The position numbers and the translations under genes were made by a program. The notes under the pieces are model-generated. The model saw only the letters and a list, made by a program, of their open reading frames with translations, did not search any database and was not told the DNA's origin. A stretch of DNA of 64,000 nucleotides from contig JAUVXE010000002.1 in the NCBI GenBank assembly GCA_030603745.1, positions 158,286 through 222,285 of the forward strand, in the 5' to 3' direction. Below are positions 1 through 64,000 of this stretch, in pieces. This stretch comes from Coriobacteriia bacterium (GTDB taxonomy: Bacteria > Actinomycetota > Coriobacteriia > Anaerosomatales > SLCP01). Numbering within the stretch: the stretch's first letter is position 1; every line of letters starts with the position of its first letter.

Positions 1-536
1 GAGGGCCGTCCGATGAGCAGCAGCGCGAGGCTGCCGGACTGCGCGAGGGCGAGGAACACCAGGAACACCGCCGTCGCACGCGCGGGGGCGAGCTCGGCGT
101 CGGCGATCGCGCCCACCACGCCGAGGGTGAAGATCCAGAACTTGGGCGAGACGCACATGTAGGCGGCGCCGCTCAGATACGCCGAGGAGGGGCGCAGCGT
201 CTCGACACGCGCCATCCACGCGGGCGGCGCGGCCTCGGCGGCCGGATCCGCCAGCGTCTTGCGCAGCGCCATGCCGAGGAGCAGCACGCCCACCACGAAC
301 AGCAGCGTCGAGACCACCGGGCTGTGCCCGTTCACGTCCCCGATGCCCGGCCGGTCGGGCAGGAGCACGAGCGCGAAGAGGAGTCCCTGGAGCGCGCGGC
401 CGGACGTCGTCCCCGCGACCCACGCCGAGCCCGTGAGGTACGAGGAGCGCACGAGCACGGCCGTGACCGCGATCTGGACCGGAACGATCGCGTTGATCAC
501 GATGAGCGGGACGAGCGTGCTCCACAGGTCGAACAC
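1..536 (-). CDS. GAP/LysE-like integral membrane protein (3' end cut by window)
   Basis: The reading frame starts at a GTG (536) preceded by GAGGAGGG three nucleotides upstream and runs off the left edge without a stop. The visible ~178 residues hold several hydrophobic helices with a short charged cytoplasmic stretch between them (RKTLADPAAEAAPPAW). The arrangement resembles GAP (Sap) or LysE-type small-molecule exporters: a Pro-containing first helix, a central loop, and a KFWIF segment entering the next helix. Substrate cannot be told. The family call is by resemblance only. Confidence 0.55.
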   Translation of the reverse strand, partial: MFDLWSTLVPLIVINAIVPVQIAVTAVLVRSSYLTGSAWVAGTTSGRALQGLLFALVLLPDRPGIGDVNGHSPVVSTLLFVVGVLLLGMALRKTLADPAAEAAPPAWMARVETLRPSSAYLSGAAYMCVSPKFWIFTLGVVGAIADAELAPARATAVFLVFLALAQSGSLALLLIGRP

Positions 537-554
537 GGACCCTCCTCGGGGCGT

Positions 555-971
555 TTACGCCTGTTCGCCGAGAGCGCGCGCGTGGTCGATGAGCGCGCGG
601 TCGGTCTTGCGGATATGGGTGCCGAGCCACTCGTAGAGGAACTCGGCGAGCGGGAGCACCGTGGCGACCTCGCCGCGCGCGTAGGCCTTCGCCATCTCGG
701 TGGTGCGCTGGGTGAGCTTCATGTGCTCGTCGGTGTGAGACATCACGGCGTCGACCGGGTAGCGCACACGCGCCATGAGCGCCTGCTCCGCGGCGAAGTG
801 GGTCGCGACATAATCGGAGAGCCGCACGAGCACGTCGCGCACGCCCTCCTCGGCCCACCCCTCGACGCTGGCGTCGCGCAGCTGGTTCACGAGCGAGAAG
901 AGCTCCTGGTGCTGGGCGTCGATGGTGGGGTCGCCGGTCTCGAGCGAGGGGTCCCAGATGATCGTGCTCAT
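555..971 (-). CDS. Bacteriohemerythrin
   Basis: A 138-residue single-domain hemerythrin. The complete set of diiron ligands is present: H21, H58, E62, H79, H83, H119 and D124, in the family order (DAQHQEL, THFAAE, SHTDEH, HIRKTD). Such cytoplasmic proteins bind O2 reversibly and serve as oxygen sensors, carriers or scavengers, often in microaerophiles and anaerobes. It is not fused to a signalling domain. Start ATG at 971 with GAGGAC-type SD just upstream. It is separated by 18 bp from the membrane protein on its 3' side; no functional link is evident. Confidence 0.93.
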   Translation of the reverse strand: MSTIIWDPSLETGDPTIDAQHQELFSLVNQLRDASVEGWAEEGVRDVLVRLSDYVATHFAAEQALMARVRYPVDAVMSHTDEHMKLTQRTTEMAKAYARGEVATVLPLAEFLYEWLGTHIRKTDRALIDHARALGEQA

Positions 972-1131
972 TCGTCCTCCTTGTGTGGGCCTGTCGCGAC
1001 GCGCCCGGGCGCCGCACGCTCCGGATTTCGTGCGTAGATACCCGTTCGCGGTCGCCCCGCACCGGTCGCGGGGCGGGAACGTCGGACGGCCCCGCCGATG
1101 GTGCCGTGGCAGGGCCGTCCGTTCACGTCAC

Positions 1132-1225
1132 TGGCGGAGAGCGAGGGATTCGAACCCTCGATACGAGTTCAAGCTCGTATACACGATTTCCAGTCGTGCG
1201 CCTTCAACCGCTCGGCCAGCTCTCC
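1132..1225 (-). tRNA. tRNA-Ser (anticodon GGA)
   Basis: On the minus strand the gene begins GGAGAGCTGGCCGAG and ends CTCTCC-G-CCA. The acceptor stem pairs GGAGAG with CTCTCC. The anticodon arm CACGACT-GGA-AATCGTG reads GGA. A long variable arm (TACGAG...CTCGTA) is diagnostic of tRNA-Ser, and the T arm contains GGTTCGAATCC. The 3' CCA is encoded (1132-1134). Confidence 0.97.
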
Positions 1226-1314
1226 ATAAGGCGGCCCGGCGCCGGCATCCGGCACGGGCAGCACCCGCGAGTATACCGAGGAAGCGAGGGGGCGGCAACG
1301 CTCGCGAGCCCGCG

Positions 1315-2181
1315 TCACAGGCCGCACAGGCGCTCGCTCAGCTCCCAGAGCCGCCGCTGCTCGTCCACGTCCCGGCTGGCGGGAGAGGAGCGGTGCGGAT
1401 GCCGGTGGTAATAGTAGACGCCGCTCACGCCCTTGACCTCGGCCGCCGAGGCGAGCCAGACGAGCGTGTCGGCGCCCTGCTCGGGGGTGTGACCCACGAG
1501 CGGCGTCATGACCTTGAGCATGACCGCGCCGAACACGCCGTAGCCCTCGGCCCCGAAACCGCTGCGTACGAGTCCCGGATGCATGACCGTGCTCGTGACG
1601 CCGGTGCCCGCGAGGCGACGCGCGTGCTCGTAGCAGAACATGATGTTCGCGAGCTTGGCGTGCGCGTACGCGCGAAACGGCCCCCATCCCCGCTGAAACG
1701 CGGGGTCGCGAAAGCGGATGCCGCGCCAGGCGGCCTGGTGGGCGTCACTCGACACGCTGACCACCCGGGCGGGCGCCGAGGCGAGCAGCACCGGCTCGAG
1801 GAGCCGGCAGAGCAGGAAGTGCGCGAGATGGTTCACCTGGAAGGTCAGCTCGTTGCCGTGCTCCGTGACGACTCGCCGCGGGTGGATCGCCCCGGCGTTG
1901 GCCACGAGCACGTCGAGCCGGTCGTGACGGCGGAGGTACTCCTCGGCGGCCGCGGGGACCTGCTCGAGGTGCGCGAAGTCGGCGAGCAGCAGCTCGGTCC
2001 GGTCACTGCCGGTGCGCTCGGCCACGAGCCGCCGGGCCGCCTCGCCGCGCTCACGGTCGCGCGCGTGCATCACCACATGCGCGCCGAGGGCTGCGAACTC
2101 GACCGCGGCCGCCAGGCCGATGCCCCGGCTCGAACCGGTGACCAGGACCCGCTTGCCGGCAAGCGCACCCGCCGCAGACAT
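1315..2181 (-). CDS. Short-chain dehydrogenase/reductase (retinol-dehydrogenase-like)
   Basis: A 288-residue classical SDR. The N-terminal nucleotide-binding motif TGSSRGIG lies at residues 15-22, NAG at 95-97, a catalytic Ser at 144/145, and Y172-xxx-K176 (YAHAK). The spacing and the HPGLVRSG segment after the active site resemble the RDH/WWOX-like branch, which reduces or oxidises lipophilic alcohols or ketones with NADP(H). The substrate is unknown. The ATG at 2181 was chosen because it has GGGAGGGG six nt upstream and starts right before the Rossmann strand; the frame stays open further upstream but that part has no SDR character. Confidence 0.88.
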   Translation of the reverse strand: MSAAGALAGKRVLVTGSSRGIGLAAAVEFAALGAHVVMHARDRERGEAARRLVAERTGSDRTELLLADFAHLEQVPAAAEEYLRRHDRLDVLVANAGAIHPRRVVTEHGNELTFQVNHLAHFLLCRLLEPVLLASAPARVVSVSSDAHQAAWRGIRFRDPAFQRGWGPFRAYAHAKLANIMFCYEHARRLAGTGVTSTVMHPGLVRSGFGAEGYGVFGAVMLKVMTPLVGHTPEQGADTLVWLASAAEVKGVSGVYYYHRHPHRSSPASRDVDEQRRLWELSERLCGL

Positions 2182-2313
2182 CGTTCCCCTCCCGCAGCGC
2201 CCGACTCCAGGGCGCGCGCCTGTGATGTGCCTCTGACGAGACGCTACCCCATACGCCGAACGGGAACACTCACCATGAAGACCTGTCCGCCCGGACCGAC
2301 GGAGTGATCGACC

Positions 2314-2721
2314 GTGAACATCCAGGAGTACCGAGACCGCATCCCCGAGATGCGCGAGCGCGCGAGCGAGCGGATCGAGGAGTGGCGCGAGGAGTTGCCC
2401 GAGCCGGAGGTCATCGAGACGGTCGCCGGCGCCGCGCTCATGGGCGTGGGCGCCGTGGCCGCGGTCGTGACGCTTCTGGCCGACAGCCGCCGCTCGTGGT
2501 GGTGGTTCCTGCCCGCCGTGCTGCTCACCGGCGGCGCGGCGCTGCTCATCGCGGGCGGCCTGCAGCGGCGTGAGGAGCGCATAGGCCTGGCCGAGGAGAG
2601 CGTGCGCGCCGAGCTCGCCCGGCTCGACCCGATCGCGCGCGCCAAGGTCATGAAGGACATCGCCGAGGAGCAACTCTCCATCTTCGCCCGCCGGGGCGCT
2701 GAGGCGGAGACACAGGCCTGA
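2314..2721 (+). CDS. Small two-helix membrane protein of unknown function
   Basis: 135 residues starting at GTG 2314 with GGAG nine nt upstream. The N-terminal 35 residues are highly charged and helical (RIPEMRERASERIEEWREEL). Two hydrophobic helices follow at about 38-58 and 64-84, then a charged, helical C-terminal tail. The architecture suggests a membrane-anchored coiled-coil or DUF3040-like protein, but I do not recognise the family. It is divergent from the SDR gene and ends 70 bp before a convergent PASTA gene. Confidence 0.7.
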   Translation: MNIQEYRDRIPEMRERASERIEEWREELPEPEVIETVAGAALMGVGAVAAVVTLLADSRRSWWWFLPAVLLTGGAALLIAGGLQRREERIGLAEESVRAELARLDPIARAKVMKDIAEEQLSIFARRGAEAETQA

Positions 2722-2790
2722 GACGGTCGCGGCGGTCGCGGCGGTCGCGAACTCACGGCGCCCCTCGCGCGGCGACCGGCTCGACTCGCC

Positions 2791-3477
2791 CTACGGCCTC
2801 GGCTCGTTCTCGCCCGGACGCGGCGAGCCGGTCGAGACCCAGACCGACACCGTGGTGCCGCGGGCGACCACCGTGTCCGGCGGCGGGTCCTGGTAGTAGA
2901 TGATCCCGCGCGGCACGGCGGTGGTCGAGGGGCCGTAGTCGACGGTCACGCGGTACCCCGCGCGACGCAGCAGCGCGACGCCGTCCGACTCGGAGAGGCC
3001 CTGCGCCTGCGGGACGCGCGGCCTGCCGTCGGTCGATCCCGCCGGGGCCACGGGTCGCGGCTCGCCGGCGGGTGGTGCCCACGAGAAGTCGAACTCGCCG
3101 TCACCCGGACGGCGCGCGTCGTCGGGGTCGTCCGGCTCGCCCTCGGCGATGAAGAGGTCGACGCTGGACCCCTTGAGGGCGCGCGACCCTCCTTCGGGGC
3201 TCTGGCCGGTCACGTGGCCGGCGCGACCCTCGACCGAGGGACGCTCGAGCACCTCGCCCACCACGAACCCGGCCGATTCGATCACGCGCGTGGCGCTCGG
3301 CACGTTGAGGCCCACGACATCGGGAACGGCGACATATCGCGAGAAGACCCACCACACGATGAGCAGGAGGATGGCGAGCAGTCCGAGTGCGGCGAGGATG
3401 CCACGCCTGCGACGGTCGTCCTCCTCCTCGGCGGAGGTGCCGAGCTCGTCGAACTCCGTATCTGCGAGTGCCGCCAC
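2791..3477 (-). CDS. Membrane-anchored PASTA-domain protein without a kinase domain
   Basis: 228 residues. A short cytoplasmic part rich in acidic and Arg residues (EEEDDRRRR) is followed by one transmembrane helix (about residues 26-46) and two extracytoplasmic PASTA modules. The first begins VPDVVGLNVPSATRVIE and ends with VDLFIAEG; the second has VPQAQGLSESDGVALL and ends VSVWVSTG. PASTA modules bind peptidoglycan fragments and usually sit on PknB-type kinases; here no kinase is attached. GTG 3477 is preferred (GGGAAGGA seven nt upstream) over an ATG further upstream that adds low-complexity residues. Confidence 0.8.
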   Translation of the reverse strand: MAALADTEFDELGTSAEEEDDRRRRGILAALGLLAILLLIVWWVFSRYVAVPDVVGLNVPSATRVIESAGFVVGEVLERPSVEGRAGHVTGQSPEGGSRALKGSSVDLFIAEGEPDDPDDARRPGDGEFDFSWAPPAGEPRPVAPAGSTDGRPRVPQAQGLSESDGVALLRRAGYRVTVDYGPSTTAVPRGIIYYQDPPPDTVVARGTTVSVWVSTGSPRPGENEPRP

Positions 3478-3674
3478 CCGACCGTCCTTCCCACCGCGGT
3501 TCGCGGTTCCCTCCCGCGAAACAGGACCACCACCCAGTATCCCACAGATTCCCGAACCGGGCAGCACCCCGGATGCGACACCGCGCGGCGGCCCGGACCC
3601 CCGGTCAACCAGGAGAGGGAGATCCTGGGTATATTCATCGGCAGGTCATGTCACCGGGATGAGGAGTGGTCCCC

Positions 3675-4547
3675 ATGCGAGGCATCCTGAGAACGCTCGT
3701 CGCGATCACCGTGCTGGCCGCGCTGCTCGCGGTCGGCCCCGTCGCCTGCGTGCGGCAGGCCGAGCCGGAGCCACCGGCCCCCGAGCCGGTGCCCGCCCCC
3801 GAACCCGAGCCTGAGCCCGAGCCCGCCGAGGACGTGTCGCTGCGCGTCTACTTCGTGCGCGGGGAGCGGCTCGGCGTGGCGGTTCGCGAGGTGCCGGCGA
3901 CCGTGGCCGTCGCGGCGGCCTCGATCGAGGAGCTCCTCGGCGGACCCACGGGCGAGGAGGCCGAGGCGGGACTTGCGAGCGAGGTCCCCGAGGGCACGGA
4001 GCTGCTCGGCGTCGACGTGGCCGACGGGGTCGCGACGGTCGACCTTTCGGCCGACTTCGCCTCCGGCGGCGGTTCGCTCTCGATGCAGTTGCGCGTGGCG
4101 CAGATCGTCTTCACGCTCACCCAGTTCGACACGGTCGAGCGGGTCGCCTTCATGCTCGACGGCGAGCCGGTGGACGCGATCGGCGGCGAGGGCATCATGG
4201 TCGACCCGCCGGTGGGCCGGCTCGACTTCGCCGACGCGACCGCGCCGCTCATCCTCGTGGAGTCCCCCGGGCCGTGGCAGGAGGTCGCCTCCCCACTGCG
4301 CGTCACCGGCATGTCCAACACCTTCGAGGCCACGCTGCTCTACAACGTGGTCGACCCCGCCGGACTCATCGTCGCCGAGGGCTTCGCGACCGCGACCGCC
4401 GGAAGCGGCACCTGGGGCACGTTCGACTTCACGGTGAACTACGAGATCGAGCGCGAGGGCGTGGGCGCGCTCATCGTGTTCGAGGAGTCGGCGAAGGACG
4501 GATCGCGCGTGAACCTCGTCGAGATCCCGCTCAGGATGGTCGAGTAG
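3675..4547 (+). CDS. GerMN + Gmad2 domain secreted/lipoprotein
   Basis: 290 residues. An N-terminal hydrophobic signal ends in a lipobox-like PVAC, then a Pro/Glu-rich linker (PEPEPEPEPA). A GerMN domain follows (VSLRVYFVRGERL ... EELLGGPTGEEAEAGL ... VADGVATVDLSADF ... VAQIVFTLTQF). The C-terminal ~100 residues form a Gmad2 immunoglobulin-like domain (LILVESPGPWQEVASPLRVTGMSNTFEATL). In spore formers these domains occur in germination proteins, but the pair is also common in non-sporulating actinobacterial envelope proteins. The ATG at 3675 has GAGGAG eight nt upstream. Confidence 0.87.
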   Translation: MRGILRTLVAITVLAALLAVGPVACVRQAEPEPPAPEPVPAPEPEPEPEPAEDVSLRVYFVRGERLGVAVREVPATVAVAAASIEELLGGPTGEEAEAGLASEVPEGTELLGVDVADGVATVDLSADFASGGGSLSMQLRVAQIVFTLTQFDTVERVAFMLDGEPVDAIGGEGIMVDPPVGRLDFADATAPLILVESPGPWQEVASPLRVTGMSNTFEATLLYNVVDPAGLIVAEGFATATAGSGTWGTFDFTVNYEIEREGVGALIVFEESAKDGSRVNLVEIPLRMVE

Positions 4548-4551
4548 CCGC

Positions 4552-5553
4552 CTACTGCTCGTTCGGGCCGAGGTCGAGGTCCCACGGGACGCGGTTCCAG
4601 GGGCTCGCAGGGTCCGTGCGCAGGTGCTCGTAGGCCGCCTGCATCTGCGGGCCGCTCCGCTGCGTCTCCTCGAAGGACCAGTAGCGGCGCCCGACGATGT
4701 GGTTCTCGCCGAGTTCCTCCCACGAGTCGAACGTCTGCTGCAGGACCCGTGCGGCCGGCATGATGAGTTCCCACGCCTCCTGCTCGGTGACGTAGCCCGC
4801 CGCATATCCCCAGCCGCAGAGCGCGACGTAGCGGTTGAAGTCCCAGGCGACGATGCTCCGCTCCCCGAACCGCGGCGCGTAGGTCCTCACCATCTCGATC
4901 TCGTTCGCGAGCTTGGGGTCGGTCTCCGCGCGGCGCGTCAGGTCGGCGAGCTCGGCCTCGGACAGCCCGGCGAGGTAGGCGGCGCTGTGGTCGAACGGCA
5001 TGCGGTGGCCGCCCTCCTCGATCCAGGCGAGGGTGTCGAGCAGGTCCTCCCGGTCGCCGACCCCCCACCAGTCCGCGAGAAGCTCACGTTGTGCCTGCTC
5101 GACCTCGGGAGTCGGGATCCTCCCGCCGAGGAGCGAGTGGGACCCGCGGTTGTACTCGGTGAGGATCGCGCAGGTCGCGAGCGCCCAGAGCTGCTGGTCG
5201 GGCGTGGGCGGCACCGCGTCGACCCGCTTGGTGAGGAGCGGCGGGTAGGGGCCCTCCTCGGCGGGCTGCTCGGCGGGCACGGGCGCGGTCGCCTCGGCGA
5301 TCAGCTCTTCGAGGCCCTCCTCGGAGATGGCGTCGGTGGCGACGCGGAGGCCCATGATCGCGGCCACCGTCGAGATCGCGCAGCAGGCGATGACGGCGAC
5401 GACCACGGCCACGACGATGAGCGCGGTGCGGGAGCGTGGCGGTGCGGCCGGCTGGACCGGTGCCGGCGCGGGGAGACGGCCCGGCGTGCCGGGCGGCGAG
5501 TGCGGAGCGGGCGCGACGGGCGGCGAGGGCTGTGAGGGGTCGAGCGGCGACAT
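4552..5553 (-). CDS. DUF1266 protein with N-terminal membrane anchor
   Basis: 333 residues. A Pro-rich cytoplasmic N-terminus is followed by one transmembrane helix (TALIVVAVVVAVIACCAIS...). The extracytoplasmic part shows DUF1266 features: WGVGDREDLLDTLAWIEEGGHR, a Trp/Asp-rich middle (AWDFNRYVALCGWGYAAGYV) and a C-terminal SWEELGENHIVGRRYWS block. The domain's function is unknown. ATG 5553 (GGAG five nt upstream) is chosen over GTG 5559. It starts immediately after the arginine deiminase stop codon, so the two are probably co-transcribed. Confidence 0.8.
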   Translation of the reverse strand: MSPLDPSQPSPPVAPAPHSPPGTPGRLPAPAPVQPAAPPRSRTALIVVAVVVAVIACCAISTVAAIMGLRVATDAISEEGLEELIAEATAPVPAEQPAEEGPYPPLLTKRVDAVPPTPDQQLWALATCAILTEYNRGSHSLLGGRIPTPEVEQAQRELLADWWGVGDREDLLDTLAWIEEGGHRMPFDHSAAYLAGLSEAELADLTRRAETDPKLANEIEMVRTYAPRFGERSIVAWDFNRYVALCGWGYAAGYVTEQEAWELIMPAARVLQQTFDSWEELGENHIVGRRYWSFEETQRSGPQMQAAYEHLRTDPASPWNRVPWDLDLGPNEQ

Positions 5554-5555
5554 GG

Positions 5556-6824
5556 TCACTCCACAGGGTCGCGGACGATCGGGCAGGTCATGCAGTGGCA
5601 GCCGCCGCGACCCTTGCCGAGCTCGGAGCCCTCGATCTCAAGGACCTCGACCCCGGCCTCGCGCAGCAGCGCGTTCGTGCGGGTGTTCTTCGAGTAGCCC
5701 ACGACCACGCCGGGCTCGAGCGCGACCACGTTGTTCGCGTCGTCCCACTGCTCGCGCGAGGCGATGAACGAGTCGCCGCCCGTGGGGACCACGCGGAGCC
5801 GGTCGAGCCCGAGGGCGTCGGCGACGGCCTCGAGCAGCCCGGGCTCCTCGGCGATCTCGAAGAGGTCGTCACGCGCCCCTGGACGCACGCTGTAGACGCG
5901 CATCGCGTCGAGCACGGGGGTGTAGGCGGTCACGGCGTCGTGGTCCACGAAGCAGAACACCGTGTCGAGGTGCATGTAGGCGCGGTCCACCGGCATCCGG
6001 CACGCGATGACGCGGTCGGCCGCGTCGGCCTCGAAGAGCGAGCGAGCGATGTGCTCGACCATCCGGCCGGTCGACCGCTCGCCGAGGCCCACGAGCACCG
6101 TCCGGTTCCCGATGGGCATGACGTCGCCGCCCTCAAGCGAGACCTCCTGTCCGAGGTCCTCCACCGCGAAGCGTCCCGCGTCGCCCTCGGGCGGGTACCA
6201 GAACTCGAACGCCGCCGGGACGAACCGCGGGTGGTGCCGGTAGATGAGCGAGACGTTGACGACCTCGAGGCGCCGGGCGTGCCAGAACAGCGGCGGGAGC
6301 ACCACGCCGCCGAAGAGCCACGCGCTCGAGTCGCGGGTGAACATCGTGTTGGGCAGAGGCGGGAGCACGAAGCTCTCCGGCTCGGCGAGCACGGCTCCGA
6401 GCGAGTAACGGTTGAGCTGGTCGACGTCCACGCCGTCGAGCTCGTCGATCAGCAGCCCGCCGATGAGCACCTCGGCGAGGCGCTCCGGCGTCTGCTCGAG
6501 CAGGTAGGCGCGCAGGTCGGAGACGAGCGAGGGGCCCACGGTGTAGGAGGAGACGGCCCGCGCGACCGCCTCGAGGCGCGCGACCCCGCTGGCGGCGAAC
6601 GTCTCGGCGAGCAGGTCGGCGAGCTGGAGCACCTCCACGCCCCGGTCGCGGAGCAGGTCCGTGAAGGCGTCGTGCTCGGCCTGGGCACGCTCGACCCAGA
6701 CGAGGTCGTCGAAGAGGAATCGCTCGCGGTTCGCCGGCGTGAGGCGTTCGAGTGCGCGGCCGGGCCGGTGCACGAGCACCGTGCGCAACCTCCCGACCTC
6801 GGAGTGGACCCCGAGCCGCTCCAT
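5556..6824 (-). CDS. arcA: Arginine deiminase
   Basis: 422 residues, the normal length for the family. It hydrolyses L-arginine to L-citrulline and ammonia, the first step of the arginine deiminase pathway (ATP supply, acid tolerance). Visible motifs are FTRDSS, EGGD, the catalytic His in MHLDTVF, TGGDSF and the C-terminal nucleophile block GRGGCHCMTCP, in which C411 aligns with the catalytic Cys. No arcB, arcC or arcD is adjacent; the downstream partner is the DUF1266 membrane protein. ATG 6824 directly precedes the canonical N-terminus (VHSEVGRLRTVLVHRPG). Confidence 0.96.
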   Translation of the reverse strand: MERLGVHSEVGRLRTVLVHRPGRALERLTPANRERFLFDDLVWVERAQAEHDAFTDLLRDRGVEVLQLADLLAETFAASGVARLEAVARAVSSYTVGPSLVSDLRAYLLEQTPERLAEVLIGGLLIDELDGVDVDQLNRYSLGAVLAEPESFVLPPLPNTMFTRDSSAWLFGGVVLPPLFWHARRLEVVNVSLIYRHHPRFVPAAFEFWYPPEGDAGRFAVEDLGQEVSLEGGDVMPIGNRTVLVGLGERSTGRMVEHIARSLFEADAADRVIACRMPVDRAYMHLDTVFCFVDHDAVTAYTPVLDAMRVYSVRPGARDDLFEIAEEPGLLEAVADALGLDRLRVVPTGGDSFIASREQWDDANNVVALEPGVVVGYSKNTRTNALLREAGVEVLEIEGSELGKGRGGCHCMTCPIVRDPVE

Positions 6825-6973
6825 CCGTTCCCCCGTCCGGTCCGTGAAGCGCGACCTGTCCGCTCACGAGCCTATCAGATTGCGGGCCGCTCCCCTCGGC
6901 GCGCGGACCGGCCGAGGAACCCGGGGCCCGCGGGGGCTGGTCGGGCGGGCGGCCACGGACTACCGGCCGGGAC

Positions 6974-7888
6974 TCAGCGCACCCGGTAGAGCGCGACCCG
7001 GACCGAGACGGTGACCTCGAGCGAAGCGGCGGCGGGCGGGGCCGCGTGCGGGACCTGCGTCGCGTCCGCGGGCGGGGTCGCGCTCGCGTCCGCGGTCGCG
7101 TGCTTCGCTCCCGGCCCCATCGCCACGGCCGCGGCCGCCTCGGCGGGGGTGAGCGTGACGGCGTACTCGACGAACGACTCTTCGGCCGTCGTGGTGTCGA
7201 ACCATCCGCCGAGCCGGGCCTCGAGCCGTTCCTCCTTGCGTTCGTCGACGGTGAGCATCCGCGCGCCGCACGGCCCCCGGTCCGCGTCCAGGAGCTCCCG
7301 CAGGTGCCGCGGCGTGGGCGTGACCACCACGAGCCCGCCGCCGGGGGCGAGCACGCGCGCGAGCTCGGGGGCGTTGCGGGGCGCGAACACGTCGAGGGCG
7401 ACCGCGACCGCACCGCTCGCCACCGGCAGCGCCTCCCACGCGTCGCAGACCACCGCCCCGATCCGCGGATGGGCCCGCGCGGCGCGGCGGGCCGCGTGCT
7501 TCGAGAGGTCGAGCGCGAGCCCCGCCCTGCCCGGGAGCGCGTCGAGGGTCCTCGCGAGGTGGTAGCCGGTGCCGGCGCCGATCTCGAGCACGACGCCCTC
7601 GACGCCCTCGACACCCTCGCCACCCACCGCCCGCCCGGCCGCCCGCGCGACCGCGTCGGCCACCGGCGAGAGATGCCCGGCGCCGAGGAACGCTTCGCGG
7701 GCCGCCACCATCGCGGCGCTGTCGGCCGTCGTGGTCCGCGCGTCGCCGGCGAGCAGGTTCACGTAGCCCTGCCGCGCGACGTCGAAGGTGTGCCCGCTCG
7801 CGCACCCGATCGCGCGCGAGCCCGCCACGCGCGCGAGACCCTCCCCGCAGTGCGGACAGCGCACCACGCCGAGCACGTCGTCGATCAC
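6974..7888 (-). CDS. RlmA-type 23S rRNA (guanine-N1)-methyltransferase
   Basis: 304 residues. The N-terminus carries a zinc ribbon (C11, C14, C29, H33), followed by the GYVNLL block typical of RlmA/TlrB. A Rossmann SAM-binding domain follows with motif I VLEIGAGTGYH at about residue 98. RlmAI methylates G745 and RlmAII G748 in 23S rRNA hairpin 35; the sequence alone does not decide which, nor exclude a resistance role. The C-terminus contains a low-complexity Ala/Thr-rich insertion before the last strand. GTG 7888 has GGAGG eight nt upstream. Confidence 0.83.
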   Translation of the reverse strand: MIDDVLGVVRCPHCGEGLARVAGSRAIGCASGHTFDVARQGYVNLLAGDARTTTADSAAMVAAREAFLGAGHLSPVADAVARAAGRAVGGEGVEGVEGVVLEIGAGTGYHLARTLDALPGRAGLALDLSKHAARRAARAHPRIGAVVCDAWEALPVASGAVAVALDVFAPRNAPELARVLAPGGGLVVVTPTPRHLRELLDADRGPCGARMLTVDERKEERLEARLGGWFDTTTAEESFVEYAVTLTPAEAAAAVAMGPGAKHATADASATPPADATQVPHAAPPAAASLEVTVSVRVALYRVR

Positions 7889-8057
7889 CGCTGCCGCCTC
7901 CCGCGCGCCGTGAACCGTCCGCCCGATGATACCGCGGCTCGCGCGCGTCGACGCCGCGCCGTGCCACGCCTCGGCGGCGGGCCGCCCGCTCCGCCTGCCG
8001 AGGGGGTACCATCACTCACAGGGCACAGCCGTGCACCACCAGCGGGAAGGAGCGTGC

Positions 8058-9095
8058 ATGCACGATCGCGCCGGGCTCATCGACCTCGCCGCCCGCCTGC
8101 CCAAGGCCGAGCTCCACCTCCACCTGGAGGGCACGCTCGAACCCGAGATGTTGCTCCGCCTCGCGGAGCGCAACGGGGTGGCGATCCCGTACTCCTCGGC
8201 ACAGGAGGCGCGGCGCGCCTACGACTTCGGCAACCTGCAGGACTTCCTCGACCTCTACTACGCCGGCGCCTCGGTCCTCCTCACGCGCGAGGACTTCGCC
8301 GAGCTCACCGCGGCCTACCTGCGCAGGGCCGCCGCCGACGGCGTGGTGCACGTCGAGCCGTTCTTCGACCCGCAGACCCACACCTCCCGCGGTGTCGCGT
8401 TCGAGACGGCGCTCGGCGGCATCGTCGACGCCCTGCGCGCCGGCGAGCGCGAGCTCGGCATCTCGTGGCGGCTCATCATGTGCTTCCTGCGCGACCTGCC
8501 CGCCGACGACGCGATGGCGACGCTCGAGGAGGCGCTCCCGCACCGCGAGGTGATCACCGCCGTGGGGCTCGACTCCGCCGAGGTCGGCCACCCGCCCGAG
8601 AAGTTCGCCGCCGTGTTCGAGCGCGCGCTCGCCGAGGGGTTCCTCGCCGTGGCGCACGCGGGCGAGGAGGGCACCGCCGACGACGTCCGCCGCACTCTCG
8701 ACGTGCTGGGGGTCTCCCGCATCGACCACGGTGTCCGCGCGCTCGACGACCCCGCGCTCGTGGCGCGCCTCGTGGCCGAGCGCGTCCCGCTCACCGTCTG
8801 CCCGCTCTCCAACGTGCGCCTGCGCGTCGTCGACACGGCGGCCCGTCACAACCTGCGCCGGATGCTCGAGGCCGGCATCGTCGCGACCGTCAACTCCGAC
8901 GACCCTGCGTACTTCGGCGGCTACCTGCTCGACAACTTCGCGGCCGTGATCGAGGCGCTCGACCTGACCGAGGAGCACGTCGTCGCCCTCGCGCGCAACT
9001 CGATCGAGGCCTCCTTCCTCGCCGAGGAGGCCCGCGCCGCGCACCTCGCGGCCATCGACGAGCTCGCCGGCTCCCGCGCGCCCGTCCGCCGGTGA
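8058..9095 (+). CDS. Adenine deaminase (adenosine-deaminase superfamily)
   Basis: 345 residues. Zn-hydrolase motifs are HLHLEGTLEP near the N-terminus, VAHAGEEG, RIDHGVRA and SDDPAYFGGY. The phrases LQDFLDLYYAGASVL, EPFFDPQTHT and GLDSAEVGHPPEKF match the adenine-specific branch (the Pseudomonas/yeast AAH1 type), not true adenosine deaminase, so adenine to hypoxanthine plus ammonia is the likely reaction in purine salvage. ATG 8058 has GGAAGGAG seven nt upstream. The stop overlaps the GTG start of the next gene (GTGA), implying translational coupling. Confidence 0.9.
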   Translation: MHDRAGLIDLAARLPKAELHLHLEGTLEPEMLLRLAERNGVAIPYSSAQEARRAYDFGNLQDFLDLYYAGASVLLTREDFAELTAAYLRRAAADGVVHVEPFFDPQTHTSRGVAFETALGGIVDALRAGERELGISWRLIMCFLRDLPADDAMATLEEALPHREVITAVGLDSAEVGHPPEKFAAVFERALAEGFLAVAHAGEEGTADDVRRTLDVLGVSRIDHGVRALDDPALVARLVAERVPLTVCPLSNVRLRVVDTAARHNLRRMLEAGIVATVNSDDPAYFGGYLLDNFAAVIEALDLTEEHVVALARNSIEASFLAEEARAAHLAAIDELAGSRAPVRR

Positions 9096-11467
9096 GCGCG
9101 ACGGCGCAGGGCGCGCCGGTCGCGGCGCTCCTCGGCCAGAGCGCGGAGCCGGTCCTCGCGTGGCTGCTCGAGAGCGGCGAGCCCTACGCCGAGTGGGTGA
9201 CGCGCGCGCTCGTGCTCGGCGAGCCCGACGACGCGCCCGCGGTGCTGGCGGCCCGCGCGGCCGTGCTCGCCGACCCCGGCGTGCGGGAGATCGTCGACTC
9301 GCTGCCGGCCTGGGACGCGCCGGAGCACGTGAGCGGCCACCACAGCCCCGCCTACCTGCCCAACCGTCTCAACCTGCTCGCCGACATGGGCGTGCGCGGC
9401 GGTGACTTCGCCGAGGTCGAGGAGCGGCTCGACGCCTTCCTCGGCCACCAGCACGGCTCGGGGCGGTTCGAGGCGTTCGGCGAGATGCCGGGGCGGCCCA
9501 AGCCCGAGTGGGGCTCGATGCTCTGCGACACCAACGTCATCACCGACCTGCTGCTGCGCTTCGGGCGCGGCGGCGACTCGCGGGTGTCCCGCGCGCTCGA
9601 CCGGCTGCAGGCCGACGCGACCCGCACGCCGCAGGGGCGGGCGTGGCAGTGCGTCCCGGCGGGCCCGGGCCTGTGGCGAGGGCCGGGCCGCAAGGCCGAC
9701 GTCTGCCCACAGGTCACCCTCGAGGGGCTGCGGGCGCTCTCGCACCTCCCCGAGTCCGGACGCCCCGCGTGGATCGTCGAGGCGGCCCGCACGCCGCTCG
9801 AGGTCTGGCGGCGGCGGGCGACCGAGCGCCCCTACCAGTTCGGTCACGGCTACCAGTTCAAGAGCGTGAAGTGGCCCAACTTCTGGTACGACGTGCTGTG
9901 GGTCCTTGAGACCGTAGGCCGCTTCCCGGCGCTGTGGCGCGGCTCCGACGCCCGCGAGGAGGACCGCGTCGCGCTCGTGGAGCTCGCCGCCTGCCTGCTC
10001 GAGTACGACTTCGACGCCGACGGCCGCGTCACGCCCCGCCGCACCTACCGCGGATTCGAGCGCTTCAGCTTCGGCCGCAAGGACGCGCCCTCCCCCTTCG
10101 CCACCGCGCGGTGCCTCGTGGCCCTCCTGCGCCTGGCCGACCTCGCCGAGGAGATCGCCGCGCTCGACGTCGCCTCGCTGCCGAGCTCGCGCGGACCCGC
10201 CGACCGCCCGGTCCCGCCCCGCTCGCCCTCGCCGTTCCGCCGCGCGCCCGCGGCCTGCCCGGTCGCCCCCTCGGCCCGGACCACCGCCATCGGCCGCCGC
10301 CAAGCCGTGGCGCACGTGCTCACGCGCCAGCACCTCGCGAGCCGCGGCGAGGCCGCGAGCGTCGAGTCGGTCGTCGCCGACCTCGTGGGCCTGCACGCCA
10401 ACAGCCAGACCTCCCCCTACGTCTCGCTCCACGCGCGGCTCCCCGGCTTCACGAACGACGCGCTCGACCGCGCGCTCTACGACCGCCGCTCCCTCGTGAA
10501 GTACCGGTGTATGCGCGGCGCGCTGTTCGTGGTCCGCCGGGAGCTCCTGCCGGTGCTCGCCGCCGCGACCGGTCCCGCCGTCACCCGCCACGCCCGCCGC
10601 CACGCCGAGTTCCGGGGCGTGGACGCCGCCACCTACGAGCGGCTCGTCCCCCGGGTCCTCGCCCTGCTCGACCACGGCCCGCTCCCCTCGGCGGAGATCC
10701 GCACCCGCCTCGGCACCCACGCCGAGGGCGACATCGCCGCCGCCGTGAACCTCATGGCCGCCGAGGGACTCGTGCTGCGCGACCGCCCGGTGGGCGCGTG
10801 GCACGAGCGCCGCGCGACCTTCACGCCGCTCGCCACCGCGCTTCCCGACCTGCGCCTCGACTCGGTCCGCGAGACCGACGCGATCGACCGGCTCGTGCGC
10901 GCCTACGTCCGCGGGTTCGGGCCGGTCACCGTGCACGACGCGTCGTGGTGGCTCGGCGTAGGCAAGCGGCGGGTCTCCAACGCGCTCGAGCGGCTCGAGG
11001 GCGAGATCGTGGAGGTTCGCCTCGAGGGGAGCGAGACGACCCACCTGCTGCACGCGGCCGACCTCGACGACCTCGCGACGGCCTCCCTCGGCGAGGAACC
11101 GCACGTGCGCCTGCTGCCCGCGCTCGACTCGCTCACGATGGGCTACGCGCTGCGCAGCCGCCTCCTCGCCGAGGAGCACGCGCCCTACGTCTTCGACCGC
11201 TCGCACAACGTCCCGCCCGTGATCCTCGTGGACGGCGCGATCCGCGGGGTGTGGGACGCCGCCGGCCCGGACGCGGAGCCCGAGGTGCTCGTGCACCTGT
11301 TCGACGGCCCGGGCGCGCCCGACGAGCTGCTCGAGGCGGTGAGCGCTCAGGCGCTCGCGACCGGCCGGTTCTGGTTCGCCGAAGATGCCCGCGTGACGCG
11401 CGTGAGCAGCATGATGCCGCTCATCGACCGGCCCATCGGCGCGTTCCTCCGGCCGCTGCGGCCGTAG
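9092..11467 (+). CDS. Fusion of alpha/alpha-toroid-like domain with winged-helix HTH_42 (AlkZ/YcaQ-like) domain
   Basis: 791 residues in one frame. Residues 1 to ~365 resemble prenyltransferase/squalene-cyclase-like toroids, with repeated Trp/Arg/Gly-rich helices, for example SMLCDTNVITDLLLRF, VCPQVTLEGLRAL and WPNFWYDVLWVLE. A Pro/Arg linker (about 366-400) leads to a winged-helix DNA-binding domain (about 405-791: RQHLASRGEAASVESVVADLVGLHAN ... AEIRTRL ... DHLLPALDSL-like block ... VILVDGAIRGVWD). HTH_42 members include DNA glycosylases for interstrand crosslinks. Here the position of the usual QxQ motif reads H-A-N, so glycosylase activity is doubtful. The GTG start overlaps the adenine deaminase stop. 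Confidence 0.75.
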   Translation: MSATAQGAPVAALLGQSAEPVLAWLLESGEPYAEWVTRALVLGEPDDAPAVLAARAAVLADPGVREIVDSLPAWDAPEHVSGHHSPAYLPNRLNLLADMGVRGGDFAEVEERLDAFLGHQHGSGRFEAFGEMPGRPKPEWGSMLCDTNVITDLLLRFGRGGDSRVSRALDRLQADATRTPQGRAWQCVPAGPGLWRGPGRKADVCPQVTLEGLRALSHLPESGRPAWIVEAARTPLEVWRRRATERPYQFGHGYQFKSVKWPNFWYDVLWVLETVGRFPALWRGSDAREEDRVALVELAACLLEYDFDADGRVTPRRTYRGFERFSFGRKDAPSPFATARCLVALLRLADLAEEIAALDVASLPSSRGPADRPVPPRSPSPFRRAPAACPVAPSARTTAIGRRQAVAHVLTRQHLASRGEAASVESVVADLVGLHANSQTSPYVSLHARLPGFTNDALDRALYDRRSLVKYRCMRGALFVVRRELLPVLAAATGPAVTRHARRHAEFRGVDAATYERLVPRVLALLDHGPLPSAEIRTRLGTHAEGDIAAAVNLMAAEGLVLRDRPVGAWHERRATFTPLATALPDLRLDSVRETDAIDRLVRAYVRGFGPVTVHDASWWLGVGKRRVSNALERLEGEIVEVRLEGSETTHLLHAADLDDLATASLGEEPHVRLLPALDSLTMGYALRSRLLAEEHAPYVFDRSHNVPPVILVDGAIRGVWDAAGPDAEPEVLVHLFDGPGAPDELLEAVSAQALATGRFWFAEDARVTRVSSMMPLIDRPIGAFLRPLRP

Positions 11468-11474
11468 GGCGCGC

Positions 11475-11786
11475 TCACTCGCCGGGCGCGCACCCCTCGC
11501 CCGCGCTGCGGATGCCGAGCAGCATCCGCCACGGACCGGGCGTGCCGTGGGGCACGAACGCCACCCGGTCGCCGGGCATCACCACGTGATCGAGCCCGCG
11601 GGCGGAGTGGTTGCAGAAGACCGCCTCGATTCGGTCGAGCGGCAGGCCGAGGCCGGCCGCGACCTCGGAGGCGACCGTGCCCTCCTCGGCGACGCTGACC
11701 TCGGTGCAGGTCGGCTCACCACGCTCGATGCGCAGGTCGCGCAGGAGCCCGAACATGCGGACGACCACCGGATCGGCCACTCGCAC
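11475..11786 (-). CDS. MoaD/ThiS-like ubiquitin-fold protein
   Basis: About 103 residues. The core VRMFGLLRDLRIERG ... VAAGLGLPLDRIEAVFCNH ... VVMPGDRVAFVPHGTPGP is a beta-grasp MoaD/ThiS-type or Mut7-C ubiquitin-like domain. The C-terminus is a Cys-containing tail (EGCAPGE) rather than the Gly-Gly needed for adenylation and thiocarboxylate formation, so a classic sulfur-carrier role is uncertain. The third of three consecutive GTGs (11786) is taken as start because GGAGAGG lies six nt upstream. It converges on the preceding fusion gene with a 7-bp gap. Confidence 0.65.
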   Translation of the reverse strand: MRVADPVVVRMFGLLRDLRIERGEPTCTEVSVAEEGTVASEVAAGLGLPLDRIEAVFCNHSARGLDHVVMPGDRVAFVPHGTPGPWRMLLGIRSAGEGCAPGE

Positions 11787-11880
11787 CACCACCCTCTCCA
11801 CCGGGGTTCCTGCCCGAACGCCCTGCACGCGCAAACACGCGCCGCTATCATGGAGGCGAGCCGATGAGAACGGAGGCACG

Positions 11881-12414
11881 ATGGTCGACCGGAAGGTGCT
11901 CGCGGCCCAGAACGTGAGCCGTATGTGCATGGTGTGCGGCCGCGACAACCCCTGGAGCCTGAAGGCCCGCTTCCTCGAGCTCGAGGGCGGCGAGCTGCTC
12001 GGCGTGTTCGACCCGCTCGAGGAGCACCAGAGCTACCCAGGCAGGCTCCACGGCGGTATCTCCTCGGCGGTGCTCGACGAGACGATCGGCCGGGCCATCA
12101 CGATCACCGACCCCGAGGCGTGGGGCGTCACCGTCGACCTGTCCGTGCGCTTCCGCAAACCCGTTCCGCTCGACGGCGAGATCCGCGCGATCGGCAGGAT
12201 CACCGCCGACCGCGGTCGGTTGTTCGAGGGTACCGGCGAGATCGTGCTCGCGGACGGCACCGTGGCGGTCGAGGCGAGCGGACGCTACCTCAAGATGCCG
12301 ATCGACCGGATCGCCGAGGGCGATTTCGACGAGGAGTGGTTCACCGACGATCGGGAGCAGCCCGCGTCGGTGCGCGTGTGGGGCCCCGGCCCCGCGCCGA
12401 CGGACGGAAGGTGA
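11881..12414 (+). CDS. PaaI-family hotdog thioesterase
   Basis: 177 residues with a single hotdog fold. The N-terminal CMVCGRDNPWSLKARF resembles the capping strand of 4HBT family members, and the helix carries LHGGISSAVLDETIGRA, the HGG-x-D region that forms the thioesterase active site. It probably hydrolyses an aromatic or medium-chain acyl-CoA; the substrate is not determinable. An acidic C-terminal extension of ~35 residues is unusual for the family. ATG 11881 has GGAGG six nt upstream, and the gene is followed by a small membrane protein six bp later. Confidence 0.83.
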   Translation: MVDRKVLAAQNVSRMCMVCGRDNPWSLKARFLELEGGELLGVFDPLEEHQSYPGRLHGGISSAVLDETIGRAITITDPEAWGVTVDLSVRFRKPVPLDGEIRAIGRITADRGRLFEGTGEIVLADGTVAVEASGRYLKMPIDRIAEGDFDEEWFTDDREQPASVRVWGPGPAPTDGR

Positions 12415-12419
12415 CCGGC

Positions 12420-12740
12420 ATGGCAGCGAAACGACGCACGATCAGCTATCGGGACACCGCGCGGCTCGCGGTCGTGGGCGGCACGGTCGCGCTCGTGACC
12501 ACCGCGACACGCCTGGCGCTGCCGGTCCTCGTCGACGCGCCGCCCCCCGGTGCCGACGGCGCCCTCGGCACGGCCGGACTGATCGCGTGGTTCCTCGGCG
12601 TGGCCGCGGGCGTGCTCGCGCTCTCGACGCCCCACAAGCGCACGGCGATCGTGGGACTCGTGCTCTGCGGGCTCGCCGCGGTCGGCTTCGCGATCGTCCT
12701 CGTGGGCACCGGCGTCTACGACGCCCCGCTCGAGCCCTGA
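12420..12740 (+). CDS. Small three-helix membrane protein, unknown
   Basis: 106 residues starting at ATG 12420, five bp after the hotdog gene stop, with GGAAGG upstream. A basic N-terminus (AAKRRTISYRDTARL) precedes three hydrophobic segments (about 16-36, 48-67 and 75-97). No catalytic motif is visible and I do not recognise the family. It is probably co-transcribed with the thioesterase gene. Confidence 0.65.
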   Translation: MAAKRRTISYRDTARLAVVGGTVALVTTATRLALPVLVDAPPPGADGALGTAGLIAWFLGVAAGVLALSTPHKRTAIVGLVLCGLAAVGFAIVLVGTGVYDAPLEP

Positions 12741-12808
12741 CGGGTACCTACTCTGCACCGGACCGCCCGCTCCGACGACACGTCCCGCCGAGCCGAAGGA
12801 GGCGCTTC

Positions 12809-13111
12809 GTGAACCGCCTGCTGGTCGCCATCACCCTGATCGCCGCGCTCGCGCTGCTCCCGCTCGGCTGCGCGAGTGAGACCCCCGACGCCGAGCCCGG
12901 CTCAGACGGCTTGCACTCGATCGTGCCCGACGTCGTCGGCCTGACCGAGGACGAGGCCACGATCGCGCTCGACGACGCCGGCTACCAGGTCGGCGAGGTC
13001 ACCTTCGAGGCCATCGAGGACGCCGCCGCCGGCACCGTGGCCCGGCAGGAGCCGATCCCGAGCACCTCGGCGCCGAGGGACTCCACCGTCGACCTCGTGA
13101 TCGCCGAGTAG
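12809..13111 (+). CDS. Lipoprotein with a single PASTA domain
   Basis: 100 residues from GTG 12809, with AAGGAGG six nt upstream. The hydrophobic signal ends in a good lipobox (LPLGC, Cys about residue 20). The mature part is one PASTA module: VPDVVGLTEDEATIALDDAGYQVGEV ending STVDLVIAE. It presumably binds cell-wall fragments from the outer face of the membrane. It is the second kinase-free PASTA protein in the window, the other being at 2791-3477. Confidence 0.82.
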   Translation: MNRLLVAITLIAALALLPLGCASETPDAEPGSDGLHSIVPDVVGLTEDEATIALDDAGYQVGEVTFEAIEDAAAGTVARQEPIPSTSAPRDSTVDLVIAE

Positions 13112-13119
13112 ACCGCGAC

Positions 13120-14280
13120 GTGGAGATCGCCCGCCCACCGCGCCCGCGCGGCGCGAGTCGAGCCGCCCGCGCCTCGTTCGCCCTCGGCGTCGCGCTCGCG
13201 GTGCTCGTCGGCGCCGGGGCCTCGGCGGGATGCACGATGCTCCCGCCCGTCGCGCTCCCGCCCGACGTGGTGTATCCCTCGATCGAGCCGGTCGCGGGCG
13301 CGCCCGCGCTGCCCGACGCCGAGTTCGCGTGGAGCTTCGAAGGCGCCACCGTCCGCATGACGGTCCCGGTCGACGGCTCGGTGTACGCGGGCGCCAAGCA
13401 GGCCCAGAAGACCGTGCTCTCCTTCCGTGAGATCGACGAGACCGAGTGGATTCCCGCCTACTACCGCGCGTTCATCGCCGAGGAGCACCAGGAGCCGCTC
13501 TACGAGGTGCTCCTCGGCCACTTTCGCTACCTGCGGGAGAGCCTCGGCCTGGACTCGGACCGCTACGCGGAGCTCATCGTGACGTGGGTGCAGTCGCTCA
13601 CCTATCGCACCGACCCCGTCTACCTCGAGCCGAAGTTCCCGGTCGAGACGGTTGGCGACGCCGACGGGGACTGCGACGACAAGACGCTGCTCGCCGCGGC
13701 CCTGCTCGCACGGGAGGGCTACGACGTCGCCATCCTGCTCTTCGCCCCCGAACAGCACGTCTCTCTCGGCATCCGCTCCGACGGCCCCGCGTACGGCTCG
13801 AGCGGCTACGCGCTCGTGGAGACCACCACGCCGCTGCTCTTCGGGTGGGTGCCCGACTCGCTCGACGGCGACATCGTGCTGAGCTCCGAGCCGATGGTGA
13901 TCCGGATCGGCAGCGGCCCGCTGGCCTACGGCGCCGGCGGGCAGACCGACGAGATCCGCCGCGCGTTCGAGGAGGCTCTCGCGACCGCCGAGGCGCTCGC
14001 GGCCCGCATCGAGGCCGCCGATGCCGTGCTCGAGCGGCAGGTGAGCGAGGCCGAGACGATGCGGGCCCGCATGGAGCGCCTCTCGGCGACGGGCGACATC
14101 GACGGCTACAACGCGCTGGTGCCCGGATACAACGCGCTCGTCGAGGCGTACAACGCGGCGGTCGCCGAGCGCAACGCGCTCGCGGCGGAGCAGTCCTCGG
14201 CCGCCGAGGTGACCGAGCGCGTCGCCGACGGCCAGACCGACCGGGCCGGGCTCTGGCGCTGGCTCTCCTCGGCACGCTAG
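13120..14280 (+). CDS. Transglutaminase-like exported protein
   Basis: 386 residues. An N-terminal Arg-rich stretch and hydrophobic signal end at SAGC, which could be a lipobox. The core has a transglutaminase/peptidase-like triad: Cys in GDADGDCDDKTLLAAALL, His in APEQHVSLGI, and a following acidic residue. The C-terminal ~100 residues are predicted helical or coiled-coil (ALATAEALAARIEAADAVLE). A role in peptidoglycan or surface-protein processing is likely but inferred. The GTG start at 13120 lies eight bp after the PASTA lipoprotein stop and lacks a strong SD, suggesting coupling. Confidence 0.75.
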   Translation: MEIARPPRPRGASRAARASFALGVALAVLVGAGASAGCTMLPPVALPPDVVYPSIEPVAGAPALPDAEFAWSFEGATVRMTVPVDGSVYAGAKQAQKTVLSFREIDETEWIPAYYRAFIAEEHQEPLYEVLLGHFRYLRESLGLDSDRYAELIVTWVQSLTYRTDPVYLEPKFPVETVGDADGDCDDKTLLAAALLAREGYDVAILLFAPEQHVSLGIRSDGPAYGSSGYALVETTTPLLFGWVPDSLDGDIVLSSEPMVIRIGSGPLAYGAGGQTDEIRRAFEEALATAEALAARIEAADAVLERQVSEAETMRARMERLSATGDIDGYNALVPGYNALVEAYNAAVAERNALAAEQSSAAEVTERVADGQTDRAGLWRWLSSAR

Positions 14281-14330
14281 AGGGCGCGGCGCGCTCCGGC
14301 GCTTCGGATAGGACGGCGCGCGTTCGGCAA

Positions 14331-14341
14331 TAGATACGAGC
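14331..14341 (+). promoter_or_regulatory. -10 element directly before a leaderless start
   Basis: TAGATA (14331-14336) lies five nt before ATG 14342, and no SD sequence is present. The transcript would start at or next to the start codon. No clear -35 is seen. Confidence 0.45.
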
Positions 14342-15763
14342 ATGGGAGTCTCTCAGGTACTCGTCGCGATCGGCTGGGCGGCCGGGTTCATCCTGGTCGC
14401 CAAGGTCATCCACCGCCACGCCTCGGTCCTGCGCCGCCTGTTCGTGCCGAGCTCGGTCGTCGCCGGCCTGCTCGCGCTGCTCCTCGGCCCGCAGGTCCTC
14501 GGGACCCTGGCCGAGGCGCGCGGCTGGGACGTGCCGTGGCTCGCGGGCGGCCTGCTCCCCGAGGCCGTGCTCGAGGCGTGGTCGGCGCTGCCGGGACTGC
14601 TCATCAACGTGGTGTTCGCGGCGCTCTTCCTCGGCAAGACGATCCCGCCGCTCAAAGACATCGTGAAGGTGGCCGGGCCGCAGGTCGCCCTCGGCCAGAG
14701 CCTCGCGTGGGGCCAGTACGTCGTGGGCATCCTGCTCGCGATCGCCGTGCTCCAGCCGGTGTTCGGCATGGACCCGGTCGCCGGGGCCCTCATCGAGATC
14801 GGCCTCGAGGGCGGGCACGGCACAGCGGCCGCGCTCGAGTCGACGTTCGAGGAGTTCGACTTCGCCGAGGGGACCGACCTCGCGCTCGGCCTCGCCACGA
14901 TCGGCCTGGTCGCGGGCGTGCTCGCGGGGCTCGCCATCATCAATTGGGCGGTGGCGACCGGGCGGATCAGTCGCGAGGACCTCGAGCCCGGCTCACGTCC
15001 CGAGGGCGAGGAGGCCGAGGCGCTCGGGGAGTTCGACGAGCGCGAACCGGTCGACGACGGACGCGAGGACATCGCGATCGACCAGCTCTCGGTGCACATC
15101 GGCCTGGTGGCGCTCGCGATCGGGCTGGGCTGGCTGCTCCAGCGGGCGCTCGTCGGCCTCGAGTCGCTGACGTGGGCGCGCGACGGCGGCTTCGAGGTCT
15201 TCCGGCACATCCCGCTCTTCCCGCTCGCGATGATCGGCGGGCTCGCGCTCCAGGTGGCGCTCGGCCGACTGGGTGATTCCGGCCCCCACGTCGACCGCGG
15301 TCTGATCAACCGGCTGTCGGGCGTCTCGCTCGACCTCGTGATCGTGACGGCGCTCGGCACGATCTCGCTCGCGGTGCTCGGCGCCAACATCTGGCCGCTC
15401 GCCCTGCTCGCCGTGGCCGGCCTCGCGTGGAGCATCCGCGCGTTCCTGCTGCTCGCGCCTCGAATCGTGCCGGACCACCCCTACCAGCGCGGGCTGGCGG
15501 ACTTCGGGCAGTCGACCGGCATGACCGTGACCGGCCTGCTGCTGGTGCGCATGGTCGACCCCGACAACCGCACGCGCGCCATGGAGGGGTTCGGCTACAA
15601 GCAGCTGCTCTTCGAGCCGTTCGTGGGCGGCGGCGTGTTCACGGCGATCTCGGTCCCGCTCATAGCGCAGCTCGGACCGTGGGCGGTCCTCGGCATCACC
15701 GGGACGTTCCTCGCGGTCTCCCTGTCGGTGGGCCTGCTCGTCTTCGGGCCCAAGGAGTCCTGA
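14342..15763 (+). CDS. GltS-family sodium:glutamate symporter-like protein
   Basis: 473 residues with about 12 hydrophobic segments split by a charged central loop (about residues 215-240). The two family signature regions are present: GGHGTAAALESTF in the first half and FGQSTGMTVTGLLLVRM in the second, typical of GltS inverted-repeat transporters. It likely imports glutamate or a related dicarboxylate with Na+; the exact substrate is uncertain because the protein is longer than E. coli GltS. No ribosome binding site precedes the ATG. Confidence 0.85.
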   Translation: MGVSQVLVAIGWAAGFILVAKVIHRHASVLRRLFVPSSVVAGLLALLLGPQVLGTLAEARGWDVPWLAGGLLPEAVLEAWSALPGLLINVVFAALFLGKTIPPLKDIVKVAGPQVALGQSLAWGQYVVGILLAIAVLQPVFGMDPVAGALIEIGLEGGHGTAAALESTFEEFDFAEGTDLALGLATIGLVAGVLAGLAIINWAVATGRISREDLEPGSRPEGEEAEALGEFDEREPVDDGREDIAIDQLSVHIGLVALAIGLGWLLQRALVGLESLTWARDGGFEVFRHIPLFPLAMIGGLALQVALGRLGDSGPHVDRGLINRLSGVSLDLVIVTALGTISLAVLGANIWPLALLAVAGLAWSIRAFLLLAPRIVPDHPYQRGLADFGQSTGMTVTGLLLVRMVDPDNRTRAMEGFGYKQLLFEPFVGGGVFTAISVPLIAQLGPWAVLGITGTFLAVSLSVGLLVFGPKES

Positions 15764-15764
15764 A

Positions 15765-15807
15765 CCGGCGCGCCCGGCCCGCACGGGACCGCGCGGAACC
15801 GCGCCGG
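15765..15807. terminator. Possible bidirectional terminator hairpin
   Basis: The arms CCGGCGCG (15765-15772) and CGCGCCGG (15800-15807) are perfect inverted repeats between two convergent genes. The loop is long (27 nt) and GC-rich with no U-tract, so it is a weak call. Confidence 0.35.
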
Positions 15808-16230
15808 CTATCGCTCGTAGGTGAGCGTGTCGCCGTCGGCCGTGGTGATCGTGAGGCGATCGCCGCTTGCCTCGAAGCTCGCCGCGGCCGAGATGAGCGA
15901 CTGGTACCGCGCCTCGGCCTCCATGAGCGGCTCAGGGCCCGCGATGAGCGTGGTGGTCAGCATCCCCACCGCAAGCGATCCGGTGTCGTCGGCCTCGTAC
16001 GCGCCGCTGTACTGGTTCACGCCGGAGAACCCGCCCGCGACCGCGCCGTCGAAGCTCACGGTGATGCCCGCGGCGGCCAGATCGGGATCGGTCACGCTCG
16101 ACGCGACGAGCCGCCACTCGCCGCCCTCGAGCGCCGCGGGGTCCTGCGTGCCGCCCCCGCCGCACGCGACCACGCCCACGAGGACGCCGGCCATCGCAAC
16201 CATCGCGCACACGCTGCCGAATCGCTTCAC
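15808..16230 (-). CDS. META/HslJ-domain lipoprotein
   Basis: 140 residues. The signal peptide ends in a lipobox (VVACGG). The mature domain follows the META pattern: LEGGEWRLVASS ... ITVSFDGAVAGGFSGVNQYSGAYE ... LAVGMLTTTLIAGPE ... EARYQSLISAAASFEASGDRLTI ... GDTLTYE. META domains occur in HslJ and secreted stress-associated proteins; the molecular role is unknown. GTG 16230 has GAGGAGG five nt upstream. Confidence 0.85.
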   Translation of the reverse strand: MKRFGSVCAMVAMAGVLVGVVACGGGGTQDPAALEGGEWRLVASSVTDPDLAAAGITVSFDGAVAGGFSGVNQYSGAYEADDTGSLAVGMLTTTLIAGPEPLMEAEARYQSLISAAASFEASGDRLTITTADGDTLTYER

Positions 16231-16419
16231 TGCACTCCTCCTCGAACGGGGCCGTGTCGCCAGGCCGTCGCCATTCACCCTCTGTAGATGCCCTCCCGCG
16301 TCCCGGCTCTCACCGCCGCCCCCCGGCCCCGTGCGGGCTCCGCGAACCCGGCGGGTCCCTCGACCGTCTGAACGGATAGGAACGGACGGACCGCCCGTCC
16401 ACGACGAAGGAGGCACACG

Positions 16420-16854
16420 ATGAGACTCCGGATCGCCCTGACCGCCGTGGTGGCGCTGCTCGCGCTCACTCTCACGGCGTGCGCGACCACGTCCGCGCCC
16501 GACGACCCGCTGCCGCCTCCCGCCGAGGATCCCGCGGGCGGCATCCGCCTCGCGCCCGGCCTCTACGACCTCGAGGACGGCGGCGTCCAGGCGATCGGGA
16601 CGGTGGTCCGGGTCGACCTCGAGGGCGGCTTCTGGGCGCTCGTCGAGCGAGAAGGCATGGACGGCGAGTCGGGCGGCACGGTCGCCGTGTTCGCCAACGG
16701 CGACGAGTTCGACAGCGAGCTGCGCGAGCTCGAAGGCACGCAGGTCTCCGTAATCGGCACCCGTTTCGACGGCGCCTCGATCCGCATGGCCGGGCCCGAG
16801 ATCGTCGCCGAGGAGATCACGCCGCTTGACGACACCCCCGGCGCCGCCGAGTAG
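16420..16854 (+). CDS. Small lipoprotein with an OB-like domain, unknown function
   Basis: 144 residues with GAAGGAGG upstream of ATG 16420. The signal peptide ends LTACAT (lipobox). The mature part (VQAIGTVVRVDLEGGFWALV ... GTVAVFANGDEFDSELRELEGTQVSVIGTRFDGASIRMAGPEIVAEEI) has the strand pattern and the AxGTVxxVDLEGGFWAL phrase of OB-fold-like secreted domains. Family assignment is tentative. Confidence 0.65.
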   Translation: MRLRIALTAVVALLALTLTACATTSAPDDPLPPPAEDPAGGIRLAPGLYDLEDGGVQAIGTVVRVDLEGGFWALVEREGMDGESGGTVAVFANGDEFDSELRELEGTQVSVIGTRFDGASIRMAGPEIVAEEITPLDDTPGAAE

Positions 16855-16946
16855 GCAGAATATGCATGCGTTTAGTGCGCGATACACCCTTGCCGAAGGT
16901 ACCGGCGGGTGGTAGCCTTGCGCGACCACCGACCGGGGAGGCCCAG

Positions 16947-18110
16947 ATGGCAGACTCCAGCGAGCTGCGCTTCGCGACCCGCCTGATCCACGCCGGCCAG
17001 GGGCCCGACCCCGCCCACGGCGCCGTGATGCCGCCCATCTACCAGACCTCCACCTTCGCGTTCAAAGGGTTCGACGAGCCGGGCACCTACGACTACACCC
17101 GCTCCGGCAACCCCACGCGGGCGCAGCTGGAGGCGTGTCTGGCCTCGCTCGAGGGCGGGACGCACGGCTTCGTCTTCTCCACCGGCATGGCGGCGACCGC
17201 GACGATGCTCTCCGACTTCTGCTGCGGCGACCACCTCGTGGTCCACGACGACCTCTACGGCGGGACCTACCGGCTGCTCACCGAGGTCGTCGCCTCGCGC
17301 GGGATCGCGGTGGACTTCGTCGACCTGCGCGACCTCGACGCCCTCGACGCCGCGATCACCCCGGCCACCCGGGCGATCTGGATCGAGACCCCCACGAACC
17401 CGCTGATGAACCTCGTCGATCTCGCCGCCGTCTCCGAGCTCGCCCGGGCGAGGTCGGTGATGACGATCTGCGACAACACCTTCCTCTCGCCGTACTTCCA
17501 GCGCCCGCTCGAGCTGGGAGTGGACGTGGTCATGCACTCCACCACCAAGTACATCAACGGGCACAGCGACGTCGTGGGCGGCGCGCTGATCACGCGTGAC
17601 GAGGCGATCGCCGAGCGCATCGGCTTCCTGCAGAACGCCCTCGGCGCCGCCGAGGCGCCCTTCGACTGCTTCCTCGTGCTCCGGGGGGTCAAGACGCTCG
17701 CGCTGAGGATGGAGGCCCACAACGCCAACGCCCTCGCGATCGCGCGGTGGCTCGAGGCCCACCCCGCGATCACCCAGGTGCTCCACCCCGGGCTGCCCTC
17801 GCACCCCCAGCACGCGCTCGCGCTGCGGCAGGCCACCGGCTTCGGGGGTACCTTCTCCTTCCGCATCAAGGGCGGGCGCGAGGAGGCACGCCGCTTCCTC
17901 GAGGCGTGCGAGCTGTTCATCCTCGCCGAGTCGCTCGGCGGGGTGGAGTCGCTGATCGAGCAGCCCTACACCATGACCCATGTCTCGATGCCCGAGGAGG
18001 TCCGGCGACGGATCGGCATCACCGAGGACCTCATCCGGGTCTCGGTGGGCATCGAGCACGTCGGCGATCTCATCGCGGACCTCGACCAGGCGCTCGGTCG
18101 CATCGTCTAG
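16947..18110 (+). CDS. Trans-sulfuration PLP enzyme (cystathionine gamma-synthase/lyase type)
   Basis: 387 residues of the Cys/Met metabolism PLP family. Visible motifs are YDYTRSGNPTR, SSTGMAA-type phosphate loop (FSTGMAATATML), DNTFLSPYFQRPLELG and the PLP lysine in HSTTKYINGHSDV. The C-terminal GGVESLIEQPYTMTH block is typical of cystathionine gamma-synthase and beta/gamma-lyases. It could synthesise cystathionine from activated homoserine or degrade cystathionine; sequence alone does not decide. ATG 16947 has GGGGAGG five nt upstream. Confidence 0.92.
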   Translation: MADSSELRFATRLIHAGQGPDPAHGAVMPPIYQTSTFAFKGFDEPGTYDYTRSGNPTRAQLEACLASLEGGTHGFVFSTGMAATATMLSDFCCGDHLVVHDDLYGGTYRLLTEVVASRGIAVDFVDLRDLDALDAAITPATRAIWIETPTNPLMNLVDLAAVSELARARSVMTICDNTFLSPYFQRPLELGVDVVMHSTTKYINGHSDVVGGALITRDEAIAERIGFLQNALGAAEAPFDCFLVLRGVKTLALRMEAHNANALAIARWLEAHPAITQVLHPGLPSHPQHALALRQATGFGGTFSFRIKGGREEARRFLEACELFILAESLGGVESLIEQPYTMTHVSMPEEVRRRIGITEDLIRVSVGIEHVGDLIADLDQALGRIV

Positions 18111-18119
18111 ACTGTCCTC
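18108..18119 (+). promoter_or_regulatory. -10 element overlapping upstream stop, leaderless start
   Basis: TAGACT (18108-18113) includes the TAG stop of the preceding gene and ends six nt before ATG 18120. No SD precedes that ATG, which implies a leaderless transcript. Confidence 0.5.
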
Positions 18120-18542
18120 ATGTGGGTGATCACGCACACGGTGTCAGGGATGGCGCTCGGTGCGACCCTCGAGGACCTCGGTCCGTGGCTGGTCGTGCCG
18201 GGAGCGCTCCTGCTGCACCTGCTCCTCGACCTCGTCCCGCACTGGGACTACACTCGCACGCCGAACGCGGTTCGCTGGGGCGCGATCGACCTCGCCGCCT
18301 CGGGCGCCGCGCTGCTGGCGGCGTACGCGCTCCTCGACGCCGGCTGGCTTGTGCTGCTCGCCGGTGCGGTCTCGGCGCTCCCGGACCTCGACGTGTTCAA
18401 CGCCCTGCTTCCCACCGAGCGACGCGTCCGCCTCTTCCCGAGCCACTGGTCGCGCTTCCCGCACGGCCGGGCCGAACCGGTCCCCGGCACCGCGCTGCAG
18501 GCTGTGGTGGTCGCCCTCTCGCTCCTGCTGCTCCTGCGCTGA
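18120..18542 (+). CDS. Small DUF457-like membrane protein (membrane-bound hydrolase-like)
   Basis: 140 residues with three or four hydrophobic helices. It keeps short His/Asp motifs at membrane edges: THTVSGMALGA at the start, LLLDLVPHWDYTR, SALPDLDVFNALLP and PSHWSRFPHGRAEPVPGTALQ. These resemble the metal-binding HxxxG, D-x-PD and H pattern of YdjM/DUF457 membrane hydrolases, here in a shortened form. Substrate unknown. The start is the probable leaderless ATG at 18120. Confidence 0.65.
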   Translation: MWVITHTVSGMALGATLEDLGPWLVVPGALLLHLLLDLVPHWDYTRTPNAVRWGAIDLAASGAALLAAYALLDAGWLVLLAGAVSALPDLDVFNALLPTERRVRLFPSHWSRFPHGRAEPVPGTALQAVVVALSLLLLLR

Positions 18543-18660
18543 CCGGACCGCCGCACCTGCCGGCGTGCGGTTCGCGCGCCGGGGTGGAATGAAGGATACT
18601 GTCCGACACAGCGCGGCCCCGTGCGGCGCAACGGCCGACCGGACCGGAAGGGTGACCGTC

Positions 18661-19167
18661 GTGAAGTACCCGCTCGACCGCCTGGACAAGCGACTGATCA
18701 GCATCTTCGCGAAGGACGCCCGGATGCCCATGGCCGAGGCCGCCGAGCGCGCCGGCGTCGCGCGCCCGACCGCCGCCGCGCGCGTGAAGAGCCTCGTGGA
18801 GCGTGGCTCGCTCCGGTTCGCCGCGCTCGTGGACGCCTCGAGCGCCGGCGACCTGACCCTCGCGCTCGTCGGCCTGAAGCTCGACAAGTACCAACTCGAG
18901 GAGTCGGTCAAGAAGATCGCGACGCTCGACGAGGTGAGCTGGGCCGCGGTCGTGACCGGCCGCTACGACATCATCGCCCAGGTGGTGACCGAGGGAGGCA
19001 TGCCGGGGCTCTACGACTTCCTCAACACCTCGCTGCTCGAGGTCGGCGGCATCGCGTCCTCGGAGATGTTCGTCGTGATGAAGGCGACCGGCAAGTGGAC
19101 CGCGCTCCCGCCGGGACTGCTCCGCGAGTGGTCGGGCGAGGAGTCAGGCGCCGTCGACGGCGCGTAG
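18661..19167 (+). CDS. Lrp/AsnC-family transcription regulator
   Basis: 168 residues. An N-terminal winged HTH (LDKRLISIFAKDARMPMAEAAERAGVARPTAAARVKSL) is followed by an effector-binding RAM/ActD domain (LTLALVGLKLDKYQLEESVKKIATLDEVSWAAVVTGRYDIIAQVV). It should bind DNA as an oligomer and respond to an amino acid or similar ligand. GTG 18661 has GGAAGGG eight nt upstream. The last 24 bp overlap the convergent membrane-protein gene. Confidence 0.88.
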   Translation: MKYPLDRLDKRLISIFAKDARMPMAEAAERAGVARPTAAARVKSLVERGSLRFAALVDASSAGDLTLALVGLKLDKYQLEESVKKIATLDEVSWAAVVTGRYDIIAQVVTEGGMPGLYDFLNTSLLEVGGIASSEMFVVMKATGKWTALPPGLLREWSGEESGAVDGA

Positions 19168-19863
19168 CCGCCCGGCGAACGCGTCCGCCTCGGCGGGCGT
19201 GTAGAAGTGCAGCGCGAACACCACGCGCCGCCCGGTCACCGGGTCGGGCCCCTCGAACGAGACGGCGTGACCCTCGGCGAGCGCGTCGATGGGACGCACG
19301 AAAGGCCAGATCACCCACCCGAGACGCCGACGTGCCCAGCCCCGGCCGATCCGGACATCGGAGATCGCGCCGAGCGGGACCGCGATCCTCGGCAGGGTGC
19401 CCGGCTCCTGGCACGCGGCGATCCCCGGGCCCTCCCACAGCCCTCCTGCCATGGCCGAGGACGCGAACGCGTAGGCGAGGAGCAGCACGGGCGCCGCCAG
19501 CACGAGCGGCCACCGGCCGAGCACGGCGGCCGAGAGGAGCGCCACGGGCACGAGCGCCATGAGGAGCGTCTGGAGGCCGATGAAGAAGGTATAGGTGCCC
19601 GGGTCGAGCCGCCTGCCGGAGACCTCGAGCATCCCGGCACGGACTCGCAGCTGCACGTACTCGCCGAAGCGGCTCGAGGTCCGGTAGTGGTAGGCGGTCA
19701 GGACGTCCTGCTCGCGCTCGACCTCGCCCGGGCGCACGCCGGGCAGCTCAGCGCCGCCCGTGTCGGCGGACCCGCCCCGTACGACCGCGCGGGTGAGCCA
19801 GACCGTCCAGGCGACCGCTGCCACAAGCACCGCCGCGACCAGGGGGTATCCCGTCCCGAGCAT
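19144..19863 (-). CDS. Membrane protein of unknown function with two hydrophobic regions
   Basis: 239 residues. One N-terminal helix (YPLVAAVLVAAVAWTVWL) is followed by a soluble part, and then two closely spaced central helices (FFIGLQTLLMALVPVALLSA and PLVLAAPVLLLAYAFASS). The C-terminal soluble domain (IAVPLGAISDVRIGRGW ... RRVVFALHFYTPAEADAFAGRL) has a PH-like strand pattern, but this is only a resemblance. ATG 19863 has AAGGAGG six nt upstream. Confidence 0.65.
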   Translation of the reverse strand: MLGTGYPLVAAVLVAAVAWTVWLTRAVVRGGSADTGGAELPGVRPGEVEREQDVLTAYHYRTSSRFGEYVQLRVRAGMLEVSGRRLDPGTYTFFIGLQTLLMALVPVALLSAAVLGRWPLVLAAPVLLLAYAFASSAMAGGLWEGPGIAACQEPGTLPRIAVPLGAISDVRIGRGWARRRLGWVIWPFVRPIDALAEGHAVSFEGPDPVTGRRVVFALHFYTPAEADAFAGRLRAVDGA

Positions 19864-20051
19864 CACCGGCCTCCTTCGCCGCTCCTGCGGGCCCCGCGCC
19901 GGGGCGGGCGCCCTCTCCGCTTCCGCAAGCATGGTACTCCCGCACGGAAAGGGTCGCCAGGAGCGGCGGCGGTCGGGTATGTAGTGGACGGCGGCACTGA
20001 ACGAGCCGCCGCCTCGACGGGGCCTGCCGCGGCCCGAACCGAAAGGACCTC

Positions 20052-22088
20052 ATGAACCCGAGAATCGACGACCTGGCGATCGACACGCTGCGCTTCCTCG
20101 CGGTCGACATGGTGCAGAGGGCGAACTCCGGTCACCCGGGCATGCCGATGGGCGCCGCGCCGACCGCCTACACCGTCTGGAACCGCTTCCTGCGCTTCGA
20201 CCCGGCCGACCCCGCCTGGCCGGACCGCGACCAGTTCGTGCTCTCGGCGGGCCACGGGTGCGCCCTCCTCTACGCGCTCCTCCACCTCACCGGCTACGAC
20301 CTGCCCATGGAGGAGCTCCGGGCGTTCCGGCAGTGGGGCAGCCGCACGCCGGGCCATCCCGAGGCGGGTCTGACCCCCGGCGTGGAGGCCACCACGGGTC
20401 CCCTCGGCCAGGGGTTCGCCAACGCGGTGGGTATGGCGATCGCCGAGGCGTCGCTCGCCGACCGCTTCAACCGCCCCGGGCATGCCGTGGTCGACCACCA
20501 CACCTACGTGCTCTGCAGCGACGGCGACCTCATGGAGGGCGTGGCCTCCGAGGCGGCATCCCTCGCCGGCCACCTCGGCCTCGGCAAGCTCATCGCGGTG
20601 TGGGACGACAACCGCATCTCGATCGAGGGCTCGACCGACCTCGCGTTCACCGAGGACACCGTCGCGCGCTTCGACGCCTACGGCTGGCACGTCCAGCGCA
20701 TCGCCGACGGCACCGACCACGAGGCCGTCGCGGCCGCCGTCGAGGCGGCGCGCGCGGTCACCGACCGCCCCTCGTTCATCGCGGTCCGCACCGAGATCGG
20801 TCACGGCAGCCCCAACAAGGCCGGCACCGCCTCGGCGCACGGCGAGCCCCTCGGCGAGGAGGAGGTCCGGCTCGCCAAGGAGGCTCTCGGCTGGCCGCTC
20901 GAGCCCTCGTTCCACGTGCCCGCCGAGGCCCGCGACCACTTCCTCACCATGGGCGCGCGCGGCGCGGACCTCCACGCGGCGTGGCAGGAGCACTTCACCG
21001 CCTACCGCGAGGCGCATCCGGAGCTCGCCGAGGAGTTCGAGCGCCGCATGCGCGGCGAGCGCGCCGACGGCCTCGCCGGGCGTCTGCCGGTCTTCTCCGC
21101 CGAGGAGGGCGCGATGGCGACCCGCGAGGCGAGCGGGAAGGTGATGAACGCGATCGCGGAGCACGTGCCGGAGCTCATGGGCGGCTCGGCCGACCTCGCG
21201 CCGAGCACCAAGACCCTGCTCGAAGGCTTCGGCGACTTCACCGCCACCGACCGCACCGGGCGCAACCTGCGCTTCGGCGTGCGCGAGCACGCGATGGGCG
21301 CGATCGTCAACGGCATGGCCTACCACGGCGGCTTCGTGCCGTACGGCTCGACGTTCCTGATCTTCTCGGACTACATGCGCCCGCCCATCCGCCTCGCCGC
21401 CCTCACCGGGCTGCACGTCGTGCACGTCTTCACCCACGACAGCGTGGGCCTCGGCGAGGACGGCCCCACGCACCAGCCCGTCGAGCACCTCCTCGCGCTG
21501 CGCGCCATCCCGCGCGCGGTGCTGCTGCGCCCGGCCGACCCCAACGAGACCGCCGCGGCCTGGCACGTCGCCCTCACCGAGCGCGACCGCCCGGTCATGC
21601 TCGCCCTCACCCGCCAGAAGGTGCCCACCCTCGACCCGTCCGCCTACCCGGCCCTCGCCGAGGGGGTGCGCCGCGGCGGCTATGTGCTCGCCGAGGCCCC
21701 CGACGGCGCCGCGCCCGCCGCGACCATCGTGGCGTCCGGTTCCGAGGTGCACCTCGCGCTCGAGGCTCGCGAGACGCTCGCGGCCGAGGGGGTCGCGGTG
21801 CGCGTCGTGAGCATGGTCTCGCAGGACCTCTTCGGCGAACAGGCCGAGGAGTACCGGCGCGAGGTCGTGCCCGCGGACGTGCCGGTCGTCTCGGTCGAAG
21901 CCGGCGTCACGCTCGGCTGGCAGGCATACCTCGGCGGCTCGACGCCCGACGGCGCCGCGGCAGTCACGGCGCTCGGCATCGACCGGTTCGGCGCGTCGGC
22001 GCCGGGCGGCACGGTGCTCGCCGAGCTCGGCATGAACGCCGCAGCCGTGACGGGCGCGGTCCGCGCGGTGCTCGAGGCCCGCGACTGA
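20052..22088 (+). CDS. tkt: Transketolase
   Basis: 678 residues, full family length. ThDP-binding and active-site motifs are present: [15 protein letters not shown], the [13 protein letters not shown] block, [45 protein letters not shown] and, in the Pyr domain, [16 protein letters not shown] and [20 protein letters not shown]. It transfers two-carbon ketol units in the pentose phosphate pathway (with ribose and erythrose 4-phosphates). ATG 20052 has GAAAGGA upstream. It converges on the PEP carboxylase gene. Confidence 0.97.
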
Positions 22089-22146
22089 CGGGGTCGCCGC
22101 CTGTGCGCGGCGCGTCGGCGCCACCGCCCGCGAAGCGCTGCCGCGG

Positions 22147-23607
22147 TCAGCCGAGGAACCGCCGCCTGAGCGCGGCCTGCAGCACGAGGCCGGCCGCGAC
22201 CGCGTCCTGACGGCCCTCGAGCGCCTCCCGCAGGCGACGCGTGGTCTCGAGGTACTCCGTGTCGGGCTCCCAGTCGAACCCGGCGCGGCGGACCGCCTCG
22301 CGCAGCTGCGGCGTCGCGAGCGGGCCGTCGAGGTCGGCATGGCGGAGCGCCTCGGCGAGCTTGGCGTCGAACGAGGGGTAGACCTCGCGGACGAAGGCAA
22401 GGTCGTCGGCGGAGAGCGACTCGAGGCCGAGCAGCTCCGGCGGCATGCCGGCCGAGTAGAGCGACCCGGTGAAGGAGATCGCGCGGGGCAGGGTCACGCC
22501 CTCGAGCTTGCGCGCGTAGCCGAAGAGCCCGATATGGAGCTTGCGTGCCCGGCGCGCGGGGATGAGCTTCGCGTACGCGTTGACCGTCCCCGCGAGCTCG
22601 AGCACCCGCGCGCGGTAGACCTCGCTGTAGGCGGCCATGATCGGCGCGGCGCGCTCCTCGTCGATCTGCCGCGCGGGGCCGATCTCGCGCGAGCGCAGGT
22701 GCTCGATGGCGGCACGCGACTCCTCGGGCGGGTAGTCGTACTTGAACGCCGACTGGATCGAGAACGTGACGACGCTCGGGTACTCCCGCCCCACGCGCTC
22801 GGCGGTGCGCGGCGTCAGCCCTCCGCGAAACGGCGCGGACCCCATGCCGAGGATCGGATGGATCCGCACCCCGGTACGCTCGGCGAGCCGGTCGAAGCCG
22901 GCGAGCGCGATCTTGTTCGCGAGCGCCGCCGACACGAGCCCGTAGTTCATGGCGGTGTCCGAGCGGGCGAGGAAGACGCGCTGGTCGGCGACGTCCTTGT
23001 CCGAGAGGTACTCGCCCACGACATCGGGCGCCGAGAGCATGCTCGGGAGGTCCTCGAAGAGCGGGATCACGTCGATGCGCTCGGGCCCCGACTCCCCGAC
23101 CCACTCGGCGATCGTGAGGTCGTCGGGTGCGAACCGCTCGTGCTGGCGGTCGTGGATGAACCGGCAGTAGTAGCGGTAGATGCGGTCGATACACCGCGCC
23201 GAGGTGGTCATCGGCAGGATGACCTCGTAGATCGGGGTGACGTCGCGGCCGTAGAAGAGCCGGGCCGCGTCGTATGAGCGCGGGATCGACTCGAGCGTCT
23301 CGAGCAGGACCTTCGCTTCGGCGGTCTCGACGGTGGGGTTCGGGACGCGCAGCGTGAGGTTGACCGTCTCGCCGAGCACGTTCTCACGGAAGTACGGCTC
23401 GTAGAAGGAGAGGAGCTTCTTGACGACGTAGGTGTCGATCTCCTTGCCCTCGACGTCCCACATCTGCTCGTCGCAGCCGAGGTGCGAGTACGCGTAGTAC
23501 GCCTCGCGGATCTCGTCCTCGCCCGCGAGCACGGGGGAGGACGAGAAGAACGGGACGGAGGCGTTGTCGGGGTGCTGCGTGCTCATGGTGCGGGGGACGG
23601 TTCGCAT
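22147..23607 (-). CDS. ppcA: Archaeal-type phosphoenolpyruvate carboxylase
   Basis: 486 residues, about half the size of the classical bacterial enzyme and matching the archaeal-type (PpcA) family. The signature N-terminus PRTMSTQHPDN is at residues 5-15. Conserved blocks include EAYYAYSHLGCDEQMWDVEGKE, PEVILPMTTSA-like IYEVILPMTTSA, FLARSDTAMNYG, LGMGSAPFRGGLTP and SIQSAFKYDYP. It carboxylates PEP to oxaloacetate, an anaplerotic step. ATG 23607 has GAGGAGG four nt upstream. This form is mostly archaeal and is found sporadically in anaerobic bacteria. Confidence 0.95.
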   Translation of the reverse strand: MRTVPRTMSTQHPDNASVPFFSSSPVLAGEDEIREAYYAYSHLGCDEQMWDVEGKEIDTYVVKKLLSFYEPYFRENVLGETVNLTLRVPNPTVETAEAKVLLETLESIPRSYDAARLFYGRDVTPIYEVILPMTTSARCIDRIYRYYCRFIHDRQHERFAPDDLTIAEWVGESGPERIDVIPLFEDLPSMLSAPDVVGEYLSDKDVADQRVFLARSDTAMNYGLVSAALANKIALAGFDRLAERTGVRIHPILGMGSAPFRGGLTPRTAERVGREYPSVVTFSIQSAFKYDYPPEESRAAIEHLRSREIGPARQIDEERAAPIMAAYSEVYRARVLELAGTVNAYAKLIPARRARKLHIGLFGYARKLEGVTLPRAISFTGSLYSAGMPPELLGLESLSADDLAFVREVYPSFDAKLAEALRHADLDGPLATPQLREAVRRAGFDWEPDTEYLETTRRLREALEGRQDAVAAGLVLQAALRRRFLG

Positions 23608-23800
23608 CGGACCTCCTCGGCGGGTGCGGGCCTCTCGGCGTGTGGCTCCGGCGGTGTCAGAAGTGTGTTCCCCAACCGGCGCCGGATACACCGGGCGCAA
23701 GACGTGCCGGTTCAACCACCCGGCGCGGGGAATACTCGAAGCGGCTGGCCGATCCGGACGGCGGGGCGCTGCGCCGTCCGACGCACACCCGGAGGTGCGC

Positions 23801-24031
23801 ATGCGTTACGTCTATCTCACGCTCGCCGTGCTCCTTGCCGGCGTGGCCCTCGTGTTCAGCGTCCAGAACTTCTCGCTCGTCACGCTCAGCTTCTTCACCC
23901 TGGAGCTGACCGTGCCGCTGTGGGCCGTGGTCGTTGCCGCGTATCTCGCCGGAGCGCTCACGGGCGGATTCATCATCGGCTCCGTCCGCAGGATCGTCTC
24001 CGGCTCGAGAGCCCGCCGGGTGCCCGCCTGA
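23801..24031 (+). CDS. LapA-domain (DUF1049) small membrane protein
   Basis: 76 residues with two membrane helices. The first carries the LapA hallmark VFSVQNFSLVTLSFF (V-Q-N dipeptide region) and the second is AVVVAAYLAGALTGGFIIG. A short basic tail (RRIVSGSRARRV) follows. LapA/YciS-type proteins function in envelope assembly in proteobacteria; in high-GC Gram-positives the role is undefined. ATG 23801 has GGAGG upstream. Confidence 0.8.
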   Translation: MRYVYLTLAVLLAGVALVFSVQNFSLVTLSFFTLELTVPLWAVVVAAYLAGALTGGFIIGSVRRIVSGSRARRVPA

Positions 24032-24037
24032 TGCACG

Positions 24038-24063
24038 GACGCCCCGCCACGAGGCGGGGCGTC
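24038..24063. terminator. Strong bidirectional terminator hairpin
   Basis: GACGCCCCGCC, ACGA loop, GGCGGGGCGTC: an 11-bp perfect stem with a four-nt loop between the convergent LapA-like and Hsp20 genes. Confidence 0.75.
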
Positions 24064-24133
24064 GTCGAACGGGCGACGACGATCGGACGGGCTCGCTTGG
24101 AGCCATCCGGAGCGCCGTCGACCGGTGCGGTCG

Positions 24134-24589
24134 CTACGCTCTCTCGCCCGCACCCAGTGCGACATGATGGGTCGTGGGCTTGAGGGCCTCGGCTGCCTTC
24201 GGCACACGTACCTCGAGCACGCCGTCGACGTAGTCGGCGGTGACCGAAGCGGGGTCGATCCCCTCGGGCAGCACGAGCGAACGCTCGAACGTGCCGGAGC
24301 TCCGCTCACGGATCACCCAGCCCTCGTCCTCTCGCTCGGACTCCGACTTCCGCTCTCCCTTGATGGTGAGCACGCCGTCGGTGACCGCGACGTCGATGTC
24401 ATCACGGCTGAGGCCGGGCAGCTCGGCGTGGACGACGAGATCCTCATCGGTCGTCCGCACGTCGATCCTCGGCGCCCAGGAGACGCCGACGGACTCGCCG
24501 CCCCCGGTCTGACCCGGGCCGAGGCGACCGAACAGGCGATCCACCTCGCGCTGCATGCGTAGCATCTCGCCGAACGGGTCGAAACGCAT
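24134..24589 (-). CDS. Hsp20 small heat-shock protein
   Basis: 151 residues. The N-terminus (MRFDPFGEMLRMQREVDRLF) is followed by an alpha-crystallin domain (APRIDVRTTDEDLVVHAELPGLSRDDIDVAV ... LTIKGERKSE ... FERSLVLPEGIDPASVTADYVDGVLEVRVPK). Such proteins bind unfolding clients as oligomeric holdases. ATG 24589 is chosen, but GTGs at 24598 and 24607 upstream are also in frame and have SD-like sequence. No CIRCE or HAIR operator was recognised upstream. Confidence 0.93.
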   Translation of the reverse strand: MRFDPFGEMLRMQREVDRLFGRLGPGQTGGGESVGVSWAPRIDVRTTDEDLVVHAELPGLSRDDIDVAVTDGVLTIKGERKSESEREDEGWVIRERSSGTFERSLVLPEGIDPASVTADYVDGVLEVRVPKAAEALKPTTHHVALGAGERA

Positions 24590-24739
24590 GATCGTCACCC
24601 CTCTCACCTCCTCCCGACTCGAACGGACCGGTTCGCCGTCATCGACTTATGTCATGTTTCATCCCTGCACTCAGGTATGTACCATCCTCGCAGCTGACTA
24701 AACCGCAGATGGGAGGTGGTGCGGTATGATCATCCGACC

Positions 24740-25741
24740 ATGTGCTCCGCGCCCGACATCCGCCACATCCTGCCGCCTCGTTCGGTCGTGCTCGGCCCGA
24801 TGGCCGGGATCACCGAAGCGCCGTTCCGCGGCATCTGCAAGCGCATGGGCGCGACGCTGACCTACACCGAGATGATCAGCGCCACCGGGCTGCACTACAA
24901 CCCCGACGCCGCGATCTCACGCTCGCTCCTCACCTTCTCCGCCGAGGAGGTCCCCTGCGGGGTGCAGCTCTTCGGCCACGATCCGGCCATCATGGCCGCC
25001 CAGGCGGCACGGATCGCCGAGCGGTACGGTGACGACGTGGCGCTCATCGACATCAACATGGGCTGCCCGGTCAGCAAGGTCGTCTGCAAGGGCTCCGGCG
25101 CGGCGCTCATGCGCGACCCCGACCTCGCGGCGGCCATCGTGCGGGAGGTCGCCTCGGCGTGCGGGAAGCCGGTGACGGTGAAGTTCCGCAGCGGCTGGGA
25201 GGCCGGCGAGCGCACCGCCGTCGCGTTCGCGCGGGCGATGGAGTCCGCGGGGGCGTCCGCGATGTGCGTCCACGGGCGGACCCGCTCGCAGTTCTACCGG
25301 GGAGCGGCCGACTGGGACGTGATCGCGGCCGTGAAGGCCGCGGTCGACGTGCCGGTGACCGGCTCGGGGGACGTCTTCACCGCCGAGGACACCGTTCGAA
25401 TGCTCGAGGTGACCGGCGTCGACGCCGTGATGGTCGCCCGAGGGGCGCAGGGCAACCCGTGGATCTTCCGCGAGGCCCGCTCGCTCATCGACCACGGCGT
25501 GCACCTCGAGCCGCCCAGCGCACTCGAGCGCATCGACGTCGCCCGCGAGCACGCCGCGGCGCTCGTCGAGTTCGCCGGCGAGCGCGCGTTCGCGCGGATG
25601 CGCAAGCACGTGGCGTGGTACATCCACGGCATGCCGGGCGCCACCCGGATGCGGGAGCGCGTGAACCACGCGCCGAGTCACGCCGCGCTCGACGAGATGC
25701 TCGCCGAGTACCGCGCCTACCTCGAGGGGCGCCCGGCTTGA
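24740..25741 (+). CDS. tRNA-dihydrouridine synthase (Dus family, DusB-like)
   Basis: 333 residues. A TIM barrel with GPMAGITEAPFRGICKRMGA, INMGCPVSKVVCKGSGAALMRDP (containing the catalytic Cys), VTVKFRSGWE, MCVHGRTRSQFYRG, SGDVFTAED and VARGAQGNPWIF is diagnostic. The C-terminal helical domain contains MRKHVAWYIHGMPGATRMRERVN. It reduces specific uridines in the tRNA D-loop using FMN and NAD(P)H. TATGAT at 24725-24730 lies nine nt before ATG 24740 with no SD, so a leaderless start is plausible; a GTG at 24719 directly after GGGAGG is the alternative. Confidence 0.92.
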   Translation: MCSAPDIRHILPPRSVVLGPMAGITEAPFRGICKRMGATLTYTEMISATGLHYNPDAAISRSLLTFSAEEVPCGVQLFGHDPAIMAAQAARIAERYGDDVALIDINMGCPVSKVVCKGSGAALMRDPDLAAAIVREVASACGKPVTVKFRSGWEAGERTAVAFARAMESAGASAMCVHGRTRSQFYRGAADWDVIAAVKAAVDVPVTGSGDVFTAEDTVRMLEVTGVDAVMVARGAQGNPWIFREARSLIDHGVHLEPPSALERIDVAREHAAALVEFAGERAFARMRKHVAWYIHGMPGATRMRERVNHAPSHAALDEMLAEYRAYLEGRPA

Positions 25742-25860
25742 CACGAGGCCGCACCGGTCACATCGTGAGGTCGTGAGGCCCTGCGGGCGTGGCGTCGCCG
25801 CCATCCGCCCGCGACCTGTCGCCGAGGAGCCCGGCGCGTGCCGGGAGAGGATGGTGCCCC

Positions 25861-26397
25861 ATGCGCAACGACGTCGTGCTCACCGTGACCGGCCCCGACC
25901 GCGTGGGCATCGTCGAGCAGGTCACCGGCGTACTGCTCGATCTCGGCGCCAACGTCGAGACGAGCCGGATGGCCCGCCTCGGCGGGGAGTTCGCGATCAT
26001 CATGCTCGTCTCGGTGCCGGCGGAGTGGGCGAGCGGGATCGAGTCCGCCTTCGGCGACCTGACCGCCGAGGGCTATCGGGTGACGGTCGCGCCGACCGGC
26101 CGCGAGTCGGCCGCCGCCCAGCGCGCGTGGCTGCCCTATCGGATCGAGGTCCACGGCGCCGACCACGAGGGCATCGTGCACGAGATCGCCGCCGGCCTCT
26201 CGGCGCGCGGCATCAACGTCGAGTCGATGGACACCGGCACGAGCCCGGCGCCGGTGAGCGGCACCACGCTCTTCTCGATGGCGGCGGTCGTCGCGGTGCC
26301 CCCGGGGCTCGACGAGGCCGAGTGGACCGCCGAGCTCTGCGAGGCCGGCAGGCAGGCGAACGTGGGCGTCATCGTGACGCCCATCGAAGGACCGTGA
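25861..26397 (+). CDS. Tandem ACT-domain protein (glycine-cleavage-repressor-like)
   Basis: 178 residues comprising two ACT domains: VVLTVTGPDRVGIVEQVTGVLLDLGANVE and, from about residue 93, YRIEVHGADHEGIVHEIAAGLSARGINVESMDT. This is the GcvR-like arrangement of amino-acid sensing proteins without a DNA-binding or catalytic domain. GAGAGGATGG precedes ATG 25861. Its last four bases overlap the GTG start of the winged-helix gene. Confidence 0.85.
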   Translation: MRNDVVLTVTGPDRVGIVEQVTGVLLDLGANVETSRMARLGGEFAIIMLVSVPAEWASGIESAFGDLTAEGYRVTVAPTGRESAAAQRAWLPYRIEVHGADHEGIVHEIAAGLSARGINVESMDTGTSPAPVSGTTLFSMAAVVAVPPGLDEAEWTAELCEAGRQANVGVIVTPIEGP

Positions 26398-27509
26398 GCG
26401 CGCCCGTCCTCACGCTGCGCGCCCTCAACCGCGCGACCCTCGCCCGCCAGCACCTGCTCAGGCGCGTGCCGTTGCCCGTCGACGAGCTGCTCGAGCACCT
26501 CGTGGGCGTGCAGGCGCAGGAGCCCGACTCCTGGTACACCGGCCTGTGGTCGCGCCTCGACCCGTTCGACCCCGCCGAGGTCTCCCGGCTGCTCGAGTCG
26601 CGAGAGATCGTCCGGATCGCGCTCATGCGCTCGACCATCCACCTCGTCACCACCCCCGACGCGCTCGCGCTCCGCCCGCTCCTGCAGCCGGCGGTCGCGC
26701 GCCCACTCTCCGGCGCGCGGCGCGCCCCGTTGGCCGACCCGCACGCCGGACAGGTCGTCGTCGCCGCCCGCGCGGCGCTCGCCGCAGGCCCGCTCACCCC
26801 GGCCGAGCTCGGCGCCGCGCTCGACGGGCTCGCCGACGGGCCCGAACCTTCGGACTTCGCCATGGCCGCCCGCGTGCACGTGCCGCTCGTGCAGGTGCCC
26901 CCGCGCGGAATGTGGCGCCGCCGCGGTCCGGTGCGCCTCGCGCCGCTCGACGACTGGGCCGGCCGGCCCCTCGGCCCGCCCCTGTCCGCCGAGGAGCTCG
27001 TCCGCCGCTATCTCGGCGCGCTCGGCCCCGCCACCCCCGCCGACGCGCAGGCCTGGTCGGGCCTTACGCGGCTGCGCGAGGTCTTCGAGCGCCTCCGCCC
27101 GCAGCTCGCGGTCTTCCGCGACGAACAGGGCCGCGAGCTCTTCGACCTGCCCGACGCGCCCCGGCCCGACCCCGAGACCCCCGCGCCGCCGCGGTTCCTC
27201 CCCGACTACGACAACGTCCTCCTCGGCCATGCGGACCGGACCCGGTTCCTCTCCGACGGGCTCCGCCGCCGCCTCCTCCACGAGATCGGCATGTACTCCT
27301 ACGGCTCGCTCCTCGTGGACGGTCGCCTGCGCGGTCTGTGGCGCGTGGAGCGCGACCGCTCTCGCTCCTCGGCGACCCTCGTGATCCGCCTGCTCGACAC
27401 CCTCACCCCCGCCGAGGAGCGCGCGATGACCGACGAGGCCGGGCGGCTCGCGGCCTTCCGCGAGCCTGAAGCCGGCACGCGCTCGGTCGAGATCCGCCCC
27501 GCGACCTGA
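26394..27509 (+). CDS. Winged-helix HTH_42 (DUF1006/AlkZ-like) protein
   Basis: 371 residues. The start LTLRALNRATLARQHLL and LVGVQAQEPDSWYTGLWSRL correspond to the HTH_42/AlkZ family, including the Q-A-Q tripeptide in the region of the AlkZ catalytic QxQ. Later blocks RSTIHLVTTPDALALRP, FLPDYDNVLLGHADRTRF and SLLVDGRLRGLWRVER are also family-typical. AlkZ-type members unhook DNA interstrand crosslinks; this activity is possible but unproven here. GTG start overlaps the ACT gene stop. Confidence 0.82.
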   Translation: MSAPVLTLRALNRATLARQHLLRRVPLPVDELLEHLVGVQAQEPDSWYTGLWSRLDPFDPAEVSRLLESREIVRIALMRSTIHLVTTPDALALRPLLQPAVARPLSGARRAPLADPHAGQVVVAARAALAAGPLTPAELGAALDGLADGPEPSDFAMAARVHVPLVQVPPRGMWRRRGPVRLAPLDDWAGRPLGPPLSAEELVRRYLGALGPATPADAQAWSGLTRLREVFERLRPQLAVFRDEQGRELFDLPDAPRPDPETPAPPRFLPDYDNVLLGHADRTRFLSDGLRRRLLHEIGMYSYGSLLVDGRLRGLWRVERDRSRSSATLVIRLLDTLTPAEERAMTDEAGRLAAFREPEAGTRSVEIRPAT

Positions 27510-27536
27510 CCTCCGGCACTGCGAAAGGAGCCGCCC

Positions 27537-28112
27537 GTGACCCGCCCCGACCGCGATGCCTACCTCGAGCCCCGCGACCGCGAGGAGTGGACGCGCTGGC
27601 TCGAGGAGCACCACGCCACCTCCCCGGGCACCTGGCTCGCGATCGGCAAGAAGGACTCGACCCGCACCGCGCTCACCTACGACGCGGCGGTCGAGGAGGC
27701 GCTGCGGTTCGGCTGGATCGACAGCACCGTCAACCGCCTCGACAGCGAGCGCTTCGTCCAGCTCTACACGCCGAGGAGACCGCGCGGCACCTGGTCTCGC
27801 TCGAACAAGGAGCGCGTCGCGCGCCTGGAGGCCGAGGGGCTCATGCGCCCTGCCGGCATCGCGGCGGTCGAAGCCGCCCGGGCGAACGGCTCGTGGGACC
27901 TGCTCACCGACGCCGAGGCCGGGATCGTGCCCGACGACCTCGCCCGGGCGCTCGAAGCGGTGCCCGCCGCCGCCGACGCGTTCGCTGCCCTGCCGCCCTC
28001 CCGGCGCTCGCAGCTCATCTACTGGGTGACGAGCGCCCGGCGCGAACAGACGCGCGCCACGCGCATCGAGCGGGTCGCCGAGGCCCTCGCCGAGGACCGC
28101 TGGCCGGTCTGA
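27537..28112 (+). CDS. YdeI/OmpD-associated family protein
   Basis: 191 residues. The N-terminal DUF1905-free form starts with DREEWTRWLEEHHATSPGTWLAIGKKDS and contains LTYDAAVEEALRFGWIDSTV, RFVQLYTPRRPRGTWSRSNKERVARLEAEGLM and the C-terminal PPSRRSQLIYWVTSARREQTRATRI, all typical of the YdeI family. Function is unclear; relatives are linked to antimicrobial-peptide tolerance. GTG 27537 has AAAGGAG seven nt upstream, and it probably belongs to the operon of the two preceding genes. Confidence 0.86.
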   Translation: MTRPDRDAYLEPRDREEWTRWLEEHHATSPGTWLAIGKKDSTRTALTYDAAVEEALRFGWIDSTVNRLDSERFVQLYTPRRPRGTWSRSNKERVARLEAEGLMRPAGIAAVEAARANGSWDLLTDAEAGIVPDDLARALEAVPAAADAFAALPPSRRSQLIYWVTSARREQTRATRIERVAEALAEDRWPV

Positions 28113-28124
28113 GCGGCGTCGCGG

Positions 28125-29468
28125 CTACGCCCGGAGCGCCTCGAGCCGATCGAAGACCACGTCCACGCGCGCCAGGAACGCCCGCGGGTCGAAGATCTCG
28201 TCGAGCTCCGCCTCGGCGAGCGGGCACTCGGGATCGGCGGCGAGGCGGGTGCGGTAGTCCTCGCCGTCGCGCGCCTGCTGGATGTCGTCCCAGACCGCCA
28301 TCGCGTTGCGCTGCACGATCGCGTAGGCCGCCTCCCGGGTGATGCCGGTGTCCACGAGCGCGAGCAGCACGCGGCTGCTGTAGATCAGCCCGCGCGTGGC
28401 GTCGAGGTTCGCCCGCATCCGCTCCGGGTAGAGCACCAGCCCGTCGAGGATCCACTCGAGCTTGCCGAGGAGGTAGTCGAGCGCGATCGTCGAGTCGGCG
28501 AGCACCACGCGCTCGGCGCTCGAATGCGATATGTCGCGCTCGTGCCAGAGCGCAACGTTGTCGAAGCCCACCTGCGCGTTCGCCTTCACCACGCGCGCGA
28601 GCCCGCAGACGCGCTCGGCGGTGATGGGGTTGCGCTTGTGCGGCATCGCGCTCGAGCCCGTCTGGCCTTTCGCGAACGGCTCCTCGGCCTCGAGCGTGTC
28701 GGACTTCTGCAGCGCGCGGACCTCGGTCGCGATCTCCTCGGCGGTCGCGGCCACGGTGGCGAGTACCGCGAGCAGCTGCGCGTGACGGTCGCGCGGGATG
28801 ACCTGGGTCGAGAGCGGCTCGGGGGTCAGCCCGAGTCTCTCGCACACGTACTCCTCCACGAACGGGTCGATGTTGGAGTAGCTGCCCACCGCCCCGCTGA
28901 TCGCGCCCACCGCGACGATCTCGCGCGTGCGCTCGAGGCGCTCCTCGGCGCGCTTGGCCGCCCACGCCCAGCGGCCGAACTTCATGCCCATCGTCATCGG
29001 CTCGGCGTGGATGCCGTGGGTGCGCCCCACACAGAGCATCTCGCGCGTCTCGAACGCGCGGCGTACGCAGACCTCGCCGATGCGCCGCACGTCGGCGATG
29101 AGCAGGTCGACCGCCTGCGTCATCTGGTAGCACAGCGCCGTGTCGCCGAGGTCGCTCGAGGTCATCCCGTAGTGCACCCAGCGACTCGGCTTGGGGTCGT
29201 CCTCGCCGAGGCCGGCGTCGATGTGCTCGGCCATGTTGGTGAGGAAGGCGATCACGTCGTGGTTGGTGGTCCGCTCGATCTCGTCCACGCGCTCGACCTC
29301 GAAGGCGGCGGTGGTGCGGATGTGCGCGGCCTCCTCGGCCGTGATCCCGATCTCGCCGAGCTCGGCCTGCGCCTCGCACGCGAGCACCTCGATCTCGCGC
29401 CAGATGTCGAACTTGTTCTCGAGCTCCCAGATGCGGGCCATCTCGGGACGGGAGTAGCGGGGGATCAT
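28125..29468 (-). CDS. purB: Adenylosuccinate lyase
   Basis: 447 residues of the fumarase/aspartase superfamily. Motifs are IERTTNHDVIAFLT, HYGMTSSDLGDTAL, GRTHGIHAEPMTMGMKF, and the signature GSSAMPHKRNPITAE. It cleaves SAICAR and adenylosuccinate in purine synthesis, releasing fumarate. ATG 29468 begins at the canonical MIPRYSRPEM. The frame upstream lacks PurB character. purE is also in the window (62062) but far away. Confidence 0.96.
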   Translation of the reverse strand: MIPRYSRPEMARIWELENKFDIWREIEVLACEAQAELGEIGITAEEAAHIRTTAAFEVERVDEIERTTNHDVIAFLTNMAEHIDAGLGEDDPKPSRWVHYGMTSSDLGDTALCYQMTQAVDLLIADVRRIGEVCVRRAFETREMLCVGRTHGIHAEPMTMGMKFGRWAWAAKRAEERLERTREIVAVGAISGAVGSYSNIDPFVEEYVCERLGLTPEPLSTQVIPRDRHAQLLAVLATVAATAEEIATEVRALQKSDTLEAEEPFAKGQTGSSAMPHKRNPITAERVCGLARVVKANAQVGFDNVALWHERDISHSSAERVVLADSTIALDYLLGKLEWILDGLVLYPERMRANLDATRGLIYSSRVLLALVDTGITREAAYAIVQRNAMAVWDDIQQARDGEDYRTRLAADPECPLAEAELDEIFDPRAFLARVDVVFDRLEALRA

Positions 29469-29532
29469 CGGTGAGGGCTCCTCGGCGTCGCGCGGGCGGT
29501 CCTCCCCATTATCGCCGAGGAGTCCTGGCGGG

Positions 29533-30225
29533 TCATCCCATCCAGGTGGTGCCGCCCTCGCCGCTGCTCCCGCGCTCCTGCTCGAGCAGCCGGATGCGCT
29601 CCTCGCGAAAGGCTGCGCCGGGGTCGTGCGACTCCTCGGGGGCGCCGCCGAACACGTCCACGACCTCGCCGAAGAGCGTCTCGGCGTACTCGGCGCGCCA
29701 GTCGTCGAGCGAGAGGTAGAAGATCGGCGAGAACGCCAGCCCCATCTCGCCCACCAGATCGATGACGTTCTTGAGCAGCGTGCTGCGCTGCAGCACGAGG
29801 TCGATGATGTCGGGGTTGAGGAAGTCCTCGTCGCAGTCGCGGGGCATCCACATGTAGGTCCGGCCCTCGGCGCGGACCACGAGGTCGTAACAGTGGTTAC
29901 CCTCGCCGAGGAGCACGATGGTGTAGTCGCCCGCCGGGTCGGCGTACTCGCGCTCCCAGCCGCTCCCCACGCGCGTGAGGTCGGCCACGCGGGCGAGCGT
30001 CTCGAAATCCACCGCCATCGCGATGGGGCACCGCGGCAGCTCCTTGATCGCCTCGCGGATGTTCGCACCGGTCACGAGCGACTTCTCGGGTACCTTCTCG
30101 CCGAGGAGCCCGATGGCGAGACTGGCCTCGACCCACGAGGTGGCGTTGATCACGATGCGCAGAAGGTCGGGGTCCGCGGCGTAGTAGGAGCGGATCTCGT
30201 CGACGAGGCGGGGGATGGTTCGCAT
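29533..30225 (-). CDS. Conserved-looking soluble protein, unknown function
   Basis: 230 residues, no signal peptide or membrane helix, mixed alpha/beta composition. Distinctive stretches are VDEIRSYYAADPDLLRIVIN, LIGEKV-type ELPRCPIAMAVDFETLARV, DYTIVLLGEGNHCYDLVVRAEG and WMPRDCDEDFLNPDIIDLVLQ. I do not recognise the family. ATG 30225 is the natural start but its SD is weak. It lies 65 bp upstream of purB on the same strand, so co-transcription is possible. Confidence 0.6.
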   Translation of the reverse strand: MRTIPRLVDEIRSYYAADPDLLRIVINATSWVEASLAIGLLGEKVPEKSLVTGANIREAIKELPRCPIAMAVDFETLARVADLTRVGSGWEREYADPAGDYTIVLLGEGNHCYDLVVRAEGRTYMWMPRDCDEDFLNPDIIDLVLQRSTLLKNVIDLVGEMGLAFSPIFYLSLDDWRAEYAETLFGEVVDVFGGAPEESHDPGAAFREERIRLLEQERGSSGEGGTTWMG

Positions 30226-30349
30226 GGGCGTTCTCGCTCGGTTGTCCGGTGATGCGGAGGTCGTATACGGAGGTATCGGCGCGAACGGCCGGCGGCGTGA
30301 GCGGAGGGTGACGAACGGCGTGAAGGCGGCCTCGAGCGGCACGGCTCCC

Positions 30350-30378
30350 CTGACAGCTGGCGTGGCTCGTGCTAGTGT
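30350..30378 (+). promoter_or_regulatory. Promoter of the PerR/Fur-like gene
   Basis: CTGACA (30350-30355), a 17-bp spacer and TAGTGT (30373-30378), close to the sigma-70-type consensus. It lies 47 bp upstream of ATG 30426. Confidence 0.6.
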
Positions 30379-30425
30379 CCTGCGAAACGCCGCACGGACA
30401 CGCCGCTCGCGAAGCGAGGACACCG

Positions 30426-30953
30426 ATGGCACGAACACGATCGGAAGCGTCAGCGCACGCCGCGCCCCCAGGGGGCAGCGCAGCGTCCCGGTCGTCCCTG
30501 CCCGAGGTCGACTGGGACTCACCGGCGCTGAGCGCCCGCCTGCGCGATGCGGGCCTGCGGCCCACCACGGCGCGTCGCTGGATCATCGCGCTCCTCGGCG
30601 TGCAACGGGTGCATCCGACCGTGGACGAACTGCAGCGCCTGCTGCGCGCCTACGACCACGAGATCCGTCAGGCGACCCTCTATCAGAGCCTCGCCCGCCT
30701 CTCCGAGGCCGGCGTCGTCTCGAGCTTCGTCGACTCCCACGGTCTGCTCCGGTTCGACGCGAACGTCGACGCTCACCATCACCTCATCTGCACGGGGTGC
30801 GGCAGGATCGACGACCTCTCGCCTTCCATGCCCGAGGAGCGTCGCCTCGGCAGCATCGCGAGCGACCTGGCCCGCGGACATGCGCGGTGGCTCCTCTCCG
30901 ACGCGCGGCTCGAGCTGCGAGCGCTCTGCCCCGAGTGCGCCGCCGGCCGCTGA
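30426..30953 (+). CDS. Fur/PerR-family metalloregulator
   Basis: 175 residues. After a ~35-residue N-terminal extension comes a winged helix (LSARLRDAGLRPTTARRWIIALLG ... HPTVDELQRLL ... IRQATLYQSLARLSEAGVVSSF). The C-terminal dimer domain has HHHLICTGCGRIDD and CPEC, the structural Zn site. A perfect PerR-type palindrome stands before the rubrerythrin gene just downstream, so peroxide sensing is the likely role. Some usual regulatory His/Asp positions cannot be judged by eye. Confidence 0.85.
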   Translation: MARTRSEASAHAAPPGGSAASRSSLPEVDWDSPALSARLRDAGLRPTTARRWIIALLGVQRVHPTVDELQRLLRAYDHEIRQATLYQSLARLSEAGVVSSFVDSHGLLRFDANVDAHHHLICTGCGRIDDLSPSMPEERRLGSIASDLARGHARWLLSDARLELRALCPECAAGR

Positions 30954-31000
30954 GGGCCGTTCGGGCGACCCGGATGACCGACCTCAGGCCCGTCCGGGCT

Positions 31001-31027
31001 TGACCCTCCCGCCGGTTGCGGTAGACT
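31001..31027 (+). promoter_or_regulatory. Rubrerythrin promoter
   Basis: TTGACC (31001-31006) and TAGACT (about 31022-31027) are separated by 15-16 bp and lie just upstream of the PerR-type box. Confidence 0.6.
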
Positions 31028-31045
31028 GTGCCTCATGCCCCGAAG

Positions 31046-31060
31046 TCATAATGATTATGA
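31046..31060 (+). promoter_or_regulatory. PerR-type operator (7-1-7 palindrome)
   Basis: TCATAAT-G-ATTATGA is a perfect inverted repeat and matches the PerR/Fur box architecture (TTATAATNATTATAA) at all but two symmetrical positions. It lies about 19 bp downstream of the -10 hexamer, in the initially transcribed region of the rubrerythrin gene, where a bound regulator would block transcription. Confidence 0.8.
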
Positions 31061-31139
31061 GTTTAGGGTGCCGTGCGAACGGTAATGAACGTCTCACGTC
31101 ACACGACAGGCATCGGACCGGAAAGGAGCCACCGACCCT

Positions 31140-31715
31140 ATGAGCAGCCTCAAGGGAACGCGCACCGAGCAGAACCTCCTGAAAGCATTCGCCGGGGAGT
31201 CCCAGGCCCGCAACCGCTACACCTACTACGCCTCCATCGCGAAGAAGGAGGGCTACGAGCAGATCGCCGAGCTCTTCACCGAGACCGCGGAGAACGAGCG
31301 CGAGCACGCCAAGGTCTTCTACAAGTGCCTTGAGGGTGGCGAGGTCGAGATCACGGCCGCCTACCCCGCCGGCACGCTCGGCACCACCGCCGAGAACCTC
31401 CTCCACGCCGCCGAGGGCGAGCTCATGGAGTGGGGCACGCTCTACCCCGACTTCGCCGACATCGCCGACGAGGAGGGTTTCCCGCAGATCGCGGCCTCGT
31501 TCCGCGAGATCGCCAAGGTCGAGGCGTTCCACGAGGCCCGCTACCGCAAGCTGCTCGCCAACGTCGAGGGCGACCTCGTCTTCAAGAAGCCCGACACCCA
31601 GAAGTGGCACTGCCGCAACTGCGGCTACATCCACGAGGGTCCGGACGCCCCGGACATGTGCCCGGCCTGCGTGCACCCCAAGAAGTACTACGAGGTCCTC
31701 GCCGAGAACTACTAG
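31140..31715 (+). CDS. rbr: Rubrerythrin
   Basis: 191 residues. The N-terminal four-helix bundle has diiron ligand motifs FAGESQARNRY, ENEREHAKVF, AEGELMEW and VEAFHEARY. The C-terminal rubredoxin-like domain has a CRNC...CPAC iron site. It reduces hydrogen peroxide with electrons from rubredoxin or NADH-linked partners and protects anaerobes. GGAAAGGAG precedes the start by about 12 nt. Preceded by a PerR-like regulator gene and a PerR-type operator. Confidence 0.97.
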   Translation: MSSLKGTRTEQNLLKAFAGESQARNRYTYYASIAKKEGYEQIAELFTETAENEREHAKVFYKCLEGGEVEITAAYPAGTLGTTAENLLHAAEGELMEWGTLYPDFADIADEEGFPQIAASFREIAKVEAFHEARYRKLLANVEGDLVFKKPDTQKWHCRNCGYIHEGPDAPDMCPACVHPKKYYEVLAENY

Positions 31716-31740
31716 GCGTCTCGCTCGACCCACCGAGAAC

Positions 31741-31775
31741 CGAAGGGCGTCCGGCATCGCGCCGGGCGCCCTTCG
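31741..31775 (+). terminator. Terminator hairpin after rubrerythrin
   Basis: A long stem: CGAAGGGCG pairs with CGCCCTTCG (31767-31775), with an inner CCGGC/GCCGG stem and a five-nt loop, about 15 bp overall with one T-G pair. No clear U-tract follows; the -10 of the next gene begins five bp later. Confidence 0.6.
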
Positions 31776-31779
31776 CGCG

Positions 31780-31791
31780 TAGACTGGAGCC
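31780..31791 (+). promoter_or_regulatory. -10 element before leaderless tspO-like start
   Basis: TAGACT (31780-31785) ends six nt before ATG 31792. GGAG lies too close to the start to act as a normal SD. Confidence 0.45.
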
Positions 31792-32181
31792 ATGATGGAG
31801 TGGTACGAGACCCTCGCGAAGCCCTCGTGGGCACCCGCCGCCCCCACGTTCGGGGTGGTGTGGAGCGTGCTCTACCCCATCATCATCGTCGCGTTCGGCT
31901 ACGTGATCTGGCGTGTGCTCACCGGAGAGATGCCGCGCCTGGTGCTCGTGCCCGTGGCCCTCAACATCGTCTCCAACCTCGCGTTCACCCCGGTCCAGTT
32001 CGGGTTGCGCAACCTCGAGCTCGCCTCGGCGGTGATCGTGATCGTGCTCGCCACGATCGTCTGGTCGATGGTGGCGCTCTGGCCGCACGCGCCGGTCGTC
32101 TCCGTCGCGCTCGTCCCCTACCTCGTATGGGTCGCGATCGCCACCGCGCTGCAGATCTCGATCACCCTCATGAACCGGTGA
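31792..32181 (+). CDS. TspO/MBR family membrane protein
   Basis: 129 residues with five hydrophobic helices. TspO features include WYETLAKPSWAPAAPTFGVVWSVLYP at the N-terminus and WSMVALWPHAPVVSVALVPYLVWVAIATALQISI at the C-terminus. TspO proteins bind tetrapyrroles, degrade porphyrin photochemically and influence stress responses. Probably expressed from the leaderless start. Its last 14 bp overlap the convergent 76-residue TGA-containing gene. Confidence 0.85.
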   Translation: MMEWYETLAKPSWAPAAPTFGVVWSVLYPIIIVAFGYVIWRVLTGEMPRLVLVPVALNIVSNLAFTPVQFGLRNLELASAVIVIVLATIVWSMVALWPHAPVVSVALVPYLVWVAIATALQISITLMNR

Positions 32182-32398
32182 CCGCCACCCCGCTCACGGC
32201 CTCGGACCGACGCGCGGCCATGCTGAGCAGGTGCCATCCCGCTGCCGACGTCACGGCGTGGAAGACCAGCCCGCCCGTCAACGCCCCGAGGGTCGTGAAC
32301 CCCTCCACACCGGTGGCCACGGCCACCACGATGTAGACGATTCAAACCGTGCCGATCGCCACCAGCGTGCCGCCGGTGATCCTCATGAACAGTCGCAT
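32168..32398 (-). CDS. Candidate selenoprotein 1: two-helix membrane protein with in-frame TGA at codon 19
   Basis: The frame starts at ATG 32398 with a strong AGGAGGAG six nt upstream and ends at TGA 32168-32170 (76 residues), if the TGA at 32342-32344 is read through. Before it comes a hydrophobic start (M-R-L-F-M-R-I-T-G-G...), and after it the same helix continues as U-I-V-Y-I-V-V-A-V-A. A second helix contains LVFHAVTSAAGWHLL. After the TGA, 51 of 57 codons end in G or C, as in genuine genes here. A hairpin 15-30 nt downstream of the TGA fits a bacterial SECIS. Its stop would otherwise leave an 18-residue product. Paralogous to the neighbouring gene (shared U-I-x-Y and F-H-A). Function unknown; membrane redox or metal chemistry is a guess. 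Confidence 0.7.
32312..32327 (-). other. Putative bacterial SECIS hairpin 1
   Basis: On the transcript: GGUGGC, loop CGUG, GCCACC. This 6-bp stem has its loop starting 20 nt after the UGA (20 nt between). The second loop base is G. In the commonly used bacterial SECIS model the apical loop lies 16-37 nt after UGA and carries a G in its first two positions, so both conditions are met. Confidence 0.55.
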
Positions 32399-32410
32399 CT
32401 CACACTCCTC

Positions 32411-32599
32411 CTATGCGCCGGCCACGCGGATGAGCATCCACAGCCCGAGCACGCCGAACCCGGCGTGGAAGGCGTAGGGCCCAAGCATCGCCGGGGAGAT
32501 GAACGAGGCCTTTCGACGGAGCCCGTCCGCCGAGACGTACGCGATTCAAACGACCGAGAGCACGACCGCCGCTATCGCTCCGACCCACCACCACATCAC
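32411..32599 (-). CDS. Candidate selenoprotein 2: two-helix membrane protein with in-frame TGA at codon 18
   Basis: From GTG 32599 (GGAG eight nt upstream, overlapping the TetR gene's stop region) to TAG 32411-32413, 62 residues if TGA 32546-32548 is decoded. The N-terminal helix begins M-M-W-W-W-V-G-A-I-A and runs through the TGA as V-V-U-I-A-Y-V. A charged loop (DGLRRK) follows, and a second helix holds PYAFHAGFGVLGLWML. After the TGA, 40 of 44 codons end in G or C. TGG is used for Trp in the same frame, so TGA is not a Trp codon. The stop codon overlaps the SD of the next gene. Alternatives are a sequencing error or a decayed gene. Confidence 0.7.
32515..32527 (-). other. Putative bacterial SECIS hairpin 2
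   Basis: On the transcript: GACGG, loop GCU, CCGUC. This 5-bp stem has its loop beginning 23 nt after the UGA, and the first loop base is G. It meets the same distance and loop-G criteria as hairpin 1 although the sequences differ, so the two hairpins are structurally but not sequence conserved. Confidence 0.5.
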
Positions 32600-32613
32600 G
32601 CTCACCGCTCCTC

Positions 32614-33177
32614 TCACCCGCGGCGCGACGGTCCGCCCGCCCCGAGCATCCTCATGATCGCGGAGACGACCTCCGCGTCCGCGTCGTACTCGCGATGGTC
32701 CCGAACCACGGTCCCGTAGTGCGTGACCATCGCGCCGATCAACCCGTTCGCGAGCTCCGCGTCGTCGATGGCGAACTCGCCCGCCTCGGCGCCCCGTGCC
32801 ACGAGTTCGGTCCCGATCGCGCCGTACGCCCCCGCCATCGCGTCGTAGGCGATCTCGAACTCCTGCAGCCAGTCGGCCTTGGACGTCTCCTGGATGTGCC
32901 GGCGCATCCCGCTCACGACGAGCGTCAGGAACCGCTCCATCTTGCTCGCCCAGTCCGGAGCGTCGGCGATCGCGGCCGCAAGCGCGGCACGCTGCTCCCC
33001 GGCGATCCGGGAGACGACGTAGCGGTAGAGTTCCCGTTTGCTCGAGAAGTGCTGGTAGATCGTCCGCTTCGAGATCCCGAGCTCGGCGGCGACACCCTCG
33101 ACGCTCGCTTTGCCGAAGCCGAAGCGCTCGACATGGCGCTCGAAGGTGTTCGCGATCTCCTCTTTGGTCGCGGGCAT
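32614..33177 (-). CDS. TetR-family repressor of the candidate selenoprotein operon
   Basis: 187 residues. The N-terminal HTH reads RFGFGKASVEGVAAELGISKRTIYQHFSSKRELYRYV; the remaining helices form the ligand/dimer domain (EFEIAYDAMAGAYGAIGTELV). It is the first gene of an operon: the next start (32599) lies 15 bp from its stop and the third gene starts 12 bp after the second stop. A perfect 9+9 bp inverted repeat lies 50 bp upstream of its ATG, so autoregulation is probable. Its inducer is unknown. It is similar in HTH to the TetR at 49596-50138. Confidence 0.9.
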   Translation of the reverse strand: MPATKEEIANTFERHVERFGFGKASVEGVAAELGISKRTIYQHFSSKRELYRYVVSRIAGEQRAALAAAIADAPDWASKMERFLTLVVSGMRRHIQETSKADWLQEFEIAYDAMAGAYGAIGTELVARGAEAGEFAIDDAELANGLIGAMVTHYGTVVRDHREYDADAEVVSAIMRMLGAGGPSRRG

Positions 33178-33226
33178 CCTCGACTCCCTCGGCCGGACCG
33201 TGGCTGCCGCGGGTGCGGCAGCTCAT

Positions 33227-33256
33227 CGGTACACGTTGTTCGTGTCGCGTGTACCG
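33227..33256 (-). promoter_or_regulatory. Palindromic operator upstream of the TetR/selenoprotein operon
   Basis: CGGTACACG, a 12-bp centre, and CGTGTACCG form a perfect 9+9 bp inverted repeat in the gap between the divergent-facing upstream ACT gene and the TetR start. The size and position fit a TetR dimer-of-dimers site. Confidence 0.65.
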
Positions 33257-33293
33257 TATCACGGCGCGCCGATGGGCGCAAGGATGATTCCGC

Positions 33294-33698
33294 TCACATG
33301 CCGCGAAGCGCCTCCGCGGCCCCGTGGGGGTCGGCGACCTTGAAGACCACCATCGCGTGGTTCCCGTCGGCGGCCGTGCCGTACACCCAGTCGACGTTGA
33401 TGTCTGCGTGGGCGAGCTTCTTGGCCGCCTCGGCGAGTGCGCCGGGGCGAGCGGGCAGATCCACGACCACCACGTCGTTGCGCTCGACCTTCATCCCGAC
33501 GATCTGGCCGAGGGCGACCGCCGCCTTCTCGTTGTCGCTCGTGATCAGCATCAGCTCTCCTCGGCCCTCCTTGTCGTAGGCGCCGATCGCGTGGATGTCC
33601 ACGCCGGCCTGGGAGATGGAGTCGGTCACCTGGGCCAGCAGCCCGACCCGGCTCTGCGCGGTGACGAACAGCTCCTGGACGACCTCGACTCGTGGCAT
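33294..33698 (-). CDS. Tandem ACT-domain protein
   Basis: 134 residues made of two ACT domains: QELFVTAQSRVGLLAQVTDSISQAGVDI and VVVVDLPARPGALAEAAKKLAHADINVDWVYG. Stand-alone tandem ACT proteins of this length are presumed amino-acid sensors or allosteric subunits. ATG 33698 has GAGAGGAG five nt upstream; the frame continues upstream without ACT character. Confidence 0.87.
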   Translation of the reverse strand: MPRVEVVQELFVTAQSRVGLLAQVTDSISQAGVDIHAIGAYDKEGRGELMLITSDNEKAAVALGQIVGMKVERNDVVVVDLPARPGALAEAAKKLAHADINVDWVYGTAADGNHAMVVFKVADPHGAAEALRGM

Positions 33699-33886
33699 GT
33701 CGACTCCTCTCGAACGCGTTAGGTGCCTGCACCTGATAGATACCCACCCGCCGGGGTCGCGCGATCGGGGGTCACGAACCGCCACCACCATGCCGATAGA
33801 CCGTCCAACAGACACGAACACTCCGGTTCCCGCTGGCAGTCAGGGGGCCGGGCCGGGGGGACCCGGCAGAGGAGAGAGGCAGGACC

Positions 33887-34273
33887 ATGGAGTACCAGGT
33901 CGGCTACGAAGCAGCGGGCGCAGGCGCGCTGATCGCGGTGAACCTCGTGTCGCTGCTGGTCTCGGTGTTGGTGATCGCCTCGATGTGGAAGGTCTTCGCG
34001 AAGGCGGGTCTGCCCGGCTGGGCGGCGCTCATCCCGATCTTCAACATCGTCGTATGGCTGCAGATGGTCGGGCGGCCGATCTGGTGGCTGGCGCTGCTGT
34101 TCGTCCCCTTCGTGAACTTCGTCGTCACGATCATCATCACCCTCGACGTCGCCCGCGTGTTCGGCAAGGGAAGCGGTTTCGGCCTGGGGCTCGTGTTCCT
34201 GCCGTTCGCGTTCTACCCCATCCTCGGATTCGGCGACGCGCGCTACCAGGGAGCCCACGCGCCGCTCGTGTAG
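33887..34273 (+). CDS. DUF5684-like membrane protein
   Basis: 128 residues with about four hydrophobic helices. The sequence ASMWKVFAKAGLPGWAALIPIFNIVVWLQM, followed by RPIWWLALLFVPFVNFVVTIIITLDVARVFGKGSGFGLGL, is the pattern of DUF5684/signal-peptidase-I-like small membrane proteins. Function is unknown. GGAGAGAGG lies eight nt before ATG 33887. Confidence 0.8.
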   Translation: MEYQVGYEAAGAGALIAVNLVSLLVSVLVIASMWKVFAKAGLPGWAALIPIFNIVVWLQMVGRPIWWLALLFVPFVNFVVTIIITLDVARVFGKGSGFGLGLVFLPFAFYPILGFGDARYQGAHAPLV

Positions 34274-34308
34274 TCCTGATCGCGTGCGGTCATCCCCCCG
34301 GCGCGCTC

Positions 34309-35034
34309 CTACCTCTCGCGGAACCCGGCGCCGATATGCGAACCGTCGCACATCGGCTTGTTCGCCGAGGCGCCGCACCGGCAGAGCGTGACCCGGTTGC
34401 GGACCTCGTAGGGCTTGCCGTCAACGCCGATCACGCAGATGCCTCCGCGCACCCAGATCGGGCCGCTCACGCCGAGGGCGGGGTCCTCCACGAGCGCGAT
34501 CGACGGTTCGAGCTCCGGTTCGAGCGGCTCGCCGGTACGCTCGTCGACCGCCAGGTAGCGTCCCGACGGGCAGAGCATCGCCTCCTCCTCGGCAAGGGCA
34601 CGGATCGCGGGGTCGTCGCACTCCTTGACGAGGTTCCACAGGCCGCCGGCGCGATCGCAGAAGCGTGCCTCGGCGCAGAGGTGGCGGGCGTCGCGAAGCT
34701 CGATGCCGCTGCTCTCGATCGACACCGAGGACTCCATGTACGACTCGCGGTTCGCGGTCTCGGTGCCGTCGAAGTCCTCGATCGCGTGCGAGAAGTCGCA
34801 GAACGGCTTGTCGCGCGACTTCCCGCACCGGCAGAGCAGGTAGTCGTCGTCGGTCGGGATGCGGCCGGTCTCCCGCCAGGCCACCGACTCACCCTCTTCG
34901 TCGGTCACGATCTCCACACGGACGAGCGGCACGTCGCCCGTGACCGAGTAGGGTCCGTGGTCCGTGACCCTGATGCGCATGCCCGGTGCGGGGACGACCC
35001 CCGGGGCGACCGGGCCCTCGTACTCCTCGCTCAC
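34309..35034 (-). CDS. Double CDGSH iron-sulfur domain protein
   Basis: 241 residues. Two CDGSH zinc-finger-like [2Fe-2S] sites have the 3Cys-1His ligand set: C68, C70, C79, H83 (CRCGKSRDKPFCDFSH, with CDFSH in place of CDGSH) and C218, C220, C229, H233 (CRCGASANKPMCDGSH). Between them lies a segment with Cys residues (RHLCAEARFCDRAGGLWNL ... EEEAMLCPSGRYL) as in DUF1271/Fer4_19-type proteins. Probably a redox or Fe-S transfer protein. The stop of the next gene overlaps its start region. Confidence 0.88.
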   Translation of the reverse strand: MSEEYEGPVAPGVVPAPGMRIRVTDHGPYSVTGDVPLVRVEIVTDEEGESVAWRETGRIPTDDDYLLCRCGKSRDKPFCDFSHAIEDFDGTETANRESYMESSVSIESSGIELRDARHLCAEARFCDRAGGLWNLVKECDDPAIRALAEEEAMLCPSGRYLAVDERTGEPLEPELEPSIALVEDPALGVSGPIWVRGGICVIGVDGKPYEVRNRVTLCRCGASANKPMCDGSHIGAGFRER

Positions 35035-35867
35035 CGGCGGACCTCCATCCGTCGTGGCCGGTCATCACAGATCCTTCGAAGTAGCAGGTAGGCCACCATG
35101 AGCCCCACGCCCGCGATCCAGTAGGGCCGGGTGCTGACCGCGCGCTCGATGAGCGGGCCCGGAGCGGTTCGCTCCACCCGGACCGGCACGTAGCGCTCCA
35201 CGAACAGCCCCCGCCACTCGAGCGTACGGGAGCCGACCCGTTCGACCACGGCGGAGCCCGCGTCGTGCGGCACCTCGATCGTGACATCGTCGCGGCGGGG
35301 ATGGTTCGGGTCGTACACGCGCAGGAGCGTGTAGGAGGGGTGGATCTCGGCGGCCCACGCGAGCACCTGGTGGTTGCGGGCCATGCGGACCATGCCGAGC
35401 GAGGCCACGAGCCCGAGGGGCACCGGTCGCCCCGTCGCGAGTTCACGCGTGATGGCCGGAAGCGCCGCCCGCGCCGCCCGCGCGGCGCCGAGTCGCGCGC
35501 GCGTGGGCAGGTAGGTCAGCAGCACGAAGCGCCAGAGGTTGATCCCCAGCCCGGTCGTCACGCTCGCGATCTGCCGACGCCACACGTAGCGGGCCAGTGC
35601 CGAGTCGTACGCGGGAGGCGCCCCGTCAGCGAGGCCGGGAGGCGGCTCGGTGGCGTGAAAGTGGTCCAGTGCCGCGAAGATCATCCCGCCGCACCGCCCG
35701 GGCGAGGAGAGCACGCCCAGCAGCGTGTCGCGCCACCGGTTGGGGAAGGCGAACCCGTGCTCGCTCGGACGGAACGCGGTCGAGACCACATCCCTCACGC
35801 CCGTGCCCGCTCCTCGGCTCGCCTCGGCCAACGCACGCCCCTTCCACGCGATACGGTCATGCCGCAT
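35031..35867 (-). CDS. Uncharacterised papain-like cysteine-peptidase-fold candidate with C-terminal helix
   Basis: About 278 residues. The N-terminal half has HGFAFPNRWRDTLL, then SPGRCGGMIFAALDHF with a candidate nucleophilic Cys. Later come HQVLAWAAEI and LRVYDPNHPRRDDVTI, giving a Cys-His-Asn/Asp order like papain-type enzymes. A hydrophobic helix near the C-terminus (YWIAGVGLMVAYLLL) may anchor it. Enzyme function is inferred from motif order only. The start is uncertain: ATG 35867 lacks a good SD, and TTG downstream of GGAAGGGG is an alternative. Confidence 0.6.
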   Translation of the reverse strand: MRHDRIAWKGRALAEASRGAGTGVRDVVSTAFRPSEHGFAFPNRWRDTLLGVLSSPGRCGGMIFAALDHFHATEPPPGLADGAPPAYDSALARYVWRRQIASVTTGLGINLWRFVLLTYLPTRARLGAARAARAALPAITRELATGRPVPLGLVASLGMVRMARNHQVLAWAAEIHPSYTLLRVYDPNHPRRDDVTIEVPHDAGSAVVERVGSRTLEWRGLFVERYVPVRVERTAPGPLIERAVSTRPYWIAGVGLMVAYLLLRRICDDRPRRMEVRR

Positions 35868-35952
35868 TCTACCCGACAGCCCGCTGGGCGTGACGGCGGC
35901 GGGCTTGGGGTATGACCCCGGCAGGGCCCTTCGCCGAGAGGACCACCGACCG

Positions 35953-36114
35953 ATGTGCTCAGAGGAGCGACCCTCGTCCGGCTCGTATCTCGCGAACCTC
36001 CGCGCGCCGATGCCGCTCGGCCGCAAGGTGCGGCTGATCGTCCGCAACGTCGGCCGGCGGCTCGTGCCGCGACCCTCGGCGTGCTGCGGGAACCACGGCG
36101 AGCCCGGGTGTTGA
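35953..36114 (+). CDS. 53-residue basic protein with C-terminal CCGNHGEPGC
   Basis: Starts at ATG 35953 with GAGAGGA ten nt upstream and ends at TGA 36112-36114. The middle is strongly basic (GRKVRLIVRNVGRRLVPRP) and the end is the compact motif C-C-G-N-H-G-E-P-G-C, suggestive of metal or Fe-S binding or of a zinc knuckle. It is divergent from the papain-like gene. I do not know a described function. Codon use is normal for the region. Confidence 0.6.
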   Translation: MCSEERPSSGSYLANLRAPMPLGRKVRLIVRNVGRRLVPRPSACCGNHGEPGC

Positions 36115-36153
36115 CGGTGAGCCCTGCCGCCGTGCGCGGCTCGCCCTCACGCG

Positions 36154-36852
36154 TCAGGCCACCCCGAGCTTGCCCGCCGCGCCGCGGGTCCACTCGGCGA
36201 TCGCGTCCATGTCGCGGAAGTCTCCCTTGGGGGCCTTGAGGGCTTTGAGGATGAGCCGCTCGGGCAGGCTGAACCGCTTGGCCTCGTTCCAGCCGGCGAA
36301 CAGGCCGAGTTCGACCGGCGTGACGCCCGACTCCTCGATGAGCGGGTCGGTGTATGCGCGGACCTCCTCCATCTTGCCTGCGTCCTCCGCGTCGGTGGCG
36401 ACGGTGAGACAGCAGGTGTAGAACGCCACGGGGCGCGCCTTGAGCGCGGCGGCGTTGTCGAGCACCCACTCCTTCGCGGCGCCGTGCCACTGCGCGACGC
36501 GGATCCCCGACCCCACCACGACCGCGTCGTAGCCCGAGGGGTCGGGGCGGTCCTCGGCGGGAACGACCTCGACGGTGAGGCCCTCCTCGGCGAGCGTCTC
36601 CCCGATCCGCGCCGCCACGCCGGCGGTACAGCCGGACTTGGTGCCGTAGACGACCAGTACCTTGCTCATGCCCTCTCCCATCGTCTCGCGGAGGAGCTCC
36701 TCCGACTCGCGCGGCGCCCAGGTGGCCGCGGCGTACCCGCCGCCACCGATCGCCACCGTGACCCCGACCAGACCCGCTACCTTGAGGAACCGGCGCCGCG
36801 ACATCCCGCGCTCGCCCATCTCCGTCATGTCGTCGTGCGTGGTGCCACTCAT
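36154..36852 (-). CDS. Flavodoxin-domain protein with twin-arginine signal
   Basis: 232 residues. Residues 18-40 are a Tat signal (SRRRFLKVAGLVGVTVAIGG). From residue 62 comes a flavodoxin fold with the FMN phosphate loop YGTKSGCTAGVA, then DRPDPSGYDAVVVGSGIRV and FYTCCLTVATD, similar to HemG-type menaquinone-dependent protoporphyrinogen oxidase. A second in-frame ATG (36669, M62) with GGAG five nt upstream sits exactly at the flavodoxin start. The main ATG overlaps the stop of the upstream TetR gene by four bases (ATGA). Confidence 0.85.
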   Translation of the reverse strand: MSGTTHDDMTEMGERGMSRRRFLKVAGLVGVTVAIGGGGYAAATWAPRESEELLRETMGEGMSKVLVVYGTKSGCTAGVAARIGETLAEEGLTVEVVPAEDRPDPSGYDAVVVGSGIRVAQWHGAAKEWVLDNAAALKARPVAFYTCCLTVATDAEDAGKMEEVRAYTDPLIEESGVTPVELGLFAGWNEAKRFSLPERLILKALKAPKGDFRDMDAIAEWTRGAAGKLGVA

Positions 36853-37457
36853 GGTTCCTGCCCTCTCTGTGAGGCCCCCGACCAGAACACGTCGAAGAGC
36901 TGCTCGATACCCTCGTCCGTCTCGACGTCGACCGGCAGGTCGGCCGCGCCCATCACCATGCGGTACATCACGTAGCTCGAGGTCAGGCCGAAGAACGCCT
37001 CGGCCATGACCCGCGGGTCGATGTCGGCGCGCAGGTCCCCGGTCGCCTGGTGCTCGGCGAGGTACTCGGCGAGTCCCTCGAGGTTGGCGGGGACGCCCTC
37101 TCCGATCAGTTCCCGCACCTCGGGCACCGAGGTCGCGTCGAACGCGAGACGCATCGCGAGCGCTCCGCCCTCGATGGTCCCGCGGATCTCCATCCGGGCG
37201 AGCGCGAGCAGCGTGTCCCGCACGTTCGCGGAGTCCGGGGCGCTCGCGACCGCCCTGCCGGCCTGCAGTCGCGCGAGCCGCTCGCCGAGCGCCCGCAGCA
37301 CCCCGAGCTTGCTCTCGAACCGGCGGAAGATGGTGACCTCGTTCACGCCGGCCCGTTCCGCGATGGCGCGGGTCGTGGTCGCCGCGTAGCCGTGTGTCGC
37401 GAACAGTTCGGAAGCCGCGTCGAGGATCCGCTCCGCGGTGTCTGTCGCTGCGCTCAT
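36849..37457 (-). CDS. TetR-family regulator of the flavodoxin gene
   Basis: 202 residues. The HTH reads AERILDAASELFATHGYAATTTRAIAERAGVNEVTIFRRFESK; the rest is the helical ligand domain. ATG 37457 has GGAG nine nt upstream; ATG 37472 has its SD too close. It is translationally coupled to the flavodoxin gene and faces away from a DUF4395 gene across a 280-bp gap that holds a 26-bp palindrome. Confidence 0.88.
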   Translation of the reverse strand: MSAATDTAERILDAASELFATHGYAATTTRAIAERAGVNEVTIFRRFESKLGVLRALGERLARLQAGRAVASAPDSANVRDTLLALARMEIRGTIEGGALAMRLAFDATSVPEVRELIGEGVPANLEGLAEYLAEHQATGDLRADIDPRVMAEAFFGLTSSYVMYRMVMGAADLPVDVETDEGIEQLFDVFWSGASQRGQEP

Positions 37458-37554
37458 GTCGTGTGTCTCCATCCTTCGCGCACAGGACCCGGCCCGGTGC
37501 GGTGCCGTGCGGTGCGGCCCGGTGCGGACCTGATCCTGTAGCGCATGCCTGATG

Positions 37555-37580
37555 TGTGCAAGTACCTGCTTGCTTGCACA
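37555..37580. promoter_or_regulatory. 26-bp palindrome, probable TetR operator
   Basis: TGTGCAAG, a 10-bp centre and CTTGCACA form a perfect 8+8 bp inverted repeat in the intergenic gap between the TetR/flavodoxin operon (minus) and DUF4395 (plus). The rest of the 37458-37738 gap is comparatively AT-rich around 37640-37670 and likely holds the DUF4395 promoter. Confidence 0.65.
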
Positions 37581-37738
37581 GTGTATCGGTGGTGGGAGGC
37601 GGTGTCAATCCTCTCTCGTGCCCGCGGCGGCCGTTCCCGATTATCACTTTACGCACCGTATTTATGCGTGTCTCTGGCACGCGCGCTGCTTCCCTTCACC
37701 AGCAGACTGACCCGCCTCTCCCACCGAAGGGGATGACC

Positions 37739-38188
37739 ATGAACGCCGCCGCCTGCCCCGTCGACCTGCGACCGGTCGACGCCGCCGCCGCCCGGCTGAC
37801 CGGACTCCTGGTCGCGGCGGTGACCGCGCTCTTCCTCGCCACCGGGTTCGCGCCGGCGATACTCGCCCTCGTCCCCGACTTCGTTGCCCGGGCGGCCGGG
37901 AGGCCCGCCGCGAGCCCGCTCGCGCGGATCGCCGCGGCGATGTCACGGGCCCTTCGCCTGCCGCGCCGTCCGACCGATGGCGCGCCCAAGCGGTTCGCCG
38001 CCGGCATCGGTGCGGCCTTCTCCCTCGGAGCCGGCGCACTCGCGCTCGCCGGGGCGACGGCCGCCGCCTCGGTGGTCGCCGCGATCCTGCTCGCGTGCGC
38101 ACTCCTCGAGGGCCTCCTCGGGTTCTGCGTGGGCTGCCGGGTCTACGCGCTGCTGCCCCGGCGCCTGACCCTGCTGCGCCAGGCCTGA
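37739..38188 (+). CDS. DUF4395 membrane protein
   Basis: 149 residues with four hydrophobic helices. The N-terminus has VDLRPVDAAAARLTGLLVAAV and the C-terminal part FCVGCRVYALLPRR, the CxGC-Y block of DUF4395 proteins, which often neighbour thioredoxin-like or rhodanese genes. A redox role is plausible. ATG 37739 is chosen (GAAGGGG six nt upstream) over an ATG two codons earlier. Confidence 0.82.
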   Translation: MNAAACPVDLRPVDAAAARLTGLLVAAVTALFLATGFAPAILALVPDFVARAAGRPAASPLARIAAAMSRALRLPRRPTDGAPKRFAAGIGAAFSLGAGALALAGATAAASVVAAILLACALLEGLLGFCVGCRVYALLPRRLTLLRQA

Positions 38189-38255
38189 GCCACCCGTCCG
38201 GCACCGGGAGACCCCTCGGCGAGCCCGGCTTCCCCGGATCGGGGGAGGCGCCCGT

Positions 38256-38284
38256 TTGACGAATCCAACGTTGTGGGATAGTCT
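38256..38284 (+). promoter_or_regulatory. MFS gene promoter embedded in an imperfect palindrome
   Basis: TTGACG (38256-38261), a 17-bp spacer and TAGTCT (38279-38284). The region from 38257 to about 38306 is an imperfect inverted repeat: TGACGAATCCAACGTTG on the left, and on the right CAACATCGTTGGAATCGTCA, whose complement nearly matches. A repressor site over the promoter is likely; the regulator is unknown. Confidence 0.65.
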
Positions 38285-38320
38285 ACCCAACATCGTTGGA
38301 ATCGTCAGAAGGGTATCGCC

Positions 38321-39688
38321 ATGCTCGCCGCGCTGAACTCCCGTGACTATCGCCTCCACTGGCTCGGCCAGACCATCGCGCTGTTCGGGGACCAGTTCCA
38401 CCTCATCGCTCTGCCCTGGCTCGTGCTCCAGTTGACCGGGAGCGCCGCCCAGCTCGGAGCGGTCCTCGCGGTCGCCGGCGTGTCGAGGGCCGTCTCCATG
38501 CTTCCCGGCGGCGTCCTGGCCGACCGGTTCGCCCCGCGCGACATCATGATCTGGTCCAACGTCGTGCGCGGCACGATCGCCGCGGGGCTCGCGGCCGTGG
38601 TCCTCGGCGGGACGGTCGAGATGTGGATGCTCTACGCCGCTGCCTTCGCGTTCGGCGTCATCACGGGGGTGTTCGAGCCGGCCTCGCAGGCGGCGGTCCC
38701 CCGCCTCGTGTCCGACGACCGGCTCGAGAGCGGCAACTCGCTCGTCTTCTTCGGCGATCAGCTCGCGAACTTCCTCGGGCCGGCGGCCGCCGGATCGCTC
38801 ATCGGCTGGTTCGCGACGCGCGGCGCCGAGGGAGCGGGCACGGCGGCGCTCACCGGCGTGGGCATCGCGTTCGTCGTGCACGCGGTCTCGTTCGCGGTCT
38901 CGATCACGCTGCTCGCCGCGATGGGACGCATGACCGTCTCCTCGGCGGAAGGGGAACACGCCCGCCCCCTGCGCTCGATCGCCGAGGGGATGCGCTTCGT
39001 GGGCTCGCGGCCGCACCTCGTGTGGATGCTCGTGCTCATGGGCGCGGCGAACCTCTTCACGATCGGGCCGCTGTTCGTGGGCGTGCCGGTGCTCGCCGAC
39101 ACGCGCCTGCCCGAGGGCGCCGCCGCCCTCGGCATGATCCTCTCCGGTTTCGCGTTCGGCAACCTGCTCGGCGTGGTCACCGCCGGCTCGATCACGCGGC
39201 CCTCCCCCCGCGTGCTGGGCGCGATCGTGATCGGGCTCTTCCTCACCTTCGGGCTCGGCCTCGCCTCGTTCGCGTGGACGGCGAGCACGTGGCGCGCCGT
39301 CGCGGTGATGGGCTTCATCGGGATCGGAAACGGGTTCCTCGGCGTGACGATCGTGACCTTCCTGCAGCGCAGCGCGCCGCGTGAGATGGTCGGACGGATG
39401 ATGTCGTTCATGATGGTGGGGATGTTCGCGACGATGCCGGCGTCCCAGGCGCTCTCCGGCGTGATCATCGACGCGAGCATCGAGGGGCTGTTCATCGGCG
39501 CGGGCGCCGGGATGCTCCTGACCGGCCTCGTCGCGGCCACGCGACCCGAGGTGCGCGCGTTCGGGGAGCCGGCGGCTGCGGCGCTCGCGCGGGGCGCCGC
39601 CCCGGCCCGCGGCGGGTGCGGCGAGGGCAACGCGTTCATCGCGGCGGGAGCGTGCGGCGCCGAGGCGACGGCGAGCGCGACCCGGTAG
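38321..39688 (+). CDS. MFS transporter (MFS_3/enterobactin-exporter-like)
   Basis: 455 residues with 12 predicted helices. Motifs typical of drug or siderophore exporters are SRDYRLHWLGQTIALFGDQFH at the N-terminus, LPGGVLADRFAPRDIM after helix 2, and a middle loop (PLRSIAEGMRFV). The C-terminal tail is Ala/Gly-rich with two Cys. Substrate is unknown. AGAAGGG lies seven to eight nt upstream of ATG 38321. It ends four bp from the convergent Fic gene. Confidence 0.88.
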   Translation: MLAALNSRDYRLHWLGQTIALFGDQFHLIALPWLVLQLTGSAAQLGAVLAVAGVSRAVSMLPGGVLADRFAPRDIMIWSNVVRGTIAAGLAAVVLGGTVEMWMLYAAAFAFGVITGVFEPASQAAVPRLVSDDRLESGNSLVFFGDQLANFLGPAAAGSLIGWFATRGAEGAGTAALTGVGIAFVVHAVSFAVSITLLAAMGRMTVSSAEGEHARPLRSIAEGMRFVGSRPHLVWMLVLMGAANLFTIGPLFVGVPVLADTRLPEGAAALGMILSGFAFGNLLGVVTAGSITRPSPRVLGAIVIGLFLTFGLGLASFAWTASTWRAVAVMGFIGIGNGFLGVTIVTFLQRSAPREMVGRMMSFMMVGMFATMPASQALSGVIIDASIEGLFIGAGAGMLLTGLVAATRPEVRAFGEPAAAALARGAAPARGGCGEGNAFIAAGACGAEATASATR

Positions 39689-39691
39689 CCT

Positions 39692-40870
39692 TCAGGCGGG
39701 CATGCCGCCGGCCTCGATACGCTCGGCGATCGCGGCCACCACGTGCGCCCGCTGGGCGTCGAGGTCGGCGCCCGCGGCCGGCGAGAGCGCGGTGCCCGCC
39801 GCGGCGGCCACGCCGGCGATGAGCGGGAACGCCCCCGAGTAGAGCCGCTCCCGATCCTCGCCCACGCCCTCGAGGAGCTTGCGCGACTCCAGCATGGCGA
39901 GCTCGGCGGCGGCCACCTTGCCCGTGACGCCCACGAGCGAGCGGTAGTAGCGGTTGGTGACCGGCCGGCCGAAGAACGCGTCGAAGAGCGCCTCGGCCAG
40001 GTGCGAGGCACCGCCGAGGTCCTCGGTCACGAACCCCTCGAGCAGCTCCCAGATCTCGCACTCCACCGCCTGCTTGAGCCAGAAGCGCTCGACCTGCCTG
40101 CGCCGCGCCCGCACGTCGATGGTGACGAGCCGGGTGACGTCGGCGTCGGTCTTCCAGCGGTGGCCGAGGTCGGAGAAGGAGCGGAAGTAGTCCTCGCGGT
40201 GCGTGCCCCACCACTCCTCGAGGCTCGTGAACTCCTGCGTGCCGTACCCGCCACGTCGCATGACCGCCGAGGAGAGCACCCGCGCGACGCGGCCGTTGCC
40301 GTCGGAGAAGGGATGGATCCCGGCGAGCCGGGCGTGGAGCAGGGCGGCCGCGACGGGGACCGGGTCGGTGGTCTGGTCTGCCCAGGCACAGAGCTCCTCG
40401 ACGAGCGCGGGCACCTCCCGGTACCCGGGCGGCTGGTAGAGCACCGAGCCGGAGCTGTTGTCGCCGAGCCAGACGTTGGAGCCCCGGAACCTGCCGGCCG
40501 CCGGGTCCGAGCCGCCGCCCATCACGCGGAAGTGCACGGAGAGGACGAACTCGGTGCTCCAGCGAAACGCGTCGTCGTCGGCCCGGCGCAGCGCGAACTC
40601 GACCGCCTCGCCGTACCCCTCGACGAGCTCGCAGTCCTTCTCGCAGACCCACACCGGCGGGTCGCCGGCGAGGATCCTGCGCACGTCGTCCACGGTGACC
40701 GGCACGCCCTCGATCCCGGTGGACGCCGCGACCACCCCGGCCTCCCACTCACGGCGCAAGCGCCCGAGCCACCGGCGGGAGAGCGCTCCCCGGCAGTTCA
40801 GGCGCTCACGCAGGACCTCGAGGCGTTCGAGCTCCTCGGCGAGGTAGGACGTCATCCGGTACCGGTACAC
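39692..40870 (-). CDS. Fic-domain protein with N-terminal inhibitory helix
   Basis: 392 residues. The Fic core motif HPFSDGNGRVAR is at 186-197 with all catalytic residues. An intrinsic inhibitory motif S50-T-G-I-E54-G55 precedes it, the (S/T)xxxE(G/N) class II pattern that blocks ATP. The C-terminal part is a winged-helix-like region (ETFVTEDL-type helices). Such enzymes AMPylate a target protein on Ser/Thr/Tyr and can also de-AMPylate. The target is unknown. GTG 40870 is used, with only a weak SD; an ATG five codons later is possible. Confidence 0.88.
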   Translation of the reverse strand: MYRYRMTSYLAEELERLEVLRERLNCRGALSRRWLGRLRREWEAGVVAASTGIEGVPVTVDDVRRILAGDPPVWVCEKDCELVEGYGEAVEFALRRADDDAFRWSTEFVLSVHFRVMGGGSDPAAGRFRGSNVWLGDNSSGSVLYQPPGYREVPALVEELCAWADQTTDPVPVAAALLHARLAGIHPFSDGNGRVARVLSSAVMRRGGYGTQEFTSLEEWWGTHREDYFRSFSDLGHRWKTDADVTRLVTIDVRARRRQVERFWLKQAVECEIWELLEGFVTEDLGGASHLAEALFDAFFGRPVTNRYYRSLVGVTGKVAAAELAMLESRKLLEGVGEDRERLYSGAFPLIAGVAAAAGTALSPAAGADLDAQRAHVVAAIAERIEAGGMPA

Positions 40871-40880
40871 GCGCGCTCCC

Positions 40881-41195
40881 TCACGCCGCGGGCGTCACGG
40901 ACCCCTCCAGTGTAGCGTTCCCGCCGACGCCGGACGGAGGCGCGGGCAGCGACCCCCGCTTCACGGCCCTGAAGACCATGAAGAAGTAGACCACCGACAC
41001 GATCTGGAAGAGTGCGATCAGCAGCACCCAGACCACCTTGTCGTTGGCGCCGCTGCCCGGGTACTCGTGGTCGGCGCGGAGCACCGCGTCGACGAGCATC
41101 CAGACCCAGAAGAGCGGGAACAGCGCGAACACGACCCCTACGACCACGACCTGCAGGGCGACCCCCATGGCCGCCACGACTGCGAACAGCTCCAT
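40881..41195 (-). CDS. PLDc_N-type membrane protein
   Basis: 104 residues. Two hydrophobic segments: an N-terminal helix with ALFPLFWVWMLVDAVLRADHEYPG and, after SGANDKVVWVLLIALFQIVSVVYFF, a basic stretch MVFRAVKRG. This WxWxLVD ... DK.xW ... YF pattern is that of phospholipase-D-nuclease N-terminal (PLDc_N) membrane proteins, whose function is unclear. It is 10 bp from the start of the Fic gene on the same strand. Confidence 0.78.
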   Translation of the reverse strand: MELFAVVAAMGVALQVVVVGVVFALFPLFWVWMLVDAVLRADHEYPGSGANDKVVWVLLIALFQIVSVVYFFMVFRAVKRGSLPAPPSGVGGNATLEGSVTPAA

Positions 41196-41288
41196 CGTCT
41201 CTCTCACTCCTTCTCGGCACCGTCGATGGGTGCCCGTCGCGTACTCTCAGGTGTCACTCGGCGTCGCCCGGCCTCCTGCCGGGGCGCG

Positions 41289-42056
41289 CTAGTCGACCTG
41301 CTCGATGACGACCTCTCCCACGCCGCGCGTCACGCGCAGCTCGATCGTGGCCGCCGAGCTCCCGTAGGCGTCGTTGACCCAGTCATCCCCTGAGCGCCTG
41401 AAGCCGTCGAGCTCGAACGTGCCGAGGCCGCCCTGGTCACCGACCACGCGCACGCCGGTGCTCGCGGGCACCCGCACCCTGAACGAGCCGGCACCGCCCT
41501 CGATCGAGGCGCGCAGGTCCTCGCTCCACTCGCCGGACAGGTCGACGAGCACGTCGCCCGCGCCCACCGACACCTTGAGCGCACGCAGGTCGAGTCCTCC
41601 GAGCACGAGCTCGCTCGTCCCGGCGCCGAGGCTCGCCGTCAGCTCGAGCGGCAGGTCCTCGGCGAGCGCGATCCGCCAGCGGTTCGACACGCTCTGGAAG
41701 CGCGGGAACCCGGAGACCCGGGGCTGCCGCACCTCGAGGACCCCTCGCTCGCCGCGGACCTCGTAGTCGACCTCGGGCTCCCACTCGGCGGGCTGGAAGT
41801 CGAACTCCGCCTCCATCAGATTCCCGCCGACCGTGCCCGGCTCGACGAACACCTCGCCGGCGCCCATCGAGAGGCGGACCTCGGCCCGCTCGGCGCCCTC
41901 ACGCTCGACCTCGGCGTCGACCGAGACCGGTACGCCCGGCTCCCCGGCACGCTCGATCGGCACGCGGACGCACCCGCTCGCGAACACCAGGCCGCCGATC
42001 AGTACCGCGCACAGGCCCGCGGCCCGCGCCACGCGCGTCCTCCGACTCCGTCCCAT
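41289..42056 (-). CDS. Toastrack-domain (DUF2154/DUF4097-like) lipoprotein
   Basis: 255 residues. The signal peptide ends in FASGC (lipobox). The mature part is a right-handed beta structure with repeated LSMGAGEVFV, LTASLGAGTSELVL, VSVGAGDVLVDLSGEW, IEGGAGSFRVRVPAS phrases, typical of toastrack/DUF4097-type adhesin-like domains in LiaF-family envelope-stress proteins. It is the last gene of the PadR-DUF1700-like operon; its ATG overlaps the previous stop (TGATG). Confidence 0.82.
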   Translation of the reverse strand: MGRSRRTRVARAAGLCAVLIGGLVFASGCVRVPIERAGEPGVPVSVDAEVEREGAERAEVRLSMGAGEVFVEPGTVGGNLMEAEFDFQPAEWEPEVDYEVRGERGVLEVRQPRVSGFPRFQSVSNRWRIALAEDLPLELTASLGAGTSELVLGGLDLRALKVSVGAGDVLVDLSGEWSEDLRASIEGGAGSFRVRVPASTGVRVVGDQGGLGTFELDGFRRSGDDWVNDAYGSSAATIELRVTRGVGEVVIEQVD

Positions 42057-42967
42057 CACAGACCTCCCTCTTCGACACGGCCCACGAGCAGGGCCTTCGC
42101 ATATGCTCCGTGCAGTCGGCCCACGCCCTTGGCGAGCCAGACCATCGTCACCACGCCGAGCGCGCCCGCCGCCACGAACAGGGGCATCGCCACGGGGTGG
42201 ATGTAGTAGGCGTAGTCCCACGTCCGCATGATCGGCTGGTCGGTCAGCAGCTGCACCACCGGCGCGGCCGCGATGCCCACCGAGAACGAGAACCCGGTGA
42301 CGAGCACCACGAAGTAGGTGATCCCGAGCGGGAACTGCATGACCATGTAGAGCATCGTGGTCCACGTCCGGTAGTCGGTGACCCAGCTCTTGATCCGCGT
42401 GAAGATGTCGCCCTGCGCGCCCACGGTCCGCGGCCGCCGGGGCATCCGCACGCCGAGGAGCCCCTCGACCAGTCGCCCCTCGGCGAGAGAGACGGTGCGC
42501 ACCACCGCCAGGAAGAGCAGCGCCACCGGGATGCCGATGATCAGCACGAGCAGGCTCAGGCTGAGCGAGACGCCCGTCACGACCACCGTGAAGTAGACGA
42601 TGCCGGTCACGAACGCCAGCAACATGTAGAGCAGCGAGCCCCACGCCTCCGGGTCGGACATCACGCCGAAGAAGCGCGCGATCGGACCGCGGCCGCTCAC
42701 GTCGGGCCGGGGGCGCCGGAGCGCCGCGGTGACCGTGAGCTCCGCCTCGCGATACGAGGCAGCGACCTCCTCGGGGGTGCCGTACGCCTCGATCGCGGCG
42801 TCGAACGTCGCGGCCGCGTCGGCCGCGGACGGGTCCGCCTGCGTGTCGGCGAGCGCGCTGCGGAGGTACTCCTCCGCGTCGTAGAGCGCGTCTTGCACGA
42901 GCGCCGGATCCGACCCGGCCAGGTGTGTCTTGAGTTGTGCGAGGTATCCCTCGACCGTCCTATCCAA
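42056..42967 (-). CDS. HAAS/DUF1700-type N-terminus with sensor-domain membrane region
   Basis: 303 residues. The N-terminal ~75 residues are a helical HAAS signalling domain (VEGYLAQLKTHLAGSDPALVQDALYDAEEYL ... AIEAYGTPEEVAASY) as found in PadR-linked DUF1700 proteins. The rest has two repeats of a four-helix 'putative sensor' region (each with LLYMLLAFVTGIVYFTVVVTG-like and TMLYMVMQFPLGITYFVVLVTG-like segments). Together with PadR it forms a membrane sensing pair. TTG 42967 has GGAGGG five nt upstream and overlaps the PadR stop. Confidence 0.82.
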   Translation of the reverse strand: MDRTVEGYLAQLKTHLAGSDPALVQDALYDAEEYLRSALADTQADPSAADAAATFDAAIEAYGTPEEVAASYREAELTVTAALRRPRPDVSGRGPIARFFGVMSDPEAWGSLLYMLLAFVTGIVYFTVVVTGVSLSLSLLVLIIGIPVALLFLAVVRTVSLAEGRLVEGLLGVRMPRRPRTVGAQGDIFTRIKSWVTDYRTWTTMLYMVMQFPLGITYFVVLVTGFSFSVGIAAAPVVQLLTDQPIMRTWDYAYYIHPVAMPLFVAAGALGVVTMVWLAKGVGRLHGAYAKALLVGRVEEGGL

Positions 42968-43337
42968 CGTCGCCCTCCAATGCCGCCTCGACGAAGTCGC
43001 GGGTGCGCGACCATGCGTCCTTCCACTGCTCGAGTACCGCCCGCCCGCTCTGCGTGATGGAGTAGTACTTGCGCGGGGGGCCCGACACGCTCGGCTCGAC
43101 CGTGGAGGTCAGAAGCCCCGCCTCCTCCATCGAGCGCAGGACCGGGTAGAGCGTGCCCTGCTTGATGGGTGCCGCCTGTGCGTCACGCACGTGCAGCGCC
43201 GCCTCGATCCGCTTGGCGATCTGGTAGCCGTAGAGCGGCTCCTCCGACCGTCCGAGGATCGAGAGCAGCACGAGCGACACCGTGCCTGCGTTGAGTTCCT
43301 TCTGGAACTTGCGCAAGATGGCCTCGTACTCCGACAC
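42960..43337 (-). CDS. PadR-family transcription regulator
   Basis: 125 residues. A winged helix contains KELNAGTVSLVLLSILGRSEEPLYGYQIAKRIEAAL, IKQGTLYPVLRSMEEAGLLTS and GPPRKYYSITQSGRAVLEQW, the canonical PadR sequence. GTG 43337 has AAGGAGG seven nt upstream. It is the first gene of the operon with the HAAS membrane protein and toastrack lipoprotein. Two 19-bp palindromes on its promoter suggest autorepression. Confidence 0.92.
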   Translation of the reverse strand: MSEYEAILRKFQKELNAGTVSLVLLSILGRSEEPLYGYQIAKRIEAALHVRDAQAAPIKQGTLYPVLRSMEEAGLLTSTVEPSVSGPPRKYYSITQSGRAVLEQWKDAWSRTRDFVEAALEGDVG

Positions 43338-43447
43338 CGCCTCGCCTCCTTGCCTCCTCGCCGCGGGCCTTCCGGTCGGCTGCGGACGGGGCGTCGCCCC
43401 TGCCGTCACCGGGTCCGGGGACCCCTCGGCTACTGTTCAGGTATCAC

Positions 43448-43466
43448 TAGTGTGAAATGCACACTA
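43448..43466 (-). promoter_or_regulatory. PadR operator 1 (covers the -10)
   Basis: TAGTGTG-AAATG-CACACTA, a perfect 7+7 bp inverted repeat. The minus-strand -10 hexamer TAGTGT (43461-43466) of the padR promoter lies within it. Confidence 0.75.
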
Positions 43467-43489
43467 CTCTGGTTGCAGGGTAGTGTCAA
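43461..43489 (-). promoter_or_regulatory. padR promoter
   Basis: On the minus strand TTGACA (43489-43484), a 17-bp spacer and TAGTGT (43466-43461). The -35 falls in operator 2 and the -10 in operator 1. Confidence 0.75.
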
Positions 43490-43499
43490 GTCCACACTA
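43481..43499 (-). promoter_or_regulatory. PadR operator 2 (covers the -35)
   Basis: TAGTGT-CAAGTCC-ACACTA, the same 19-bp layout as operator 1 with 15 of 19 positions shared. The centres are 33 bp apart, three helical turns, so two dimers would bind on the same face. Confidence 0.7.
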
Positions 43500-43555
43500 G
43501 TAAGGGGATGCGCGCCCGCCCGCGGACGGTCGCGCCGGGCGGACCGTGCGCCGCG

Positions 43556-44746
43556 CTACGCGCCGTGGCGCTCGCGGTGCACGAGACGGCCGAGGAGCGG
43601 GACCTCGACCTCGATCGCCCGCTCCGGGCACATCTCCTGACAGCAGTAGCAGCGGATACAGAGGCGGTAGTCGTGCTCGGGCACGGCGCGCTCCCGCCCG
43701 CTCCGCGTCTCATCCGCGACCCAGTCGACCGCCTTGGGGTCGACCGGGCAGACCTCGACGCACGTCCCGCACCGGGTGCACCGCTCCTCCACGATCACCG
43801 GCCGAGGCGCCACGAGGTCGCGCACGAGGCGCCCGACCGGGCCGCCGACGCCCACGCCGGTCGTGGAGCCGGTGCGACGGTTCGCCGCGAACTCCCCCGG
43901 CGCGAAGTGCTCGGGCGGATCGCCGAGGAGTTCGATCTCCTCGGCGTGCCAGCGCCCGAGGCCGGCCTCGCCGCCGGCCACCACGGTGCCCACAAGCGCC
44001 GGGTCGAGCCCGATGAGGCGGCTGGCGGTGGCGTCGAGCGCGACCGGGTCCTCCGAGAGCAGCACCACGCCGAGCGGGCGGGGGTCGCCGCCGCGGGGCC
44101 CGTTGCCCTCCATCGCGACCACGGCGTCCATGACGTAGAGGCGCGGCGCCAGGAAGGCGCAGAGATCGACGAGCATGCGACAGAACCGCTCCATATCGGG
44201 CATGCGTGCGTGGAACTCGCCTTTGCGCACCCCCGGGATGCAACCGAACTGGTTCTTGACCGCCCCCGTCATCCGCGTGAGCGCGTGGGTCTTGAGCTTG
44301 GGCAGCGACACGATCCCGTCGGCGGCGAGCACGCCCTCGGCGATGAACCACTGCTTGATGAGGCGGCCCTCGGGCGCGGACACCTGCCGACCGTTGGTGA
44401 AGTCCGCGAACGGCACGCCGAGCCGCTCCGCGACCTCGGCGAGCCCAGCGCGGCGTGCGACCGCCTCCGGACGCCCGAAGCCGGGCGAGTCGCCGTAACT
44501 GAGCCGCGCCCCGGCCTCCGCGAGATGTCGCGCGACCGCCTCGAAGAGCGCCGGATGCGTCGTCACCGCGGCGTCGGGAGCACTCGACACGAGCAGGTTC
44601 GGCTTGAGCAGGATCCGCTCCCCCTCGGCGACGAACCGCTCCGCCCCGCCGAGGAGCCCGAGCGCGCGCCCGACGGCGGCGTACGCCTCGGCCGGGTCGT
44701 ACGAGCCGCACGCGACGAGAGCGACGCGGCTCGCCCCCTCCGTCAC
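43556..44746 (-). CDS. DUF362 protein with two C-terminal 4Fe-4S motifs
   Basis: 396 residues. The DUF362 region spans residues 1 to ~310 (RILLKPNLLVSSAP, THPALFEAVARHL, SLPKLKTHALTRMTGAVKNQFG, ALDATASRLIGLDP). The C-terminus is a bacterial ferredoxin domain with CTRCGTCVEVCPVDP and CIRCYCCQEMCPERAI. Such proteins are electron carriers of unknown partner in anaerobes. GTG 44746 overlaps the stop of the aldo-keto reductase (GTGA). Confidence 0.9.
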   Translation of the reverse strand: MTEGASRVALVACGSYDPAEAYAAVGRALGLLGGAERFVAEGERILLKPNLLVSSAPDAAVTTHPALFEAVARHLAEAGARLSYGDSPGFGRPEAVARRAGLAEVAERLGVPFADFTNGRQVSAPEGRLIKQWFIAEGVLAADGIVSLPKLKTHALTRMTGAVKNQFGCIPGVRKGEFHARMPDMERFCRMLVDLCAFLAPRLYVMDAVVAMEGNGPRGGDPRPLGVVLLSEDPVALDATASRLIGLDPALVGTVVAGGEAGLGRWHAEEIELLGDPPEHFAPGEFAANRRTGSTTGVGVGGPVGRLVRDLVAPRPVIVEERCTRCGTCVEVCPVDPKAVDWVADETRSGRERAVPEHDYRLCIRCYCCQEMCPERAIEVEVPLLGRLVHRERHGA

Positions 44747-45600
44747 GAGCGCCCGTCCGTCCACGGTCGCACGAACACGTCGGGGTGCTTGCCGATCCGG
44801 CCCTCCTCGCCGAGGTCGAGCGCGTCGATCGTCGCGATCTCGGCCGGTGAGAGCTCGAAGTCGAAGATGTCGGCGTTCTCCTGGATGCGCGCCGCCGTCA
44901 CGCTCTTGGGGATGGCTACGCCACCGCACTGGAGCACCCACCTGAGCGCCACCTGCGCGGCGGTCTTGCCGTGACGGTCGCCGATCTCCACCAGCTCGGC
45001 GATCTCGCACACGGCTCCGCGCATGACCGGCGCCCACGCCTCCAGCACGATGCCCCGCTCGCGAAGCGCCGCGCGCAGCCCGGACTGGACGAGGCGGGGG
45101 TGGTGCTCGATCTGGTCGACCATGGGGCCCACCTCAGCCACGGCGGCGAGCTGGTCGAGGGCGGGCTGCAGGAAGTTGCACACCCCGATCGCGCGCGCCT
45201 TCCCGCTGTCGAGCGCGCGCTCCATCCCCCGCCATGTCGACGCCATCAGGTGCGGGAGCGGCCAGTGCACCAGGTAGAGGTCGATGTGGTCGAGCCCGAG
45301 GCGACGCAACGACCCCTCGAGCGCTGCGAGCGTGTGCTCCTCGCCCTGCTCGTCGTTCCACACCTTGGTCGCGACGAAGACCTCCTCGCGCGCCACCCCG
45401 CTGCGATGGAGCGCCCGGCCGACACCCTCCTCGTTCTCATACATCGAGGCGGTGTCGACGTGCCGGTAGCCGACCTCGAGCGCGGTGCGGACCGCGTACT
45501 CGACCTCCGGTCCCTCGGCGGCCTTGTAGGTGCCGAACCCGAGCACGGGCATCTCCACGCCGTTGGAGAGCGTCACGGTGCTGGTCAGCTCCAGGGTCAC
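44743..45600 (-). CDS. Aldo-keto reductase
   Basis: 285 residues, (beta/alpha)8 barrel. Catalytic tetrad motifs: D and Y in GYRHVDTASMYENEEGVGRAL, K in VATKVWND, H in LYLVHWPLPH. Cofactor-binding region IPKSVTAARIQENADIFDFEL is typical for NADPH. It reduces aldehydes or keto compounds, substrate unknown. GTG 45600 has AGGAGG eight nt upstream. Translationally coupled with the DUF362 gene. Confidence 0.92.
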   Translation of the reverse strand: MTLELTSTVTLSNGVEMPVLGFGTYKAAEGPEVEYAVRTALEVGYRHVDTASMYENEEGVGRALHRSGVAREEVFVATKVWNDEQGEEHTLAALEGSLRRLGLDHIDLYLVHWPLPHLMASTWRGMERALDSGKARAIGVCNFLQPALDQLAAVAEVGPMVDQIEHHPRLVQSGLRAALRERGIVLEAWAPVMRGAVCEIAELVEIGDRHGKTAAQVALRWVLQCGGVAIPKSVTAARIQENADIFDFELSPAEIATIDALDLGEEGRIGKHPDVFVRPWTDGRS

Positions 45601-45717
45601 GGGAAACCACCTCCTCGGCACAGTATTCCCGAACTCGCGCCTTCGCCCCGTGATGGACGACACGAACCGAGAGGGAGTACGCTCATCTCCACGCCCGCGC
45701 CTCGCCGAGGAGAGCCG

Positions 45718-46260
45718 ATGACCGCACGTGCTCACGCATACCCCGCCGACCCGATCCAGGCAGCCGTGATCGAGACCTCGCTCGGTCCGCTGCTCGTGGC
45801 CGCGACCGCCGAGGGCGTGGTGTTCACGGCGTTCGGCGAATCGGCCGAGGAGCTGCGAGGCGAGCTCGCTCACCGTTTCCCGGACGCGCGGATCGCGGAT
45901 GCCGACGAGCGCACCCGCGCGTGGGCGGCCGCGGTCGCCGAGATGGTCGAAGGTGGGTCGGCCGCAGCGGTCGCGTCCGCCAAGGAGGTGCCGGTCGTCC
46001 TCGAGGGCACCCCGTTCCAGCGGGCGGTCTGGGACGAGCTGCGCGCCATACCGCGCGGGGAGACCATCACCTACGCGGAGCTCGCCCGACGGATCGGCAA
46101 CCCCAAGGCCGTGCGCGCTGTCGCACAGGCGTGCGGCGCGAACCCCGTCGGGGTACTCGTCCCGTGCCACCGCGTGATCGGGACGGACGGCTCGCTCACC
46201 GGGTTCGCCTCGGGCGTCGACCGCAAGCGGGCGCTCCTCGAGCGCGAGGGAGCGCTCTAA
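45718..46260 (+). CDS. ogt: Methylated-DNA-protein cysteine methyltransferase
   Basis: 180 residues. The C-terminal domain has GTPFQRAVWDELRAIPRGETITYAELARRIGNPKAVRAVAQACGANP followed by VLVPCHRVIG with acceptor Cys 150. It removes alkyl groups from O6-alkylguanine in a suicide reaction. A short N-terminal domain (residues 10-90) is as in Ogt. ATG 45718 has GAGGAG five to six nt upstream. Confidence 0.95.
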   Translation: MTARAHAYPADPIQAAVIETSLGPLLVAATAEGVVFTAFGESAEELRGELAHRFPDARIADADERTRAWAAAVAEMVEGGSAAAVASAKEVPVVLEGTPFQRAVWDELRAIPRGETITYAELARRIGNPKAVRAVAQACGANPVGVLVPCHRVIGTDGSLTGFASGVDRKRALLEREGAL

Positions 46261-46286
46261 CGCCCGCATCGGCGGACGGTCGAGCG

Positions 46287-47762
46287 CTACGCCCCCTCGT
46301 CACGCTGTGCCTCGGCAAGCACCTCGCGCATCTCCTGCACCGACGAAGGGTCGCCAAGGGCGAACAGCTCGTCGCCCGACTCGAACACCGTGCTGCCGCT
46401 CGGCACGAAGACCCGCCCGCCCCGCCGGAGCATGACGATCAACGGACGGGTCGGCCCGCCGATCTCGAAGAGGCGTGCGCCATCGGCCGCCGAATCCGGC
46501 GCCACGACAAGCCTCTGTATCTTCACGCCGAGGTCTCCCGGGGCGCTGATCTCGATCGGGTGGGCAGGGCGTTCCTCGAGCGGAGCTTCGACCCCCAACC
46601 GCCGTGCCATGAACGCGACCGTGGGTCCTTGCAGCAGCACGGAGACGATGACGGCGAAGAACACCACGTCGAAGACGGTCTCCGCCCCCTCGACACCGGC
46701 GACCAGCGGGAACGTGGCCAGGATGATGGGAGCCGCGCCCCTCAAGCCGACCCAGGCGACCATCGTTCGCTCCCTGAGTCGCAGGTCCGAGAGCGCGAGT
46801 GTCACGAAGACCGAGAGTGGACGCGCTCCCAGCACCAGGAAGAGCGCGATCAGCATCCCAGCCGGGGCAGCGTCGAAAAGGCGCGAAGGAAACACGAGCA
46901 ACCCGAGCACCACGAACATCGTGATCTGCATGAGCCAGGCGAGGCCTTCGTGAAAGCGCACCAGGCTGTTCCGGTGGACGAAGACACGGCCCGCCAGATG
47001 CAGACCCGCCACGTACACCGCCATGAACCCGCTCGCCCCGACCGCCTCGGCCAGTCCGAAGATCAGCCCGACTCCGGCGAGCGTGACCACGGGATAGAGC
47101 CCGTCGTACTCAAGGTCGACCCGGTTGAGGAGGGCGACCAGGCCCCGGCCGAGCAGCAGGCCGGCGACGATGCCGCCGGCAAGTTTGTAGACGAACAGCA
47201 CCGGCAGCATCCACCCGACGGGCTGCTCCCCGACGAGGATCGAGACGCATGCGACGGTGAGAAAGACCGCCGTCGGGTCGTTACTGCCGGACTCGAACTC
47301 GAGCAGTGACCGCACGCGCTCGCGAACACCGATGTTCCTCGCTCGCAACACCGAGAAGACGGCAGCGGCATCGGTCGACGAGACGATCGACCCCAGCAAC
47401 AGTCCGGTCAACCAGTCGAGGCCAAGGACGTAGACCGCGAAGGCTGCCACGAGAGCTGCCGTCAGCATCACTCCGAGCGAGGCGAGAAGGATCCCGTCGC
47501 GCCGCACGCCGCTCGACATCGCGTGGACATCGGTCTGCAGTCCGCCGTCGAAGATGATCAGGCAGAGGGCGACCACCCCGATCAGCATCGCCGGCTCAGG
47601 GTTGTCGAACTCGATCCCGAGTACCCCCTCCGAGCCGGCCAACATGCCGAGGCCAAGGAAGAGCAGCAGCGCTGGCACCCCGAGACGCGACGAGAGCTTG
47701 CTCGCCAGGACCCCGGCGAACAGCAGCCCGGCCGCTACGAGAACCGACTCAGCGACCGCCAT
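46287..47762 (-). CDS. Potassium/proton antiporter with TrkA_C domain (CvrA/NhaP2 type)
   Basis: 491 residues. About 12 helices with NhaP-type motifs: DGGLQTD, STDAAAVFSVLRARN, LEFESGSNDPTAVFLT and WVGLRGAAPIILATFPL. A cytoplasmic TrkA_C-like domain (residues ~400-491: IEISAPGDLGVKIQRLVVAPDSAADGARLFEIG) follows. This domain set is that of K+/H+ antiporters. Its start lies 27 bp downstream (in transcription order) of the KefB-like gene, suggesting one operon. Confidence 0.9.
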   Translation of the reverse strand: MAVAESVLVAAGLLFAGVLASKLSSRLGVPALLLFLGLGMLAGSEGVLGIEFDNPEPAMLIGVVALCLIIFDGGLQTDVHAMSSGVRRDGILLASLGVMLTAALVAAFAVYVLGLDWLTGLLLGSIVSSTDAAAVFSVLRARNIGVRERVRSLLEFESGSNDPTAVFLTVACVSILVGEQPVGWMLPVLFVYKLAGGIVAGLLLGRGLVALLNRVDLEYDGLYPVVTLAGVGLIFGLAEAVGASGFMAVYVAGLHLAGRVFVHRNSLVRFHEGLAWLMQITMFVVLGLLVFPSRLFDAAPAGMLIALFLVLGARPLSVFVTLALSDLRLRERTMVAWVGLRGAAPIILATFPLVAGVEGAETVFDVVFFAVIVSVLLQGPTVAFMARRLGVEAPLEERPAHPIEISAPGDLGVKIQRLVVAPDSAADGARLFEIGGPTRPLIVMLRRGGRVFVPSGSTVFESGDELFALGDPSSVQEMREVLAEAQRDEGA

Positions 47763-47789
47763 CCTCCACCCCCCCTCTCCCCGAAGCGG

Positions 47790-49475
47790 TCATCCCTCCG
47801 TCACCAGGCACCGGCACGACTGCGGGACCGCCACCGACTGGGTGAGCAGGTCGACCGCCTGGTCGGCCGCGTCCACGAATGGCAAGAGCACGAGATTCGC
47901 ACCCGCGGCCTCGAGCCGGCCGGCGTCACGGTCCGAGTGCGCCGTGAGGGCCACCTTCCCGTCGTAGCCGTGTACCTGGAGCGCATGCAGCAGCGCGACC
48001 TGCACGTCCACGAGCGGCGTGGTGCTGATCACCCACTCGGCCTGACCGAGCGGGAGCGAGCCCATGAGCTCGGGGTCCTCGGCGTCCCCGTACTGTGTCG
48101 CGATCCCGAATCCGCGCGCGCGCCGGAGGGCGGAAGGGTCGAAGTCCACCCCGAGCACGCTGCGCTCGCGCGCGATGAGCCCTCGGCAGATGTTGGAGCC
48201 GAACCGGCCCAGGCCGAACACGATCGCATCGACCCGGGCGGGACCCGAGGCCCCCTCGGCGGCCATCTCGCGGAACGGCAGCTCACGCTCGAAGAATCGC
48301 AGGGGCTTCTCGAGGCGCTCGTAGATGCGGTGGGAGTAGAGGATCAGATAGGTGGAGAGCCCGATCGTGACGATGCCGACCACGGTGATGAGGCTCAGGG
48401 TCTCCGCACCGATATGGCCGAGGGTGAGGCCGAGCGCCGCGAGGATGAGCGAGAACTCGCTGATCTGCGCCACGGTCAGGCCGGCCAGGAAGCCGGTCCG
48501 GCGCCGGTAGCCCATGAAGCCCATGATGGCGACCACGATGAGCGGGTTGCCCACGAGCACGAAGATCGAGAGCACGATCGCGGGGAGGATCTGGTCGCCC
48601 ATCGAGATCAGATCGAGGCTGCTCCCGAGTTCGATGAAGAAGAAGAGGATGAGGAAGTCTCGCAACGTGACGAGGCGGGATGCGATCGCCTCACGGAACC
48701 GTGTGGAGGCGAGCGAGACGCCCGCAAGGAACGCCCCGACCTCCTGGCTGAAGCCCAGTCCCTCGCCGAGTGCGGCGAGCGCGACGGCCCAGGCGATGGC
48801 GAAGAGGATCAACAGCTCCTGCGAGCGCGCGAGCCGCTCGAGCAGCGGCGGCAGGACGAACTTCATGAGCAGGGCGAGCACGCCGAGCATCGCGATGCCC
48901 TTGCCCGTGGTCAGCAGCAGCGCCTGTCCGATGGGGATCTCGGCGTTTCCGGCGAACGCCGAGAGCGCGATCATGACGAGGACGACCACGATGTCTTGGA
49001 CGATGAGGAAACCGACCGCGATGCGGCCGTGCAGCGAGTCGATCTCGCGCTTGTCCGAGAGCAGCTTGACGATGATGATCGTGCTCGAGAAGGTGAGCGC
49101 GACGGCCACGTAGATCGCCGGGACCAGGTCGAGGCCGAGCGCGAGCGCGAGCAGGAAGCCAACCCCCGACGTGAACGCGACCTGGCCGAGCCCGGTCGCG
49201 AGCGCCACCGGTCCTACGCTCGATATGAGATGCAGGTCGAGCTTGAGTCCGACCACGAAGAGCAGCACCGCGATACCGATGCTCGCCATGACCTCGATCT
49301 GGTGCGAGGCGCTGACCCAGTTGAGCCCCGCGGAGCCGACCAGCAGGCCGACCGCGATGAACGAGATGATCAGCGGTTGCTTGAGCGCGACCCCGATCGC
49401 TCCCACGATCGCGGCCACCGCCAGGATCGCGGCGATCTCGTAGTAGACGTTGGCGAACTCGATGGGGACAGGCAC
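47790..49475 (-). CDS. CPA2 cation/proton antiporter with TrkA-N (RCK) domain
   Basis: 561 residues. The membrane domain has PLIISFIAVGLLVGSAGLNW, LLFVVGLKLD, ALTFSSTIIIVKLLSDKRE, GFLIVQDIVVVLVMIA and a further TVAQISEFSLILAALGL, typical of KefB/KefC and ROSK-like CPA2 antiporters. The C-terminal RCK domain begins VDAIVFGLGRFGSNICRGL with a GxGxxG nucleotide site, then VLGVDFDPSALRRA and YGDAEDPELMG. It likely regulates K+ or Na+ against H+ in a ligand-gated way. GTG 49475 has GGAG five nt upstream. Confidence 0.9.
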   Translation of the reverse strand: MPVPIEFANVYYEIAAILAVAAIVGAIGVALKQPLIISFIAVGLLVGSAGLNWVSASHQIEVMASIGIAVLLFVVGLKLDLHLISSVGPVALATGLGQVAFTSGVGFLLALALGLDLVPAIYVAVALTFSSTIIIVKLLSDKREIDSLHGRIAVGFLIVQDIVVVLVMIALSAFAGNAEIPIGQALLLTTGKGIAMLGVLALLMKFVLPPLLERLARSQELLILFAIAWAVALAALGEGLGFSQEVGAFLAGVSLASTRFREAIASRLVTLRDFLILFFFIELGSSLDLISMGDQILPAIVLSIFVLVGNPLIVVAIMGFMGYRRRTGFLAGLTVAQISEFSLILAALGLTLGHIGAETLSLITVVGIVTIGLSTYLILYSHRIYERLEKPLRFFERELPFREMAAEGASGPARVDAIVFGLGRFGSNICRGLIARERSVLGVDFDPSALRRARGFGIATQYGDAEDPELMGSLPLGQAEWVISTTPLVDVQVALLHALQVHGYDGKVALTAHSDRDAGRLEAAGANLVLLPFVDAADQAVDLLTQSVAVPQSCRCLVTEG

Positions 49476-49595
49476 GGCGGCTCCGGCATCTGCTCGGGGT
49501 TCGGGGCGGTCTACTTTACCATTCCCCGTCCGCCCAGCCGAAGCTACGCCGCTCAAGCGAGCCCGAACGCGCCTGTTGTCCCGACATGCCCTGCC

Positions 49596-50138
49596 TCAGC
49601 AGGTCAGCAGCCGGTCGACCGCCTTGGCGACGTGGGACTCCGGCACGACCGTCGCGTCCTCCCTGAGCATCCGTGAGCCGGCCAGGATGAGGCCGCCGAT
49701 GAAGCGGACCGTCATCTCGACGTCGTCCACCGTGAACTCGCCGGCGGCGGTACCCTCTCCCACGTACTCGCGGATGAGCTCCGTGTAGGCGTCGAGGAAC
49801 GCCTGCTCGCCCACCTGGTAGCGCTCGACGAACTCGCTCTCGCGGTTCTGCTCCCACCAGCTCCGCGCGAACTCGAACACCACGCCGATGAGCCCCTCGA
49901 GCTTCTCCCGGTAGGTCTCCCGGTCGCCGAGGAGCGTGGCGATGCGGCGGCGCTCCTCGGCGGCCAGACGCTCGGTCACGTACCGGTAGATCTCGTCCTT
50001 GCTGTCGAAGTGCACATAGATCGTCTTCTTCGAGATATGGAGGTCTTTGGCGATGTCTTCGACCGAGGTCTTCCGGAAGCCGAAGTGCCGCAGGTGCCGC
50101 AGGAAGCTGTCGGCGATCTCGTCGCGTGTCACGCTCAC
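49596..50138 (-). CDS. TetR-family regulator
   Basis: 180 residues. HTH: RHFGFRKTSVEDIAKDLHISKKTIYVHFDSKDEIYRYV, closely similar to the HTH of the TetR at 32614-33177. The ligand domain is helical with ARSWWEQNRESEFVERYQVGEQAFLDAY. GTG 50138 has GGAGG six nt upstream. It lies 120 bp upstream of the cation antiporter operon and could be co-transcribed with it; its target is unknown. Confidence 0.88.
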   Translation of the reverse strand: MSVTRDEIADSFLRHLRHFGFRKTSVEDIAKDLHISKKTIYVHFDSKDEIYRYVTERLAAEERRRIATLLGDRETYREKLEGLIGVVFEFARSWWEQNRESEFVERYQVGEQAFLDAYTELIREYVGEGTAAGEFTVDDVEMTVRFIGGLILAGSRMLREDATVVPESHVAKAVDRLLTC

Positions 50139-50183
50139 GTGGTGCCTCCGCATCGTCAGTACCGACCCCGTACCAGGGTTTCC

Positions 50184-50212
50184 AGTATCCCGATCGCCAG
50201 GGGCCGCGTCAA
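50184..50212 (-). promoter_or_regulatory. Promoter of the TetR gene at 49596
   Basis: On the minus strand TTGACG (50212-50207), a 17-bp spacer and GATACT (50189-50184). Confidence 0.6.
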
Positions 50213-50313
50213 TCAAGCGGGGAGCGAACACCCCCGGAAAAGGGAGCGGGCCGCCGCCGGGGGATGGCCGGCGACGGCACCGTTGGGAGATACCTATGCT
50301 CAGGGGTGTCGGG

Positions 50314-50415
50314 CTAGAGGATGGAGGCGATGACCGCAAGCGCAAGAGCGCCGCCAGCCAGAAGGATCGCGCGACCGAAGTAGACCGCTCGCTCGCTGAA
50401 GCTATCCTGCAGCAT
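50314..50415 (-). CDS. 33-residue single-helix membrane microprotein
   Basis: From ATG 50415, with GAGGTGA five nt upstream, to TAG 50314. The first 13 residues are polar (M-L-Q-D-S-F-S-E-R-A-V-Y-F) and the last ~19 form one hydrophobic helix (RAILLAGGALALAVIASIL). Short membrane proteins of this type often regulate a transporter or a membrane kinase. It lies between the TetR and LysR genes. It is too short for a firm call; SD, GC-ending codons and the clean helix support it. Confidence 0.5.
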   Translation of the reverse strand: MLQDSFSERAVYFGRAILLAGGALALAVIASIL

Positions 50416-50492
50416 CTCGTTCACCTCACTCGCGTCCGCCGCGTGTAGAACCCTTACATCCACAGTATCGGTCCTCCGACTGTTCAGTTCCA

Positions 50493-50521
50493 TTGTCGGC
50501 TACTTGAATCACGCGTAAGAT
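50493..50521 (+). promoter_or_regulatory. LysR promoter, leaderless start
   Basis: TTGTCG (50493-50498), a 17-bp spacer and TAAGAT (50516-50521). ATG 50530 follows eight nt later and no SD is present, so the transcript should begin at the start codon. Confidence 0.65.
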
Positions 50522-50529
50522 GTACTGAA

Positions 50530-51447
50530 ATGTTGAACGTACACCGCATGCGCATCCTGAGAGAGGTCGCGGCGCGCGGCGGGATCGCCGCCGCCGCCGA
50601 GGCGCTCTACCTCTCGCCCTCCGCCGTGAGCCAACAGATGGCCGTGCTCGAGCGCGAGGCCGGCACGCCGCTGCTCGAGAAGGCCGGCCGAGGCGTGCGG
50701 CTCACCACCGCCGGCGAGCGGCTGGTCGCCCACACCGAGCGCGTCCTCACGGTGCTCGAGGAGGCCCAGGCCGACCTCGCCGACATCTCGGCGGGCATCG
50801 CGGGCAGGCTCAACACCTGCGCCTTCCCCACCGCGGCGCGCGTGCTTCTCGTGCCCGCCCTCGCGCTGCTGCGGCAGCGCCACCCGCGCCTGACCCTCGG
50901 CCTGAGCGACCTTGAGCCCGAAGAGAGCATCCCGCTCCTCAAGCTCGGCGGGATGGACGTGATCGTCTCGTACGGGTTCGACCGGCTGCCCGAGGTCGAC
51001 GACCCCGGCATCGACCGGCTGCTCCTGATGACCGAGCCGCTCTACATCGCGATGCCCAAGGACCACCCGCTCGCGGCGGGCAGCGGTCCGGTGCGCGTGG
51101 CCGACCTGCGTGACGAGCAGTGGATCGTGGGGCGCGACGGCTCGCCGTTCATGGACGTCATGCTGCGCGTGGGTCAGGAGGCCGGCTTCGCCGCGCGGGT
51201 CGACCTGCACTCCAACGACTACCAGGTGATCCTCGCGGCGGTGACCGCGGGTCTCGGCGTCGCCCTCGTGCCCCCGCTCGCGTTCCTCACCGACACGCCG
51301 GGCGTCGTCTACCGCCTGCCCGCCGACATCGAGATCAACCGGCGCATCGTCGCCGTCATCCGCAAGGGCAGCGGCGGCGCGCCCGCGGTCGCCGCGGCAC
51401 TCCAGGCGCTCCGCGACGTGGCCTACGACATCTCCGGCACCGGCTAG
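50530..51447 (+). CDS. LysR-family transcription regulator
   Basis: 305 residues. N-terminal HTH: VHRMRILREVAARGGIAAAAEALYLSPSAVSQQMAVLEREAGTPLLEK. The effector domain (residues 90-300) has RLNTCAFPTAARVLLVPALALLRQRHPRLTLGL and a GLGVALVPPLAF segment. Ligand and targets are unknown. It appears to be leaderless. The stop overlaps the convergent DUF6483 stop by four bases. Confidence 0.93.
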   Translation: MLNVHRMRILREVAARGGIAAAAEALYLSPSAVSQQMAVLEREAGTPLLEKAGRGVRLTTAGERLVAHTERVLTVLEEAQADLADISAGIAGRLNTCAFPTAARVLLVPALALLRQRHPRLTLGLSDLEPEESIPLLKLGGMDVIVSYGFDRLPEVDDPGIDRLLLMTEPLYIAMPKDHPLAAGSGPVRVADLRDEQWIVGRDGSPFMDVMLRVGQEAGFAARVDLHSNDYQVILAAVTAGLGVALVPPLAFLTDTPGVVYRLPADIEINRRIVAVIRKGSGGAPAVAAALQALRDVAYDISGTG

Positions 51448-51872
51448 CGGTCCTCCTCGACCGCGGCTCCCCCCGCGGACACCGTCGCGAGCAGCGCCTC
51501 GATCCGCTCTGCCTCCTCGCCCTCGGCCTCCGGCGCGGCCGCATCGAGGAGGGCCCGGGCGCGGTCACGGTCGGCATCGGCGCGGTCCGGGTCGTCGAGG
51601 GCGTCGTGGGCGTCGGCGCGGGCGAGCAACACCTCGGCGAGCATCCGGCAGCGCAGCACGTCGATCCGGCCGCCGGCCGACAGGAACGTGACGAGCCCCT
51701 CGCCGGTCATGGCGTCGACGAGCGCGGGGTCGGCGTCGGTCAGCGCGAGCACGGCGTCGCGGGCGGTCTCGAGCGCGTCGTCCGGCCGCTGCTCGCGCAG
51801 CGCGTGCAGCATCGCCCGGAGCACCTGCCCGACCTGCGTGATCAGGCGCATGATGTAGTCGCGTTCGTACAC
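51444..51872 (-). CDS. DUF6483-like protein
   Basis: 142 residues from GTG 51872 (GGAG four nt upstream). The N-terminus YERDYIMRLITQVGQVLRAMLH is characteristic of DUF6483 proteins. The remainder is all-helical, acidic, and resembles a TPR-like array (DALETARDAVLALTDADPALVDAMTGEGLV ... MLAEVLLARADAH). Function is unknown. It faces the LysR gene convergently. Confidence 0.75.
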   Translation of the reverse strand: MYERDYIMRLITQVGQVLRAMLHALREQRPDDALETARDAVLALTDADPALVDAMTGEGLVTFLSAGGRIDVLRCRMLAEVLLARADAHDALDDPDRADADRDRARALLDAAAPEAEGEEAERIEALLATVSAGGAAVEEDR

Positions 51873-51897
51873 GGCGCTCCGGCTCCCTGAACAGAGA

Positions 51898-51942
51898 AGG
51901 CCCTCCTCGGCAAGGATAGCGCACACCTGTCGAGGAGGGCCT
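51898..51942 (-). terminator. Terminator of the copper module
   Basis: AGGCCCTCCTCG pairs with CGAGGAGGGCCT (51931-51942), a perfect 12-bp stem with a 21-nt loop, directly after the last gene of the minus-strand cluster. Confidence 0.6.
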
Positions 51943-51969
51943 CACGGACCCGATCCGGGCGCGGGCGAG

Positions 51970-52803
51970 CTACCGCTCGACCACCACCGCGACCTCGTCG
52001 CCCATGATGAAGTAGGGCTGGTCCGGGCTGCCGATCTTGTCGTCCATGTCGAACTCGAACTCGCCGCTCACGCCGAGGTCGGCGTGGAGCGCGACGATCA
52101 GGCGCTCGGCCATCATCGCGTCATCGTCGAGCATGACGGCGACGTCGACCGTCTCGCCGGCGCGCACCCGCTCGAGCCCGACGCGCATGCCGGGCATGCC
52201 GTCCTCCTCGAGGTGCACCACGACCCAGGCGTCGCCCGGTGCGACCACGCGGTCGACCACGAGCGTGCCGTCATCGAGGGCGTCGGGGCCGACCTCGAGG
52301 GCGGCCTCGCCCTCCTCGGCGGGGATGCCGAACTCGGCCACGGTGACCATCGCCATGACCTCTTCGAAGCCGACGAAGTAGGGCTTGTCGGGACTCTTAC
52401 GGAACTTCTCCATCGAGAACTCGAACACGCCGCGCTCTCCGCGGTCGGCGTGCAGCGCGATGATCACGCTCGGCGTCGTCGCGGGCTCATCGAGCTCGAT
52501 CACGAGATCGCGGCTCTCGCCCTCGGGAACGGCGAGCAAGCCGATCCGCTTGCCCGGCATGCCGTCGTCGTCGAGGTGCACCACGAGCCAGGAGTCGTCC
52601 GGCGCGAGCACCCGGGAGACCTCGATCATGGAGCCGTCGCCCATCTGGTCCATCTCCACCTCGAGCGCGACGTTGTCCTCGGCGACGATCACCCCGACCA
52701 TCATGTAGTCGTTGGCGCGCGCCTGGGCGAACGTCCACGTCGTGAGCGAGACCGCGAACACCGCGATCGCCACCACGACCACTATCGTCACGAACTTCCT
52801 CAT
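51970..52803 (-). CDS. Exported protein with duplicated DUF7282-type domain
   Basis: 277 residues. An N-terminal signal peptide/anchor (FVTIVVVVAIAVFAVSLTTWTF) precedes two homologous ~105-residue repeats. Repeat 1 has VLAPDDSWLVVHLDDDGMPGKRIGL ... VIIALHADRGERGVFEFS ... SPDKPYF. Repeat 2 has VVAPGDAWVVVHLEEDGMPGMRVGL ... LIVALHADLGVSGEFEFD ... SPDQPYF. The pattern matches DUF7282, known mainly from haloarchaeal surface proteins. The LHAD and Met/His residues could bind metal, but this is a guess. ATG 52803 has AAAGGA upstream. Likely the last gene of the copper operon. Confidence 0.75.
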   Translation of the reverse strand: MRKFVTIVVVVAIAVFAVSLTTWTFAQARANDYMMVGVIVAEDNVALEVEMDQMGDGSMIEVSRVLAPDDSWLVVHLDDDGMPGKRIGLLAVPEGESRDLVIELDEPATTPSVIIALHADRGERGVFEFSMEKFRKSPDKPYFVGFEEVMAMVTVAEFGIPAEEGEAALEVGPDALDDGTLVVDRVVAPGDAWVVVHLEEDGMPGMRVGLERVRAGETVDVAVMLDDDAMMAERLIVALHADLGVSGEFEFDMDDKIGSPDQPYFIMGDEVAVVVER

Positions 52804-52828
52804 GGAAGTGTCCTTTCTGTCATCGGCC

Positions 52829-55786
52829 TCACGCCGCGGACCTGCGCATGCTCGGCTTGAAGCGCTTGAGCAGCAGCGAGCTCGTCACCACGCTCACGCT
52901 CGACAGCGCCATCGCGGCACCGGCGAGCTCGGGGCGCAGGAAGCCGAAGGCGGCCACCGGGATGCCGAGCGAGTTGTAGCCGAGCGCCCACACGAAGTTC
53001 CACCTGATTCGGCGGATCGTCGCGCGCGAGAGCTCGATGGCGGTGACCACGTCACGCAGGTCGTCCTTCATGAGCACGATCCCGCCGGTCTCCATCGCCA
53101 CGTCGGTGCCCGCTCCCATCGCGATGCCGATGTCGGCCTGCGCGAGCGCGGGGGTGTCGTTGATCCCGTCGCCGACCATCGCGACCGAGAGGCCGCGGGC
53201 CTGCAGCTTCGAGACCTCCTCGGCCTTGTGCTCGGGGAGCACCTCGGCGAGTACGTGCGCGGGATCGATGCCCGCCTGGGCGGCGATCGCCTCGGCGGTC
53301 AGACGGTTGTCACCGGTGATCATGTAGACCTCGATGCCCATCTTGCCGAGCCGCTCGACCGCCTCGCGAGAGGCGGGCTTGAGGGTGTCGGCCACGGCGA
53401 TCAGCCCGGCGGGCGCGCCGTCGACCGCGGTGAGCATGACGGTCTTGCCCTCGCCCTCGAGCTGCTCGATGCGAGCCGCCCACGGCGAGACCTCGACGCC
53501 TTCACGCGTCATGAGCTTGCGGTTGCCGAGGACCACCCTGCGGCCCTCGACCTCGCCCTCTACGCCGTGGCCGGGAACAGCCGCAAAGCCCGCGACGTCA
53601 GGGAGCTCGACGCCGGCCTCCTTGGCGTAGTTCACGATCGCCTCGGCGAGCGGGTGCTCGGAGCTGCGCTCGAGCGCGGCGGCAAGGCGGAAGAACTCCT
53701 CGCGGGTGACCGTTCCACCCTCGGCGAAGAGCTCGTACTCGGTCACCACCGGCTTGCCGTGCGTGAGCGTGCCGGTCTTGTCGAACACGATCGCCTTGGT
53801 CTTGTGGGTGGTCTCGAGCGCCTCACCGCTCTTGATGAGCACGCCGTTCTCCGCACCCTTGCCGGTGCCGACCATGATGGCGGTCGGGGTGGCCAGGCCG
53901 AGCGCGCACGGGCAGGCGATGACGAGCACCGCGGTTCCCACGAGCAGCGCCTTGACGAACGGGGTGAAGTCACCGATCGCACCCGGGAAGAGCGTCGGGC
54001 CGAGCGTGAGCCACACGATGAACGTGACGACCGCGATGGCGACGACCGCGGGAACGAAGTAGGAGCTGATGTAGTCGGCGAAACGCTGGATGGGCGCCTT
54101 GGAGCCCTGCGCCTCCTCGACGAGCTTGATGATCTGGGCGAGCGCGGTGTCTTTGCCCACCTTGGTCGCGCGGAACTTGAACGAGCCGAGCTTGTTGATG
54201 GTGGCGCCGATGACCGTATCGCCTTCGTGCTTCTCGACCGGGATCGACTCGCCGGTGAGCATCGACTCGTCCACCGAGGAGCGTCCCTCGACGACCACGC
54301 CGTCGACCGGCACCTTCTCGCCCGGACGCACGACGACGATGTCACCCGCGACGACCTGCTCGACGGGGATGTCGATCTCCTCGCCGCCGCGCACCACGCG
54401 TGCGGTCTTGGCCGCGAGCCCCATGAGCTTCTTGATCGCGTCCCCGGTGCGGCCCTTGGCACGAGCCTCGAGCAGCTTGCCGAGGATGACGAACATGATG
54501 AGCAGCGCTGCGACCTCATAGAAGACCGGCTCCTGGACGAGCCAGAAGGTCGCCGCCACGCTGTAGAAGTACGCCGCCGAGGTGCCGATGGCGATGAGCG
54601 TGTCCATGTTGCCCATGCGGCGCTTGATCGCGTGCCAGAAGCCCCGATAGAACTGGGCACCGGCGATGAACTGGACCGGCGTGGCGAGGATGAGGCCGAG
54701 GTACTTCTCGACCATGTGGGGATCCCACGCGCCGCCGAACGTGTTCGCGAGCCAGCTGGCGACCACCACCGGGATCACGTCCATGAACGGCGGGACCATC
54801 GTCACAAGGAACGCCGGGATGGCGAGCAGCGCGCTCATGATGAAGAGGTTGCGCTGGTGACGGGTGTGCTTGGCCTGCGCCTCCTTCTGGAGGTCCCGGG
54901 CGCTCTCGCCCTCGGCCTCCTCGGCGGTGGGCATCACGAGCGCATCGTACCCGGCGGACCTCACCGCACCGATGAGCTCATCGATGCTGACCGCGGCCGG
55001 ATCGTAGTCGACCGTGGCGCTCTCGGCCGCGAGGTTCACGACCGCCTTCTTGACCCCGGGGACCGCGGCGAGGGAACGCTCGATCACCGTCTGGCACGAC
55101 GAGCACGTCATGCCCACGACTCCAAGCTGCACGCTCGCGGACCCCGCCTGTCCGGCGGAGGACGCCGGGCCGGCAGCAGGCGCCACGGCACCCGACCCGC
55201 CGAGCGGCGTGGCCGTGTAGCCGGCCGACTTCACCGCCTCCACGATCGCGGCCTCGTCCGTGACGGCCGGATCGTAGAAGACGGTCATCTTCTCTGACGC
55301 CAGGTTGACGTTGACCCGCACGATCCCGGGCTTGGCGCCAAGGACCTTCTCGATGACCGCGACACACGACGCGCACGTCATGCCGGTCACCCCGAAGGTC
55401 GCTTCTCGGGTCTCGGCCACCTTCGTGGCCTCCATCGGCGCGGTCGCGACGGGATCGTCCTCGACGGCGGCCGGAGCGGTGCACTCCGCGACGGCGTCGC
55501 ACGCGACCCCGCCATTGACGACGGTCTCGGACCCCGTCTCGGTGGTCACATCGATCGCGTCCGCGGGCGCGAAACCCGCGGCGACGATGGCCGCCTCGAT
55601 GCGCCCGGAACCGAAGACGGTCCCATCGGCGGCGACCGTCAGCGTGCCTGCCTCGGCGTCTGCCGAGGCCGCCGACACGCCTTCGATCTGCGTCACATGC
55701 TTGACGAGCAACTGTTCGCACGACCTGCAGTGCATGCCCTGCACGCCGATTCGATAGACACGCTCGGTGGTGGTGGTCCTCTCCAC
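52829..55786 (-). CDS. copA: Cu(I)-translocating P-type ATPase with three N-terminal HMA domains
   Basis: 985 residues, longer than usual. Three HMA metal-binding domains: C20-x-x-C23 (GMHCRSC), C138-x-x-C141 (GMTCASC) and C228-x-x-C231 (GMTCSSC). The core has the P1B-1 metal site CPC in [13 protein letters not shown], the phosphorylation site [11 protein letters not shown], the A-domain TGESIPV and the hinge [12 protein letters not shown]. It exports Cu(I) (or Ag) from the cytoplasm, fitting the cupredoxin and DsbD-like neighbours. GTG 55786 has AAGGAGG six nt upstream. The first HMA belongs to a different lineage than the other two. Confidence 0.96.
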
Positions 55787-55798
55787 GGGCGTACCTCC

Positions 55799-56389
55799 TT
55801 ACTCTGCTATGACTCGGCCGTGGACCATCCGCATCCCGCAGGAGAACAGATAGGTCCCGGGCTCGAGTGCCGGAAGGTCGACGGTCGCTCCACCCTGCTC
55901 GAGGTCGGCCTCGATGCCGAGACTCTCGAACACCACCCTCCCGAGGCACCCGTAGCCCTCGGAGAAGGTGAGGCGGACCGGCACGCCGGCCGTCACGATG
56001 ATCGTGTCAGGGTCGTAGCCGTCGGTGACGGCGATGCTCACGCGCTGAACGCTCTCGACCGCCGCGCGAACCGGCTCCCGAGGACGCTCCACGATGCCGA
56101 GGTCCTCGGCCTCCTTGAGCGTGAGTGGACGAGAGTCGGGGGTGCGGAACGCCGGGCCGACCGACACCGATTCCGGCATCAGGCCCGCCGCGACGACGGC
56201 CGCCACGATCTCGGGGTGCAGGTCCCGCTCGGCTGAGGCGAGCACGAGCAGCTCAGCCCCTTCGCCGAGGAGGACCGCACGCACGCCGTCGATCTCCCGG
56301 ACCGCCATCGACACGAGTGCTTCGGTCGAGCGGCAGGACACTCCTGCGAGGCTGACCCGATAGACCTCACTTCTGATGGTCGTCTCCAT
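55799..56389 (-). CDS. Degenerate HMA domain fused to a cupredoxin-like domain
   Basis: 196 residues. The N-terminus (VYRVSLAGVSCRSTEALVSMAV) is a paralogue of CopA's first HMA ([18 protein letters not shown]), but the second Cys is Thr (C19-x-x-T22). Residues ~115-196 form a cupredoxin-like fold: VSIAVTDGYDPDTIIVTAGVPVRLTFSEGYGCLG ... LPALEPGTYLFSCGMRMVHG. Candidate copper ligands are C148, C184, M186, M188 and H190. No signal peptide is visible. It sits directly upstream of copA in the operon. Possible Cu chaperone or sensor. Confidence 0.75.
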   Translation of the reverse strand: METTIRSEVYRVSLAGVSCRSTEALVSMAVREIDGVRAVLLGEGAELLVLASAERDLHPEIVAAVVAAGLMPESVSVGPAFRTPDSRPLTLKEAEDLGIVERPREPVRAAVESVQRVSIAVTDGYDPDTIIVTAGVPVRLTFSEGYGCLGRVVFESLGIEADLEQGGATVDLPALEPGTYLFSCGMRMVHGRVIAE

Positions 56390-56398
56390 GGCGCTCGC

Positions 56399-56917
56399 CT
56401 ACTCGACCACGATGGTGCCGAAGACCATCTCCATGCCGCACGAGAAGCTGTACTCCCCTGCCTCGAGCGCCGGGAGCGTGATGGTCTTGGAACCGGTGGT
56501 CAGGTCCTCGAAGAAGCCGAAGTCACGCGACATGACCTGCGCCATGCAGCCGTAGCCCTCGGAGAACGTGATCTCGATCGGGATCCCCGCCTGCGCACGG
56601 ATCACGTTCGGATCGAAACCGCGGCTGGCGTCCACGAAGATGCGCTGGACGTCGCCCTCCACGGTCGTCGTGCCCTCGATCGGCTCGCTCGAGCCGCCGC
56701 CGCAGCAACCGCCGCCACCCGCCGGGGCTCCGCCGGCCGGGGCTCCGCCGCCGCTGCCGCAGCAGCCGCCGGCGCCGCCGGCGCCGATGAACCCCTGGTT
56801 CGCGACGCCACCCGTCCCGTCGAACGCGTCACCGTTCTTGGCCACCGCGTAGCCGTAGCTCATGAAGAACGCGAGCGCGACGAGCACCGCGATCAACACG
56901 TACCGCACCGTGCTCAT
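56399..56917 (-). CDS. Membrane-anchored cupredoxin-like protein with CCG-rich linker
   Basis: 172 residues from ATG 56917 (GGAG six nt upstream). One N-terminal helix (YVLIAVLVALAFFMSYGYAVA) exposes the rest outside. Residues ~45-78 are a Gly/Ala/Pro linker with two Cys pairs (GGCCGSGGG at 50-58 and GGCCGGGSS at 69-77). The cupredoxin domain (IFVDASRGFDPNVIRAQAGIPIEITFSEGYGC ... LPALEAGEYSFSCGMEMVFG) has C124, C160, M162 and M164 in place of the classical His-Cys-Met set. Likely a periplasm-side Cu(I) binder. Confidence 0.75.
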   Translation of the reverse strand: MSTVRYVLIAVLVALAFFMSYGYAVAKNGDAFDGTGGVANQGFIGAGGAGGCCGSGGGAPAGGAPAGGGGCCGGGSSEPIEGTTTVEGDVQRIFVDASRGFDPNVIRAQAGIPIEITFSEGYGCMAQVMSRDFGFFEDLTTGSKTITLPALEAGEYSFSCGMEMVFGTIVVE

Positions 56918-56998
56918 GTCTCGCTCCACTACCTGCGTCTTGGCTGACATCTTGTCTGACTCCTGTTCTCGCCCCGCCTGGGGCGTACGTGTCTGTCT

Positions 56999-58303
56999 CT
57001 ACGATCCGATCTGCCCGCCGAGCGTGAGCCCGGCGATGACCGCTGCGGCGAGGAACGCCACGACGATGAGTATCTCTTGCGGCGTGAACCCGAGTACGGT
57101 CGGCTCGGGCTCGGGCCCGGGCGCGCCGCGCGTGCCCTTCCCGCCGGAGCTGGCCGAGCCCTTCGCACATGCGGCCTGCTTGGGAGCTGTCCGCCAGAGC
57201 GCGAAGATGATGCCCGCGATGGCGAGTCCTCCGAAGAGCGGCAGCAGCCCGCCGCCGGGGCCTTCGCCGGCCGCGCCCACCTGCAGCGTGCCCGACATCA
57301 TGCCCATCTGGCAGGTCAGGGTGTACGTACCCGCGGGCGTCGGCGGTATCTCGACCACCGTGGTCCCAAAGGGCGTGAGCGTCTGCAAGACCCCGATCTG
57401 CGGGATCCACAGCTGGTCGGAGCAGACGTTGCTCTCCTGGCGATCGACGATCAGACGGACCGGCTGGTCCGCGGGGATCGCGACCACGCTGGGCTGGAAG
57501 CGAACGTTGGCGATCGTGAGCGGCACTTCGACGACACCGTCTGCACCCGTCTCGAACTCGCCGGGAAGGTCCGCGGTCGGAACCCCCACCACGGCCTGCT
57601 TTATCGACTGCGCCGTGACGGGCGAGCCGAGCATCATCGCACCGCGGTCGAGCATCACAAGCCCGAGGACCATGATCACCACGGCCGCCGCGACCATCAT
57701 TCGATCACGGAACTTCGCGCTGAGCATCCCGGACACCGTGCCGAACGCCAGCATGAGCGGAGCGGTGCCCAGGCCGAAGCCGAGCATCACGGTCGCTCCC
57801 TGCACCGGTGAGCCCGCACCCGCGGCGGCGAGTTGCGCCGCCTGCAGCGGACCACACGGCATGAGCCCGGTCAGCAGGCCGAAGATGAATGGGGTCGCGA
57901 GGCTCGCCTTGCCCTCGGCCGCGTCCTCGTTGGCCTTGCGCCGCGTGGCGGACAGGGCCTTCATGAGAAACGCCGGGGGCTTGAGGGTGAGGTGGCGCAG
58001 CCACGGGACGCGCCCGGTCATATTGATGCCGAGCAGCACCATGAACGCACCGGCGACGACCATGACCCAGCCACGGATCCCGCCGATGTCGAACGCCGCG
58101 CCGATCGCCCCGAGGGCGAGGCCGACGACCATGTAACTGAATATCTTCGCGCTCTGGTACGCGAGGTGCGGGGTCAGCCGCTGCGCGACGCTGCCGTCCT
58201 TGGCGCCTTTCACCGCATAGGACAGGACGAGCATCCCGCACATCGACACGCAGTGGACACTGGTGACGATCCCCACGCCGAGCCACGGAAGGAAGAGGTC
58301 CAA
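56999..58303 (-). CDS. TauE/SafE (DsbD-like) membrane protein fused to a cupredoxin-like domain
   Basis: 434 residues. The membrane core begins LGVGIVTSVHCVSMCGMLVLSYA (H17, C18, C22), has FGLLTGLMPCGPLQAAQL near residue 145, and about six helices, as in sulfite-exporter/DsbD/CcdA-type electron or metal conduits. Residues ~245-345 are a cupredoxin-like domain with NVCSDQLWIPQIG and YTLTCQMGMMSG. Two more helices close the C-terminus. The whole is typical of membrane proteins found in copper clusters. TTG 58303 has GAGGAG eight nt upstream. Confidence 0.8.
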   Translation of the reverse strand: MDLFLPWLGVGIVTSVHCVSMCGMLVLSYAVKGAKDGSVAQRLTPHLAYQSAKIFSYMVVGLALGAIGAAFDIGGIRGWVMVVAGAFMVLLGINMTGRVPWLRHLTLKPPAFLMKALSATRRKANEDAAEGKASLATPFIFGLLTGLMPCGPLQAAQLAAAGAGSPVQGATVMLGFGLGTAPLMLAFGTVSGMLSAKFRDRMMVAAAVVIMVLGLVMLDRGAMMLGSPVTAQSIKQAVVGVPTADLPGEFETGADGVVEVPLTIANVRFQPSVVAIPADQPVRLIVDRQESNVCSDQLWIPQIGVLQTLTPFGTTVVEIPPTPAGTYTLTCQMGMMSGTLQVGAAGEGPGGGLLPLFGGLAIAGIIFALWRTAPKQAACAKGSASSGGKGTRGAPGPEPEPTVLGFTPQEILIVVAFLAAAVIAGLTLGGQIGS

Positions 58304-58375
58304 CTTCTATCTCCTCGCTGTGTGGACACGGTCCATCGCCGTCCGCCGGTCGGCGGACGGCTGTGCGAGGGGATG

Positions 58376-58726
58376 TCAGATGCGTATTCGGACTCCGAGG
58401 GGGTCGTACTCGGGCGTGACGGGGGACTCGACCAGAACCGGCACCGACACGCAGGTGTCGTGCGGCACGGGAGTCTCGGAAAGTGAGATCGTGGCGATCA
58501 CCGGAGCGGTCGGGGCGGGAACGCCGTCCGGCCGGTCGTTGACCATCATGAAGTCTTCGCAGCCGTGGTCGGCGGCACAGCCCTGGCACCCGTGTTCGGC
58601 CATGGTGACCAGACCGTTGAAGGCACCGCAACCGGGCATCGTGCAGGCGGGCGCCACCACGAACAGCATCGCGCCGATGAGGAACAACGGCGCGAAGTTC
58701 ATCAGTATGGCGTTGCGGTGGAACAC
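58376..58726 (-). CDS. Small Cys-rich exported protein, first gene of the copper module
   Basis: 116 residues from GTG 58726 (GGGAGG six nt upstream). The N-terminal hydrophobic helix (LMNFAPLFLIGAMLFVVA) ends near PAC28, a possible but weak lipobox. Six Cys in the mature part (28, 33, 47, 50, 56, 92) include CQGC and CGAF motifs. The C-terminal half is a Val/Pro/Asp-rich strand region. I do not recognise the family; an exported metal or thiol protein is likely from context. It is 72 bp upstream of the TauE/SafE gene. Confidence 0.6.
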   Translation of the reverse strand: MFHRNAILMNFAPLFLIGAMLFVVAPACTMPGCGAFNGLVTMAEHGCQGCAADHGCEDFMMVNDRPDGVPAPTAPVIATISLSETPVPHDTCVSVPVLVESPVTPEYDPLGVRIRI

Positions 58727-58829
58727 CCGGAGCCTCCCGCGAAGACGTGTGACGCACAGCATAACCGCAAGAAACATGCCATGGAAGTCGCAGAGTACGG
58801 AGGTTTCGTGGAGGCGTTGCGGGAAGGTA

Positions 58830-58853
58830 CTCCTCGGCAGCTGAACCGAGGAG
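58830..58853 (+). other. 8-bp hairpin next to the SD of the DUF427 gene
   Basis: CTCCTCGG, an eight-nt loop and CCGAGGAG sit immediately before AAGGAG. It may act on translation or be chance in GC-rich sequence. Confidence 0.3.
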
Positions 58854-58864
58854 AAGGAGCCTTC

Positions 58865-59359
58865 GTGCATCCAGAGAGGATCGAGCCCGGACCGGGCCAG
58901 GAGTCGGTGTGGGACTACCCGCGTCCGCCGAGGGTGGAGCCGTCGGAGCGCCACGTCAGGGTCGTGCTCGCGGGGGAGGTCGTCGCGGAGTCGACCCGCG
59001 CCGTCAGGGTGCTTGAGACGAGCCATCCGCCCGTCTACTACATCCCCGCCGAGGATGTCCGCATGGAGTTCCTCGACCCGACCGAGCGCACCTCCTCGTG
59101 CGAGTTCAAGGGTCGGGCCGACTACTACTGCGTGCGAGTGGGCGATGTCGTGAGGCGCAACGCCGCCTGGTCCTACCCTGAGCCGTCGCCGGCGTACGCG
59201 GCGATCGCGGGACACCTCGCCTTCTACCCGGCCGCCATGGACGAGTGCACGGTGGACGGAATCCGGGTCGAGGCGCAGGAGGGCGACTTCTACGGGGGCT
59301 GGATCACGCCGGAGGTCGTGGGCCCGTTCAAGGGCGGCCCGGACACGCGCGGGTGGTGA
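58865..59359 (+). CDS. DUF427 protein
   Basis: 164 residues from GTG 58865 (AAGGAG five nt upstream). The sequence SVWDYPRPPRVEPSERHVRVVLAGEVVAESTRAVRVLETSHPPVYYIPAEDVRMEFL ... TSSCEFKGRADYYCVRVG ... AWSYPEPSPAYAAIAGHLAFYPAAMDEC is the complete DUF427 domain, a small beta-tent protein of unknown function, often encoded near stress or light-related genes. It is divergent from the copper module. Confidence 0.9.
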   Translation: MHPERIEPGPGQESVWDYPRPPRVEPSERHVRVVLAGEVVAESTRAVRVLETSHPPVYYIPAEDVRMEFLDPTERTSSCEFKGRADYYCVRVGDVVRRNAAWSYPEPSPAYAAIAGHLAFYPAAMDECTVDGIRVEAQEGDFYGGWITPEVVGPFKGGPDTRGW

Positions 59360-59409
59360 GGGTCTCGTACGGGGGCGTCGCGGACGGCGTCCCGGGCCAC
59401 CGGACAGCA

Positions 59410-59435
59410 GAAGGGCCGCCTTCCGGCGGCCCTTC
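59410..59435. terminator. Bidirectional terminator
   Basis: GAAGGGCCGCC, loop TTCC, GGCGGCCCTTC: a perfect 11-bp stem followed on the plus strand by a T-rich run. It lies between the convergent DUF427 and LPFTG genes. Confidence 0.8.
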
Positions 59436-59492
59436 GTCTCGTTTGCTGTTCTTCATGTCGTTCTGTACGTCGTATCGATACGCCGTGCCGTC

Positions 59493-60203
59493 CTACCGGC
59501 CGACCCTACGGAGGGCCGCTCCGGCCAGGGCCGCGACCGCCGAGCCGATCAGAAGCGTGATCGGTCCGCCGGTGAAGGGGAGGAACTCCTCCTCTTCGGC
59601 CTTCTCCACAAGCTCCTCAGTGAAGGGGAGGAAGGGCTCTTCCTCTTCGATCACCGGAGGCTCTTCACCCGGAGGCTCTTCACCTGGGGGCTCTTCACCT
59701 GGGGGCTCCTCGCCCGGAGGCTCTTCGCCCGGAGGCTCTTCACCTGGGGGCTCCTCGCCCGGAGGCTCGTTCAACGCCACGTGGCTCAGCACGAGATTCG
59801 GGTTCTGCGGAGCGGAGGTGTAGGTCACGATCACGTACCCGCTGAGCAGCACATCGTGGTCGGGAGTGCCGACATAGAAGTGCACCGCGCCGCCACCCGC
59901 CTGGGTTCCGCTGACCGACTTCGCGCCGGCATCAGCGAACTCGACATAGAGCGTGGCGTCCGGGTCATCCCAGTTGCCCGTCAGGACGAAGTGCCACACA
60001 ACAGGATCGGTCAATCCGCCGGTATCGCCTTCTGTGTTGAAGGTGCTGCTATCAGCGCCCACATGCGGTCCGTGCAGATTCACCGGAGATACTGCGTACA
60101 GCGGCATGGCCATCAGCATGAACACCGCGAATGCGAGGCCGACGAGCATGACTCTCGTCAACCGCGAGGCCGCGGCTACACTCGCGTTCACCGAGGTCTT
60201 CAT
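59493..60203 (-). CDS. LPFTG surface protein with (PPGEE)7 stalk
   Basis: 236 residues. A signal peptide (MLVGLAFAVFMLMAMPLYA) is followed by a beta-rich region (residues ~40-145: VVWHFVLTGNWDDPDATLYVEF ... SGYVIVTYTS). Seven PPGEE repeats form a rigid acidic stalk. The C-terminus is a sortase signal: EEEFLPFTGG, a hydrophobic helix and a RRVGR tail. A sequence FLPFTEE upstream repeats the LPFT motif. It is thus likely covalently wall-anchored. ATG 60203 has GGGAGG upstream. Confidence 0.82.
   Translation of the reverse strand: MKTSVNASVAAASRLTRVMLVGLAFAVFMLMAMPLYAVSPVNLHGPHVGADSSTFNTEGDTGGLTDPVVWHFVLTGNWDDPDATLYVEFADAGAKSVSGTQAGGGAVHFYVGTPDHDVLLSGYVIVTYTSAPQNPNLVLSHVALNEPPGEEPPGEEPPGEEPPGEEPPGEEPPGEEPPGEEPPVIEEEEPFLPFTEELVEKAEEEEFLPFTGGPITLLIGSAVAALAGAALRRVGR
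59656..59767 (-). repeat. 15-bp tandem repeat encoding PPGEE
   Basis: Seven units of a 15-bp motif (GGAGGCTCTTCACCC and close variants on the plus strand). The unit is a multiple of three, so slippage would change stalk length without shifting frame. Confidence 0.85.
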
Positions 60204-60350
60204 CGTTGCCGCCTCCCCTCTACGCTCCTAGAGGATGAATGGTTCTCTAGGTAGTACGTCCCCGAGGATAGCGAACCCTAACCGCCCTCCTTCGTCTTTG
60301 CTAAGTCATACTCGCGAGGGACGGCCGGGGACGGCTCCCGAGCGGCCCGC

Positions 60351-60752
60351 CTACCCCTCGGCGGCCTCGAACTCGAGCGCCACCGAGTTGATGCAGTAGC
60401 GAAGCCCCGTGGGCGGCGGCCCGTCGGTGAACACGTGGCCGAGGTGCCCCTCGCACCGCGCGCAGCGGACCTCGGTCCGCTCCATCCCGAACGACCGGTC
60501 CCGGTGCTCGGTCACCGCGCGGCGCTCCACCGGGCTGCTGAAGGATGGCCACCCGCACCCCGAGTGGAACTTGTCCGCCGAGGAGAACAGCTCGGCCCCG
60601 CACCCGGCACATCGGTAGACGCCCGGGTCCTCGAGGTCGGTGTACTCGCCGGAGAACGGGGCCTCGGTGCCGGCGCGGCGCAGCACCCGGAACTGCTCGG
60701 GCGTGAGCAGCGCGCGCCACTCGTCGTCGGACCGGATCAGCGTGCCTGACAT
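60351..60752 (-). CDS. msrB: Peptide-methionine (R)-S-oxide reductase
   Basis: 133 residues, typical MsrB length. Zn-binding Cys pairs C48/C51 and C97/C100 (CAGC, CARC), resolving C66 in [17 protein letters not shown], and catalytic C120 in RYCINSVAL are all present. It reduces methionine-R-sulfoxide with thioredoxin, repairing oxidised proteins. ATG 60752 has GAAGGAGGG upstream. Confidence 0.97.
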
Positions 60753-60802
60753 GCGATCCCTCCTTCGGCGCCCCGAGGCGCCACCGCGCCGCCGCCCCGC
60801 CC

Positions 60803-62026
60803 CTAGCGCTCCAGCTCGTTCGCGAGCTGCTCGAGGAAGAGGCCGACGTCCGTGACGATCCCGATCGTCTGCCACGAGCCGCGGTCGGCGAGCTTGGTGA
60901 CCACGGCGGGGTTGATATCGACGCACACCGTCTGCGTGGAAGCCGGCAGCATGTTCCCGGTCGCGATCGAGTGCAGCATCGTCGAGAGCATCAGGCACGC
61001 CCCGGCCTCGCGGCAGTACGGCCGCATCGCGCCCTGCGCCTCGATCGCGTCGGTGATCACGTCGGGCAGCGGCCCGTCGTCGCGGATCGATCCCGCCAGC
61101 ACGAACGGCGTGCCCGTCTCCACGAGGGTATGCATGAGCCCGCTCGTGAGCACGCCCTGCTCGACCGCGCTGGCGATCGAGCCACACCGCCGGATGGTGT
61201 TGATCGCCCGCAGGTGATGCTCGTGGCCACCGACCGCGAGCGTGCCGTCGGTGAGCGAGACGCCGAGCGAGGTGCCGTAGAGCGCCGACTCGATGTCGTG
61301 CACCGCCACCGCGTTCCCGCCGAAGAGCACGCTCACGTACCCCGCGCGCACGAGCCGCGCGAGCTCCTCGCCCGCCCCGGTATGCACGACCGCCGGCCCC
61401 ACGACCGCGATCGTCTCGCGCCCGGCCTCGCGGACCTCGCGCAGGATGCGCGCCACCTCGGCGACCACCTGGGCCTTCGGTTTCTCCGAGGAGACCGCCG
61501 AGGCCATGAACTCGAACGCCTGCTTCTCGCGCGGACGCTCCTGCGGCCTGACGCGCAGGCCCTGGTGGCCCGTGACGTAGAGCTCACCGGCGTGGACCTC
61601 GGCCATCGGCACGGTGTCCGCGCGGCCCGACTCCGGGTCGACGCGCACGCCGAGGTCCATCTCGGTCCCCTCGACCCGGATCCACCGCCCGCCGAGGCGC
61701 ACCGCGGTCTCGAGGTTGGTGGTCGAGTAAAAGCCCTCCGGGAACACGCCATCGGCGGGAGCGGGCTCGAGCACGGCGTCGGCCGGATCGACCGGCACGG
61801 CGCCGTGCTCCATCACCGCGGTGAGCAGCTCGTCGAGGTGCGCCTCGTCGCGCCCGCGCACCCGCAGCACGGCCTTCGAGGCGTCCTCGTTGGTGCGTCC
61901 CACGTCGAACGAGAGCGTCTCGAACTCCCCGCCGAGCGAGACCACGTCGTCCATGATCGCCGACATGATGCCCGAATCGATGAGGTGCCCCTCGATACGG
62001 ATGTCCTCGTAGGAACCGTGCGGCAT
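60803..62026 (-). CDS. LOR/SDH (TIGR00300-type) protein, probable ornithine cyclodeaminase
   Basis: 407 residues. The N-terminus [35 protein letters not shown], the middle [23 protein letters not shown] and [20 protein letters not shown], and the C-terminal half with [18 protein letters not shown] and [23 protein letters not shown] match the TIGR00300 LOR/SDH family. Methanogen members are ornithine cyclodeaminases, converting ornithine to proline and ammonia; cyanobacterial AgrE carries the same C-terminal domain. The reaction here is inferred. ATG 62026 has AAGGGGG upstream. Confidence 0.82.
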
Positions 62027-62061
62027 GACGCCCCCTTACGGGTCGGTCGCCGGACCGGGCG

Positions 62062-62526
62062 CTACGCCTCGGCCATCTCCCGCTTGTACTCGGCGACACG
62101 CTCGCGGTACTCCGGCATCGAGCTGCCGAGGATCTGGGTCGCGAGGATCGCGGCGTTCTTGGCGCCGTTGATCGCCACGCAGGCGACCGGCACGCCGGTG
62201 GGCATCTGCACCATCGAGAGCAGCGAGTCCAACCCGCCGAGGTCCGAGGTCTTCATCGGCACCGTGATCACGGGCAGCGGCGTGAACGCGGCCACGACGC
62301 CGCCGAGGTGCGCAGCCTTGCCGGCGGCGGCGACGAGCACCTTCAGGCCGCGGTCGCCCGCGGTCGAGGCCCAGTCGTGCACGCGGTCGGGGTTGCGGTG
62401 CGCGCTCGCCACGAGCATCTCGTAGGGTACACCGAGTTCCTGGAGCTGGTCGGCGCACTGCTGCATGACGTCCATGTCGGACTTCGAGCCCATCACGATG
62501 CCTACCAGCGGGGTGTTCTCGGACAT
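62062..62526 (-). CDS. purE: N5-carboxyaminoimidazole ribonucleotide mutase
   Basis: 154 residues. PurE motifs VGIVMGSKSDMDVM, VASAHRNPDR, AAGKAAHLGGVVAAF and PVITVPMKTSDLGGLDSLLSMVQMPTGVPVA are all present. It interconverts N5-CAIR and CAIR in purine synthesis. ATG 62526 has GGAGG five to six nt upstream. No purK is seen nearby. Confidence 0.97.
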   Translation of the reverse strand: MSENTPLVGIVMGSKSDMDVMQQCADQLQELGVPYEMLVASAHRNPDRVHDWASTAGDRGLKVLVAAAGKAAHLGGVVAAFTPLPVITVPMKTSDLGGLDSLLSMVQMPTGVPVACVAINGAKNAAILATQILGSSMPEYRERVAEYKREMAEA

Positions 62527-62598
62527 GGTCTTCCTCCGGCTCGCTCGTGCCCCTTCGGGCGGGTCGGTATGTGCAGCGATTGTAGCCGAGTCGCGCGC

Positions 62599-63948
62599 CT
62601 ACGGCACGGGTGCGCGCTCGGCGTCCTCGGTCTCGGCGACGGCCGCGACGCCCGGGGCCGAACAGCCCGCCTTGCCGTGGAACATCGCGAGCTCCTCGGG
62701 CGGAAGCGCCTGGCGCGCCTGGTCCCGCAGGTTGTTCACGCCGATGAAGAACTGCCGCATCATCGCGACCAGCAGGTAGCGCCCCTTGCGGGTGAGGGTC
62801 AGCCGCTCGGCGTCGTCGGTCGCGAACGCCCCGGCCAGCCGCATGAACGCCATCTCGACCGGCAGTCCCCGGTCGATGCTCACGCCGAAGTCCCGCCGGA
62901 ACGCCGCCTTGTCGAGCGACATGCCGAAGAGCGACATCAGGAAGCGGTAGCGCATGCGGTTGGCCGTGTCGAAGGCGCGATACGAGGTGACCCCCGCCAG
63001 GCCGGCGTCGACCCGCTGCGCGTACTCGCCGAGGGAGAACGTGTTGACGTAGAGCGCGCCGTCGAGGAAGGAGAAGGCGCCCGAGCCGATCCCCACGTAG
63101 TCCTCGTAGTCGACGATGTACTCGTCGATCATGCCCCCGCCCGTGCGGGAGAAGGTCCACGAGCTCGCGGGCTCGAACGAGTCGGAGAGTGCCTCGGCCA
63201 GGAGCATGTAGTAGCGGTGCTCCCGCTCATACGACACCGTGCCCACGGTGCGGGCGAGCGACTCCTCGACCACCGGCGAGGCCATGAGCGGATAGAACGT
63301 GGTCTGGTTGGTGCCGCTCTCCTTGAGCATCTCCACGTCCTTGAGCAGCATCTCCTCGGTCTGTGAGGGGAAGTTGAAGATCATGTCCACGTTGAGCGAG
63401 TGGAACCGCCCCTCGATCGACTGGATGCGCTCGAGGATCTCCCGGCCCGACCCGTACTTGTCGTAGCGCTCCATCTGGCGGAGCAGGTCGTCGTCGAAGG
63501 ACTGCACGCCCACGCTGAGACGGTCGACGCGACCCGCCAGTGGCTCGAGCACCCGGTCGATCAGGTGGTCGGGGTTCGTCTCGCTCGACACCTCGCGGAT
63601 CGAGAAGAGCTCGCGTGCGAGGTCGATGGTCTCGCAGAGCTCCTCGACGATGACGGTGGGCGTGCCGCCGCCCACGTACATCGAGGTGCAGTCGAAGCCC
63701 TGGTCGGCGACGAAGCGCATCTCCTCGCGCAGCCGCTTGAAGTAGGCGAGTGTGCGGTCCTCCTCGAACGGGAAGCGGTTGAACGAGCAGTAGGGGCAGA
63801 GCCGCGTGCAGAACGGCACGTGGACGTAGAGCAGGTACTCTCGCCCCGCTCGCGGCCCCGGCAGGCGCGGCGCGGCGTACGGCTCAAGCCGGAGCAGCCG
63901 CCGGTTGGCCTGGTTCATGACCGTGCTGAGCACCCGTTCCGCGAGCAC
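62599..63948 (-). CDS. HemN/HutW-like radical SAM protein (5' end near window edge)
   Basis: 449 residues from GTG 63948. The radical SAM cluster is CTRLCPYCSF at about 47-56, followed by FNRFPFEEDRTLAYFKRLREEM, MYVGGGTPTV, SSETNPDHL and VDRLSVGVQSFDDDLLRQMERYDKYGSG, the HemN-family pattern (coproporphyrinogen dehydrogenase or heme-related methyltransferase/degradation enzymes). The frame is open to the window edge, so a start outside the window cannot be excluded; an ATG at 63918 is another option. Confidence 0.82.
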   Translation of the reverse strand: MLAERVLSTVMNQANRRLLRLEPYAAPRLPGPRAGREYLLYVHVPFCTRLCPYCSFNRFPFEEDRTLAYFKRLREEMRFVADQGFDCTSMYVGGGTPTVIVEELCETIDLARELFSIREVSSETNPDHLIDRVLEPLAGRVDRLSVGVQSFDDDLLRQMERYDKYGSGREILERIQSIEGRFHSLNVDMIFNFPSQTEEMLLKDVEMLKESGTNQTTFYPLMASPVVEESLARTVGTVSYEREHRYYMLLAEALSDSFEPASSWTFSRTGGGMIDEYIVDYEDYVGIGSGAFSFLDGALYVNTFSLGEYAQRVDAGLAGVTSYRAFDTANRMRYRFLMSLFGMSLDKAAFRRDFGVSIDRGLPVEMAFMRLAGAFATDDAERLTLTRKGRYLLVAMMRQFFIGVNNLRDQARQALPPEELAMFHGKAGCSAPGVAAVAETEDAERAPVP

Positions 63949-64000
63949 GTCACACCGTCCAGGCGGCGCGGCCGCGCGCGGCCCTCGCGCCGATGTCGGA

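Follow-up and report, generated by a model that had tools for sequence, protein, structure and literature searches.

Two adjacent genes in a Coriobacteriia genome, here called A and B, very likely encode a pair of selenoproteins that form a new family, a reading to which we assign a probability of about 0.9. They lie in a 64,000-nucleotide stretch of contig JAUVXE010000002.1 (hereafter, the window), and each would carry selenocysteine (Sec) in the first transmembrane helix of a tiny two-helix protein. The case is built on comparative data, without protein-level evidence, and the figure excludes biochemical function. Most of the bacterial selenoproteins known so far are soluble thioredoxin-like or metal enzymes. 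A and B, with Sec within transmembrane helices and always found together, would be a new place for selenium chemistry and a small, tractable system.

Two tandem genes share an in-frame TGA

Gene A (window positions 32411–32596, minus strand) runs from an ATG at 32596 to a TAG at 32411–32413 and encodes a predicted 61-residue two-helix membrane selenoprotein (MWWWVGAIAAVVLSVVU...YAFHAGFG...); a GTG at 32599 is a possible alternative start. Gene B (32168–32398, minus strand) runs from an ATG at 32398 to a terminal TGA at 32170–32168 and encodes a predicted two-helix membrane selenoprotein of 76 residues (MRLFMRITGGTLVAIGTVU...GLVFHAVTS...). The in-frame TGA is codon 17 of A counted from the ATG, or 18 from the GTG (Sec17; 32546–32548, minus strand), and codon 19 of B (Sec19; 32342–32344, minus strand). 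Both TGAs sit in the same 10-nt context, GTTTGAATCG, inside the first hydrophobic, transmembrane helix. Read through the TGA, each gene yields two hydrophobic helices, with FHA conserved in the second, and most codons past the TGA end in G or C (40/44 in A, 51/57 in B).

The pair is conserved across two phyla

The tandem A-B pair occurs in 16 genomes from two phyla, represented by Coriobacteriia and Chloroflexota. Our profile searches covered 398 genomes of the class and, for a relative labelled Candidatus Aquidulcis (Chloroflexota), 396 genomes of its class plus 400 of its phylum, as well as all 69 genomes of the order; one named-genome scan was added to these. Six of the 16 genomes belong to the window's order, and ten came via the class or phylum of the Candidatus Aquidulcis-labelled relative. 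Fifteen of the 16 carry TGA at the aligned column in both genes, and one (G085) carries TGC, encoding Cys, in both. No residue other than Sec or Cys was seen at this column among the 16 A and 16 B sequences.

Conservation centers on Sec and a single His. Across A and B together (16 + 16 sequences), only the Sec/Cys column and one His are invariant. These are also the only invariant columns within the 16 A sequences, and the 16 B sequences have five (Gly, Sec/Cys, Val, His, Gly). Pairwise distances among A sequences correlate with those among B (Mantel r 0.82, 0/5000 permutations), the pattern expected for partners inherited together. In G008, from another genus of the same taxonomic family as the window, A is 79% and B 67% identical to the window's proteins, with one TGA in each gene. 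Past the TGA, differences between the two genomes fall mostly at third codon positions (13/23 in A, 26/47 in B).

Sequencing or assembly error, or decay into pseudogenes, would make the TGAs unreal or the frames dead, and is all but excluded. In its favor, the window genome is in 28 contigs, most homologues come from draft or metagenome assemblies, and gene A of G563 has one extra TAG. Against it stand the recurrence of TGA at a single column in 30 genes (15 genomes, two phyla), the third-position bias of the differences from G008, the invariant His and a compensating hairpin described below. Moreover, one TGA pair lies on a contig of 2,068,322 bases (G1012), which we take, on its exact length alone, to be the chromosome of Dehalogenimonas etheniformans GP, a cultured, dechlorinating organism whose closed, hybrid-sequenced chromosome has 2,068,322 bases (PMC7729418). 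Because this pair sits on what we take as a closed, deeply sequenced isolate chromosome, sequencing error is excluded for the family; the window's own raw reads are not among the evidence. The extra TAG in G563 falls at codon 4 of A (L113:3945-3960, plus strand), where relatives have Trp, and error or decay is possible there.

Also remote is the reading of UGA as a true stop, under which A and B would yield 16–18-residue products, read through now and then, that serve as leaders sensing selenium or a drug or as single-helix peptides. Termination competes with Sec insertion in all bacterial selenoprotein genes, and the pair lies behind a TetR regulator; both points speak for this reading. Against it, residues past the TGA are conserved across phyla with the His invariant, and G085 makes the whole protein, with Cys in both genes. 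We also rejected a regulatory leader peptide: the downstream parts are conserved, and there is no downstream gene for a leader to regulate because A and B come last in their same-strand gene group in the window, with a convergent gene beyond.

A SECIS-type hairpin follows every TGA

A hairpin is present in all 30 TGA genes, and its loop always begins exactly 20 nt past the UGA. A G occupies loop position 1 or 2 in 30/30, fitting the published bSECIS layout. In the window, the hairpin of A (32513–32533, minus strand; ucggcgga-CGGGC-uccgucga) has 8 bp, a loop start 20 nt past the UGA and an energy of -10.9 kcal/mol; that of B (32311–32328, minus strand; ugguggc-CGUG-gccaccg) has 7 bp, the same loop start and -10.6 kcal/mol. 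Both satisfy all criteria of the published bSECIS model, namely a stem of 4–16 bp, a loop of 3–9 nt with G within its first two positions, a loop 16–37 nt past the UGA and a minimum free energy (MFE) of at most -7.5 kcal/mol. The loop is typically GGUC in B genes and CGUGU in A genes.

Compensatory changes preserve these stems. In B, the six inner pairs are paired in 15/15 genes, and all six show two-sided (compensatory) changes; in A, the four inner pairs hold in 15/15 genes, and two-sided changes occur at three. We compared the summed energies of 16 genes (8 A and 8 B) with a synonymous-codon null that holds protein and codon usage fixed, obtaining z-scores of -6.1 for A and -6.4 for B (0/1000 each). 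The pooled z-scores count related sequences as independent and are therefore optimistic. The result also stands for single genes: none of 1000 synonymous versions reached the energy of B from G149, and none of 1000 that of B from L076. Several Chloroflexota A genes have a hairpin of only 4–5 bp that, in isolation, is weaker than the model limit of -7.5 kcal/mol. In G085, the Cys genome, B retains a hairpin at the 20-nt position and A lacks one, a pattern that looks like a relic of Sec use. Together, these 30 bacterial SECIS elements share a single spacing and show compensatory changes, which makes them a clean natural data set.

The host is equipped for selenoprotein synthesis

The window genome (G000; 2.14 Mb, 98.5% complete, 28 contigs) encodes the machinery that Sec insertion calls for. 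It carries selB (375.9 bits, over the curated cut-off), a tRNA-Sec gene, selC, with a UCA anticodon (72.1 bits), and selD (368 bits, one TGA), together with a 473-residue reading frame between selD and selB that we take to be selA. All four genes lie within one cluster. The in-frame TGA of selD (L009:12083-13114, minus strand, G000:C20) falls close to the N-terminus (SSKAGUAAKW) and is followed by a 9-bp hairpin with its loop 16-17 nt past the UGA; from sequence alone, we infer that the selenophosphate synthetase SelD of this genome is itself a selenoprotein. Since the genome carries selA, selB, selC and a Sec-containing selD, the organism is equipped for selenoprotein synthesis.

Relatives largely share this capacity. 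Among nine genomes examined, tRNA-Sec or selB is present in the window genome, G036, G072, G149, G085, G398, G437 and G563; seven further Chloroflexota genomes with the pair fall outside this count. G072 has no SelB over the cut-off, yet has tRNA-Sec. In G008 (85% complete), neither selB above the cut-off nor tRNA-Sec was found, and its tRNA matches are serine tRNAs. For G1012, one of those seven, the literature supplies the machinery: selCDAB is reported throughout the genus Dehalogenimonas (PMC13390414), and a report on D. alkenigignens gives it tRNA-Sec and lists SelD and formate dehydrogenase as selenoproteins (PMC4918011). G085, with Cys in both A and B, keeps selB and two tRNA-Sec (UCA) genes (L126 and L132; G085:C1:89187-89279 and 91494-91586, minus strand), which lie on the same strand about 2.2 kb apart.

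The UGA could in principle be read as some other residue, such as Trp, through a changed code or a suppressor, and the hydrophobic surroundings would accept Trp. Three observations all but exclude this: gene B of the window and other family genes terminate at TGA, the sole sense codon at the site in homologues of both genes is Cys, and the sel genes occur along with a SECIS-type hairpin. Selenocysteine insertion remains the preferred reading, in which SelB and Sec-tRNA, guided by the hairpin 20 nt behind each UGA, would insert Sec in the first transmembrane helix of A and of B. Insertion, membrane location and the partnership of A with B are all inferences, well supported and without experiment.

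Much of this agrees with an earlier note made without homologues or database searches. That note had described two adjacent minus-strand frames with one TGA each in an identical 10-nt context, which held when the frames were rechecked, and its counts of codons ending in G or C past the TGA match ours. It had argued that two independent errors were unlikely; this also held, since both the TGA and the protein sequence past it are shared with another genus of the same taxonomic family and recur across 15 genomes of two phyla. Its central claim, Sec insertion, is strongly supported by comparative data, with no protein-level evidence. Three checks came out in its favor: the host has selA, selB, selC and selD; homologues show only TGA or Cys at the site, with no third residue; and a pair stands on the G1012 contig, equal in length to a closed isolate chromosome. 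The SECIS-type hairpin, found in every TGA gene, was absent from its argument.

The family appears to be undescribed

A and B likely constitute a previously undescribed selenoprotein family of unusual architecture. Searches of Pfam, NCBIfam and PDB sequences assigned no family, returning only weak, inconsistent matches to unrelated families and none in PDB; the best of these, TMEM61 (E 0.00035), appeared in two of 18 members scanned. In NCBIfam, 0/18 members scanned match any family at E <= 0.01, and a Foldseek search with the fused model described below was likewise empty at E <= 0.001. No entry in a 2026 catalogue (PMC13188914), which lists 119 families of prokaryotic selenoproteins, is described as a two-helix pair of this sort. 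The family has probably escaped description because standard annotation cuts genes at TGA, and it appears undescribed despite a homologue on a contig matching the cultured, fully sequenced D. etheniformans. The earlier note knew of no described family like this one, and that held within Pfam, NCBIfam, PDB, the catalogue and the literature searched; that literature was open-access only, and a description elsewhere is not fully excluded.

Known selenoproteins offer partial parallels. As in bSECIS selenoproteins such as the E. coli formate dehydrogenases and SelD, SelB would read a UGA that is closely followed by a hairpin, homologues with Cys exist, and Sec occupies a conserved functional position. 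Unlike those proteins, A and B have Sec inside a transmembrane helix of 61–76-residue proteins, two in tandem. The SAO and Tso operons (PMC13188914) likewise hold more than one selenoprotein gene, probably serving one pathway, but A and B are different proteins: the catalogue gives NCBIfam models for Sao and Tso, and A and B match none. Sec forms of the mercuric transport protein and of YeeE/YedE in the catalogue also place selenocysteine in a membrane protein, but no sequence similarity to A or B was detected.

A and B show opposite charge bias

The two proteins are adjacent small paralogues with opposite positive-inside bias, and so satisfy the criterion for opposite-topology pairs. Summed over 16 members, the loop of A holds 45 K/R and its tails 0 and 1. 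In B, the loop holds 5 K/R against 19 D/E, the C-tail 46 K/R and the N-terminal part 25 K/R. Under the positive-inside rule, this opposite bias therefore places A N-out/C-out, with a cytoplasmic loop, and B N-in/C-in. Adjacent paralogues that face opposite ways in the membrane typically belong to antiparallel heterodimers. On charges alone, and only weakly, we infer that the most likely assembly of A and B is a four-helix antiparallel heterodimer, its two Sec-His pairs at similar bilayer depth.

Structure prediction informs the depth of these residues. We built an AlphaFold2 model of an artificial A-B fusion, an in-frame A-B stretch with the intervening stop read as Gly. Its alignment used only eight naturally in-frame A-B stretches because, when single A and B rows were aligned to the fusion, the B rows landed on its A half. 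The model has four helices (3-26, 35-61, 64-95 and 103-137; pLDDT 80.3, pTM 0.64). In the A half, helix 1 continues for nine residues past Sec17, and helix 2 begins nine residues ahead of His44; in the B half, Sec85 and His113 each lie ten residues from the corresponding helix ends. From these residue counts, we infer that each Sec sits at about the same membrane depth as its His. The model neither supports nor opposes the heterodimer because the linker is too short for an antiparallel arrangement.

Two-gene small membrane transporters of opposite topology include paired SMR proteins (EbrAB) and paired Fluc/CrcB channels. A and B resemble both as adjacent tiny paralogues with opposite K/R bias and a probable antiparallel heterodimer. 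Unlike EbrAB-type pairs, they have two helices each rather than four and a Sec-His pair in place of a membrane glutamate, and transport has not been shown. Membership in the SMR family failed on two counts: A and B have no Pfam match to it, and with two helices each they miss its four helices per subunit.

Support for possible TetR control comes only from Coriobacteriia

A TetR-family regulator gene (32614–33177, minus strand; TetR_N match, E 2.6e-10) lies directly upstream of A, giving the operon order tetR-A-B. The same order occurs in G008, G036, G072, G149 and G085; across the six genomes of the window's order, tetR, or its 3' end at a contig cut, is directly upstream of the pair. Upstream of tetR in the window is an operator-like palindrome, ACGGTACACG-N12-CGTGTACCGA (33226–33257, no strand assigned), recognized by sequence and without binding data. 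Similarly spaced palindromes precede tetR in three genomes (the window's, G008 and G149) and also lie, further upstream, in G085. In G149 and G085 a gap parts tetR from A, and a second palindrome falls within it. Palindromes before tetR and in the tetR-A gap are the pattern expected of an autoregulated repressor of the pair.

We infer from gene order and palindromes, with no binding data, that in Coriobacteriia a TetR repressor would control both its own gene and the induction of the pair. No adjacent tetR was recognized at the Chloroflexota loci inspected, so TetR control is not general. The earlier note's claim that the pair is under TetR control finds only partial support, in Coriobacteriia, from the upstream gene and the operator-like palindromes.

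Neighboring genes give few clues to a substrate. No neighbor is common to all genomes among the neighborhoods examined, and a plasmid search found nothing. Genes that we take to be GyrI-like, identified by reading the sequence, adjoin the pair in G398 and G085. The TetR and GyrI-like neighbors hint, as one possibility, that the inducer is a toxic agent, either a small lipophilic compound or a metal. Separately, a TspO/MBR family gene lies near A-B in the window (31792–32181, plus strand) and in G149 (L080:1068-1781, minus strand), and a gene with a TWRD...RCGGM motif lies near the pair in the window (35031–36047, minus strand), G008 and G149.

Possible chemistry of the Sec-His site

The function of the pair is a matter of inference, and the membrane redox role proposed in the earlier note remains one. 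Our leading proposal is that A and B, of opposite topology, would pair antiparallel, placing two Sec-His pairs inside the bilayer. The site may then perform selenol chemistry in the membrane, as a redox relay or by reducing or trapping a lipophilic electrophile. The support is weak and the proposal speculative; we would give it no better than balanced odds, and rank it above soft-metal binding or export.

That competing reading accepts A and B as selenoproteins but has an intramembrane Sec2-His2 site bind or move a soft metal (Hg, Cu, Cd or As) rather than act in redox. Two Sec and two His at similar depth would make a plausible four-ligand site, Sec variants of the mercuric transport protein and of a Cu/Zn efflux transporter are catalogued (PMC13188914), and a small, toxic ligand is suggested by the genes that adjoin the pair, tetR in Coriobacteriia and the GyrI-like ones in G398 and G085. 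Against it, no metal-resistance gene appears among the conserved neighbors, and no MerR- or ArsR-type metal regulator was recognized adjoining the pair. On balance, we lean against it.

Selenol redox or electrophile chemistry remains the preferred function. A bolder structural reading, which we hold tentatively and think rather more apt to fail than to stand, is an antiparallel heterodimer with two-fold-like Sec-His sites mid-membrane. If true, it would be a new minimal selenium-based device by which electrons, or a soft ligand, cross or leave the bilayer.

In the Cys genome G085 (L081:2980-3399, plus strand), each protein has a second Cys about one helical turn from the first (CSVAC in A, CMMWIC in B). 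This arrangement, a single case, fits thiol redox or metal-thiolate chemistry.
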